A stretch of DNA of 64,000 bases. Source: Apostichopus japonicus (lineage: Eukaryota > Echinodermata > Holothuroidea > Aspidochirotida > Stichopodidae). Below the pieces are notes generated by a model. It was given only the letters and a program-made list of their open reading frames with translations, ran no database searches and was not told the DNA's origin. Position 1 is the stretch's first letter. Each line of letters starts with the position of its first letter. Shown here piece by piece: positions 1 through 64,000 of this stretch. The stretch covers positions 1,193,001 through 1,257,000 of the forward strand of contig NC_092575.1 of assembly GCF_037975245.1 (NCBI RefSeq), written 5' to 3'. The position numbers and the translations under genes were made by a program.

Positions 1-135
1 AAGCTTGAAGAGGTGGGACTACATGAGAGTGGGTGGTATCACTAGAAAGTGTGTGGAAGCTTGAAGTGGTGGGATTACATGAGAGTGGGTGGTATTGCTA
101 GAAAGGTTGTTGAAGCTGGAAGAGGTGGGATTACA
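1..135. repeat. 56-bp tandem repeat
   Basis: About two and a half copies of a 56-bp unit beginning AAGCTTGAAGAGGTGGGA and containing ACATGAGAGTGGGTGGTAT. It lies in an intron just upstream of the first SLC22-like exon visible here and is cut by the window edge. Confidence 0.75.
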
Positions 136-210
136 ACAGTCTAAAATAGTGTAGTGATAGGAATTATATGTTTGATTAATTTTTGTCTTATCTATGATTC
201 TCTTTGACAG

Positions 211-2464
211 ACGTTACATAACCATCTTTGTTTTTGTGATACGAGGATTTTCGTCGTCACTCTTCACAGTGATATACATCTATACCACAGAGGTAAAGCT
301 TTATGCTTGATAGTATCTGATTAACTGAGATTGACTTTGGTGATGCATATGCGCGGTAGTTAACAGAACAGTATTGGTCATATCTGCATATGAGGCTATA
401 ACCACAATATGTTACCAATCGTTATTCTCATTGAACTCAGCCCCATATATTACAATTGGCTTATATTGTTATTTTTAAATTTGTTAAGGATAGATAATGG
501 CAAAGGCAATATTTTTGAGGCAAGTTAGAAATTGCCGTTGGATTTTCATTGCAGTAGCAGGTTGCCATGGCAACCTTTCAGTTATCAAAGGTTCCCTGCT
601 GTAGTTTGATATTAGAGCGATTGAGGATCATTATGAGGGTACCTGCAGCAACATGATTCAAGCAGCGCAGCAGGTGTTGCCGTTATGGCTCGTAACAAGT
701 GTGTTTCATGAACCGTAGGCAAGTTGTAGGGTGGGCAAGTGACAGCTAATTGGGTTGAACAGTGTAGTCGGTTCATTCAATCCCTGATCTATATTGGCAT
801 ATGTATTCGTTATCAGAGATTAGGCCCTGTGCTATGAGTAGGCCTTCTCTGTATCAGTAAAACTACAGATTCCACTTTGAGACCTTTGAAGCTAAATTTT
901 TAGTTTCCAGTTTTCCTGTCTGGGATATATATTGTTAATCACACAAACTAGAATCTCTAAATGTTGACTGCTTTAAAGTGATTGCTGGAAAAAACAATCT
1001 GTTTTTCCAAAAACGAAATGTTGTGCTTCTAAAGAGCGACCAATTCTGTCACTGCTTTTCACCTGGTTTTAATTCCACTTGTGAATTTCAACAAATTGTT
1101 CTGCAATTTCTCATTGAGAATCAACTTTGGTGATTGCTTCTGGCCTTTAACTTCTGATTTGTTTTGGTTTTTTGGTCAGGTCTATCCGACCCACATCCGT
1201 TCCATCGGTCTGGGTATGTGCAGCTCGATGGCGAGGTTTGGTCCAATTACCACACCTTTCTTTGCTCAGGTGGGTAGACTTGATACCTCAATCTTTCTGG
1301 AGATCATTTCTCTCGAGTTTAATTTCTTGATATACAGCTTTCCAGTCCAGAGACAGGGCAGTAGACTATGCAGACACACACGTTGACGTGTGTGTTTGTG
1401 TGTGTACATGTGGCACGAGCTTGTAAGCACGATGTCGCAAAAGGTATACACTGATTGATCTTCAAAAAATTGGGGAAAAATTGCCTTTTTACAATTAGCA
1501 TGATAATTCTCTCCATGTTTTGGTTTTGGTTTGGATTTTTTGGGATTTTTTTGGGGGATATATTTTGGATATTTCTTATATTTTTATAATTATATATTAT
1601 GGATATATTTTTGGATATATTTTTGGATATATATTTGGATATTTATTTGGTTTTGGTTTGGATATTTTGGTTCAACTTTATGGTGTTTGCAATGTGACAT
1701 TGTGGAGGTGTGAAGCAACATGTGTAGTGATATTCATTTAAGGAGTAAACAGTAGACGGTTAGAGAAAATGTCATCTAAAAAAGTGAACAAATCTCTCTG
1801 TAAATAACTGGTTTGCATATTCATACAAAGAAGGTCAACTTGTAGACAAAGAATTGATGAATATGCATGTTCTTTGCATCTCACAGGTACTTTTGGCGTA
1901 TTCTCCTCGGATGACGGTCTCTTGCTACGGAATATTTACACTCTTAGCTGCGATAGGAGTCCTGTTTCTACCCTATGAAACTAAAGGAGTGAAGCTAAAG
2001 GTGAGGTTCTTGCTACATTTTATTTTAAAGAGATTGGGATCTTAAGAATTGAGTTGCTTAAGTCTGTGAGACGACGGGTAGAAAGGCTGCACCATCCTTA
2101 AAAATTGTCTGTTTCTTTGCTGTTTCTTGAGAAAGTTCAAGCGTTTTTTATGAGGGTTGAGACCCCTTAGCTCATTCTGGGCAGGAATTCCCTCAAATAG
2201 CTCCTCTCCCACCCCACCCCCTTGACAAATGCTTGTGTGTATTTGCTGTCACAGCTTTTTAGCTAGTACACCTTAAAATATTTTTTCTTCCCTCATTATT
2301 TAGAGCAACAAAGTTTAATAGACAGCTCTTTGGAATGGTCTATTCATAAAGTCTTGTCAGAGAGTTCCAGAGAGAAATGATTGACTTATTTCTGTCTCAA
2401 ACAGAAAAATAATTTTCTGATATTTTCTCTAAATTTTTTTCAGTCCGCAGCCACCATAGGTTGA
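211..2464 (+). CDS. SLC22-type organic ion transporter (MFS), 3' exons
   Basis: Four consecutive exons with matching phase: 211-292, 1180-1269, 1887-2000 and 2444-2464 (stop TGA). The first encodes a membrane helix ending TVIYIYTTE. It joins VYPTHIRSIGLGMCSS and then MARFGPITTPFFAQ, which is the characteristic SLC22 segment around TM11 (family form: YTAELYPTxxRxxGLG...). The third exon encodes VLLAYSPRMT, a last helix CYGIFTLLAAIGVLFLPYET and KGVKLK. The last exon adds only SAATIG before the stop. SLC22 members are plasma-membrane carriers of organic cations, anions or carnitine; substrate cannot be told from this part. The N-terminal two thirds lie outside the window. The cytosolic tail is unusually short; the tiny last exon is the least certain part. 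A related sugar-porter-like MFS member is the alternative. Confidence 0.85.
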
Positions 2465-2519
2465 ATCAGCTCAGTACTACACACCGTTGAGAATCTGCCG
2501 ACCAGTCAACATTGTCCAT
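2465..2519 (+). other. start of SLC22-like 3' UTR
   Basis: Follows the predicted stop directly. No poly(A) signal is obvious before the satellite begins, so the end of the transcript is not defined. Confidence 0.35.
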
Positions 2520-3215
2520 CAGGGATCAAGGTGTGCAAGGATCCTGCACAGTGTGACAGATCATGTTATTCAAGGATCATTGTACACGTTGTGACAGATA
2601 ATGGTGTGCCAGGATCATGCACCATGTGACAGATCATGGTGTACACAGATCGTACATGGTTTGATGGATCATGGTGTGCAAGGATCATGCACCATGTGAC
2701 AGATCATGGTGTACACAGATCGTACATGGTGTGGTGGATCATGGTGTGCAAGGATCATGCACCATGTGACAGATCATGGTGTACACAGATCGTACATGGT
2801 GTGATGGATCATGGTGTGCAAGGATCATGCACCATGTGACAGATCATGGTGTACACAGATCATACATGGTGTGATGGATCAAGGTGTGCAAGGATCCTGC
2901 ACAGTGTGACAGATCATGTTATTCAAGGATCATTGTACACGTTGTGACAGAACATGGTGTGCAAGGATCATGCACCATGTGACAGGTCATGGTATACACA
3001 GATCGTACATGGTGTGATGGATCATGGTGTGCAAGGATCATGCACCATGTAACAGATGGTGTAAACAGATCGTACATGGTATGATGGATCATACTGTGAT
3101 GGTTCATTCTGTGATAGATTGTGCACTGTGTGACTGATCATGGTGTGCAGGGATCATGCACCATGTGACAGATCATGATGTATAAGGATCTTGCATGCTG
3201 TGATGGATCATGGTG
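2520..3215. repeat. 70-bp satellite (GATCATGGTGTGCAAGGATC type)
   Basis: About ten units with a regular 70-bp spacing (ACCATGTGAC recurs at 2621, 2691, 2761). Each unit is itself two diverged half-units of about 35 bp, one with GTGTGCAAGGATCATGCACC and one with GTGTACACAGATCGTACATG. Open frames across it on both strands are repeat-driven and not genes. Confidence 0.9.
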
Positions 3216-3390
3216 TAAAAAAGTGATGCAGCTAATTGTTAATTTATTCAAGAATCAATTCATTCCGTTTTATTTCCAGAAAATTATTCCATATTTATTG
3301 AACCGCTTTCATTTCCATAAGCTCCCTGAAGGTGACAAAGGAAGAAGTTATGTTTTGTTTTCCATATAAAGTCGTATTCATTATACATTA

Positions 3391-4662
3391 TTTGATAACA
3401 AACTCATTGTAACCTTTCTTACCAGATTCATTTAATATTCTCCTCAAGATCCTAAGGTTTCTGGGAATCTTTACGTAAATCAAAGCAGTGATTTGTTCCT
3501 TTTCAACACCTGATTTATGAAAATGTGTAACTTGCAGCCGATTAGTGATAAGCATCTGCAATTTATGCAAACTGGCCTGCTCTGTGTTCATTTAAAAAAA
3601 AAGCACATTAAAAACTTAAAATACAAATATTCATTAATTTGTTACTTTTTCATCCCAAAATTTTCAACTTTCAATGTATAACATGTGTAAGGTGACAGTT
3701 CCTAGAGAGACTCTTTGAATGGTCCAATTATTATTTGTATATGTGGCTGACAATATCATAGAAAAATGAGTAATTTTCTTTATTGGTAACATTTGTTATT
3801 TTTTCTTGTCAAGTTAAAACAGTACTGTGGAAGTTGATAGAAGAAAAATATATACAATCTAATTTATCCAAAATGAAGCCAAATTTGGTATTCTGTAAGA
3901 GAAAAAAAAAGACTCAACACTTTGATTTTTATTTAAATTGTGCAATTTGGAGAGAACGGATAAATAAAGGAAAACTTTTTAAGAGAAGTTGCAAGCATCG
4001 TAGTCTCTTTTTAAGCAGTGTCATTACTCCTATATAAATAGCTCAAATGTTTGATAACAAACTGATTGTAAATCTTCTTACCAGATTTTATTTAATTTTC
4101 TCCTCGGGATCCTAAGTTTTCTGGGAATTGTAACAAAGTCAAAGCAGTGATTTGTCCCTTTTTCACATCTGATTTATGAAAATGTGTAACTTGCTGCCGA
4201 TTATTGACAAGCACCTGCAATTTATGCAAACTGACCTCCTCTGTGTTCATTTAAAACTTAAAATACAAATATTTCATTAATTTGTTACTTTTTTATCCCA
4301 AAATTTTCAACTTTCAATGTATAACATGTGTCAGACCCTGTAAGGTGACAGTTAATAGGTAGACTCTTTGAATGGTCCAATTATTATTTTGTATATGTCG
4401 CTGACAATATCATAGACAAATGAGTCATTATTTTTATCGGTAAAATTTGTTATGTTTTCTTGTCAAGTTAAAACAGTACTGTGGAAGTTGATATAATAAA
4501 AGAATATATATTAAATCTATCTCATCATTTGGTATTTTATGAGAGAAAAAAAAGACTCAATATTTTTATTTTTTTTAATATTGTGCAATGTGGACAGAAT
4601 GTATAAATAAAGGAAAACTTTTTAGGAGAAGTTGCAAGCATTTTAGTCTCTTTTCAAGCAGT
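3391..4662. repeat. direct duplication, two copies of about 620 bp
   Basis: Copy 1 (3391-4019) and copy 2 (4050-4662) share the same order of landmarks at an offset of about 659 bp: TTTGATAACAAACT, TTACCAGATT, CAATTTATGCAAACTG, TTTCAACTTTCAATGTATAA, GTACTGTGGAAGTTGATA and GAGAAGTTGCAAGCAT. The copies differ by scattered substitutions and small indels. No coding capacity is recognised. Confidence 0.85.
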
Positions 4663-4952
4663 ACTTAAGACTTAAATTAAGTTGAAATCTTGTCATGCTT
4701 GTTTGGGATAGTGTAGCAATGTGACCTATGTTAGTATTGACTGGAGTAATGACTTGAGTAATGACTTAAGTAATGACTTGTGCAGCAGTTATCTATGCAT
4801 TCTGAGGTATCATCCAATCCAAATCTCACCTTTTGATTGAATCTTTTGAATAGTTACATTTTCTGGATCCAAGTTAAAACCGAAATTTGACGACTATTCA
4901 ACAGACAGTTGTATTTACAGGAAGTACCATACGGAGTTGCTAATCGTTTGAT

Positions 4953-5049
4953 TGTTTAGAACAATAGGGGCTTTCATAGCTGGTTGTTTAGAACAATAGG
5001 GCTTTTTATAGCTGGTTGTTTAGAACAATAGAGTTTTCGTAGCTGGTTG
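4953..5049. repeat. 32-bp tandem repeat, three copies
   Basis: Three copies of TGTTTAGAACAATAGGG followed by TTCATAGCTGGT at a 32-bp period. Upstream at 4740-4780 there is also a short GAGTAATGACTT repeat. Confidence 0.8.
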
Positions 5050-6339
5050 CCATGGTGAAAGTCATACCTGTACAGACATGCACAGATATTGTAGAGGTTG
5101 AATTAGCTATTGTACGTGGTCTTAGAGAACTATAAGGTTTGGGGGGGGGGGCATGTGATTGTTGTGACAGGGGCAGGGAGAGCTCAAAAACTGCCCTCAA
5201 TATTTTCTCTTGCCCTTCTACTCACTACCACCATGCCTCAGCCTCCTGCCCCAGAGGGCTTTCACAAATTAACTAGATATTAGCTGATGATTTCATTTTT
5301 ATTGTATTTTAGCATGTGAGGAACCAATGTGGGCCCTCGCCATCTCCCCACCATGGCACCCCTCCACCTTAGAGGACCGCTTATTTAATGTTGATGTTAC
5401 AAAGACTCATTTCTAAGACTAATTCAGCTGTTATTTTCATATTACCCCTAGTATTTTGGCTGGCAAAAGCGGTAGGATTTGTTTCCAGAAAAATATTGCA
5501 ATATTTGTATATCTCATGGCTGAATATAAACATCAAAGATAATAATATATATTGAACATTTGTTAAGACAAGATAGAAAAATATCAGCATTATCAAGTTT
5601 TTTTTTTTTTTTTACTGATTATTGCTGCTTTATGGAAGAATATAGAAACAAATAGAAATGTCAAGATATGTCAAAAATACAACAAAAAATCCCTCACCTA
5701 TTAGTGTTTGTTTTTATTTTGTTTTTTGCATCAAAACTTATCAAACTCCAAGTCACTGTCAGACTCTTCCAAGCATTTACTAATAAAATTATTCCATGTT
5801 CGTTATGCTTCATATTTCTGTTTCCTAGTGGAAGTGAAATGCTTCTAGTGAAATAATTGTTTTTATCTTGATTTCACTGAGATGAAGCAGATTTACATAT
5901 AAAAATTGCATTACTCTTACATCTCTTCACTTGCTTTGAATTAAATTAAAGGCATTGAAGACTCGCCCCAAACCGAGTGCAGCCATCTGAAAAAGTTAAC
6001 TTTCTGTTGCTTGCAAGTGATGTTTTGTTCGTGTCGCTACAAAATGCAGACAGTACAGTGATGAAACGTGATACCTTGTTATCTCTAGCTGGACCTGAGA
6101 TGCCCATCGCTGTATCGTTTGTATACTGTGCTGTGTGTATTGACCGCAGCTGTATGTACTGACTGTACACTAGTGTCTAATTACCGACGGTAGCAAGCTG
6201 TGTGTGTATTTCCTGGGATCGATGGTGGTGTTTAACACTTCTGTAACACCTCATTCGAAACTAGGTCAAATACCGGTATTAGACGTTTCTTTTTGCGCGA
6301 GTCTTCACACCCTTTAAGGTAACATCTGTATCACGTGAC
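5050..6339. other. no gene seen
   Basis: Non-coding, AT-rich intergenic sequence with poly-G (around 5143) and poly-T (around 5600) runs. The short open frames have no family resemblance and no supporting splice sites. Confidence 0.5.
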
Positions 6340-6790
6340 ATCGAGTGTAGAGAGACAAGAATCTGGTGCAAAAGAAATGATCAAAGATAAAAGTAGACAA
6401 AAACCCAATCATCATCTTTAGCTTGTAAGACAGACTTTGTTATGATGAAAAACTCCCTCAAAATAGCTAAGAAATATCATGTTTTGTTTAGAGATATCCT
6501 AGTTTAAAGTTGTCATTTTGTAAATCTCTGATGTCATAGTGCCATAGGAAGTGAAATCTTTTACTTTCTGTTCTTTCTTGTCATATTTCCAAAGTAAAAT
6601 GTTAACTGCCAGTGTTGACATTGATATCGCTGCTTCAATATTTTAGATTCAGCGTATGTTAAATAAATCCCCGAAAATAAAATGCGTAATAAAATAATGA
6701 AAAACATGAGGTAAATGTAGCACAGAGTGACTGGATGATGTCATATGTTAGACTTGATCAAGTCTAACATATGACATCCATTTAAAAAAA
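6340..6790. repeat. dispersed repeat ending in a perfect palindrome
   Basis: The stretch shares ordered short blocks with 14990-16037: CATCATCTTTA, a TCATAGTGCCA-like block, and a terminal GATGTCATAT...TAGACTTGATCAAGTCT. This suggests two remnants of one non-autonomous element family. At 6737-6778 the end is a 42-bp perfect palindrome with no loop (half-site GATGTCATATGTTAGACTTG, centre TGATCA). Confidence 0.5.
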
Positions 6791-7239
6791 ATATATAATA
6801 ACATAATCGGAATGACCGATAACAGATCAACATAATGAAACAATGGTTAACATCGAGTCTGTAACCGTATGATTGATTTTATAAGCATCATGGACGTTCT
6901 TGTGAGACTTCATTGTTATACTTATAGTGAAGTCTTAGTCACTAGTATTGGCCGTGATAGTTATTATAATGGAGCTGTTAGCTCCATCGTATTATGGCGT
7001 ACATTTGGAAATACTACAAACTTACAGGAAGTGTTGACGTAATACGTCCCGATTATTTTGTTATTTGTTCTATCCTCTTCTTATTAATTATCCCACATGT
7101 ACAAATAACATTACGGTACTACTTTATGTAACTTCGCACTCTACCCTGAAAACAATACTGTACTTGGTTTTGGTTACATGACAACAACTACATGGTTAGC
7201 CTGCCATTGCTAAAAACATACAGGCGCCCTCTGTTCAAC

Positions 7240-7389
7240 AGAGGCGTGGGTACCGTAACCTAACAAAACGCGGTACTTTCTGCGTCACAAGTTAGTCGCG
7301 AAATTTGCAACAATATTTGTTATTACATTCTTTTCCCTTGGTGAAAGATATCTGGAGAATTTGACGTCAACTAATCTATTAACATTCAA
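7240..7389 (+). promoter_or_regulatory. probable promoter and non-coding first exon of the downstream gene
   Basis: Unlike its AT-rich surroundings this stretch is relatively CpG-rich (ACGCGGTAC, TAGTCGCG, GACGTCAAC) and ends in CATTCAAG|GTATGA, a good splice donor at about 7390. It lies upstream of an acceptor at 9652 that precedes the first coding exon of the modular gene. It is inferred to be the transcription start region and 5' UTR exon; there is no direct proof. Confidence 0.35.
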
Positions 7390-7639
7390 GGTATGAAGTT
7401 CTAATCTAAGCTTAAGTATTGAATAAAGTTTTTTCCTCATTGGCGTTCTATATCTGACAGTCACTGTGTAGAGTTAGACCACCGAATTCAATTTCCGTCG
7501 AACAGTTACTAATACTAAGAACTGTTCATCTCGAAATGGAGAACGGTTGTTTTGGTCCACTTTTGATTCGAATCATGTAATTAAACATCGTGAAAGATAT
7601 GCCTTGCAACTGAAAAGGTTTCCATTTGTAAAACTTGGT

Positions 7640-8170
7640 GGTAGGCTAGGGACGTTCTAAGTACGTGTTGTAGTATACCCTAGGCTACAGGCCTAAGCTA
7701 GTAACGTTAGGCTTAACATTAGGCTCCTGATTTATTATTTATTTCGTAGGCCCGCCGTATTTATCACAACTAGGCCTAACAGTAGGCCTAAGTAAGTTCT
7801 GTTCTAGGGCTAATACTTAGTCGTAATCAACTGTAGCCTCAATAGAACCTCTCCCAGCGAATTCATTGATTCGTATAGTAAACATCGCATGAAATACTGG
7901 ACCTATCATTAGCCTGAAACTTAAAAAGGCAAGTCTCTATTGAATTAGGCTAGGCCTAAACTAAAGTTAGCCAAACCTGTTTAATTTACAAAGGCATTGA
8001 CAATAAGTGATTCTTGAAGTCGGTATTTATTTCATGATCAATGGACGCCATCTTATTTTTGGGGAAGACAAATATATACTGTACAAATTCCCATATTAGC
8101 CTGAATAAGCCTATATAAGTTAAAGTTTAGTAATAAGTAAATCAATTAGGCTTGGGCCTATTTAAGTATA
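7640..8170. other. TAGGC/AGGCCT-rich stretch in a presumed first intron
   Basis: Dense recurrences of TAGGCT, AGGCCTA and TTAGGC on both strands just downstream of the putative first-exon donor. A similar cluster follows the putative first exon at 21.8 kb. No coding potential was seen. Confidence 0.5.
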
Positions 8171-9652
8171 GAGGGTGGCCTAGATTTTATATAAGCAATG
8201 CTTCTGCAAGGTCTCCCCCGCAGTGATAATTACATTGTAAATAAGATTGTTCTTGTGATGACTGTATGTATGTACTTCAACATTTTGATGCTTTTGTACT
8301 ATCTTCTATGTATTTTTTGTGTGATCATCTTGCGGAAATAAAGAGAGAATATATATTAATCGTAAAATGTTTCCTGAAACTTTGATTGTGATGAAATACC
8401 AGCTTCAATTTAAAGGCTCTAAGGGGAGGATACTTTTAGTTTTAGCCATAAAAAGCATGTGCCTCTGCTGTGGCAGAAAGTAACTTTATTTCAGTAGATT
8501 TACCTGTTATGCAAATTGCACGTTCCTTCAAAAAAAATTAATTCAAATACCTTAGACGTTTCTAGGAAGGTTCTTGAGACTAATTTATGGTCAAACAACT
8601 TTTCTATACTGATTAGTCGACTAGCCTAGTCCTACTTCTGTCAGTCAGTTGATCCAGGCCTAGGCTAAATTTTCATCAACATATATAATGGGATCTATGA
8701 TGGGTACCTATTATAATGTTCGTTTGGAAATTTCATAATTTTATCACAGCAACAGCTAAATTAAGCTAGCCAAACTTGGAAGTGTGCTATCAGGTCTGTC
8801 AAAAGCATTTTTCACATGGTGATGGAAATTTGCAAAGACATTATGTTGTGTTAGCTTACTTGTATCAGCTAGACAATGTGTGTCCGAGAAAAATAATGAA
8901 AACAAGTATCCCCAAATTATTCACTTCTAAAACTGTTGTATTTGCACTTGTTATATGCCAAAATCAAGGATGGTAAATTTCAAGGCCATCCAAGTGAATG
9001 GAGACTATTGTAATAGGAACCGGTACATTGCCATTATTTAGGAAGAGACTGCTACAGAAATTGCTACAAGTTTTTGTCAAAATAGATACAATTGACATTT
9101 TTGCATCATTCAGGAATGTTGTTTAGTTACATGCAAAACTTAGTCTAAGATGTAGATACTATACTATATCCTTGCACGAGAGTATGCTTTGATGCAAAGA
9201 AAATCTGACCGTCGCAGTCATACAGTTAACATGCTGATTGTCTTAAAAGTAACACAACCCAGTGGCAGTGAATTTGTTTGAACCTCTACGACCAGATTTC
9301 TTAGTGGATCATGTCAGTTTTGGATGAGATATTTATATTAATTCATAATAAGAAATTGAAAGGTCTCATTTGTGAAAAATGGAAGGAAGAAATGCACTTC
9401 TTATTTATTTCTTCTTTATTTCTTTTCAAACTGGTGCTGTTTGCGTACACGTGCAGAAGTGGCTCATACTTTTCTTGCTTCTACTGTCAATGTGATTTTG
9501 ATGGAAAAACAAATTCTTACATTTAGACAACACAATCTTTATCATTTAGTTAGAACTATGATATACAGCCCTTTGGAGTAATCTAGGTAAAATTTAATGA
9601 CTGAATCTTTCCTTAGTTTATACTACCCTCAATATCCATTTAACATTTACAG
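8171..9652. other. presumed intron, no gene seen
   Basis: AT-rich sequence without recognisable coding exons, ending in the acceptor TTAACATTTACAG used by the first coding exon of the modular gene. Confidence 0.45.
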
Positions 9653-9663
9653 AGGAGTCCGAG

Positions 9664-11160
9664 ATGACGAGTCTGAGATCATCTCGCCCGAAGAGGAAGA
9701 GGACGGCAAACATCCAGCTCTCCAAGCAGGAGCTGCAAGAGTACCTCGATGATGGATACACCTCTTCAGATATCGCCAAGAATTTCAATGTGAGTCCTGC
9801 CGCAATCGAAGAAAAGATCAGGAAGTTTGGTGTCAAGAGGCGGAAACAACAAAAGAAAGTAATCAAAGGGAAGGGCAGACCGTCAAGCCCTAGAGGGCGG
9901 TCTCCAAGACGCTCCACCTCGCGGTCAGAGGTGACCAAATCTCCTAGACAGGCGAATAGACCCAACAGGACCAGCTCCAAGTCCCCTGTGAAAGCAGTAC
10001 GTGCATCTACCAAGCAGGGAGGCAAGTCTTCTAAATCAGGAGGAAGCAGTCCTACAAGAAACATTGAAGATAAAGAGGTTGATGATTCTGAAAAGCAGGA
10101 AGGTAATTTGTGAGTCCTTACTGTGGGCCTTAAGAATCTATGCAACCATGATGTCATGTTTGTATAAATGTAGTTCCAAATGACCTGTACCTAACACTCA
10201 GTATGCATAGATAAACATTTCATACTTTGTACATAAGATTTCATACCTGTACATAAGGCTCAGAATGCATAGATAAACATTTCATACTTGTACAGAAGGC
10301 TCAGAATGCATAGATAAACATTTCATACTTGTACAGAAGGCTCAGAATGCATAGATAAACATTTCATACTTGTACAGAAGGCTCAGAATGCATAGATAAA
10401 CATTTCATACTTGTACAGAAGGCTCAGAATGCATCTATAGATAAACATACATACTTTGTATAAGATTTCATACCTGTACATATGGCTCAGATTCAATAGA
10501 TAAACATTTCATACTTGTACCTGTCCAGATTCCTTTAAGTTCACAGGATGCTGTTGCTTTTGATAGGGTTTCGATGTTACGAAGGTCATCTTCCATGAAC
10601 CTTCTGAAAATTAAATCCCTCAGGATATAGGACATTATAATGGAAACAAGATTGTATTATGTGTGCCGAGTATCTTTGGGACAGAAGAGAATATTCCCAA
10701 AGTATGATTCATCAGAAAAGTACTGACATTTAATCACCTTATCATTGAGAAAGAAGGTAGGGTGGGTGGGGGGGGGGGAGAGGGAGGGTCAAAAGGGGAA
10801 TATTTTTAGAGCAATTACCTATCCCTACAGACACTGTCACTCATAAAATTTCAAGCTCTCATTCTTGAAAGTTAACCATTTCTAAAGTAGCCCTATCTGT
10901 ACAAAATATATGGAAACTTGAAGCAATATTTAGCTGGACAAAGTCAAGTCTTATTGTTTAATTGTTCATCAAGGTAAACGGTCAATTCCTGTTTTTTCTT
11001 GTTCAGATCCATCGTTAAATACTGTAGTTGTGCAAGTCATCAAGGATAATCCAAATGATGATCTCGACCAAATTCATTCACTTTTAAAATCAATGGGCTT
11101 TGACTTCGATAAAGCTTACGTGGAGGAACATATGCAGAAAACTGTTGTCGAAAAACAAAC
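9664..11160 (+). other. module 1 of the triplicated gene (HTH exon + B exon)
   Basis: Part A is IQLSKQELQEYLDDGYTSSD followed by IAKNFNVSPAAIEEKIRKFG. Then comes an Arg/Ser/Pro-rich basic linker, then part B after the intron, beginning D-P-S-L and continuing VVVQVIKDNP and IHSLLKSMGF. The Asp codon is split G|AT across the intron, as in modules 2 and 3. B1 is the most diverged copy and lacks the Arg-rich end seen in B2. Confidence 0.65.
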
Positions 11161-14100
11161 CACAGAATCGACTGAGGGAGAAGATAAGAAGGCTCAACCA
11201 CCGAAGGAAGAGAAGCGCCCTCGTGGTAGACCGAAGAAGCAAGACAGTGCTGGCCAGAAGGAGGAGGAGAAGGAGGAGGAGGAGAAGGAGGAGGAGGAGA
11301 AAGGGTCCTCGGGCACAAAGGGACCACCCTTAAAGAAAGAAGAGGGCGATAAAGAAGGGAATGATATAGAAGGCGATGTTGTAGGAGGGGAGGATAAGAA
11401 GGAAAGTGAAGAAAAAGAAGAGTGCCCAAAAGTAGAAGGAGATTTATCATCGGACAGTAAGCAGACTGCGACGGCTGAAGAGGGAACAGAGAAGCTACAA
11501 GAAGGGCAAGACGAGAATGTAAAGGAGGACGCCGACAAGAAACCACAGAAAGCAGCAAAAAAGCGGCCAGGCAGACCCAGAAAGAAGCCAAAGAAGGCTA
11601 GAGCAGTATCGGAAGGCGGCGATGGCGCTACTCATGAAAACGGTTCCGAAACAGAGCCTGGGACTGACGGTGACAAAGAGTACAAACCAAAGTAAGATTT
11701 CAAATTGACTTTGTTGCTTGGTTGATCTTCCATGTGTCGACCTTTTATTTATTTATTTATTTATTATTTTTTTTATTTATTTGTTTCATCACATTTTTTT
11801 TATTTATTTGTTTCATCATCCTTTACTTAGTTCAAGCATCTCTTTGCTGTCTTGTTTGGAAGTATTATTATAGGCTTAAGAGAATATTGAATGATATATT
11901 ATAATCTATATGTATCTTAAAAATGTAGAATTGATTTCAAAGTAGAAATTGTCCAGGACCAAAATGTGAATTGTAAAATGTAAAATAAAACATGATGGAC
12001 ATATTTTTCAAGGTTTAAAAGAGGGGGGAAAAAACAAAACAAAATACAACAAGAGTGATGATGAAGAAGTTTTCAAATTTAATTGTAACTTGGAAGTTTA
12101 TGAACAGCACAGTGTGAAGTCATCTATACTTCATTCTTGGGGCTTGATCCAACACCAGGCTGAAGCCCCCTTTCATGCAACTGAGGAATGGGATGCAATT
12201 TTTTTTTCTTTTGTTCAACTTAACTGTCATTGCTTTACTTAACAGGAAACGGGGACGAAAGAGGAAAAGGTTCAGTGAGGATGGTGAGGAGTTGTTCATG
12301 ACAAAACGAGGTCGACCTTCCCTTCAGCTCTCAGAGGAAAACCTGAAACACTGCATCGACAGCGGTCTGCCCAGACAAAAGATCGCCGAAGTCTTTGGAA
12401 CGTGCATGAGAAGTATCAGCCGATACCTTGAACTTCACAAGATGAGGAAGAGCGACAAATTTTACAATTGTACAGGTAAGTAGAAAAAAAGTAGCAAAAT
12501 GTTTCGGGAAGTGGTCAAAAGTTCTCAAGGAGGAATTGCACAATTTCATCGCAAAACACACACTCTTCTGGTCACAGGTATGTTCTGTCATCGATAATCG
12601 CTCCCGTGTGTTCTTTGTCCCTAGTGGTCTGCGCGCGAATGGTGAAAGAGGTTGTGAACCTAAGTGTAAGGTGATCTGTGTTTTGTCGCAGTAATTCATT
12701 CGTTTACATTACTGCCAACTTGTTTCCACAAAGCATGAGTTTTGCCATTGTCCACACCTCTCTTTAAGTAAAGTAACCGCCGTTTTTTCGCATTTTGTTT
12801 ATAGATGCTGAGCTAGATGAGATGGTTTCCAAGATTTGCAAAGATCACCCGGATTGGGGTCAGATTCACATTCAGGAGGATTTTGCAAAGAGGGGGATGT
12901 TCTTCCGCAGAGCCCAGATAAGGAACAGCGTGCGCAGAGTCGACCCCATCGGTATAGAACTCCGCAAGCTCAATAACCTGAAGAGGAGGTGGAACCGTGG
13001 CTCCTTGAAAAAATTGGACAGTATTTTACCGGCTGACGGCATCAACATGACCTCCACGGATTCATTCCTCTGTCAGCCGCCTCGGACCGGACTGAACGGT
13101 CTAAGTCAAGAGGACTCGGTGAGGCTCCTCAAGGACATTGTGTACTCCAGCAAGAGAAAGTATGTGGAGTACCCGCCACCTTTCAAGACGGAGGAGTCCT
13201 CTGAAGAGTCATCGAAAGAGGCAGGGGAGGAGCAGCAGGGTGACGAATTAATCAAAGCCGTAGAAGCGGTTCAGGTGAAGACTGAAGGCGAACCACTGGA
13301 AGCAGTAGAAGCGGTTCAGGTGAAGTCTGAAGGCGAACCACTGGAAGCCGTAGAAGCGGTTCAGGTGAAGACGGAAGGCGAACCGCCGGAAGACGCTGTG
13401 GCAGAGCCGGAGATGACCTCAGGGAAGGACGAAGCTACTGACCAAGACAGCACACCCACCGCAGAACCGACTGTGTCAACTGAAGGCTTGTCTGTGGAAA
13501 AGGATACCTATTGGAAGCATCGACTTCAAAGGTATATCATGGAGATGATGGATTGTCATCATATTGAAATATGATTTAATGGTGCCTTTTAGAAATAACA
13601 GATGCCCAGCCTAAACTATTTGCCCCAGTCGGTAGTCTGTCGACAAACATTATCCCTCCCAGACTTGATAGGTAGTCTAGCATCACCAGACTGTCAAACA
13701 TCCTGATCCCTGGCCTATATATCTGACTAACATCATCCCTCCCAGACTTGATAGGTAGTCTAGTATCACCAGACTGTCATACATCCTGATCCCTGGCCTA
13801 TATATCTGACTAACATTATCCCTCCCAGACTTGATAGGTAGTCTAGTATCACCAGACTGTCGTACATCCTGATCCCTGGCCTACAAGTGAAGTCCTTCCC
13901 TCTTGATTAGGCCACAGTATATTTGGAAGAGCTCTCTTTCTTGGTCAAAATTGCATATGAACAATTTTAGGGAGATTATTTGGTGTTAGTAAGCACAATG
14001 CCAGCTATACTTTCAATGTTATCAGGTTGACTAGATATTGGTAGGTCTATACATTATGTGAGAGTTATTACTGTAGTTTAATCTATCACAACCTGCTGTC

Positions 14101-17100
14101 TCTTTAGACCAAACTGGATGAAAGAATTGCCCAATGGAAACACACTGAAGGTTTTATTATTTCCCTCACTAGGAGATTGAAATGGTAGTAAACAGGTAGA
14201 TCTTCCCTGTAAGATTATTGTAGGGTAATCATTTATTGCTGAAAATCACAAGCAGGGTATGGTCCAGTCTTTACATATTTTCACAGCAATGCTGAATTTT
14301 GATGAGTTTTCTTTTCAATAAGTTATGTTATACGGACTAATGTTTCACATCTTTGCCGATATGTATATTACATCATTGCTGATATCTAGAAAGTTTGCAA
14401 TATTGTTTTTGCATTTTTGTTGTGCAATGCCATCTATATTATTCCCTGTTTGTTTATACGTGACATGGGTGACATAAAGATAGAATCCCAAACCAAAAAT
14501 TTGGCAATGACGACTTTGATGCTTTATGTTTTTGTCTTTTCTTGACAGTATGGTTATGTCAAACAAGAGAGCGGGCAGGCAAGCTGCTGCAGAAAGGAGA
14601 GGCCCCGAGGTGAAGATTCCCAAGGAGGACCTTAAGGAGTGCGTGGACCTGGGTTACTCCTCCACGAGGATTGCAGACAAATTCAGTACTAGCAAACACA
14701 ATGTGAGGAGACACCTGGACATGTACAAACTTGGAAAGGCTCGCAGATTTGAAATTCTAACAGGTAATGAGAGGTGGCTTTCACCAGGGGGCGTGGTAGG
14801 GGGAGGGATAAGGGGTCCATCTTTTACCAAACCTATGGGGTATTACTTCACATAAATTTGTTATCTAATCAAACTCAAGTTTAAAAGGAATCTGATCTGA
14901 TTAAGCAACAAATTTTTTAATGTTTTACTGTAATAGGTTTTAGGGTCTGTGGGATATTAAAATGGTAGAGTAGTTGTGTAAAGAGACCAAAATCCAACCA
15001 TCATCTTTACTTTGTCTGGGGCGGTCATAGTGCTAATCTATGACTTCATGGTGCCACATAGTGCACACAAACTTTTCACTCTCTTTCTTTTTTTTATCAT
15101 GCTTTCAAGCTTGAAAGTTAACAATGTTAAAGTAAGTGCCTTGACAGTTTTAAAATAAAGTCGGACAGTCCATCATAACCGTGCTGTAATATTACTGATG
15201 ATATTACTACAAACAAGAAGGAAAACAAACGAAAAACCCTAAACTAGATTTCAGCTATTTTAGTCATGGAACAATACATTCTGGAATAGCGCCCTTAACT
15301 AATCACAAACTTGTACAAGCCAGTACTGTAAATATTCTCAGAATGGCTGAATATAGGCCCACCACACACTTAGGACATAGCGAGCCTAGCTTCTGAATGT
15401 TAAGTCTGAGTAACTATTGTATACAGATCTCCCTAAAAATGAGTAAAAATGAATATCAGCACCACAGAACATCCTAAAAATGACACTAATTATCAAACTG
15501 TTTTACATGCAAATGATCCCAATTCCCAAACAACTAACTAAAGGCCATTCGTACACTGTAAATATTATATGTCATACGCTAGCAACAACATAACGTTAAC
15601 CTATACGGTGAACAACAACATTGCGAAAATGTGCGTAACTTTGGCTGTGAATTTCTCTTAAAAGAAAGTAGCTTTTACGCAATTATCTAGCATATAAAGA
15701 AAAGTAACAATATCAAACTCAAAACTAACCGTTCCTCTCTTCAGCCTATTGATCAGGTCACGAAAAGATGCAAAAAATTTTATATCACTTGTCAATGTGT
15801 TTCAATATTAAAGTCTACAAAGATGGCGATCGGGCTCAGCGAGCTAAACTCATGAAATAGATGGTGCCCTACCAAAAAAACTGTACTGAATCAACATATC
15901 CGGTACAGTCAACACTGCTGTTATCAGGTCGTTGCTAAAAACCATCTCCAGTACAGTAAATAAACATTGCAATAAATAAGGCAACAATTTAAATAAAAAT
16001 GGAAGCAATGATGTCATATTTAGACTTGATCAAGTCTCCAGCCTTGTGTATGAAGAAACATGAACTCTGTGATATCTCTCAAATTAAATAAGATTTATCT
16101 TTTGTTCATGGCAGTTTTATCTCAATCACAAAATTATTCCTTCATATGAGACTTTTTTCTTTTCTTTTCTTCCTTAATCAGATGAGACCATCGATGAAAT
16201 TGTCACGTCGGTGATTAGAGAACACGGTGTACTCAAAGGGAGGGACGTGTACGACAAGATCAAGGAAAGCGGACTCCAGATTCGGAAGGATGACATTCGC
16301 AAGAGTCTCTGCAGGTTGCACCCGAAGGGACTGCACAGAGGCGACCCCTCCATCCTGAAAAAGAGTTGGGATGCGGTGCAAAAGCAGGAGTCGGACGTCG
16401 CCTTCCTCATGCAAGAGCACCGCGCCATCGTCGATGGGAACGAGGAGGACGTGATTGTTTTGGACACGGACGAGCTGGCCAAACTAATGAACCACGAAGG
16501 AGGGATAGTACTCGTCGATGAACATGGAAACATCATGGGTGGCCAAGGGGATGTCGAGGAGTACCACCACCACCAACAACAACAGCAGCAGCATGAGCAG
16601 GAGCAACAGCAGCAGACACACTGTACCATCGAAACAGGTCACGTCGAGAACGGCATGGTAGTACTGCAGCACCAGGAAGGAGTCGTGGTTACAGCCGGTG
16701 TAGACACAGAGCAAGATGGTACACTCTTGAGTAATCAAGAGCAGCATAATCCTAGCAATGTCGCTGCTGTTGTTGCCAGTGATGAAGCTCCGTACCAACA
16801 TCCAGGAACCGTTGCTGAGGGACAAGAGATGAGTAAAGAGGAGAGTCTGGAGAGAACTCAACATTACCACCTGACACAGACTACCAATAACGAAAGCAGC
16901 TTAACCATCGCAAACCAGGAACATGCTCCTGAGAATAGTGTGGCACCCGTTGGTGAGGCTGCCGAGGAAACTACGCCTCAAGGTGATGCCGGTAATGACG
17001 GTACATCCGAGGTGGGCCAGACCCCTCAGGAAACCCCTCCTGCTGTTGAGTCACATGTGGTGGAGGCCAGCGGGGCCTCCCAAGCAATACCCACATCCGA

Positions 17101-17539
17101 AGAGAGTCAAATAAGTGCCATTATTTTAGAGTTTAACGTTCCACAGGGGCAAGAGTCCGGCCAGGGTGTCGCTCACACCAGCCAAGAGGGGCAATTTGCG
17201 ACCACACAGGAGACCTCCCAAGAGGTATACTTTGTGCAAGGTGAGCAGCAGAGCGAAGAAGTGAGGAGTCTGGTCGTGGTCAATGATTCTCAGGAAACGG
17301 AAGAGGACGCTAAAGATAGCGTTGGCAAAGAGGAGCATATCATTATGCAGCTGACAGAACCTGCTTCGGTTCCCGAGGGTGACACTCAGCAGGGCGTGTC
17401 CCTCACCTCCTTGAACACAGTACGACCAAACCAACTTTCAGCTCAGGTTTTACTCGAATTGGACAGAATCGCGCAAAATTTACAGTCACACGAAGTCCAG
17501 GGAGAGCCTGCACCAGCTGTGTCCACACAAGGACAATAG
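9664..17539 (+). CDS. three-module HTH/AT-hook putative DNA-binding protein, about 1217 aa, unnamed
   Basis: Coding exons 9653-10102, 11007-11691, 12246-12475, 12805-13531, 14549-14763 and 16182-17539 join with perfect phase continuity and good GT-AG sites; the sum from the first ATG is exactly 1218 codons. The protein repeats a two-part unit three times: part A, a 45-50 residue predicted helix-turn-helix (residues about 18-60, 402-450, 716-762), and part B, a helical segment beginning with Asp (about 147-190, 452-515, 766-830). Between them are basic AT-hook motifs (RPRGRPKK about 219, KKRPGRPRKK about 331, KRGRPS about 395), acidic linkers, a Lys/Glu repeat, and a Gln/His-rich acidic C-terminus. 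The A+B pair resembles what I remember of the region preceding the catalytic core in integrase/transposase-like proteins, but no DDE core is present. It is likely a nuclear chromatin or transcription factor. The function is unknown. Translation could start further upstream, since E-S-E precedes this ATG in frame. Confidence 0.8.
10190..10525. repeat. 41-bp minisatellite in intron
   Basis: About seven copies of a 41-bp unit containing ATAGATAAACATTTCATACT and GTACAGAAGGCTCAGAATGC. The central copies are nearly identical and the outer ones diverged. It begins about 90 bp after the exon-1 donor. Confidence 0.9.
12300..13005 (+). other. module 2 of the triplicated gene
   Basis: Part A contains LSEENLKHCIDSGLPRQKIA and ISRYLELHKMRK. 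Part B contains DAELDEMVSKICKDHPDW, a Gly turn (AKRGMFFRRAQIR) and VRRVDP. The VRRVDP element is the point at which I recall integrase-like relatives continuing towards their catalytic core; here it runs into a basic segment (LKRRWNRGS) and an acidic linker. Confidence 0.7.
13258..13400 (+). repeat. coding 51-bp repeat with KxE motifs
   Basis: Three in-frame copies of a 17-residue unit EAVQVKTEGEPLEAV. Each has V-K-[T/S]-E, which fits the SUMO acceptor consensus psi-K-x-E. They lie in the acidic linker between modules 2 and 3, residues about 604-650. Confidence 0.8.
13620..13888. repeat. 83-bp tandem repeat, three copies
   Basis: AGACTTGATAGGTAGTCTAG recurs at 13661, 13744 and 13827 with CACCAGACTGTC and CATCCTGATCCCTGGCCTA between. 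It lies in the intron directly after exon 4. Confidence 0.9.
14555..16385 (+). other. module 3 of the triplicated gene
   Basis: Part A contains IPKEDLKECVDLGYSSTRIA and VRRHLDMYKLGKARRF. Part B, in the next exon, contains DETIDEIVTSVIREHG, ESGLQIRKDDIRKSLCRLHP and SWDAV. The exon structure and split Asp codon match module 2, so the intron (14764-16181) sits at the homologous place. Confidence 0.7.
14990..16037. repeat. dispersed-element remnant in intron 5
   Basis: Shares ordered blocks with 6340-6790 and ends in GATGTCATATTTAGACTTGA followed by TCAAGTCT (16010-16037), a half-matched version of the palindrome at 6737-6778. The central part (around 15100-15950) has no counterpart there, so the boundaries are approximate. 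Confidence 0.4.
16563..16622 (+). repeat. coding CAN-rich tract (His/Gln run)
   Basis: CACCACCACCAACAACAACA and CAGCAG tracts encode HHHQQQQQQHEQEQQQQTH at about residues 893-912. Such runs are typical of flexible regions of transcription regulators and tend to vary in length between individuals. Confidence 0.85.
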
Positions 17540-17602
17540 AGTCGGCGCCAGTGTCCACGCAGGGACAATAGAGTCGGCGCCAGTGTCCACGCAGGGACAA
17601 TA
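17519..17602. repeat. 32-bp repeat spanning the stop codon
   Basis: Two full copies and one partial copy of GTGTCCACGCAGGGACAATA followed by GAGTCGGCGCCA. The first copy supplies the last coding residues (VSTQGQ) and the TAG stop; the next two copies are in the 3' UTR. Confidence 0.9.
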
Positions 17603-20600
17603 GCAGTAATGGATGTGCTGTCAGTCATATGTTTCATATTGTGTGAAGTTTGAAGAGAATTATGAGAATCCACAGGGAGGATCAGTACTTCAGATTCAAA
17701 TGGAAATGGATTTTTGGGGGAATATGAGGAAAAGTTACAAAATAATAATGAAGTTTTTTTGAGATAATGGATGTAATATGTATATATAGAGAGAAGGGAG
17801 AAATGGTATCGCTGTGCCAATAGAACAATGTAGGAGGATGGAGATGTTGTATGCATCTCAACAGTTGACAAGAACAGGCAGGTTTTATCATTCAGTTAGA
17901 TAAGTCATCTATGTCTTAAGATGGCTATATGCTTGTGGATGGCTACATCCCTTGTTAAGATGGCTACATGCTGAGGCTCCCAATGATAGAATTGTAACCT
18001 TGACAAGAATGTATGAAAGAAGTGCATGTTATTACTGAAGCATCTTAGGCCAGTTTGCTTTTAATAGTAGAGATAATATTTAAGTTATCATAGAAAGCAA
18101 GAACAAGTTTTTTCTAACTTTTATGGCATAAAAATATCAGTTTAAAAAGTCTATGGAATAGGGTGGTTTTTGTTTGTCTGGCCAGAGAAGGGGGTGGGTG
18201 GGGGGAGGAGGAGGAGAAAGAATGACATGTTCATGATAAGGTCTGAAAAAAGAGGTAAGGGTCACACCCTTGCCTTTTGTTTTATATTTGTTGCCCCTCA
18301 GCAGACTTACCCAGATACTCATAAACCTAGGTTTTGAATTTAACCAGGATTTGGATTAGAGAATTACCCTTTTTTTGTGGAAATTCATACACAGGAAGAT
18401 TTATTGGGATATTGGTTTTTAATACAATTCTAGAACTGTGATTAGAGGAATTGAACTTGCTGCGAATCAAGGAGATTGAGGATATTCATTAGTGTTTTTT
18501 TGTTTTAAGTTTTTGTTATGGTTCTTGGGGTCCAGTAACTGTCCACCCATCCACAATCGATGACAATAGCACCACATGTGAATGAACATATTAAGCATCA
18601 GGACATTGCAATATTCTCAGTTGGTGAGCTTTTCATGATTTTTCATCAATAAATTTGTCTTTTCATCGATGAAATTGGCTGGTTTTTCTTTGATTAATTT
18701 GAACCACTTGCTTTATTGATGATTGTCTTTTTTGGCATTAGTTATGTTTTTGCTGATTGATCATTTTAATAAGTTTACCATCGATTTCTTGTTCTTCATG
18801 TTTCAATAATAGTTCACAGGTTCAGAAATATCGTAAACTACAAATTGGTAAGATTTGGGGAGCCTTATTGTTTGAAAACAAAATGCTGAAAAGAGTTATA
18901 AACAGCATTTAATATACACTGAATTTGTCATTTCTTTCTTTTGAGATCATTTTGACAGAATAATAAACACCATGTAGAAGCTGTTTCGTTATTCTTACTG
19001 GGTATGTTCATGTCATTTTTGGATTGTCTCTGAGTGGATTGGTTATTAAGTTTATTCTCATAAGAGTATGATATGAAACCTTCACAATGCCAGCTTTTGT
19101 CTGTTGCCTATTGTATGTTAGATGTCCTAGTTTATTAATTAATAATTAATAAGGGAGATTAAAGGGTGACAGAACATTAGTCACCATATGTGTAAGTGCA
19201 AGGGGAAAAATGGAGGTGCTTGTAATGTTGCTACAGCTATTCTGGTTTTCAGTTGATTAATTCCAGTTTTCTAGCTATTCCGGTTTTCCAGCTATTCTGG
19301 TTCTCTAGTTTTCCAGCTATTCTGGTTGTCTAGTTTATTAAATTGAGATAGATTAAAGGGTGACACAACATTAGTCTTCATAGGTTATAGTCCAAGAAAA
19401 AAGAAAATTGAGCTGGTAGTAAAGTTGCTATAATATTCCGGTTTTCAATATATTCAGCTTTAAAATGTATGCTAAATCTCTGAAATGATGAATGACATTG
19501 GCCCCTCAGTGTAGGTCTTACTGTTAACATCAACCCATTAATTTATACTATCTTATAACACCACCCATATATGTTCTTTTTTAACTTGATGTAAATAACA
19601 GAGTACCCTTGGTTGACTATCAACACTATTTGGAATTGACCCATTGTCATGTATTGTAAACATGTTATTTAAGGTCGTAACAAGTCTTATTTTCCTATAG
19701 AGTTTAGTAGGGCATCTGAGAATATGACCTAGAGGTCTGTGTTATTAGACTAAGCAGTCCATCCACTTTCACTGATGGCTCTTTGATACACTATGTAGGG
19801 TCATTCTCGAAAAGTGGTACATCAGCACAACCTGGATTGGTAGCGGTACGTCTTAATGTTCTACAAAATATGCAAATTTAGTCTGTGCCTAAGGTCGTCC
19901 TTTAAGATGAAGGTAAAAAATATTTTACACTGCAGGCATGTACAACTTCCTTGTCAGTGTCAGGTACTGTCTACACATAAATGATATATTGACAATAAGA
20001 GCTGTTAGCTTTACCAGAGAACTGAAAGAATTTCAGATTCATGAGTTTTGTTGATAGCTTTTCGATTTCACCCATCTATTGATGAATTTTCTTGTTTAGT
20101 TTCATTCTATTGCACTGATTATTGAGCTGAAGTACAGGTTTCTTGTGGAACTTTTAGAGTGCTGTTTTAACAATAATAATAACAAAATTTTTAATAATGA
20201 ATTAATTAATAATGATAAAGTTTTCTAGGGGATTTCTTGTTGGTCATTGTTGATTAATACAGGAATATAAATCAAGAAAACATTTGAAAATAAAGACAGA
20301 AATCTGGAATGTGTGCATGATCAATTCCTTTTTTTATTATCGTCACAAACTTTTCCTTTTTATCGCATTTCTTTCATGTTGGAAGATAAAATTATAAAAA
20401 GAAAAAACTGTCTGCATATTTAGTTAGTTCTGGTGAAGATGTAGTAAATATAATGGCAAAACCTGCACAATGATTTAACCATCTTACACAGTTACTCCAA
20501 TTTAAACACCACAAGGCAATTTACCAATAGTAACAGACTTCCAACTGTTGCAATCAATTGACAAGGCATAATTTCAAATGTGGTACCATTTTCATGTAGA

Positions 20601-21480
20601 AACCCACACCCATAATAATTTTTTCCCCCACAAAAAGGGAGGTTTCAGTGTTAATTATTAAAGGGCATGTTACATTGACCAGAACAATAACACTGACTCA
20701 CTTTTTGACCGGTTTCCTCCTTCCTTTGTGGGGAGAAGCTGGTGAGATGGCGGTACATACTACTAACTCCCTTGCTTCCCCTCCCTGCCTTTAATAGTCA
20801 CATGCAGACACCAATAATCATAATGTTTATACTTTGTCCTACAGCTGAAACTTCAAATTAAAATTTAATTTAATGACCGTTAACCCCACAAAATGTGGCA
20901 TTTTCTGTCCAAACTTGAATATGTCATGTCCCCTTCCTACCTCACTCCAGACTTTCCCCTTCCTATTCATCTATACATGGCTCATATGAAATACATCATT
21001 CTGCTTATTTTATATTTTGACTTCTTATTGACCAAATTATTTTTGGTTTTGAGAATTGATTCATATTAATCTACAATCGAGTAAGACAATGAAATCATGG
21101 CATGGAAGTAAGATGTCGGGAATGAAAGTTAATCAACAAATGTAGGTATTTGTAGGTTTAATATATATACTTACCCATCCTCCAACAATGATTCCGCCAC
21201 AGAATTAAATGAGAGTCCCTGCCCCCTATGTTCACTGAACTCCTTAGATCATGGCAGAAATCCCTTCTGAAGAAAATTAGAATGTTGGGTAAAAACCTGG
21301 AACCACCACACATTATTTCCAGTGATATTTTGACATTACAGTTTAATCCCTTGATTGAACCATGGAGCTATGTTTATAGCTCCATGATTGAACCCTTTAA
21401 AAATTTATGACGTATGTTAAAGGGGTTTACATGATCCCAATGTTAACCCCATTCAATCCCTGTTGAACCCAATGCAATGT
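17603..21480. other. 3' UTR then intergenic sequence, no gene seen
   Basis: Candidate poly(A) signals AATAAA are at 18648 and 18962. A duplicated block lies at 19150-19450 (GGGTGACA[GC]AACATTAGTC at both ends), with an AGCTATTCTGGTTTTC repeat at 19230-19340. A perfect 11-bp hairpin stem with a 4-nt loop is at 21361-21386. No open frame here resembles a known family. Confidence 0.55.
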
Positions 21481-21599
21481 GAAGGCCGCAGCTCCTATTT
21501 ATCATTTAACTGATCCCTGGGTGTGTCACTGTGTCCACGCACGTGATACGTGAAGACTGTAGCAAAGCGTGTCAATCCGCCATAATGTCCTGTGATGTT

Positions 21600-21806
21600 C
21601 ATACCAGTGTAATACACTGCACATGTGTTCGTACGTAGAGTTGTATATACAGCCTAGTCAACTAGCGTCCTCTCAACAGCTCGCATCTGTATGGGGTCAA
21701 TCGTTATTTCAAGGAAATTCTATTGAAAAGTTTGGCTCTGGTGTCCGGCAAACGGTTTTTACTTTGATCAACTTCAGCATCAGAATATCCGATTTATGCA
21801 AGACTG
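21600..21806 (+). promoter_or_regulatory. putative non-coding first exon for the FLYWCH/QPRT gene
   Basis: The stretch ends in AAGACTG|GTAAGAAC, a strong donor at 21807, and is followed by a TAGGC-rich stretch like the one after the putative first exon at 7.3 kb. The next good acceptor precedes the FLYWCH exon at 23255. The open frame inside it is unconserved. The start position is a guess. Confidence 0.35.
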
Positions 21807-21829
21807 GTAAGAACATCTTGACGAGTTCT

Positions 21830-23254
21830 TGAAATATCATTTCATCATACTGACTTGTCTTAGCCCTATTGAAATCAGGTCGAGCATAATTTAGGCTACA
21901 ATATCGTAGCCAAAGTCAAGACTGCCTTAGCCTAAGTTAGGCGTAGGTAAAGATCTAGCCACTGTTAATGTAAGTCTAACTTTTGCTTTTGCTAGGATCA
22001 GGACAGACTCTAACACTTAACTTCTAATTGAACAATGACCTAGCTTAAGTTTTAAAGGACACATACTAACTTTTTGTAACTTTATATAGCCTAGAACTGG
22101 CTTAGGCCAAGTTTCTTTACTGGCCGGTATAAATGTATACCTAAAATTATTAATATATATGCAGTAACTGGGACTCGGCCTTGTTTCAGTTCAAAAGATC
22201 ACCTGAGTTTGGCTCAACCTAAGACTATAATTGAAAACATTCAAACTGAAAGACCTTGAGCAAAAGCTTTGCATCTTCAATCAACTTGTAAGGATGTCAT
22301 TTGCTAAGTGCATTTGTATTTAGAAAGTTTATCCAGTACAGGTCCTATACACTAAAGTTACATTGATGGAATTACGGTCCAAAAATTTGCTCCTGGGTAC
22401 TTGTTGGCTAATATTGTTCTAGTTACTTTTCCATTTCGCATTCAACATTGAATCCAGCTAAATATCACAGCACAGTGACACTTGCACAAGGTCTATCCAT
22501 GTACGTTTTGTTAACTCTAAAATTGGTCTGTCACAAAGGGTTATCAGGCACAAGTGTGCCGTAACGTACGTACATCAGCAAAAGGATGGGTAATATAACT
22601 TACGTAGAGCAGGATTTGTCTGTTAAATAGTAGACTCATTACGCCCAAATGGTGCAAAACTTGTCGTGTTTTAGACAGTCGAGTCTGCCTGCCATGAAAT
22701 AATAGCATTATCTAGCATGCACATGAATCCCATGCAGTCTGGAAATGGAAGAAATTTGAAAAAAGCAGGGAAAATGAAAAACATCTTAAATTTTAGGACT
22801 TTAATGTCCTTGAATTTTGAAGTTAAGTCTGGAAAAGTGAGGAAAATATTTTGGTTAAAAAAAAATTCTGGATTCCAATTTGTTGAAAAGTGTGGGAACC
22901 ATCATGTGTGTACAGTAGTAGGGACTTTCATATCCAGTACCCTATACATGTAAGTATATTGGATGCAGATGTATATATTCCTTAGCATAGCAAATAGCAA
23001 AAATCCAAAGTGTGACTGAATGTATGCAGCTAAAGGCTACACAAGAACTTCCAAGTGCAGTTTCACTTTTCTTAAATTGAAATTTGTTTTGAAAACTTGT
23101 TAAATAGGCTTCAAGCAATACTGTTAAAATGGATTGTAAGAAACCAATGCATTGGCCTTTTTGTAATTAAAATTTTTCCCTCCGAGATCATCTAATTTAT
23201 GATAAGAAAAACCTTCTGCTTTTTTTTGTGCTCTCCTGGTATTGTTACAAACAG
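21830..23254. other. presumed intron, no gene seen
   Basis: TAGGC/AGGCCT motifs cluster at 21880-22110; the rest is AT-rich without recognisable exons. It ends with a long T-rich tract and the acceptor TTGTTACAAACAG. Confidence 0.45.
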
Positions 23255-23724
23255 CTCTCTCCCTTGGGTGAACAATGGCGGAACAAGTCGAGTTATCTGT
23301 CACCTTCGAACACATCACTCTGAAGAGAGGAAGTGGGTTCCTAGTAGACGGATTCATCTACACACGCAAACTCGTGCGTAAGGACCGAGTCATGATAAGA
23401 TGCCAGGAGCGTAAATGTCCAGCTAAGGGGTACATCTCAGATGAACTGGCGATCATTACAAACGCAAGCCACAACCACGAAAGCCCGGATGTACGGGCTA
23501 TCAGGTTCAGGGCCCAGCTGAGGGAGGCCGTCGGAGAAGAACGCAACATAGGCCTGTCTGTCCCGGACGTCTACGAGCAGGTTAAGTGGAACTTTCTGCA
23601 ACAGGCTGAAACGGTGCAACAGAGAGAGGAACTGGAAGCTTCATTACCGGCACGATCTACTGTAGAGAGGGCGCTACATCGTAGGAGAAGTGAAGTGATG
23701 CCACAAACATCAGCCTTCCGTCAG
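23255..23724 (+). CDS. FLYWCH-type zinc-finger exon
   Basis: An ATG at 23275 with reasonable context (GAACAATGG) opens 150 codons that end exactly at a donor (CGTCAG|GTAAAT), phase 0. Residues about 20-68 fit a FLYWCH finger: GFLVDGFIYTRKLV, then RCQERKCPAKGY with the two Cys, and NASHNHESP with the two His; the usual Trp of the name motif is replaced. The rest (SVPDVYEQVKWNF, LPARSTVERALHRRR) looks like the segment that follows FLYWCH in MULE-type transposases and their host relatives, stopping before any transposase core. FLYWCH fingers bind DNA or protein. In phase it continues into the QPRT exon at 25512, so it may be the N-terminus of a fused product; a separate alternative transcript is possible. 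Confidence 0.7.
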
Positions 23725-25511
23725 GTAAATCAGTTTGGCTGTCTAGTACTTAATTAATTGGTGATTCTCATATTAGCATGACAATGGAAAGAAGTTGACC
23801 CCAGGATTGGTTTGTTTAGCAAGGCTTCATTATCTGAAATATATGTCCAACCCTATTTCCTTTCTTCATTCCCCTTTCCCTCATCAATTTTGTCTCTTCT
23901 CTCCCTTCCCACTTCCCACTCCTTCCCCCTACTCCTACCCCCTACTCCTACCCCCTACTTTCTCCGTCCCCTCCCTCTGCCCTCTCCTCCACCTCTCGCT
24001 CCTTTAGTTTGAAATCCAAACCTGTCTAAAGTGACTATTATGATTGGATACCTTTGTATGAATACTATATAGGCATCAAATCTCTGTGTGTGATATTGAA
24101 CACAGACATTTCTTGCATATATTGTTTGCTGTATTGACACCAACTGCTGGTATGCAGCATACAGTAGCTTAGCAGTATTGTGCTTGTATTGATATTGAGA
24201 TGGTTAACATGCTTGCAGCTGTGTGGTGTGCATTTAAACAGTACTTAAGTGTATTTCAGCTATTACAGTCACCTTCTGTTGACAGTAGTGTATAGTACTG
24301 TTACTGGGTGCTTCCATGTCTTCACAAACTTGTTCTGCAGTAAGTACAGTAAAGGCATGTCTTGTGCATTCTGTCTTTTACAATATTAAAACTTTTCTAC
24401 AATAATTTGTGTTTTTATGTGTGTTGTTGTTGGAGCCTACACAGTACATGGTACACTGCTCAGGGGACAGTACAGTGTTATCGCTGCATGTGGACAATAT
24501 TGTTAAGTGTCTCTGTAGTATTATTATCTGGGGTTCGACCCATCAAAGTGTCAATGGAGGCACATTGGCATGCATGCACTGTATTCAGTACTTACTGTAC
24601 TGTTCCAAATACCAAGCATGTAGCATGTACCTATGTGTGTGTGTATATATGCTGTAATATATATGCTGTATAAATATACTGTTTATATGCTGTATGTATA
24701 TGCTGTATATACACTGATGTACAGTACTACCGTGCTACAGTACTACTGTGCTGTGCTGGTTGAGATATAATTGAAGTGTAAGGGTACTTAAATGAAAATT
24801 ATCAGAAGGGAAGATTTGTTTTCTCTCATTTTAACTGTTTAACAATTTTATTTAGCAAATGATGAAATGTACTTCACATTGTGGATCAATTGCAATAAGC
24901 TCTGTATGCACTGTGATAATACTATCATAGGGAACCTTGTGGTCCTTCAATCTTTGTGATTTAATGCTCCCTTCTAGAGCTTTTGTAGGGTGGTATTTGT
25001 TATATTTGCATAAGGTGCAACATACAGTGGAGAAAGCACATTCCAAGTTTACAAAGTTTTAGAAAGGATTGTGCCCTTTGCAGTGTTTCTTGGAATTGTA
25101 CTGTGCATTTTAATGTAAATTGTTCATCACAAAACTGGTCCGTTCTGTTTATCAGAGCTATTGCAAGGCTGATTAGACTTAACTCTAATTTCCCTATATG
25201 TTATTTATTGATGAAATTGGCACAGTGACACAGGTACAAGTTACCGTGGAAACCTTATTAAAGATCCTCTCATTCTTAATCAGATATCTCTGAAATAGTA
25301 TGTCTAAATAAATAGCTTTATACGTGTACTTGGATGATACAACGTAAGTATGTAGATATAAAAAATTACCGGTTTACTGACACAATCGTTCATCCTTGTA
25401 GATCTCAGGGTTAACGGGCTGAACATCCTTTCCACAATTAATGTTATAATTTAACATAAACATGTCACCACTATTATTCAGCTGTTACATTTTCTTTCTT
25501 TCTTTCTTCAG
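23725..25511. other. intron between FLYWCH and QPRT exons
   Basis: Contains a C/T-rich tract (23860-24005), a low-complexity stretch of GTACTGT/ATATGCTGT words (about 24240-24760), and a (TTTC)n tract right at the acceptor (25490-25511). No other exon was recognised. Confidence 0.55.
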
Positions 25512-28691
<3,180 letters not shown>

Positions 28692-31150
28692 CCGGGATTA
28701 GTCCCTGGCGCGAGGAATGAAATCTCCCGGCAGAACCAAGAAATGCAGAAAAGGCATTGATTGGAATGTTAGCTGGTTTGCTTCCAAAATCAGTATTGTC
28801 TCTTACTCTGTGAGCACACCTGAGATGGGAGTAAGCATGAGAACTCATTTCAGAGTAAGATTGAGATGAAGATATGCAGGTCATCATGATTTATGGAGCG
28901 TCTGAGTGTTACTGTTCTTCCAAATCTGAGAGTTTGTTAAAGGAGTGGGGGTTATCTTATTTGTTACTTTTATCAAAGCCATGAATATTTTATTCCATTT
29001 ACATCTGAGGGTGTTTCGAGTTTTTCATGCCAGTGGGGCTTTTTCATACAGGCCATTTCCTCATACAGCTGGAAAATAAAGAATATACCACTTTAACACA
29101 TCAACACGGTCGGTGGAAATACCGTTATAATGATGACCGCTCAACGGGATGCAGTCCAGTTTTCCTGTGATTATGATGGAATGACAAAAAATGTCTTAAA
29201 AATCATATTTAAACTGATATATTACAGGGTCAATTGCTCTGTGCTCTTATTGTGGTAATAAGTAGTGTTGGGACACCAAAATTTGCTCACAAGTACCGGT
29301 TTGTTAATTTAGGTCTGTCCCACAGATACCTGTCACTAGTGATTACAGTATATAATTACGGTATGTAATTACGGTATATAATAAGTTATAGTCCGAGTGT
29401 TTCATCCGTGTCCTTTAAAGCAAGTCTTTGAGGTCAAAGAGGTGTATGGGGATGCCTAATTGAAGTAAACAATATATGGCTTGGAAATTCAAGTTATTGT
29501 AATTGTAATAAGCAACATTAAGTGATGGTTCAGTCATCTGGCCAAACAGCTTTGCAGTACTTACATAGTTTTCACAAGGATGGTTTTCATAATTAATTTT
29601 TTTCTTGAGGCCAGTAATAATTTTTTCTTTGAATTCTATTCCTTGTATCCTTATTTTCTTGTGGGTGGTAATTCTGTGACGGGTGGGGGGTTGGGGGCTG
29701 GTTGGGGCAAGAATAGGCATTGGCAAGCTTAGCACCTCTCCATTCCACCCTAACCTTTGATGCGCCAATATCTCGTAAGACTTTTAGTACCACATTCAAC
29801 AGTGTTTAGTAATTCATTACTTTGAGATATTGTTTTTACTTGTACACATATCAGTTAACAGTACTCATTGTATTTGTATACAATTTTTAAAATTGAAAAT
29901 GCATTTGAAATTTGGAAAACATATATCAAAACAAGCAACTATTTGGTTTCTTAGTCTTTTAAGAAGTTTGAGTTGAGAGTTTGAGGGACATGAGGAGGTC
30001 TTAACATTAAAAGGGTTGTATTTTAAGAGCAGCATGAAGAGAGGAGGAAATTAAACTGATGCAAACTTGGACGGTGTACCTTACCAATCCTTTCACTCTC
30101 AGGAATGGGGGGGGAGGGGGTCTGTATCCCCCACTTGTTTACCAAGTCAAACCGATTTTATTACAAAAACCCAGACGATAACCAAAAAGTGTTCATAAAC
30201 TAATAATAGCCTGCTATAATCATAACGTTTTCGCAAGGGTTCAAGAAATCTTTGACTCTACCCTCTCATTCCCCACCAAACCCAACCCCCCCCCCACCTT
30301 GATGATTGATTAAAATAAAATCATTTGCCTGAATAGTACACAAATTAATTTTCCATTGTTTTAAAGTATATGAATGTATCTGTAGAATGCAGGAAATTGA
30401 TCCTCATTTCACAGGACATTGCAGCCCACCCTCTTCCAGCCGGGGTTTACCCCCCCCCCCCCAACATAGAGTCATAAAAGAAGTCCCTTGAAATCCTATC
30501 TACGAACCTGGGCTCTCTAGGTCGTCATTTTACTCTTCTGTTGCAAATCACAGTTTCGGTAATTTTCGGTCCCGATTCGATGCCTAATAGGTAATACATC
30601 ACGACTCTTGTCGGGCTGGCTACACTACCGTATGCACAGGAACTTAACCTTGTAATCAGGCATATAACCAAACACAGGGTAAGGGGAACACCTAATCAGG
30701 GTTTGAATTAACGATCGAGAGGGGGCTTGAGGGGGGAGGGGGCGGTGTATACCACAGTAACTCCTCAAAAGGTCACCATACAAAGCAATTTTCAAAACTG
30801 ACAGGACAAGTCATTTTTGTTTGCAAAAGTAAGAGAAAACACGTACACTATATGACAGAAAATAGCTGCTTAATTATTAAAAACTGGAGCATGGCAAATA
30901 TATGGTTTGAAGTTTCATTTTGGTGCTCGAATTTGTTTGATAATAATGATCGAATTAGCTATGCGGGCATATCTTATGAGGGCATCATATAGTCATGAGG
31001 GCATCCTGATTTAAGTCTTTTTAAAGGTATTACGGCAATTCGTAGCCGGGAGCACCGATGTTATTCTGAGCTCTGCACCACACCCCACTTCCCACATTAC
31101 AACAACCCCACATTACAACAACCCCACCCCCTCCCACTACTCTCTCCCCA
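28692..31150. other. QPRT 3' UTR and intergenic sequence
   Basis: The likely poly(A) signal is at 29075-29080. Beyond it are a TATAATTACGGTATGTAATT-type short repeat (29345-29385) and several poly-G/C runs (30105, 30290, 30450, 30730). No gene was recognised. Confidence 0.5.
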
Positions 31151-31740
31151 TTCTTGATCGAAATTCTGCGTCCACGCGTGGACGCGTCGCTTTGGACGCA
31201 GCGACGCGTCGCTGCTGAGCTGGAATATAGGAAAAGCCAAATCAGGCCATCGGGATTTTGCTGTGTGTGTGTACGCACGCTAGAGTTCCCGTTTATCTCG
31301 AGTCGCGGTCAGTTCGTGTGCATCAGCACGCTGAGCATAGCTATTTCTGCGACAACGGAAGTTTTTCGAGCAGTTTTGACTTGGAATACTGAAAGCTCTA
31401 GGAACTACTACCATGTAGAGCCTTTAACCTAATCGTGCTGGTAATATTACTTTGCTTTGTGTTGTGAAAGGTCTATTTCAGTGGTATTTCATGCTTGGTA
31501 AAGCAAATACAATGCAATATAGGTTATACCAACTAAATGGATATTCATAGTGAAGTTCACAGTAGTATTCGATAGAAACGAAAGGTTTGTGCGCCGGATT
31601 AGGGAAGGTTTTGTTGGTTTGGAATTTTTGAACCATGGAAAAGAACAACTTACTGAGAAGGTGTTAACAGTTACAAGCGTCGGTGAAAAAAACAAGGAAA
31701 ATATAAGCCTTCCCAATCTTGAACAATCTGATCCAGTTTG
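31150..31740 (+). promoter_or_regulatory. putative promoter and 5' UTR exon of glycogenin
   Basis: A CpG-rich core with ACGCGTGGACGCGTCGC words (31168-31215) is followed by a donor (CCAGTTTG|GTAAGT) at 31741. If spliced to the exon at 33620, the open frame in this exon meets a stop before the glycogenin ATG, so it would be 5' UTR with an upstream ORF. This is inference from position and splice signals. Confidence 0.35.
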
Positions 31741-33619
31741 GTAAGTAAGGCTAACTGAATTTCTTCGATACCTCGTCGAATCATTTTTGATTCATGAAAC
31801 CATTTTATAAGCCTGTTTACTGTAGGCCCTACTTCATTATTGTTTATTCCGAGTCCAACGCAAACAGAGTGTTAACGAAACTGACACCAATGGCTAATTG
31901 AATCTACGAGAAGGTGTGTGCTCAATTTTCAACGACGCACCTGCTCTTGAAAATTTCTTTTTTTTTTAGTTAGTTAAATGCTTGAACTTATCTTGGTGTA
32001 TTTTTGTTTTAATGGCCAGTTTTGTCGGGCATTCATGCTCGGTGGTGGACGATTTTCATGCAGACTAGGTAATCCTACTTGTATATTTATATCCGCACTG
32101 CATGATCTTTTTGCTGATTGGTAAGGTAAACAAATTGTTAATCCTTCAATTACTCAATTTTAATTGGATAGAGTGCGATGATAAACCAAGCAGTTATAGC
32201 CAGTTGTGTTTCTCTGTTTCAAAATAAAACGGTCGCTCAATTGACAAACCTGACATCACGAACAGAGAGCTTTTCTGGGAAATATCTAAAATGCTTAAAA
32301 GGACTCGAACGAAATAATTATAAGCAGAAGAACACCAAAGGCCTATTGTTAATTTGTAACACGGTAGGCCGTAAAACAGTATTGGAATTTGTAATACGGG
32401 ACGACCAGAGGATCGGAAAGTTTTGAGCCTAACTTTGTGGTTTGCCTCTTCAAATCAAAGTCACTCGTCCCATCGTCCAAAGAAGTCTATATCCTCCGCC
32501 CCCCCCCCCCGAATGAACCCTCCTCCGCACCGCCCCTGGCAGGAATGCATGATATCCGTGAGCAGATGAGTGCAGTCTGGACGAGCAGAAACGGGGATGG
32601 GGACGGGGAGGGGATAACCGATCTGGAATTCGGTCCAGATGGACTCCATAGCGTCCTTATCAAATCCATGCACACTCTGTTACGCTTTTCCTTTCACGTG
32701 TATAGTTCCAATATGTTAAAGGTCTTTAAGTTATCCATGTAAGATGTTGTATTCATAAGTGAACTAAATATTAACAATATGTCTTAGCCTGGTACACGTT
32801 GTGCCGGGACCCCACTCGTGTTTCTCTTATATTGCATGCGCCATATTGGTGACCGCTTTTGCCCGGGGATCAAAACCAGTCTGCCTCTGATCATATGTTA
32901 CTGTTATGTACGGTATATCTACCGTTCTATACCATAGATTGGCATTTATACCATAACTGTAAAAAAACTATGGAAAACAGAGCTGTCAGAAAAGTATAAC
33001 TAGCTTTATCTTCCTTCAAATAACAACCACTTAAAAATAGGACTCTTTTTAAATAAAGACAAACAGCATCCTAATCCATATGAAACCGCCGTTTTATAAA
33101 CCGGAAATTTGGAAGTGATTGTACAGCCTTGAAATAAAAATATTAAAGGGTAACCATCATAATTTGCTTTCATTTGAAAACAAAAACTGGGAGTCTTTGT
33201 GAAAGTCTCTGTAGATGCAATTATGGTTGTTTCTATTACCCTTTAACCTAGCGTATATAATCATTGGCGTGCACATGAGGTTTGAAAGGTGGAGAGAGTG
33301 TCAAATACTAAATGCCCCGACTAAGTTAGGTAGGGGCATGAACCTTTATGGAAGGGTCAGAGGCAGTTCAAGGAATTAATAAATGGGGGGGGGGCAAATA
33401 ACTAAGCTACGTGTCTGATAGTGAGATCAATTCCAATCTTATTTTGATTAAATAGTCTGTTGAGTAGACCAACGAAAAACAAGAAATAATCAATTCATAC
33501 TATTTGATTCTATACGACAAACTGACGAGTAAATTTTCTGTCATGCCATTACAAACATTGAATATCATCCAAAGTAACTATCATACATTAGTAGTTATTT
33601 TTGTCTTGTTTTTCTCCAG
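31741..33619. other. presumed 5' intron of glycogenin, no exon seen
   Basis: AT-rich, with poly-C (32502) and poly-G (33386) runs. It ends in TTGTTTTTCTCCAG, the acceptor for the ATG-bearing exon. Confidence 0.4.
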
Positions 33620-33633
33620 ATTATCTATATATT

Positions 33634-36600
33634 ATGTCGAGTGAAGCAAATCCAGGTGAGGAATTAGCTACTGTAAATACTACATAATTATTAGCTCATA
33701 CATCATTTTGTATATCCTGAACCATGCGAACCTTTACCAGATCGATTCATGCGGAAGTATACAGTGCGTGCCGGGAATTATATATATTTATTTTATTTTT
33801 TTATGTTCAAGGAGGCCTATGTACCTCTTCTCATATGCCTATACATCACCCTATTTTTTTTTCGAGCCAATTAAGTAGATTTAATACATACTGAAAACAA
33901 CTTTGATTGATTTAAATCTACCGTTTTGAAGTTGAAGGTTTTACAGTCTTGTTCAAGGCCAAGGCCCTCTCACACGACTTTACAACTTAACCCTGGTCAT
34001 TGGTAACTTGTCACACCCACACACCAAAAGTGCGCGCAATTCAATCAATCTCTTTTCCACAGTGCACCACATCCACATGTGCCCCGGGGGGCGATTTTTT
34101 TTTTCCCAAACAGGTTTGCAATTACGGATTTTTCAGCCAATCAGATTGCTCGTGACGTCAGCATCAATAATGACCATCGCTTGAAAGTTCGAAGACATAT
34201 ACTGAGTTACACACTGACACTTGATTGTGTCTAGTTAGCCTAATAGGCCATCAGCTGAAGGTCGAAATTCGCTTGTTTCGTTCCAGCACCTGCGGGTCTA
34301 AAATTTCTCTACAGCATTGAATACATAAATTAACTTAGATTAATGATCCAAAAGTTCTCCATGTACTTTCCTGCAGTTTTTTTGCAATTCCGCTCGAAAG
34401 ATCGAACTATATTTTTTATTGCGTATGTTAAGAAACCTGCCGTTTTACGTTCAAAAGTTGTGCGCCAGTGAGATATCTGTACCATGTGATATGAATTGTC
34501 CAATGAGCCATGAGTTCTGTGTGCAATCTTTGTAGAAAACAACAAACATGGCGGCTCCCACGGGCGCTAGTCAGTCTCCGACACACGGAAATCTACAGTG
34601 CTCAGTGCACATTGAATCTGTAAAATTTGAAGCATTCAAGGCACTGACGAATAAACGATGGAATAAAGTTACTTCCTGCGCTAAAGATTGGCTTAATCTC
34701 AGCGGCGGAGACAGTGATATCGCCGTACTACTGATTACTCCATGGCCTACTACGATCAAGCGTGTGTTCAACAGCATAGTATGATGGGGTTCCACGATAA
34801 GTGTTACAGGCGGTTCATTGATAGCAAGCACATTGCTGCAAGAAAACGGACAGTTCCAGAGGAGACCCCATATGATTTTAAACGAAGAATTGACGGAAAA
34901 GATCGAGGAAACCAAGCAGAAGCTCTGGTGTATTGCCTGTTCAATTTATTATATGTGGGAAAAGAAACAATACATTACTAGGCGTTGCAAACGGGACAAG
35001 CTGCAGCAGGCAGAGACTTTCGATGGAGGTAAGCCTAAGCATACTACACGACTCTACTTGTACTTCTGTGGCATAGTTGAAGTGTTAAGAGAAGTTGCAT
35101 AATGCAAGATCAGTAGCTCTAAAGGGATAGAATCCAAGTCAAAGGGCACAGTGTTGGACCTGAACATAATATAATTACTTAGTGGCATGGTCATCTGATT
35201 TGTTTTGTTATAAGGTGGTAGGAACGGAAATTTGTTTCAAATTCTCCATCTGGGGCACTAGCATAAGTGTTAATGAAGGCTTCATAGTTTTCTTACTGTG
35301 GCCCTTTATTTGAATGATAGAGATATTATATTAGTTAGAAAAATAAGTGTAACAAAGGTGCAATAAGGTTAGGTTTGCAAGGTCTTATGGTCAGCCTGTC
35401 TAGCTTTACCAAAATGAACAAGTATCTGTCTCCTCTATTATTAGTAACAGATATAATCTACCATTGTATAATTTAAACCATAACATTAAGAGATAATGTA
35501 CTGTACTGTCAAAAAAAGCCTGTTTTAATTCTTTTTTGCATGACACTGGTTTGCAAAATTTGAATGTGTCTTTGTTTGTCCATAGAAGATGAGCAGATCA
35601 CATGGTATATAAATAAAATTGTCTTAGTTCTTATTTGTTCAAACTTACATTTTGATCAACAGAAAATGCAAAACAATTTGCTTTTTTTATTTCATTTTAT
35701 TAAGGTATTGCTTCAACAAGCAGCAGAGCGGAAAAAAGATGAGCCCAGATTTTATGAATATTAGAGGAAAAGACCGTGTTGCCATTGAAGTGAGGTACCA
35801 CTCTCTATGTTGAAGAAACTAGATACAATTCTTGACAAGGAAGACATACAGATCTTGAAAGGTAAAGTACTCTCTTCAATGTGTGGTTCATTGAGTGTTC
35901 AGGGGTGGATCTAGGACTTTTGGAATATGGGGGTCCTCCCCCAAGGAAAATTAAAAAATTCTCTAAACGCTTTGAGATGCAATATCAGGTTAATCTTTCC
36001 ATTGAAATTATTAAAGAAATTTGCAACATATTTCTAGCTGAATTGTAATTATATTGGTACCCCATCATAAAATGTGAGACTCAAAAATATCCAATTTCAT
36101 GGTACAAGGTGTTCTGTTGATCTCCTCCTCAGAGCAGAGTTTACCACCAACAAAAGATGCTCTGATCCAGCATGTTAAGCGCTGCACCAACCAGGCTGCT
36201 ATTCACAGTAGGGCATTGCAGCCAAGGATTGATGCACTCTCACCAGAGGGACATGGATGTAAACTTGAAAATGATGACCTTATAATCACTTGGATGACGA
36301 AGCCACCTGACCCAGATGTTTTGCTTCAGTGTGTCAGCAGTAGCTGTAGAGTCGGCAAATGTCTTAAAGGAAGATGTTCCTGAATGAATGCACAACTACC
36401 GTGTACAGACCTATGTAAATATAGAAATTGCAGCAACTTCCAAGAAGATGTTGAGATTGTTGATGCAGGGGAAGATGATTTGGAGGATGAACTGTGATGG
36501 TGTTAAATCTCGATATCTTAGTCTGAAATTTTAATCAAGTTTGAAGTTTGTGAAGAGGGTTAACTTTTTCAAAGTCATGTTGTCATTATTTTGTTCCCCA

Positions 36601-39600
36601 GAGTTTAAAGGAACCAGTAAACATGATCTTATTCATATATTCATTTTAGCTATTAGTAGTTTTACGTAGATTACCCTACCTACCAGACACCTTTGATAAA
36701 TATCCACATTTTCTTCAAATCACACTTTTTTTTTAGAGGGGATGGGAGGGGGGAGTTATGGGCAAGCTTTACCTCTTGCATATTCACAACTACATTTACT
36801 GATGACGATGACGCAAATACCGCGTCCTGAAACCAGTCAAAGGTTTATATACTGTTGTTGGGGAACCATCGCCCCTGATCCTGTTCCAATATCACGGTTC
36901 TTTATTGTTTGCCGTAACATTTCGTTACCTGTTTTATTCATATTGTTAATATGTTCTGTGCATCTCTTCAAGTGTTGACTGAAGGATATTCAAGTCTTTA
37001 GTGACTTTTATTTCATCTAATTATCTTCACCTCTACTACGGAATAGACTTTCCCTTTTCCATACCATATCTGACTTCCATGCAGTGAATTGAAGTGGATA
37101 CTGTTAAGACTAGTACAACTGTCCTTGGATGAACTTTTAATCACTTATTAATTCCGCGCCGCGCCTTTTGATGAAGAACCTGTATCTTGAATCATCGCAA
37201 AGGCCCAGCTCTACTACACCATTGAGTGTATCGACCCAGTCTTAATAGATACATTATTTCTTTATATCTGGGGCTTAAGTTAACTGTCTTCGTTATTCAC
37301 TTATTTGTACCATTCACCTTTATTATTCATATTATTTGTAGAATATAGAACTATTATTATTCAAAATACCATTCGAAACCTTGTCGATCTTTTCTTTTAT
37401 GCGTTAACTCCCTTGGAAACTCTTTTTGCAGGAATACGAATTATAAACATGTCGTTTCAGTAACAAGGAGAAAGTACCTAGTTTTGCAGGAGACTGTAGA
37501 AAGAGTATATACTAAGGTAACGGATATATACCGACTATAACTTAATTTCACATCTACAATATGCCATGACGTCTTAGTGTGCCAACTTATATATTGATTT
37601 ATACAAAAGAAATAGCTCACTGGTCTTGGGGCATTGGTACATCTCATTGTAACTAGGGATTTAGCTACATGTAAAGTAGAGGGTGAGGGGGTCCCATTTG
37701 TAAAACAGTTTGGATGGGGAGTGTAACAATTATGGAGAGGAACTTTTCATGATATGTGTATATTTACGCATACATGCACAGACGAAATGCATTCATAACA
37801 TAGGGGGAAAATCTAAAAATATTTGATTTATTACAAAGCATTATATCTGAGTTTATTAAAAGTGGTACATTTTTATAATTAAAACCCTTAAGTTATAATG
37901 TGCAAAAATTGTATTTCATATTTCAAAGTTGAAAATGTGATTTTTTACCATTTTGGCGAAAATGGAGGGGGGGGGGCACAACTTGTAATGCCTGAAAACA
38001 ACCCTCACAGACCCTTAGACCAGAATCCTCTTCCACCATTCTTGTAACCCTGACCCAACTATTATACAAAAAAAATATATCAGTCGTAATTTAACATAGG
38101 GCCTATAAGAAAAGAGTGGTATGTATGCACCACTGTACCAAATCTAACGTTAGCACATGTGTTCCTAATACATAGCATCGTAGCACGTAATGTCTACATA
38201 ACATACCCAATTTCAAGGGTTTCTTACAAAAATACTGCAGGAAATTTTTTGGAGAACTTTTGATATAATGTTTGTGATGCATTAAACTACCCAAATGTGC
38301 ATTAAAAATCTAGACCCGGTGTTGCTGGAACGAAACTGATTTTACAGCCACATTTTGAGCTTCAGCTGATGGCCTATAAGGGGTTTCCCTTCAAACGCCC
38401 TAACTTTACTTTTAAGCTTGGATTACATGTTGACCTCACTTATGATACATACACTACATTCTATTTGGTTCGTGTTTACGTTATCCACGATTCGTGAGCC
38501 GTCCTATTGAAATCAGAATTCGTTTCGTGGAATGGGTAGGCCTACACTAAAAGCAACTTCACGACGCGAGTTCACGAGTCTTGAGTAAATATACGCAAAA
38601 CAGTATAGTGTATAGTATGATATATTTCCGTCACTGCACTGTGTACGAAGTTATAATACATATAGGCCTACAGCGCATGTGTGATGCACCCTGTACGAAA
38701 CTTTCACTGTGCGATGTTATCGATTAATGCCTTCACAGAAAACTTCGATCAAAGTAGATCATACAATAGTAATACTAGTCTGCTAAATATGTCTAAACCA
38801 ATTCCAAACATATCTAAATATATGTACGAAAAGCTACGGGTAATTTGAACGGGTATATCTTCGTTGCAACAAATGGATGCAGAACCTCGAAGTGAAGGTT
38901 TCTATGATGATGACGTAACTTTTCCCACCAATCATGAACGACTATTTACGCACACTTGCAAACCTGTTTGGGAAAAAAAAATTCGCCCCCGGGGGACTTC
39001 CCATAGGGTGCAGCCATATTTACAAGTTACCTCGAATGTCCCCATTTACACACCTGGGTAAAGAGAGGCAATTGATAAAGTGCCCTGCCCAAGGACACAA
39101 CGCAATGACCTGGCCAGGGCTCGAACCTGCAATCCTTAGATCACAAGTACACTGCCTTAACTACTTGACCACCACGCCCCCCCCCCCCCCGCTTCACCTT
39201 ATCATCTATGACCAGCGACCTATATTCTATATCGCTGTGTTTTGTTGACATTACATCAATTATTTTAGCAGCACGGTAGTGATTTGTGTATGTCGCAATG
39301 GCTGAAAGTTTCACGTTCAACACGTGATTTTTGCTCAAATGCAACTTCGATGATTACACTTGTTCTTTTGCTATGCAGACAGGGAAGCTTTCGTTACCTT
39401 AGCAACGAATGATCCTTATGCATACGGTGCTCTTATATTAGGCCAATCTCTACGAAATGTCAAAACCACAAGAAAACTTGCAGTTTTAGTTACGTCACAG
39501 GTCACACAGCCATTGAGGTAAGTTTACAGTATTGTAAATGATTCGACTAACATATCAACAATTACTTAAATGTTTTCCGCCGGTCAAAGATCGTTGAAAT

Positions 39601-40613
39601 TGTCCTTATATTTTAGTCTAAATGGTTATCAGAAGAATACTTTCGCGGATACTCCCATAACTTCCTCCATATACCTTTCACTATATTACTGCTAGACATC
39701 GACGGGGTGGGTTGGTGGGATGGATGTCGGTGGGGTGGAGGTTAGCGGGGGGGGGGGGGTTGGCGAAAGGGAGAGCTAATATGATAAGCAGGAAACATGA
39801 TGGTGGCAGTAAACTGTTATAGCATGATTGACCATGTATTTACTTTGTTTCGTATTTGTAGCAATAGTAATGACTTTACAGAAGGCTACGACGTACGTTT
39901 ACTGGACATAAACCTATAACGACTCACTCATCAATGTCATTATCTATATATATGTATGTATGTCATATACCGTGTGTACTGATCGTATTCGACATGCTTT
40001 TCCCTCTCAACTTTCCTTGTTTTAACGTTATTGCGCTGGTCTTGAAAATGTAAATTTGAAATTTTTCTCGGACATACCCGCAAAATTATCAACATTGCAA
40101 TTACAGTGGTAGAATAGAAATGATTAGAGAGAGAGGGGGGGGCGGGGTGGACATGCGGGGATACGATGTTTCTACTCAATGTTTTCTATGAGAGGAATCT
40201 GGATATGAATATCACGAGGATGATGATGAGGAGGATGGCGACGATGTTGACGATGAAAAAGACGGTGACGTTAGCGATGACGATTTTTTTTCAATGACCT
40301 CATTCTTTTGAAACTTTTTATTGCTTCCACACCCGTCAGACGGCAGCTGAATCTGGTATTTGATCACATACAGCAAGTGGATCCTCTGGACAGCCAAGAT
40401 GCGGCCCACCTGACTCTACTGGCCCGACCTGAGCTCGGGATAACGTTCTCCAAATTACATTGTTGGACTCTTACACAGTATTCAAAATGTGTTTTCCTGG
40501 ATGCTGATTGTCTGGTAAGTGAATTGGCCTTCGATCAGTTTTTGAATGGGTAACAAAGATTGACCAGGGAGCTGCCGTGGAGCTGCAGTCCTCCCCCCCC
40601 CCCCCCCATGACA

Positions 40614-40708
<95 letters not shown>

Positions 40709-43700
40709 CATATATGAGTTATTGATAAATGAATGACGTGTTGCTGTCTCTCTCTATCTCTCCCTCCATAGGTTCTTAGAAATGTGGACGACTTATTTGA
40801 GAGAGAAGAACTCTCGGCGGCTCCTGATGTTGGTTGGCCTGATTGTTTTAATTCTGGGGTGTTTGTATTTAGACCGTCTCTTGAAACCCACAAAGAGCTG
40901 ATTCAGTGTGCACTAACGCTAGGCAGTTTTGATGGTACGTATTGTCTTTACAACATCGAAGAGGGTCATGCCATAACTTTATGTCAATTGGTGTAACTTA
41001 GGGCGGGGTGAGAAAATGGAACTGTCTTCGACGAAAAATATATATTTTCTTTATCCTTATCCTTGAGAAACCTTGGATTGCAAAGTCGGCAATGACTATA
41101 ACGCGGATCGCAAAATCGGTAATTACTGGTACGGTTAGACTCGTCCAACACGGTAGCATACAGAAACGCTGTACTCAAAGCCGAAGCCAAAGTGGATTAA
41201 CCAGGTCACACATCATGAATCTGTGCTTGCTACGTTCTTCACTACCGCCCTCACTACCTTTCGGGAGACATTTCATTATGTGGTGTTGATTGTCGATTCA
41301 ACTAACACCTTTTTTAATTATTTGTCTCAGTTTGCCTTTAAAGAAGGTCCTTCTAGGATTGGAACGTCTGGCTCTCTAAACTTTATACAAAATAGGTATT
41401 GCCTCCAATTTATCATTGATGGGATGGGATGGCAGGGTATGGTGAACAAAGGGTGGGTAGTGGATGCAGTGATTGCGTATAATGGCGTTCTCAGTAATAA
41501 CGTTATTCTGTTTTTTTATTGCAGGAGGCGACCAAGGACTCTTGAATACTTTCTTTAAGGATTGGCCCACCAAAGATATGAACAGACATTTGCCTTTTAT
41601 TTACAACATGACGTCATCGATGAGTTATTCTTACTTACCAGCCTATTTGTTGTAAGTATTTTTTTTCAAATAGTTTACTGTTTTGATTTCTGGAAGGATA
41701 TTAATTGACCTTGATTGCTTCTTCTTCTACATTTTTAAAATCTGTTTTATTTCTATTCTTCGTCAGCCTACACGATGCATGATCAATTTATAATCTTACA
41801 AACTTCGAAATGATTGAAATAGGACTTTTCTAAATTACATATCGTTATTTATTAAATTAGTGATCATGATATTACATGTGTGAGAATTGATTCATTTTCT
41901 GGGGAGTGAAATCATTTGTCTATCAAGTTCAGCTCGTATAGTGACAACAATGGGCACTATTGAGGTTTATATGCATAAAGACTCTCACCTCGCTGGTAAA
42001 GTGAAATTCCTTCGAAAGATCCATCTCTATGGAAACTATCACGTGATGATCACTTTAGTGCAAACGCAAACGTCAATTGCTCTCGTCGACATTTAGACCA
42101 GTGGTTCTCAATACGAGGCCCCAGTTTTGGTCCAAATCCGTTCCGCCAGAGTTTTCAGTCTAGCCCTCCAAATAACAACTTGCCACATATTTGCACTAAT
42201 CGGGTATCTGCGGACACCATTCTGTCCTACCCTGCTGTCCTACCCAACTGTCTTAAACTACTGTCCTATATACCCGCACATTATTCAAAGACATGTACAG
42301 TGAGATTTTGTTTATATCTGACACTCTGTCTCTAACCAATGTTTCTCTCTGTCCCTCATAGCATATAAGTTGAGAACGTCCGGTACGATCTCTGTGTCGT
42401 TTGAACATTTAACTGTTATTTTAATTGATCATTTAATTAATTGTAATTTGTTATCAATGACTACTTTCGTTCATCTTATAATGATCATCTTTATATACGC
42501 AGCTTTCGTCACGACATACGTATCGTACATTTTATTGGTTTGGGAAAGCCTTGGTTGTATACATATCATGTAAGGAATGGACATCTACAACCACCTCAAG
42601 GACTAACAAGTCACCATGATGAAGAATTTGTAAAGGTTAGCCAATTTTCATTTTCGTTTATAATTTCAGTCCATTTTCTTATTCATTACATTATTTTGTC
42701 ACTATACTACAGCAAATTGGCAACGGCATGTGTTCTTGTGGAATAGTTCCTAAACTGATTTGAAAACTGCCAAAATCTCAACCAACTTATGGCGGACGCT
42801 CTTGATGTTTTATCTAAATTCTTCATTAGTAGATGGTTTTAAAATTGTTAATAATAATAATAATATCCCTGCCAATGTTCTGTTAATGATATTCCGTTTG
42901 TTACGATAATATTTATGGTAAGCAATAAGTATTTCGTAAAACGCTGCCAATTGGTTTACTCAACAGTCTATCTTGCCAACCGCCTTATCTTTTTATGGAT
43001 TCTTTCTTTCCCTGTTTACAGAAATGGTGGTCCATATTCGTATCTCATATTAAGCCGCGACTTGAACAGGTGAGGTGCCTACATTCTTTGTCTTCAATGA
43101 GTAAATGTCTGTGTATTGAGAAAGGAAGGGGGGGGGGGGGTAGCGAGGACAGGAAGTGGGACAGGAGGGGTTATACATGGTAATCTTAAAATCTGAGTCA
43201 AAGCATATCATCCAATCGTATAAAGAATGTTTAATATTTCATCGAAATGAAAAGGTCTGTCAAGATTCCTTCTTTTTTTTCTGTCAAGTTTTTCAAACGA
43301 CAAACTTTATTTCTTGCAAAGACGGATAATATGTTCCAGAAGGTTGGTTGCACTTGGAGCTATGTCTATACAATCTTCGTGATTAAATTTATCTTCCACA
43401 TACATATACGCAGGAAAATTGAATTTCTGTTAAATTTTTTGCCAATATTTTTCTTCCAAATTCAAAGCAATTATTTGCCGATCCTGATACATTTAATTGA
43501 TCACCACTCTTCCATCCATCCACCCCACCTTTCAAAGGTTCAAAAACGCCTCGTGGAAAATGGGGGAACCCAAAATCTCAAGAAAAAGTACTTTTGAAAA
43601 TGTTCAGCAATGATTGTTAGGTGGTAAAATTTGGATGGAACACTGAGGTTCTTTTGAGTATAAATTAGAAACAACTTGTTTTTATTTACCGTTTATCTTA

Positions 43701-44142
43701 GGAGTCTGGCAGTCTACTTTACGAACTGAATTTAGTTGACGGAAGCACAATAGATGCATCCTCTCCACGTGCGAGGCAGCATGCATGGGAAAGAGGAGAG
43801 ATTGATTATTTAGGAAAGGATGGATTTGATTTCATCCTGGATCAGATTTGCACAGTGATTGAGGGTAATGATATAAAAGAAGAAAAAGATGAACAGACAC
43901 CATCATCATCAGGAGACTCTGATTCCAAACTTAATGATGAGAATAGGATGGGTGGAAATCAAGACAAGACATCACCAACAGAGGTGAAGGAAACGGAGGA
44001 GGACGCAGGAGCGTCTCCCAATGGGGAGAACGATTCTCCTGCTGAGAACAATGGCAAGGGAGAGCCTGGAGGAGAAATGGAAATAGACGACAGACCCACA
44101 GACGATCAAACGAAAAGTAAATGTCCATGTGTGATTCAGTGA
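33634..44142 (+). CDS. GYG: glycogenin, with acidic tail and C-terminal CaaX-like motif
   Basis: Eight coding exons: 33634-33655, 39379-39517, 40340-40514, 40772-40934, 41525-41651, 42503-42635, 43022-43069 and 43702-44142. The phases match throughout and total 416 codons including the stop. Glycogenin self-glucosylates a tyrosine from UDP-glucose to prime glycogen synthesis. GT8 signatures: [40 protein letters not shown], the metal-binding DAD at residues 108-110, [31 protein letters not shown] and the YSYLPAY loop with the acceptor tyrosines (201/203). These are followed by [10 protein letters not shown] and the glycogen-synthase-binding [10 protein letters not shown] (298-307). Unlike the roughly 350-aa vertebrate GYG1, about 80 acidic Ser/Glu/Asn-rich residues follow and end CPCVIQ. 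The short ATG exon (MSSEANP) is the least certain part, but its phase makes the expected Asp codon. Poly(A) signal AATAAA at 45525. Confidence 0.92.
34136..34160. promoter_or_regulatory. CCAAT and CRE-like sites in the element's left arm
   Basis: GCCAATCAG (34135-34143) is followed by a perfect TGACGTCA (34153-34160) about 390 bp upstream of the internal ATG. The right arm has a weaker counterpart (CCAATCATG and TGACGTAA at about 38912-38935). These could drive the internal gene; inference from motifs only. Confidence 0.35.
34548..36497 (+). pseudogene. decayed Cys/His-rich gene of a family I recall as repeated in marine invertebrates
   Basis: Starts [10 protein letters not shown] (ACAAACATGG) and continues with a Cys/His stretch and a [19 protein letters not shown] segment. 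A frameshift near 34740-34790 moves the frame to [20 protein letters not shown], and another moves it to [11 protein letters not shown] before a donor at 35029. A degraded middle exon (about 35700-35870) reads [13 protein letters not shown] in a different frame. The 3' exon (36099-36497) reads [60 protein letters not shown] and GRCS; an in-frame TGA at 36381 interrupts it, then the frame continues [15 protein letters not shown] to a terminal TGA. I recall proteins with this HxxCYxRF / C-terminal Cys-rich layout as multicopy in cnidarians, molluscs and echinoderms, with no known function. This copy cannot make the full product. Confidence 0.65.
35899..35945. mobile_element. possible hAT-type end fragment
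   Basis: CAGGGGTGGATCTAGGACTT followed by a GGGGGTCCTCCCCC tract looks like a hAT terminal sequence. No partner end was found, so it is a solo fragment at best. It sits between exons of the decayed gene. Confidence 0.3.
36498..38300. other. interior of the transposon-like element, no gene seen
   Basis: AT-rich with a poly-G run near 37969. The short open frames have no recognisable family, so the element does not visibly encode a transposase here. Confidence 0.45.
38996..39192. repeat. dispersed repeat with GCCCAAGGACACAACGCA core
   Basis: Contains AAAGTGCCCTGCCCAAGGAC, GGCTCGAACCTGCAATCCTT and ACTTGACCACCACGCCCCCC. I recall such a block as widespread in marine invertebrate genomes. The GGGCTCGAACC part resembles a tRNA B-box on the minus strand. 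It abuts the right end of the 4.9-kb element. Confidence 0.45.
40617..40704. repeat. (TA)n microsatellite
   Basis: About 85 bp of uninterrupted TA in the intron between glycogenin exons 3 and 4, preceded by a poly-C run. Open frames through it are artefacts. Confidence 0.97.
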
Positions 44143-47100
44143 CATTAATGATATAGTCTCTGCAAGCAGCATGATTCGGCCAGTGATATGAGAATGTGAT
44201 AGGCTATGTAATGTTCCAAAAATGATCAGGAAATTATGAGACGCGTGACTCTATAAGTAACGACGTGTTGTCTTAGCATGCACGGTTTTAATTTGAAGAA
44301 AAGTCAATTTATTCTCATCATAATCACAGTAAGAACCGTCCTTCTTTTTTTGTTTTAAAGTTAGGACAGTTTCTGTGAGGAAGCGCATTGTGGTCTGCTC
44401 TAGATGTGTTTGTTAAAATGTTGATATATACCGCCACCATCTCCTCCCGCATACCTTCCTTTATTGTTGGACATCAAGGAGAATTGCAATGAGGATGTAG
44501 GGGACGTATCACCCACCCCCCCCCCCTCCCCGAGAAATAGTTTATCGAAAATATATAAAGGAGAACGTCGGGAAAGGATCGATACTGCCTTTTTCCGAGT
44601 AGTTTTTGAATTTATTAGGATTTGAGGTTGTGTTGGAGCAATGCTGTCGTCTGTTTACATCCGTGGCGGTTTGATTTGAACATCTTGCCATTTATCGGAA
44701 AATTTTCTACTTGTTTTCGGGAATATAAAATATTATGGTGGCTGTGATCCATCGGTCGGGTAGATTCATGAACGCCCGGTTTGATGGGACAATCAGAAAT
44801 GTTTGTGAGGTCAAAATGTCAGCAACCCTCCACCAGTCGTTCTTCCAAATGAGATTTGCCCTGTGAGCGATATCAATAGAAGCGCAAGTTTATAAACATA
44901 TATATAGATGAAGTAGTGAACGTGGCTTGACGCAATCGCCCAAAAATTATGATTCGAGCGAAACGCACGGTATACGACCAGAGGCGCAACCACCCTTCGT
45001 CGAACGGGGGGGGGGGGGTTGGAGGTGGGCGCTAAGATGATAAGTCGTCCAAGGGAGGGGACACTAGAATTTTCGACTGTTTGGGTTGTACCACATATAG
45101 GCAGGTTATATATTTATGTATACTGTACACAAGGATGTTTGTAACATTGTCTGACATTGCCCCCATCCCAACCCCATTCCCAGCGGGTGTATATGTGATG
45201 GCGCCCGTGATCCTGATAAGACTTATCAAACTGATATTTTTACTGAAATGTAACTTTTTAACTGAAATGTATAACTATTTGAAGATATTGTATTTGAAAA
45301 TAGGAGGGCAGGTAGACTAGTGGGGGTGAATAAGATTGACGATAATGTAACTATATACGATTTGTAGATTAGATGGGTAATATTTTGTAACTTTTGTGTG
45401 TATTTCTATACAAATTAATACATTTTCTGTAATAGCTATAAAGATATGAACAGAGTTTTGGCTCTTCCGCGAACCACTTGACGGTCTTTTTTATTGTAGG
45501 TATTCCTGATTTTGCAGTGGTGCTAATAAAGACGATTTGTATTTTACTTTTTAAAAGAAGGTTTCGGGGTTTGGATCAATGAATTTATCAAACGTACTAA
45601 ATATATTCAAATGTGATCAGTATTGATCACAATAAAAAATGAAATGAAATATATATTTTTGAGTTAGAATTATTGAATATGTAATGATTCGATAATAAAT
45701 ATTTCTGTCACCCAGACAGCTTTGACGATCGTAACAAGGACACACAAAAATTCATATAATTGTTTTCCCCGAAATTTTTCTTTTTCATTATTAAGGAAAC
45801 TTTGATAGCTTTATGAATAACTTAATGTATAAAACTATTATTGATTTTAGCGTCTGGTACAGAACGGTATAAAACAGATATATATATACATGAAAACAAC
45901 AGATATTAAACTCCAGAAGGCCAAAGGTTATCACCGTGTTTCATTAACATTGCCTCTAGCAATTAGGGAATGTCTGATTGGAGATGTTGCTCACTCGATA
46001 TACAGTAAGAGTTTATTACAAGTTATCTATGCTGTCTGCTAATCACAATCGTTTATCTTTCTATCTGGTTTTTAGACCATATTACGTCTTCTGTAATTAA
46101 ATGATGCGAAAGTGCGAAAAGAGGCAAAGGTCATTTCAGTTCAACTCAGAATTGATTCTAAAATCTTTAAAATGGTCATATTCTACAATTGAATAATATA
46201 TGGAATGATATATGGAAGTAACTGACAAGAGGCTTCCATAACTTAACTATATGACGGAGTGAATATAAGCAATAGTAATCATAATTTGGGCTATTATCCG
46301 TTACACACAGACACTAGATATCCTATAGGGTTTCTTTCATGGTGTCTGAGCGATGAATCATGACAGGTGGTACAATTCACTGTGCAGAAGTCCATTGAGC
46401 TACAACATCACTCATGTTCTAGTTATGAGAAAGATTAGTGCAGTGGTACTTTGTTGTCAGTGAAACAGAGACCAATCTGTGGATTCTGAAGACTTGTAAG
46501 CATATTATTCTTAAGAACGGAACCTTCACCTATAAGATTCCTAAAGATATGCAGCTTATGACAGCATCGAATCCTCAATGTACTTGTGCATTTCTGGTAT
46601 TTCATTCAATACAATTGAAGGAGTGTATAATTAGCATATCCAGGGGTGTGTGTAAGTAAGACACATCCCTAACATAGCCAAAGTTGTTATGTTAGGTCTA
46701 TAGCTATAGTTGAAACAGGGATTTGGTGGAATGCTATGTATCATAGTCGGTTTACTACAGATTAGAGCGTCATAATCCACGTCAGGGATTACCGGGGGAT
46801 TGTCCAAAGCTGTTACGAAGTTACGTTAAGTCTTTACTATCGTAGGCATAGCGAACATCAAGTATAGGACCATAAGTACTCACTTGACGTAACATTTTCA
46901 TAATCATACGTTTACAATGTTAGGGGGACTGTAAAGGTTGAGTTGGATCAAACTGTTTGCTACGGCTGTATTTTCTTGGGAGGATTTTTCTTTAAAAACA
47001 TATCTCTGACAAACCGTGGTAAGTACCTCTTGTATACAAAGTTCCTTGAAATTAGTCTCAAGGTTGTTCCTTACATGAAGCCAAAAATAAATAAATAAAA

Positions 47101-47177
47101 AAATAAGCTTTTGCGATTAGTCTAAGTAATCGGTAGACATTTATGGACAGATTCAGTTCTTTGTATATTGATATGCT
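44143..47177. other. glycogenin 3' UTR, then intergenic
   Basis: The 3' UTR probably ends after AATAAA at 45525-45530. Downstream sequence is AT-rich with poly-G/C runs (44516, 45006) and no coding exon was recognised. Confidence 0.5.
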
Positions 47178-47185
47178 CATGGTAG

Positions 47186-49273
47186 CAGTGGCGTAGCTAG
47201 GATTTTTTGAGTGGGGGGGCCATGGGGGGGGCTGTTCTTTCTAGTGGGGGGGCCGGAGGTTACTATCTAAGCGGAGCGCCACCATGGTTGGCGCGGAGCG
47301 TACAGAGAAAATTTGAGATTTCAGCACCCCCCAGATCGCAGGAGATGGCACCTGTGAGGCAAAATAGCAACCAAAAAGATGTGCAACTTTGGTGACAGAA
47401 ATGCAAAAAAAGTTTTTTCTCTTTCATGCTGACTGGCCTTGCCAACTCAACCAGACTTTTAACTTGAGGGAATTTGGCATCATTTGCAGGAATTTCAGAA
47501 TTCCCAATATTTTATATCTCTACCAGTAGTGGAAAATCCTGTTTCGACAGTTTCGTTGCCATAAAAAAGTTGTTTTGTGGAATATTCAATGACATATATT
47601 CATTTGACTCGAGGCAATATATGAATACCTGCAGGGGGCGGCGATCTGTTTCAAATATTGGGGGGGGGGGACATCTGCTTGGATGAGGGGGAATTACTGT
47701 CAAAGCGGAGCGCCACCATTGGTTGGCGCGCAGCGTACAAGAAAATTTCTGGTTTTGATAGCCCCCCAGATGACCGGAAATGGCACTTCTCGGGCTTGAA
47801 AATGACCAACCAGATGTACACTTTTGCCTGAGAACCAAGTTTTTCCTAATAGTTTTTCTTTTTTCATTCATAACCTTTTGTCAAGATTGTCACCAGTCAC
47901 ACATCATGTTCGACCTCATTGCATTTATAGGTAATTCTACGTAACGCCCCACAATACCCGTCAGCCCCACTTTTCAAGGTTTTAAGCCCATTATTTGTTC
48001 AGAATTTGAATAATAAATTCACTTCAAAACATACCCATAATGTTGCACTAAATTTCATCTATGGACAACCAATATAGAAAACCCCCCTTAACCACTAACA
48101 GACCGGTCAAAATTGCACGAGTATAGAGGGAAGTATACTATGATGAAGAATGTTGGTCAAGGAATTTTCGAAATTTCAGACACAGTTAAATTATTGGTGT
48201 ACAAATATTAAAACCTCTTATAACGGCTACTATAAAACTTCGATATCATAGAAAATACAAAAAAAATATGCTCGAGGGGGAGGGCGGTCTCCACCCCTTC
48301 ACCCCCCCCTCCCTTGGCTACGCACCTGCGGTTAGAAATCTTGTAGGAAACAGGCCAAATGGAAACCCAGTGAACCCATATCGATGTGGATCCTATGTAT
48401 GATTGTACGTACTTACACTCATACACAAGATGCAAACCAAATTTCATTACGGATGCGGTCCGTCTAGCTATTCATTTCGAGAAAACAAAGTAAAAACTAC
48501 TTTCGGTCATATATAGTAACAAATTGTGACACGGTTAGACAGGCGCTTTGCGAGGAATTTGCCAAGGGAGGGGCAAAGCTTGTACCCAGACTTTCTAAGC
48601 GTAGCGCCACCATAAGTTGGCGCGAAGTGCAAAAGAAAATTTTGGCCGAAAATGTCTCCCAGATCGCTGGAAATGGCACTTCGCAGGCCTTGTAAGTTGC
48701 ATCTAAGCATTTTCTATTTTGAAATTACTAGCGATATCATAAAAAAAATACAAAACATATGCTTAAAAAAAACTATGCCACCAAATATTGGGGGGATATA
48801 AGATACTATATCCCCCCACCTAAAATATTGGGGGGACATGTCCCCCCCGTCCCCCCCCATGATCGCCGCCCATGAATACCTGATACCTCTGCTCAGTACA
48901 AACGGAGCCAATCTTTTGATAGATTGTTGCGCTAGGTGGAAGCACTGAACATATTTTCAGCAGATATCGCTATCACGCAGCACAACAAGGTTCGTGGTGT
49001 ATGGTCGCAATCGTCGCATCGACCATTGCCATGCCATTCTGTGTGACCATTCTCATGATTACTACAGATATTGTATTATTCTTATTCTGCCAGATGCAGA
49101 CGAGAAAATTGTGTAACTCTATTTCCCAAATTATTGAACAAAAAATATTAGCGAATCGCACTGATGAGTGTTTTTTTTTTACCCCATTCCCAGTGGGGGG
49201 GCCAGTGGGGGGGCCAGCCGATTTCATGGGGGGGCCTCGGCCCCCCCAGGCCCCCCCCGTAGCTACGCCACTG
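47186..49273. mobile_element. hAT-like non-autonomous element, 2088 bp
   Basis: Terminal inverted repeats CAGTGGCGTAGCTA (left) and its reverse complement with one mismatch (right: CGTAGCTACGCCACTG) are flanked by an identical 8-bp target duplication CATGGTAG at 47178-47185 and 49274-49281. The 8-bp duplication and CAG...CTG ends are hAT hallmarks. The interior has long G and C runs near both ends and three diverged copies of a block of about 95 bp with a near-palindrome GCGCCACCATGGTTGGCGC (47276, 47710, 48604). No transposase is encoded. Confidence 0.85.
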
Positions 49274-49281
49274 CATGGTAG

Positions 49282-50291
49282 TAAAGCTTACACTAGAGTA
49301 GCCTACGCAGGTTTCTCACAGTAAGAAGGTGTCTGATTTAACTGCCTTAACAGGGTAATTCTTTACACCTTCTTCAATAATAATATACATCAGAATATGT
49401 TAACTTATTCGCTATATATCTTCATTAATCACACGATACTCCCCCTCACGATGCTTCACCAAAACAGCAGTCTATGCTACACAGCGGTCTATGATACATA
49501 AGTCGTGTGCCTATACACAGCTTTATTCTAAAACAAACAGACAGAAAAATAAACAAACAAACAGAAAACAAATAAACAGGAAAATCTCAAATTGTCATCC
49601 TATAGCTGGCAGGGACATATATGGATATGCTATTCACTTTCAAAGGAACGTTGTGATTTTGTTTTCATAAAATGCACTACGATAAATTGCTATATTTGCA
49701 AATAAGATCGCCTAGACATATGACAATGATTCTCCACATGGTTGATTTAGAGGGGGAGGGGAGGGGGAGGGGGAGGAAAACAATAACAAGAGAGAACATT
49801 AATATTTACAATGATTTCGAGAGATTTGTGTTCAGATTACAAGCTACCTCGAGAAAAAGATAAATTATTGAAATGAAAGACAAACTTTTGTTTTATATAT
49901 TACATTTATACTGGCGCATGAACCAACCTCATAACCAAACTTATAACGCGCATCCTACTCACGACATCCTGCAATAGATGTTTTTAAATATATATATATT
50001 CTACACATATACTACCTTCTAAAACTGGAAGGTATTATTTCGTACTACGAAATATGCACCAGATATCAAACAGACACAGTCTGATTTATATGATTAATAA
50101 CAATACCAGCATCGAAATTAACAAAGGAATTGAATTGTTCGAACAATGTAGAAAACTTGGCTTAATATCAAATCATCTCAAGCCTCCCAAGTACGACTGC
50201 ATTACAAATCGTGACGTCATCAGATGTTTGTTTGGGATCATTGATATCAATATTAGGATTGGCATTATCACTGGAAATCTCATTTGAAAAT
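49282..50291. other. intergenic, no gene seen
   Basis: AT-rich; includes a GAGGGGGAGG run at 49751-49775. It probably contains the 3' UTR of the minus-strand SDR gene, but no clear poly(A) signal was found. Confidence 0.5.
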
Positions 50292-51201
50292 TTAATTCGA
50301 AGGTCCTGCTTCAATTCCAATCATTTGAAGGCTCCTTTTCCACAATTCTTGAGCAAGGTCCTCGTCGCAACCAATTGCTGTTAGCTTCTTTGCTTGGCAC
50401 CGTTCATAATAAGCACCGTTGCTAAGTTCTGTTTCATCTGCAACTGCGCAGTGTATCGAAGCTTGAGCGCCCTCCAGTGGCGATTTTAAGAATGGTATGA
50501 TAGCGGGAGCCATTTTTCGTAACCAATTACTCCAGTTGCGTTTTATTCCAGTGTTTACCGAACCTGTTGAGTGAAAGAAGAAATGTTGTTACTGAAGTAA
50601 CATACAGAATAGGACTCATGATCTTATTTCAATGTAGTGTAATAGAGGGGGGGGGGGTGGGTGGAAGTGGCCAATGCTGTGTGGGTGTATACTTTTCACT
50701 AATACCGTATACCACGTTGCTAGGTATACTTATTTTTCTTCACAATGCAAAGATAAAGCGCATGTCACATACAAGTCTTGCAACAAATGCACTAATCACA
50801 TAATGATCGTGATGTGGCGAAGTTCCTCTGAAACTGACACAAATTTGCAATAGCGCCATCTAATACGTGTTTTCGTCTACAAAGTAAAACCCTGCTTCAC
50901 ATACTAGAAATTGTCATCATATTCCCAAGCGAGAACCGCTTATCGGTGAATAATGTTGGTGTATATATTTCTTTTTTAAACAGTTTTTGTATTTTGTAGA
51001 CATCCAGTAAAACGTTAACAGCATCAGGGAAAGTTTAACTTTGCATTCACTAGTATAACCTCTAGGACGGAAATAGCCGTGAAATTATTACATGTACCTA
51101 TTGCAACGGATCGCCGAAACTGGAAACAATTCATAAGGATAATTTCCTAGGGTATAAAATCTTTCATGCAAAGAATGAGACTAAATGCCCGACTCTTTGA
51201 A

Positions 51202-51247
<46 letters not shown>

Positions 51248-53773
51248 GAAAATCGTAATGAGTTGGAAAATCAAGAACAGTGAAAAAACTTTCAGCCTCC
51301 ACCGGGATTCGAACCACGGGCCTCCCGCTCTGTACGCGGACACCCTAACCACTAGGCTATGGACGCTGATTGTATGTCCAGAGGTTCGAAACCGGTAAGG
51401 AAGATCGTAATTCCACTGTAGGCGTTTGTCACCTGTATCGAACAATACTAGTTCTGTTTTTGGTGACATATTTTGCCCTACTCTAGAGATCAAACATGAT
51501 GCTAACCAACTCGAAAATCATTTGTGATTCCTAAAGCCGGATCTCGAAAGAGATACTTTGAACAGACTTTATGTTAATGCAATGGAGGTAAACGACAAAG
51601 GCAAATGAATATATATAAATGAAAATCGTAATGATATATATCGTAATATATCATTATATCGTAATGATATATATCGTATATATCGTAATGATATATATAT
51701 ATATATATATATATATATTTCATTACTGTCATTCACTGTAAACTTGTATTACAGAGTATTAAGTGAGTATACCGTTCTTCCATTGAAATGCATGCCTGTG
51801 TGTGTAAACTCATACAAATAGTATTTGCTTCTCTAGCATTGTACCTTCAATGCAACATATCTTGTTCTCTGCTATTCAATATGCGTAGGCCTATTATGAT
51901 ATGCGTTATCAATGTGGCAATGTGAACCTTCTTGCCTAGCAACAGCAGGCATACTTTGGAGTATCCAAAAATGTGCGTGTTGCAGAATCATGCATATGAA
52001 TGAGGAGGTATCGGTATATGTATTTATCCTATCGAGACTTATCATGAATGGGTCACACGGCATCATATCAGCCAATCACAGATAGGAATGGTATGCAGAA
52101 TGTTTCTTATCCATTGTCATATAAGTGCTGAGTTTGCACTACTGTGTACAGTAAATAATAACTTACAATTACAGGTTTATGATTACGCGGTCACTACACC
52201 CAATGACATAATAGTTAACAAGAGAAGTGAAAGTGTGTAATTAATTATATCTGACCTGAACAAACAGTCCATCTAATACAATCGAAAGCAAAGATTTGTA
52301 AGGGAGGCAAAACTGGCATTAAAGTGATATACGATGCATTTGTTTTAATGTCGAAAGGCCATGCAAAACAGAAAAGTAAATTTTTGTTTAAAATAAAATC
52401 CAAAATCAACAAAACAAAACAAAATTACGTACAAGAAAAAGAGGTAAATCAACACCACCTATACGACAACGAATACAATTTAGAACCATGTTTTTCCCGT
52501 GCATTATCCAATCCTCTTTCAGTATAGCTGGTTTTCGTTGTGTAAAACAGAAACTATTCCAGCTATCACCATTAATTAATGTTATAAAGGTATCGCACCA
52601 CAATTAGAGTATAGTGCACGTCCGCCTGAGAAGTTAACCATTGTCGGAAAATAGCCCTAAAAGTGCCCTACTGTGTTGATTGTTTTGGCATTTTCTGAGT
52701 CATCACCATTCTTTTTGATGCTTGGATGTTGAAGGAGAGGAAACAAACTACTGATGGCTTAAAAATCTGGAGGATTGAAGGTGATTTAAGGTATTTTAGA
52801 AAATCTTTGGTGAAACGACAGCTGGCTGATGGGAAGGGGAGCACTATATGATAAACTTTGAGCTCATCTAGCTCAAAATCTAAACGGTTATGGTGGCAAA
52901 ACCTGAATGTTTTATGATAGCTCAGGCAGTTAGCTATCATATGGTGGGTAGGACATGTCAGTTGAGAACATCTATCTATGCTCTATCGGCCTTGGAAAGG
53001 GACGAGTTTAGTGTGTAAGTCAATGGGAGCAATTAATTGCGGTGCGGTACCTAAAGATGTATTTACGAAGAACAACTTCCTCAAACAGCTAAGAAAAGAG
53101 ATGTTGGTGTTACTTCATAGATTTAAGACGCGACATCACAGAGCAAACAGTGCTTGGACTATGAAAGTTTTTCTTGGTATCAATTCCTAATAGTTAAGCT
53201 TAGTTTCATGTCCGTGGTAGAACAGTATTTGCAAATGTTATTGCTAACATGAAGTTTTTCATTCTTCATTCAGCTTTAAGTTGGGGAGCACTATGAGTAG
53301 CCTATTTTGACTGATGACTTTCTCAAAAGTTAGGGTGGGGGGTAACCCCTCCCATTAGACACCTCCAAGCCGACAGTCTATAACTAAAACATATTACGCC
53401 CCCCCCCCAAAAAAAAAAAAAAATCCTAAAGAGCTTAAACTAGCACGTATGGTTTGTTAGCTGTTTAAGGTAGTAGTTAGAGATATCTCTATCGTTATAA
53501 GCTAAAAGCCTATCCCCTTTGATTCCCCTTTAACTGAATGCCGTCATCTTTAGTATATGCAACCATGTAACAGACACTATTGTGAAATTTCCTTTTAATT
53601 TACGGGAAATTCCCTTTCGTCTTAATATCAGTCCGTACAACACGTGACATGAAGTACTTGCTCTATTCAAGCATAGAACTCTATAACAACGAAGTAAGTT
53701 ATTACTTTCCATCATTCCCACTCCCACACAGTAAAATGGTTTGTCCAAAAACAGAACCCGCAAAGAATGGGGT

Positions 53774-53821
<48 letters not shown>

Positions 53822-56800
53822 GTATGTATAACTAAAGTGCTCGTGTTCAGTGATATGTTGCATACACAAAAAGTGGATCGGTGACGTAACTTAGTGGGGA
53901 GGGGTATCACCCCACTCAAAAACTGGATCGTGACTTAAGTTAGTGGGGGAGGAGTATCACCCCACTTCCACCTTCAGTCGGGGTTAAATCGTTAAGATTG
54001 TCTCGTGAATCATAAATACATGTAGTCTTGCCAAATAGTGATTTTTTTTTTTAAATTTAACTCTAAAACTAGTAAGTTGCTTTTAATCTTCTTCTTTTGT
54101 AAAATAACTTTAATAAAGATTCACTTCTCGAAAGAGTGATCATTTGGGCTAGACACTCTGAAATTCAACCAGTCATTGGCCCCTTTGTGATTTATGATTT
54201 TCCGCACTGACGTCATTCTGACGTAATGAACGGTATAAACACGCATTGACTTTATATAATGTGCACATGATAGGAGGCTTATCCTATCTTGTGATATCAA
54301 TCGCTGTACTTTACGTTGCGCAGGTCTATATATATATCATTTCACGGTTTAAGCCAAATGTCGGAGAGAAACACATTTTTACGAAGCAATAAGAAAAGCT
54401 AATTGAAACCAGCGATCAAGCAATGTGGGTATATAAGGTTCATCTAGTAGGATCAAAAGTGCAATGTTGATCAAACTAATTTCAAACCTCTATGGGTGGT
54501 TTTCAGAATAAAGTTACCGACTTATGTTTGGCGCCAAGCAGAGCTCACCGCGACGGTACAGACTCATAAGTGGGATCATTTAAATGGAATTTAACAAATG
54601 TATATATAAATATATAAATTTTTATGTATATATCTTGGGAAGTAAAACTTGAAGTTTCGACCACAAAGCGTAACCTGCATGTGTAAAGAACATAGTTCCT
54701 TTACTTTGTATGGGTATTTTATGGCGAAATGTACATTCGGTGTTAGAACTTGTATGGGTACTATAGGCCAATACATATATGTATGTATAAGAGGGTAAAC
54801 GAATTATACACATCCAATTTGGACGTTATATAACACTGACTTAAAGGTATGCTATAGTGGCCCCAAATATGCTAGATATTCAAATATGGTCACATTTGGT
54901 TAACATTCTTAAACTGTTTTTATTACAACATTCGAGGAAATTTTCCTCACTGGGACATTCAGTCATCTTGTATGTAATGTCTGAGAACAATTTGGAGAGT
55001 AAACACCTCCAGGAAAGTACTTTTTTTTTAAAAATTTCTAGCAATTATAGCGTGCTATAAATTGGGGTCTTTACTGACTTCCTTTAAACATTAGGTTCTT
55101 GGAAATGGTTCATTCGCGGTTATAAATATTCATGAAAGTTTGGCTCGTGACGCGACTATCTGCATGGACGCATTGGAATTACGAAGAACAGCTATAGGGA
55201 AGCAATTAACCTAGTCTGAGTGCTCACTCTGCATGCGATAAAGCTGTGGGTTGGGATTTCTCCGTGAATTTTAAAACGTACATTATTAATATAAAACTTA
55301 GTAAAACGTACGTTAATTATATAGCGCCTTCATTGTTTATTATACATATAAATACTGTCGGCAGACGAAGATTTTTGCTGTCCAGCATTGCACTATGTTG
55401 TGTAAATTCTCTTTTCGTACATGTACAACAAAAACAAAAAACATACTGCGCATTATGACGTCAGAATTTCTTTTATATTAAAAGCATATACATACCCGGA
55501 TGAACTACATATGTGGTTACCCCGGTGTCTTCCAGTTTAGCAGCTAGGACTCTCGTGAATAAAATGTTGGCCAGTTTGCTCCTAGTGTAACTTTTGATTC
55601 GCCCTTCACTTTGCGTTAAGTTGTCAAAATTGAGAACCCCGAGTCGATAAGCCAGTGAAGAGACATTTACCACTCTAGATGGGGTACTCTCTTTTAATCT
55701 GTCCATTAAGAGATTTGTGAGCAGGAAATGACCCAAATGGTTGACCCCAAAGGATAGTTCATAACCTTCAGTCGTTTGATAGTTATTTGCGTTTATAGTA
55801 CCTGGGGAAAGAGAGTGACATAATAGGAACGATAGTGGCTATAATTGTCCGTATTTTCGTTATTTTATTTTATTTATTTCTATTACTTTCTTTGTTTATA
55901 TTTTGAACCGTTTGGCAGATACATATTCCTGACACATATATATATTACATTTTTATTACAAGAATGTTACTTTCATTTAATCATTTATGATTTGTGTATG
56001 CCATTCATTATTCAGAACAAACGTCGAGTAGTATAAGGATAACTTCACCTGTTTATGAGTATACATAAAAGACTTGAAGTTAGTCCACACTCGTATACTC
56101 GTGTGCTGAAATAGTTACATGTACTCGTGGATGAGTACTCGATTAGTACTCGGGGCATTTTAGAAATCTACTATTGCTATTAGTGCCACACTTTTAAGTA
56201 CTCGCACTGTCACCAATTAGAATTCCAATCTTGTATACTCATACTCATGCTGTTGTACTCGTATTCATACTGTTGTACTCATATCCATGCTGTTGTACTC
56301 GTATTCATGCTGTTGTACTCATATCCATGCTGTTATACTCGTATTCATTACGTTGTACTCGTACTCTTGTTGGTGTCAGTGGCACAGGAAGGTACTTTTG
56401 AGTGGGGGGCTGAAGACTGATGGCCGGCCTGGGGGAGGGGTCTAAGGGGAGGGGTGTCCCCCTCCCCTTTGGAATTTTTTTGCATTTCCAGGTGGCCTCA
56501 GATGCAATTTGGTGCAATATATAGCACACTTCAACACCCACTCCATTGTGTAAATAATTTTGCATATTCACCTGGCCTTAGATGCAATTTGGTGCTCCAA
56601 ATGAGATTTTTTTTCCCATTTGGAAGTGAAAAATGGGTTTTCTGACTTGCGAAGCGGGGGGGGGGGGGGCGGAATGATACTTCCGCCCCCCCATATTTTT
56701 TACTGGGGGGCTGGCGCCCCAGGTTCCTACGCCCTTGGTTGGTGTACTCGTATCATCATGATGTTGTACTCGTATTAATGATGTTGTACTCGTACTCCTG

Positions 56801-58555
56801 CTGTTGCAATCGTATTCATGCTGTTGTACTCGTATTTATGTTGTTGTACTTGTGTTAATGATGTTGTACTCGTACTAATGCAGTTGTACTCGTATTCAAA
56901 CTGTAGTATTTGAACCCATGCTGTTGTATTCGTGCCCATGCTGTTGTATTCGTGCCCATGCTGTTGTATTCGTACCAATGCTTGTTGTACTCGTACTCAT
57001 GCTGTTTTATTCACTCTATAAGTGTTGTATACTTATCACTGGCACCATACAAATACACGCACTTACACACAAACAATGAATCTGATAGCAATAGGATGGG
57101 ATTTAATGTTAGTGATAAAAACAATTGTGAATTACATTGGTGTGCATGATTGTATAAATTTCAACCACACATCTTACGTCATAATCTTACTCACGTGATG
57201 ACCCGCTGGTTCTCATGGTTACAGGTTCACGACTCATGTCAATGTATCTTATGTTATTTTTATACCTTCAACAGATTCTCTTCTTCCTATTATTATTATT
57301 ATTAATTTTTCTTATATTTAGATCTTAACCTACAAACACAGACTATATACCGCGGCAAAACCGCAGAAACCTTTGAAACCACGAAGTAAATCATGCAACC
57401 ACCGACATCGGGTTAACCGCGGTCTTGACCACCGTCTAGTTGATACCCTAAAATCGAAACAGTTGGCCCATTCAACGAAACCTCATATCGTCTTTGTTTT
57501 GTTGTCTGGATCGTTTGTACAGCCTCAATACCAGAACAAGAACGAATAAACAACACTGTCACTTCCTGGTTCCCCCCCCCCCTATCATCAGGCTCTTTGA
57601 CCCCCTACTCCCAACACATCTTCCCCCATCGTAATGATAATAGAGCAGACAAAGGGTGAATTATTAAGTATATAAGTCCCCTCCCCCCCCCTTTTGTTTT
57701 CAACAATTTCTGCTTGACATAATTTTATCAATTATGATTTTATGTGATTGAGTTTCCACGCGTTTCCTAACTTGCGTTTGTAAATATTTTGTCTCCATGC
57801 GTTATATAGCTTTGGATCACCATGACAACACGTGAATACCATCCGTCGTACATGAAGATATCATTTCAGTAAAAATCGACTTCCTCTTAATATAATGGTT
57901 TTATATAAAACTGTTTATCGATATACTGGGTATGTAAAATACTTACCTTGTGTCAGTGTCAGTCAGCAGAAATATTTAACGGACGCGAAACAGACAAAAT
58001 TATTATTGGCAATGAAACTCCAATAATGCGTTACCTGTTCACTTCCTGTATATATATAGCCTATACGTCAACAACGGCAGTTTTATTCTTTGTCAAAGTT
58101 TAAAATGGAAATTTTAAATAGTTATAACCATTGTTGTTTGCGTAAGTAATGACCAATACGAAAAGTTACAACAAATATAGTAAGGTCCAAACAGAGCTGA
58201 CTACCACCCCCCCCCCACCCCTCCACATCTCCCTCTAAGGCCCTTCTCTCTTCCTTCACCAGTCCCCACTCCCCTCCCTTGTTTGGGGGAAGCTACTTTT
58301 AGTTGTTCCTACCTGCGTTATTTATGAGAACATGAAGCTGCTGCTCTTGTGTAAGAAATTCACTGGCAAATTGACGAATAGAAGTAAAGCTGGATAAATC
58401 TAACTGCATAAAGACGATCGATTTGCTGCCTGTCTCGGCTCGCAGCTCATTCTCGACTTCAACGCCTCTGGCCCGGTCTCTACACGCCAAAATGACTCGA
58501 GCCCCACGAGAAGCAAGGACCCGGGCTGTCTCCTTACCTATTCCACTACTAGCAC
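50292..58555 (-). CDS. retinol-dehydrogenase-like SDR, three 3' exons
   Basis: Minus-strand exons in coding order 58555-58313, 55801-55496 and 50563-50292, each joining with a split Gly codon (G|GT). Exon 1 here has the NAD(P)-binding [31 protein letters not shown] and VLINNAG. Exon 2 has [27 protein letters not shown] with the catalytic Ser, the YTRSK active site and VVHPG. Exon 3 has [30 protein letters not shown] and a short tail ending EAGPSN. This order and the PLEGAQxSxxCAVA motif fit RDH11-14/DHRS13-type enzymes, which reduce or oxidise retinoids and other lipophilic carbonyls, usually at ER or mitochondrial membranes. About 30-60 N-terminal residues, including any membrane anchor, were not found. 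Introns are large (2.5 and 4.9 kb). Confidence 0.92.
51204..51244. repeat. (TA)n microsatellite
   Basis: TA run beside the tRNA-like insertion; a second, interrupted ATATATCGTAATG/(TA)n stretch lies at 51610-51720. Confidence 0.95.
51238..51634 (-). mobile_element. tRNA-derived SINE-like insertion with 24-bp direct repeats
   Basis: A 24-bp direct repeat (ATATATAAATGAAAATCGTA then ATGA) flanks a 349-bp body. In it, 51366-51295 on the minus strand is tRNA-sized (72 nt), with an A-box-like TAGCCTAGTGGTTAGG, a B-box GGTTCGAATCC and a 7-bp acceptor-like stem with one mismatch. It sits in an intron of the SDR gene. Confidence 0.6.
53774..53820. repeat. (TA)n microsatellite
   Basis: Uninterrupted TA run in the SDR intron. 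The apparent frames across it are artefacts. Confidence 0.95.
53868..53968. repeat. two-copy tandem duplication of about 53 bp
   Basis: Two diverged copies of AACTGGATCGTGAC...TTAGTGGGGAGGGGTATCACCCCACT. Each copy contains an inverted GGGG...CCCC segment. Confidence 0.75.
56215..57020. repeat. 20-bp minisatellite (CTGTTGTACTCGTATTCATG)
   Basis: Roughly 20 diverged copies of the 20-bp unit in two blocks, 56240-56376 and 56738-57010, interrupted by the small hAT-like element at 56377-56737. Apparent reading frames rich in Tyr/Asn/Gln are repeat translations. Confidence 0.9.
56377..56737. mobile_element. hAT-like MITE, 361 bp
   Basis: Ends CAGTGGCACAGGAA and (reverse complement of the right end) CAAGGGCGTAGGAA are imperfect inverted repeats, flanked by an 8-bp direct duplication GTTGGTGT (56369-56376 and 56738-56745). 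The G/C-rich subterminal runs (GTGGGGGGCTG / CTGGGGGGCTGG) resemble those of the 2.09-kb element at 47.2 kb. It holds an internal pair of GGCCT[CT]AGATGCAATTTGGTGC repeats. Confidence 0.8.
57021..58312. other. SDR intron, no exon seen
   Basis: Contains a (TTA)n-like tract near 57290 and several C-runs (57575, 57685, 58208). The donor-like ACTTAC on the plus strand near 57945 does not open a frame that fits the SDR. Confidence 0.5.
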
Positions 58556-59405
58556 CTGAAAATATGAATAAATCGAGTAATGGCGTAGAATAATTATTCG
58601 GTAATTTATAGTTTATTAAACTATAGATAAAAAATTAGCTTCCGTTTTTCTTACTAGGCTATTTAATTTATTTTATTTAAATTTGTTTTAATATATTTTC
58701 TTATCTGTAGATTAGTCATATCAGAGTTTCCAGGTCGTCCTTGTGATCCGTCAAATTGTTGCCAATTTTTGGCCACAAATTGAGCAAAATAAAATAAATA
58801 AGGATATAAAAAAGTATAACATAATATATCAATATTAGATATATATATAAGATATATAAATAAGCCAATAAACAAAACAGCAATCCACCAAAGCATGTCT
58901 AGGTCTTTGTGCCAAAAAACCAAACCAAACATTGGCCCTACGGTTTTGGACCACACACTGAATATTTCTCACATCGATTAAATCCCCATATACTCTCCGT
59001 TTCTTTCGCTTTTAAATGCTATACTGGATCTTTGTTGTGGGTAACAGTTGAATAAATTCGCCTGTCACCACAACAGTTGACACAGAAACAAATCATCAAT
59101 CACTGGGGATATGCAGGGTTGAGAACCCAATTGTCTTCGCTTTAACCCTAACACCTGCATCCCGTTACAATGAGATTGGTGTTACAATTGAAGAAGTATA
59201 GGAATATTAAAGGAGCTTTCTGTACACAAAACTTAATCCAACTCATGTTTAAAATCATGAATGGCCGACTATAGTATAGATAAATGTTTAGTTCCCCAAA
59301 GAGCCTCTCGCACCCCACCAGCAAATAAACCGATTACGCCCCGATCCGCTTCGGGTAAGACCCACAAACCCCACCCTGACAGACAAACACATACGTACAT
59401 TCAAT

Positions 59406-59456
<51 letters not shown>

Positions 59457-61965
59457 ATGTATGTATATATATATATGTGAATATATATATATATATTTAT
59501 GCATATTTTGATTTATATACATATATTTACAACGTTCTAAAATTCTTAACAGCTCCTTTAAGGAAGATACCCACGAGAGTAGAAACACATATAGACCGGA
59601 TTTAAGTGAAAATTGACGATCCTTTTGCTAGAATGAGAACAATAAACTTGACCCATCACCTGAAGTGGCCCCAGGGCCTGCCCAAAACCAAGCTTATTTA
59701 AATTACCTCATCAGACTGAAATCACGTTCTTTATTGGGGATTATTACTTCCTCGTGGAATGGAAGAAGTGTAAACTTTAAACAATATTGACAAGAAATTC
59801 AATGCATTAGTACAGTGTGCGCCCCCGTGAGATTTACGTAAAATAGAAAATAGAAAAGTTTGTGAACTTAATACGAAAAAGAAAACACATTTTATCCTAT
59901 ACTTCTCCTATACATTATGTTATAGTCTGTGCATGTGACTTATAAAGGGTATACGAATCACATAATAGTCGTACTATATACACCCTGATGGGTGAACACC
60001 CTAGAGACAGCCCAAAAGTTCTTTTCAAAATATCTCGCAGCGAGCTCATTTACTATATAATTGAAAAACTTCTCGAAAGATCACGAAATTTGTATCATAT
60101 TCATAGCGCTTAATTCCAATCATAACACCCGGAACGCTCGGCTGAATATTTTTACTGTGCGTATAGCGTCTTTGAATATGAAAGAGAAACGGGCACGACT
60201 TTATAACGGTGCCTTTATTTGTGGTACGTTAAATACACACCGTTGTTGAGAGGGAAGATCCATTGCAAATATATGTGTTTAGCAAAAGGCTATAACTATA
60301 AGTACATGTCTATTTATATGTACAAGTACGTTGATTAGTATATAGGCCTATTTCGCGAGGTATGTTATTTTTATATATGTGACACAAAGGTGAATAAACT
60401 GCCTCAATCAGATCACCAGTGTAAACTTGAAAAAGACAAAGATTATCACAAATATCTTAAGCTGGGCCACGTTAAATATGATTTTCAAAGAGGTATTCCA
60501 AACCTGCCACAAAATGCTATGCTCATTATAGTATTGACAGTTTGCGTCAAGCTATAGTATATCTAGGAAGTTTTGTGTCTATATGCATTGCAACTGAATA
60601 TAGTTCAAGTACACCGTGCCATGCAGGCAGCAGTAATTCAAGCTCGTTATTATAGTGTGGGAACGAATTATAATCCCTGAGTACGAGCAAAAGTACAAAG
60701 GCTCGAGCTTCCCTGGATCTCGAAGTTTAAGATTCATGAACTATCTTTATTATGAAAACTATTCTTATTATGAAAACTATTTTACAAGAATAATCTTGTA
60801 TAATTGAACACTTAATATCAAGTATATAGGCTATATAGGCCTTTATGATATTGTTTCAATCTATATCGAAACAGAAACTATACTTCTTAACTTCATTATT
60901 CTCTGTCAAGGATATTTTATCAATAGTATAGGCCTGATGCAGACTCGTTTTCAGATTTCATGACACCAGTAAACTATATACGATAAGCCTCATATTGAGA
61001 AAGACCATGTAGTCAGTTACGTCGAATGTCCAAGAAAGTAAATATGTTATTGCAATTTATATCTGTCATATAGGTTTCTTAGTAACCCGATCGTGATATT
61101 GTTGCGATATACGAGATTTCGAAAATGTCTGGGGAAAGGGGGAGGGGAATAGTGGGGGGATTGAAAAGGGCTTTTGTATGGCTGGTGAGCGACTGCGACC
61201 GACAGCAATTGCAGCACAGAAACTGGGGAAGGAGTGGGAGTGGGGGGGGAGGGGTCATGACGAGGGCATGCATCCGTCACTTCGTAACTTCTGCGTCCAT
61301 GATTTTACAGCATCAGAACAGTTGGGAAGACCAAGAACCATAGGGTCAGACAAGCGAAGCTATATAGGAAGAATTTACGGCATAATAATGAAGTTACACG
61401 TTGTATGATCGTACCCCTGCAGGGGGCGCATTAGCTACATTCTGAACCTTGGCAGGGCTTGAACTAAGTATACCAAAAATTCCATTTTTGTATCAACCTC
61501 ACTGACAGATTTTGTGCGTCGTTCGGATATCAATAAATGTCGAGGCTTTCAACAAATGACGTCTGAAACTATTCCAACGTGAACTTATAGTTTAATATGT
61601 CATGATAACAAGGATATTACAGATCATCGCTGAAGTTCTCCGAATCCAAATTGATGTTACGTAAATTCTTATTTATAACTTTTACTTGCATTTTCTACTC
61701 TGCAACGAGTCTGCGAATACTATAGTGGGCTACCGTCGTTTAGTAGTATAGGCTACATCATACAGGCTTCTATATGCCTATACCTCCTTCTACAAGGTTG
61801 TAAAATGAATGTTAGCATTAACAATTTGTATATAAAGTTAGTCCTATAAGCATACTCTTTCTTCCCGGTCTGTAGACGTCACCAAAAGTTTATAAAGAAA
61901 GCCACCCTCACTTGGTTTTAAGAGCCTGAGAATCCAAAAACTCTCTAATTGTACTACCACAGCTA
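58556..61965. other. presumed SDR 5' intron, no coding exon seen
   Basis: Includes TA/GTATATAT runs at 59404-59505 and dispersed TATAGGCCTA words at 60340-60910. The missing SDR N-terminal exon was searched for here and not found. Confidence 0.45.
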
Positions 61966-62240
61966 TCGGCCCCAGTCCCCTAACATTGGGACACTATCGG
62001 CCCCAGTCCCCTAACATTGGGACACTCTCGGCCCAGTACCCTAACACTGGGACACTCTCGGCCCCAGTCCCCTAACACTGGGACACTCTCGGCCCAGTAC
62101 CCTAACACTGGGACACTCTCGGCCCCAGTCCCCTAACACTGGGACACTCTCGGCCCCAGTCCCCTAACACTGGGACACTCTCGGCCCCATTACCCTAACA
62201 TTGGGACACCCTTGACCCCAATAACCTAACATTGGGAATG
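61966..62240. repeat. 31-bp minisatellite
   Basis: About nine copies of a 31-bp unit with CGGCCCCAGTCCCCTAACAT and TGGGACACT at regular spacing (61967, 61998, 62029...). The last copies are diverged. Confidence 0.92.
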
Positions 62241-63806
62241 GCTAGTGTAATCATGGCGTATAGGCTAACTCATCATCGTGGAATTACATATTATGTACCT
62301 AGCACGTACCACAATGCTTCCGTATACTAAATGTGTATAGTGTACAAACGGACAACCGTAAACCAAGTAGTCTCCACATGTAGCCTAGCTACACCACACT
62401 GAATGGGAATCCTTTGAAATGTAAAGAGATTTGGAGTTTCTTTGAAATCTTTTAGAGATGAGAGAGGTGAGATGTTTGGAAAGAATTAGCGATCTCTATA
62501 ATACATCTCTGTAGACATATAAGTGTACATGATTGGAACAAGGTTAAAGAGCTTAGGTTGCCGTACGTGTACCGTATACTAAGTTTATGCATAGCCTTTT
62601 TCAATCTCTATTGCATTGATTAAAGGGGACTATACACAGTTAACTCGAGAAGAATTTCACTGCAAGATTTATTCGGCTATTGGAACTTCTCAATAATTTC
62701 TCGGCCTCTGGTTATCACTAGTATAATCATGTACTAAATGTATTGAACGCCTCTCAATTACGGCTAAATCATTGATACAACGTCGGCTACACTGTTCAAA
62801 TCATAAGGTCATAATTATTTTGGGTCAATTCTCAACCACAAAAGAACTACAAACAATAAAGCAGAAATTCACCATATTTTGTCATTGCCAAATTTTGTAA
62901 ACATGTTACTTGAGGCCAATCAAATCTTCTCCCTGTGTATTTATAATGACGTTATAACGACGTTGTAACGACGTTGTAATGACGTTAGAAGTTGTGTACT
63001 AGACTAAGTAGTCCAGCCACTTTGTAAATATAGTCCAGCTATGGTTGCATCTAATGGATCATATCCTAGAAGCAGTAAAAAAACACAAAACTACACCCTG
63101 AAGCGAAAGCAGCTGTCAAACGGGTGACAACCAAAACTAATATATTTGTGCCTATAGTCAATCCGCTTTAAAGGTATCTTCATCTTTGCAAATCTCTTTT
63201 TGGAGAATTCTAAAATCCTCGGTGGGATAAAGTTTCTCAAACCTCTGCCATGAGTCATTTCAAGGAGTTTTCGCCGGTTGCAGTCCGGTGACCCCGTGTC
63301 CTCAATAGCATATCGTATGTACTAAAATGCCACAGAAATGAAACATAACGCGGGAAATAATTACAGCTTTCCAGGCGTCATCTATTGTATTCTGGAAATG
63401 TTCCCACAGGAAAGGAATATCGTAAATTCGTGTTTGAGGGGTTTATAATAAGTATAGGCCGCACACCACTTTGACGGTATATGTACATGATGATAGTGAA
63501 GAGAATATATGCAATATACGGCATATATGCATTTATCCTACCACAATTGCCTATATACTGATGCATTGTATAGGCGAGGTGCTGCATGCATGCGCTCCCT
63601 AATGATGTCACTCGATATATTGCAGCTCCATCGCAATTCCCTGTATAGAGGTGATTGATATGAGCTTTTCTCATAAATTATACGTTCAGCCCCTTCCCTC
63701 CACCCCCACCCAATAGGCTCAAAGCAACGCTGATCAGTATATATATTTATCAGAAACGGCTGATCTTTTTTTTGTCTCACAATTGTTCTCACAATGCGCA
63801 GCTCAC
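62241..63806. other. no gene seen
   Basis: AT-rich sequence. An 11-bp GACGTTGTAAC repeat (four copies) lies at 62947-62990. A donor-like site on the minus strand (CCCGCCCTG|GTAAGTGAG) ends at 63808, with possible exonic sequence above it, but no coding start fits the SDR frame. Confidence 0.45.
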
Positions 63807-64000
63807 TTACCAGGGCGGGTGTGCGCCTGACCAGGCAACGTTGACCGTGATCATACCGTGTATCATACTTGCATCTGAAAGTTTGATCTCTTTGCCCCAC
63901 GACCGTTAATATTGTCAATTGTTATCAATTAACAGCTTTTCTTTCCTAATTGCCTGATTTTATTTGTTTACTGTCCACTCGCTCACCGAATGGCTTCTGT

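Follow-up and report, generated by a model that had tools for sequence, protein, structure and literature searches.

The gene at positions 9664-17539 (+) of the window, i.e., of the whole 64,000-nucleotide stretch of DNA analysed here, is likely a single-copy host gene derived from the front end of a DDE integrase of the PF24764 (rva_4) family, in which a two-domain unit (an HTH domain, A, followed by a second domain, B) was tripled, the catalytic core was lost and the predicted DNA-binding domains were retained. Six coding exons, with splice sites read from the sequence, join into a single open frame of 1217 codons plus a stop. An A exon (HTH) is followed by a B exon (second helical segment) three times over, and the last B exon continues to the stop:

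9664..10102, + strand: exon 1 (coding part, start ATG at 9664), the A1 HTH and a basic tail, ending in a phase 1 donor
11007..11691, + strand: exon 2, B1 and then an acidic linker with two AT-hook motifs
12246..12475, + strand: exon 3, the HTH exon of unit 2, with RGRP ahead of the HTH
12805..13531, + strand: exon 4, B2 and then an acidic linker with a 45-base in-frame repeat
14549..14763, + strand: exon 5, the HTH exon of unit 3
16182..17539, + strand: exon 6, B3 and then an acidic, Gln-rich C-terminal tail up to the stop

All five introns of the gene have GT-AG borders. Their phases, in order, are 1, 2, 1, 2 and 1, so that the A|B introns are of phase 1 in all three units and both B|A introns are of phase 2, which is the pattern expected if a two-exon cassette had been duplicated in tandem. 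Each B domain starts with an Asp residue whose codon is split G|AT by the phase-1 intron. The GC content is 0.47-0.53 in the exons versus 0.29-0.41 in the introns, and among 1000 dinucleotide shuffles of the in-frame sequence of each exon, 3, 0, 32, 1, 27 and 0 stayed open for exons 1 to 6, respectively. Tandem repeats with units of 12, 15 and 45 bases lie within exons and keep the frame. The initial annotation had described a six-exon, three-unit gene with one open frame of 1217 residues; the open spliced model, the GT-AG introns and the exon/intron GC contrast bear out the frame, and as far as sequence can tell the architecture is confirmed as real. A Pfam search of the six exons returned no family above its cut-off for any exon, and none at E up to 1 for exon 6.

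Nine integrase loci in other parts of the genome, and no window sequence, went into a profile of the A domain, which was run against all six-frame ORFs of at least 20 residues in the window (2155 in total). Its three best matches are the A exons, in which three HTH-like segments had been noticed before:

9706..9849, + strand: A1, HTH domain (E 5.9e-9, rank 1 of 2155 ORFs)
12307..12456, + strand: A2, HTH domain (E 9.8e-6, rank 3 of 2155 ORFs)
14604..14747, + strand: A3, HTH domain (E 2.4e-7, rank 2 of 2155 ORFs)

The next-best ORF of the window reached an E-value of only 1.7, and each of the six A and B segments outscored all 2000 of its composition shuffles. A profile of A made from window and relatives matches solved HTH chains, namely 2x48 (2.8e-7), Hin 1hcr (2e-4) and Mos1 (0.013); with the three window copies alone as profile, 2x48 was found at 0.0014 and was the sole solved chain below 0.01 besides 8vd6. 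The latter heads the PDB matches of A; it is a designed repeat, named in a paper on protein design, and offers no evidence of kinship. Judged by profile comparison, A is an HTH domain, as the initial annotation had proposed.

Two window-free profiles from integrase loci, one short and one longer that reaches into the core, were used for the second domain. The longer one gave the following matches among the 2155 ORFs of the window, with an unrelated ORF scoring 0.2:

11007..11143, + strand: B1, degenerate second domain with a net charge of -5 (E 1.6, rank 4 of 2155)
12805..12989, + strand: B2, DAELDE...RRVDPIG...LKRR, ending just ahead of the integrase core position (E 1.5e-13)
16182..16339, + strand: B3, second domain of unit 3 (E 0.003, rank 2 of 2155)

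With the short profile, the E-values among the same ORFs were 2.1e-10 for B2, 0.085 for B3 and 4.1 for B1, and B1 rose to 0.17 (rank 3) once B2 and B3 were included in the profile. By score B1 appears marginal, below ordinary significance, and what supports its membership is the combination of position, intron phase and shuffle results rather than score alone. Of the claim that a second helical segment starting with Asp follows each HTH, the Asp holds in all three units, and the segment itself is strong in B2, weak in B3 and marginal in B1. The suggestion that the VRRVDP stretch resembles the region ahead of an integrase core fits the strong match of B2 to the B profile of core-bearing relatives. 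The alignment of B2 runs from its first residue through LKRR and stops ahead of the stretch with which the core starts (Y..GPNS.WHIDG); because the match ends just before that point, the core seems to have been lost as a block. A PDB profile search of B returned no credible match to a solved structure.

The regions outside the A and B domains hold two AT-hook motifs and a long acidic tail:

11216..11239, + strand: AT-hook motif RPRGRPKK (motif scan)
11561..11587, + strand: AT-hook motif KRPGRPRKK (motif scan)
16340..17536, + strand: acidic, Gln-rich tail with a net charge of -59 over residues 833-1217

The motif scan found just these two AT-hooks that fit the consensus, both in the exon 2 linker that joins unit 1 to unit 2, and weaker cores at residues 70 (exon 1), 377 and 395 (exon 3). 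The linker of exon 4 and the C-terminal tail are acidic and hold none of these motifs. The units had been described as separated by AT-hook and acidic linkers; the acidic linkers stand, and consensus AT-hooks are confined to the linker of exon 2. The RGRP ahead of A2 resembles the GRP found ahead of the HTH in three relatives (L009, L015 and L025; integrase loci are numbered with L here), and may therefore be inherited.

With 150 of 224 candidates scored, at least 143 places in the genome match the PF24764 (rva_4) integrase core at an E-value of 0.001 or less, and we took 20 stretches around such cores as a sample of relatives. A was recognised in ten of the 20 loci (E up to 1.3), and thus marks subgroups rather than the whole PF24764 family. 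A continuous B with RRVDP or a close form was found at E below 0.05 in eight loci (L016, L017, L020-L023, L027 and L028); L014 (0.0022, in pieces) and L012 (1.5) were excluded from this count, and B was also seen on reading in L009, L015 and L018. Neither A nor B was convincing in the remaining core stretches fetched. Some of the related core-bearing copies in the genome carry stops.

The intron between A and B also links the gene in the window to some of these relatives. In L022, L023, L017, L027 and L028, the A exon ends in G|GT and the B exon starts with AG|AT, splitting an Asp codon, as in the window; of the ten core-bearing loci in which A was recognised, five thus have an A|B intron of matching place and phase. 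On reading, the other five (L009, L015, L025, L016 and L020) have no A|B intron at this position, and in L021 the B start is the same and an A exon was not found. A GT donor follows RRVDPxG in four of the five intron-sharing loci (not in L017), and such a second intron was also inferred in L021; B2 has no second intron after RRVDPxG, and its frame reads on. At least two subgroups, differing in intron layout, combine A and B with the core. The PF24764 core genes, like the gene in the window, have an HTH domain A and then a B ending in RRVDPxG, whereas they carry one recognised A+B unit and a DDE core instead of three units and no core. The gene in the window shares with subgroups of the family an N-terminal HTH, the second domain (clear in unit 2, weak in unit 3, marginal in unit 1) and, in all three units, the phase-1 A|B intron. 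The arrangement described in the initial annotation, an HTH and a second helical domain ahead of an integrase core, is thus found elsewhere in the genome, where the same A and B precede the rva_4 core. Its proposal of a transposase or integrase DNA-binding region as the origin is supported by the homology of A and B and by the A|B intron shared with five core loci, and these sequence data point to an integrase DNA-binding front end as the source of the gene.

The core itself was found neither by profile nor by pairwise search. PF24764 has zero matches on the contig of the window (C15) in the genome search (150 of 224 candidates scored), and tblastn of three rva_4 cores against the window gave a best E-value of only 1.8; in line with the initial annotation, these searches detected no catalytic core in the window. 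When B2 was used as a genome query, 17 places outside the window were found at E up to 10, and all 17 overlap a site with an rva_4 core no more than 10 kb downstream on the same strand. With the B of L022 as query, 45 places (itself counted) were recovered under the same E-value limit of 10, and 39 of these have a core by the same measure (116 of the 143 core rows used). The other six are the gene in the window (E 5.8e-5), L032 with the start of a core, and four places without a core (L030, L031, L033 and L034), in which no core was found within the 5.6 kb examined and which may be fragments. Taken together, the sequence points to loss of catalysis with the DNA-binding domains kept. Queries from all six exons revealed no second copy of the gene across the genome. 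B1 matched nothing in the genome besides itself, and a weak match of B3 (C8:14433033, E 0.417) was treated as chance. None of the six inverted pairs in 6500-20500 encloses the whole gene.

The relatives include near-identical core-bearing copies on different chromosomes. L020 and L029 are about 99% identical, and L017 and L023 are 95-99% identical over about 11.6 kb with a gap, the similarity reaching the end of the stretch compared (C6 and C23); ends and target duplications of the L017/L023 repeat were not found within that distance. Such copies suggest recent movement or duplication, whether as a transposon or by segmental duplication. HTH domains of transposases generally recognise element ends, and by analogy the A and B domains of the core-bearing relatives should do so. 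A gene of the same origin might encode a product that acts on its own relatives, repressing or blocking rva_4 elements by attaching to their ends, given that these near-identical pairs suggest recent activity or duplication and that the domains expected to touch element ends are kept. We consider this unlikely, although it is the strongest of the competing readings, because the A domains are 15-35% identical to the two relatives compared and B2 is at most 40% identical to the aligned relatives, so that the old specificity has probably changed.

In our preferred reading, the ancestor would have been an intron-bearing integrase gene with an exon A (HTH), a phase-1 intron, an exon B (the RRVDP domain) and a core. 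The A+B exon pair would have been kept and multiplied to three in tandem, with loss of the catalytic core. The product is probably a nuclear DNA-binding regulator, to judge from its domains, and would hold DNA by several A+B units simultaneously, chiefly units 2 and 3, with the AT-hooks of the first linker assisting the grip. By analogy with the end-binding domains of transposases, each A+B unit may read a bipartite half-site, and the acidic, Gln-rich tail may recruit transcription or chromatin factors. Unit 1, with its acidic and degenerate B1, appears to have drifted and may serve contacts other than DNA. As a more tentative extension, which we regard as possible rather than probable, the bipartite end-recognition region of an integrase would have become an array of three two-domain, two-exon cassettes, comparable to a chain of zinc fingers, with which one protein could recognise a long composite site or, by means of flexible AT-hook and acidic linkers, connect sites that lie apart; PF24764 integrases would be an additional source of animal transcription factors.

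The charge of the domains bears directly on whether all of them still contact DNA. The net charge is -5 for B1, +1 for B2 and 0 for B3, versus 0 to +5 in six core-bearing relatives, and in most of nine relatives (range +3 to +8) the A domain is more basic than A1-A3 (+2 to +4). Going by the value for B1, some of the DNA contact of unit 1 has probably been lost. Extended to all units, the same figures would fit a gene of the same origin whose modules now make protein contacts and whose AT-hooks alone touch DNA. As read from the sequence, however, Arg and Lys are abundant in the second half of B2 and in the helices of A2 and A3 that are presumed to serve recognition, and we rate this possibility somewhat below that of a repressor of rva_4 relatives.

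Genome matches and a tree bear on how the three units arose. The best non-self genome match of A3 is A2 (3.1e-5) and that of A2 is A3 (3.4e-5), hence the two are reciprocal best matches, and the other places matched by A1, A2 and A3 (4, 5 and 4, respectively) adjoin PF24764 cores when compared by eye. A1 as a genome query recovers neither A2 nor A3, and it shares 16 of 46 positions with L009 versus 10 of 46 and 11 of 46 with A2 and A3. B2 and B3 find each other at E-values of 6.4 and 4 only. In a tree of joined A+B units, unit 3 groups with the multi-exon subgroup, whereas units 1 and 2 fall on the side of the other subgroup, the two sides being divided by a starred branch (99/99), and none of 200 bootstrap trees has the window units as one group. 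Yet forcing them into a single clade costs just 2.61 log units and is not rejected by the AU test (p 0.19), and very long branches lead to the window units (1.5 to 6.3, far above those of the core-bearing rows) in a tree that is largely unresolved, so that both duplication histories remain compatible with it. The initial proposal that the units were amplified inside the gene thus agrees with the repeated phase pattern and the reciprocal A2/A3 match, and is at odds with the tree and with A1, which finds neither of the others. Going by their A exons and the phases, and against the tree, units 2 and 3 are probably mutual duplicates, and unit 1 is, by sequence, of the same kind as the other two.

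The long branches could also be taken to mean that the direction was reversed, i.e., that an old animal transcription factor with A+B came first and that integrase elements captured one A+B unit; the lack of a second gene copy and unit branches far longer than those of the core-bearing rows would fit such great age. We hold this to be improbable, because A+B accompanies the core in two or more subgroups, while the gene in the window is the sole coreless one noted apart from the four short matches, and one loss of the core would be simpler than repeated capture. Least probable is that the locus is no working gene but a decaying or wrongly joined model of neighbouring integrase relics, as the degenerate B1, the stop-bearing copies with cores elsewhere in the genome, the splitting of the units in the tree and the reading of exon joins from sequence alone might imply, since 1217 codons are open over six exons with five GT-AG introns, exons and introns differ clearly in GC, shuffles seldom or never stay open, the exon-internal repeats of 12, 15 and 45 bases keep the frame, and units diverged so strongly should have gained stops if selection were absent.

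Derivation from an integrase DNA-binding front end followed by tripling has partial parallels in known systems. The vertebrate genes Gin-1 and Gin-2 stem from Ginger1 transposons, as was shown by conserved intron position and phase (Bao and colleagues, PMC2836005), and are, like the gene in the window, host genes from an intron-bearing integrase-like transposon. Ginger1, in contrast, belongs to another integrase family and has an H2C2 zinc finger, none of which was found in the gene in the window, where the DNA-binding part is tripled. A Ginger-type origin was rejected, with no H2C2 zinc finger or Gypsy-type core on the six exons in Pfam at E up to 1. Imagin of malacostracan crustaceans is a domesticated, Ginger1-derived gene with several exons and without the DDE triad, and in amphipods its DDE domain is wholly lost, with a disordered region instead (PMC12863088). 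It has a zinc finger, and no multiplied DNA-binding part is described in the accessible sections of that report (PMC12863088), whereas the gene in the window has an HTH domain, tripled. In the gene in the window, an integrase family other than Ginger1 seems to have supplied just the DNA-binding cassette, which was multiplied as a pair of exons, and the intron phases still record how the cassette multiplied.

FLYWCH1, ZBED4 and ZBED6 hold several copies of their DNA-binding domain. In the FLYWCH and ZBED proteins, as would be the case here, a transposase DNA-binding domain is reused, in repeated form, as a transcription factor; they differ in having zinc fingers of other superfamilies with single domains repeated, instead of a two-domain, two-exon integrase cassette. 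FLYWCH stems from Mutator, and PF24764 integrases are absent from the six transposon superfamilies that the abstract of a survey names as sources of animal transcription factors (PMC10027918). A search of the open-access literature with a few terms returned no description of the gene in the window or of a domesticated PF24764 integrase, which weakly hints that neither this family as a source nor a two-exon cassette in triplicate has been described; a domesticated transposase DNA-binding region as such is of an already known kind. To judge from the sequence, a genomic parasite may here have given rise to a protein that reads DNA with several parts. If the gene is expressed and conserved, PF24764 integrases would join the sources of animal DNA-binding proteins and provide a testable case of a transposase end-recognition module turning into a multi-site reader. 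Two other leads were set aside: IS481EU is reported from parabasalids (PMC10045372), and the sea urchin COMPASS-like protein is described as a homeodomain protein (PMC3784565).

The second helical domain of the second unit (B2, in exon 4) lacks the second intron inferred after the RRVDPxG motif in relatives elsewhere in the genome, and where that intron would begin B2 has a GGT codon (12951-12953). At the same point, a phase-1 GT donor is inferred in four of the five multi-exon relatives and also in L021, a locus sharing the same start of the B domain, while the multi-exon relative L017 has GAT instead of the GT donor. Many of the matches to PF24764, the rva_4 integrase core family carried by these relatives, lie on one contig of the genome (C17).

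Both internal HTH exons contain in-frame Met codons just ahead of the HTH, at 12298-12300 in exon 3 and at 14550-14558 in exon 5. These correspond approximately to the position where translation of the relatives' HTH exon seems to begin, and they are perhaps relics of start codons.

Upstream of the gene is a perfect palindrome of 42 bases (6737-6778), whose middle 18 bases are found again in intron 5 (16020-16037); the palindrome and its intronic copy perhaps represent a small dispersed repeat. A 32-base repeat at 17519-17603 begins within the final codons of the gene and extends beyond the stop, and our guess is that through it the C-terminus may vary among alleles.

Two features lie downstream:

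23272-23757, + strand, ORF with a FLYWCH-like zinc finger (Pfam, 22.9 bits, slightly below the cut-off of 23.6)
25455-26138 and 27062-27610, + strand, exons from a gene for quinolinate phosphoribosyltransferase (PF02749, PF01729)

FLYWCH is a further domain type found in transposons. The quinolinate phosphoribosyltransferase gene is a clear host gene.
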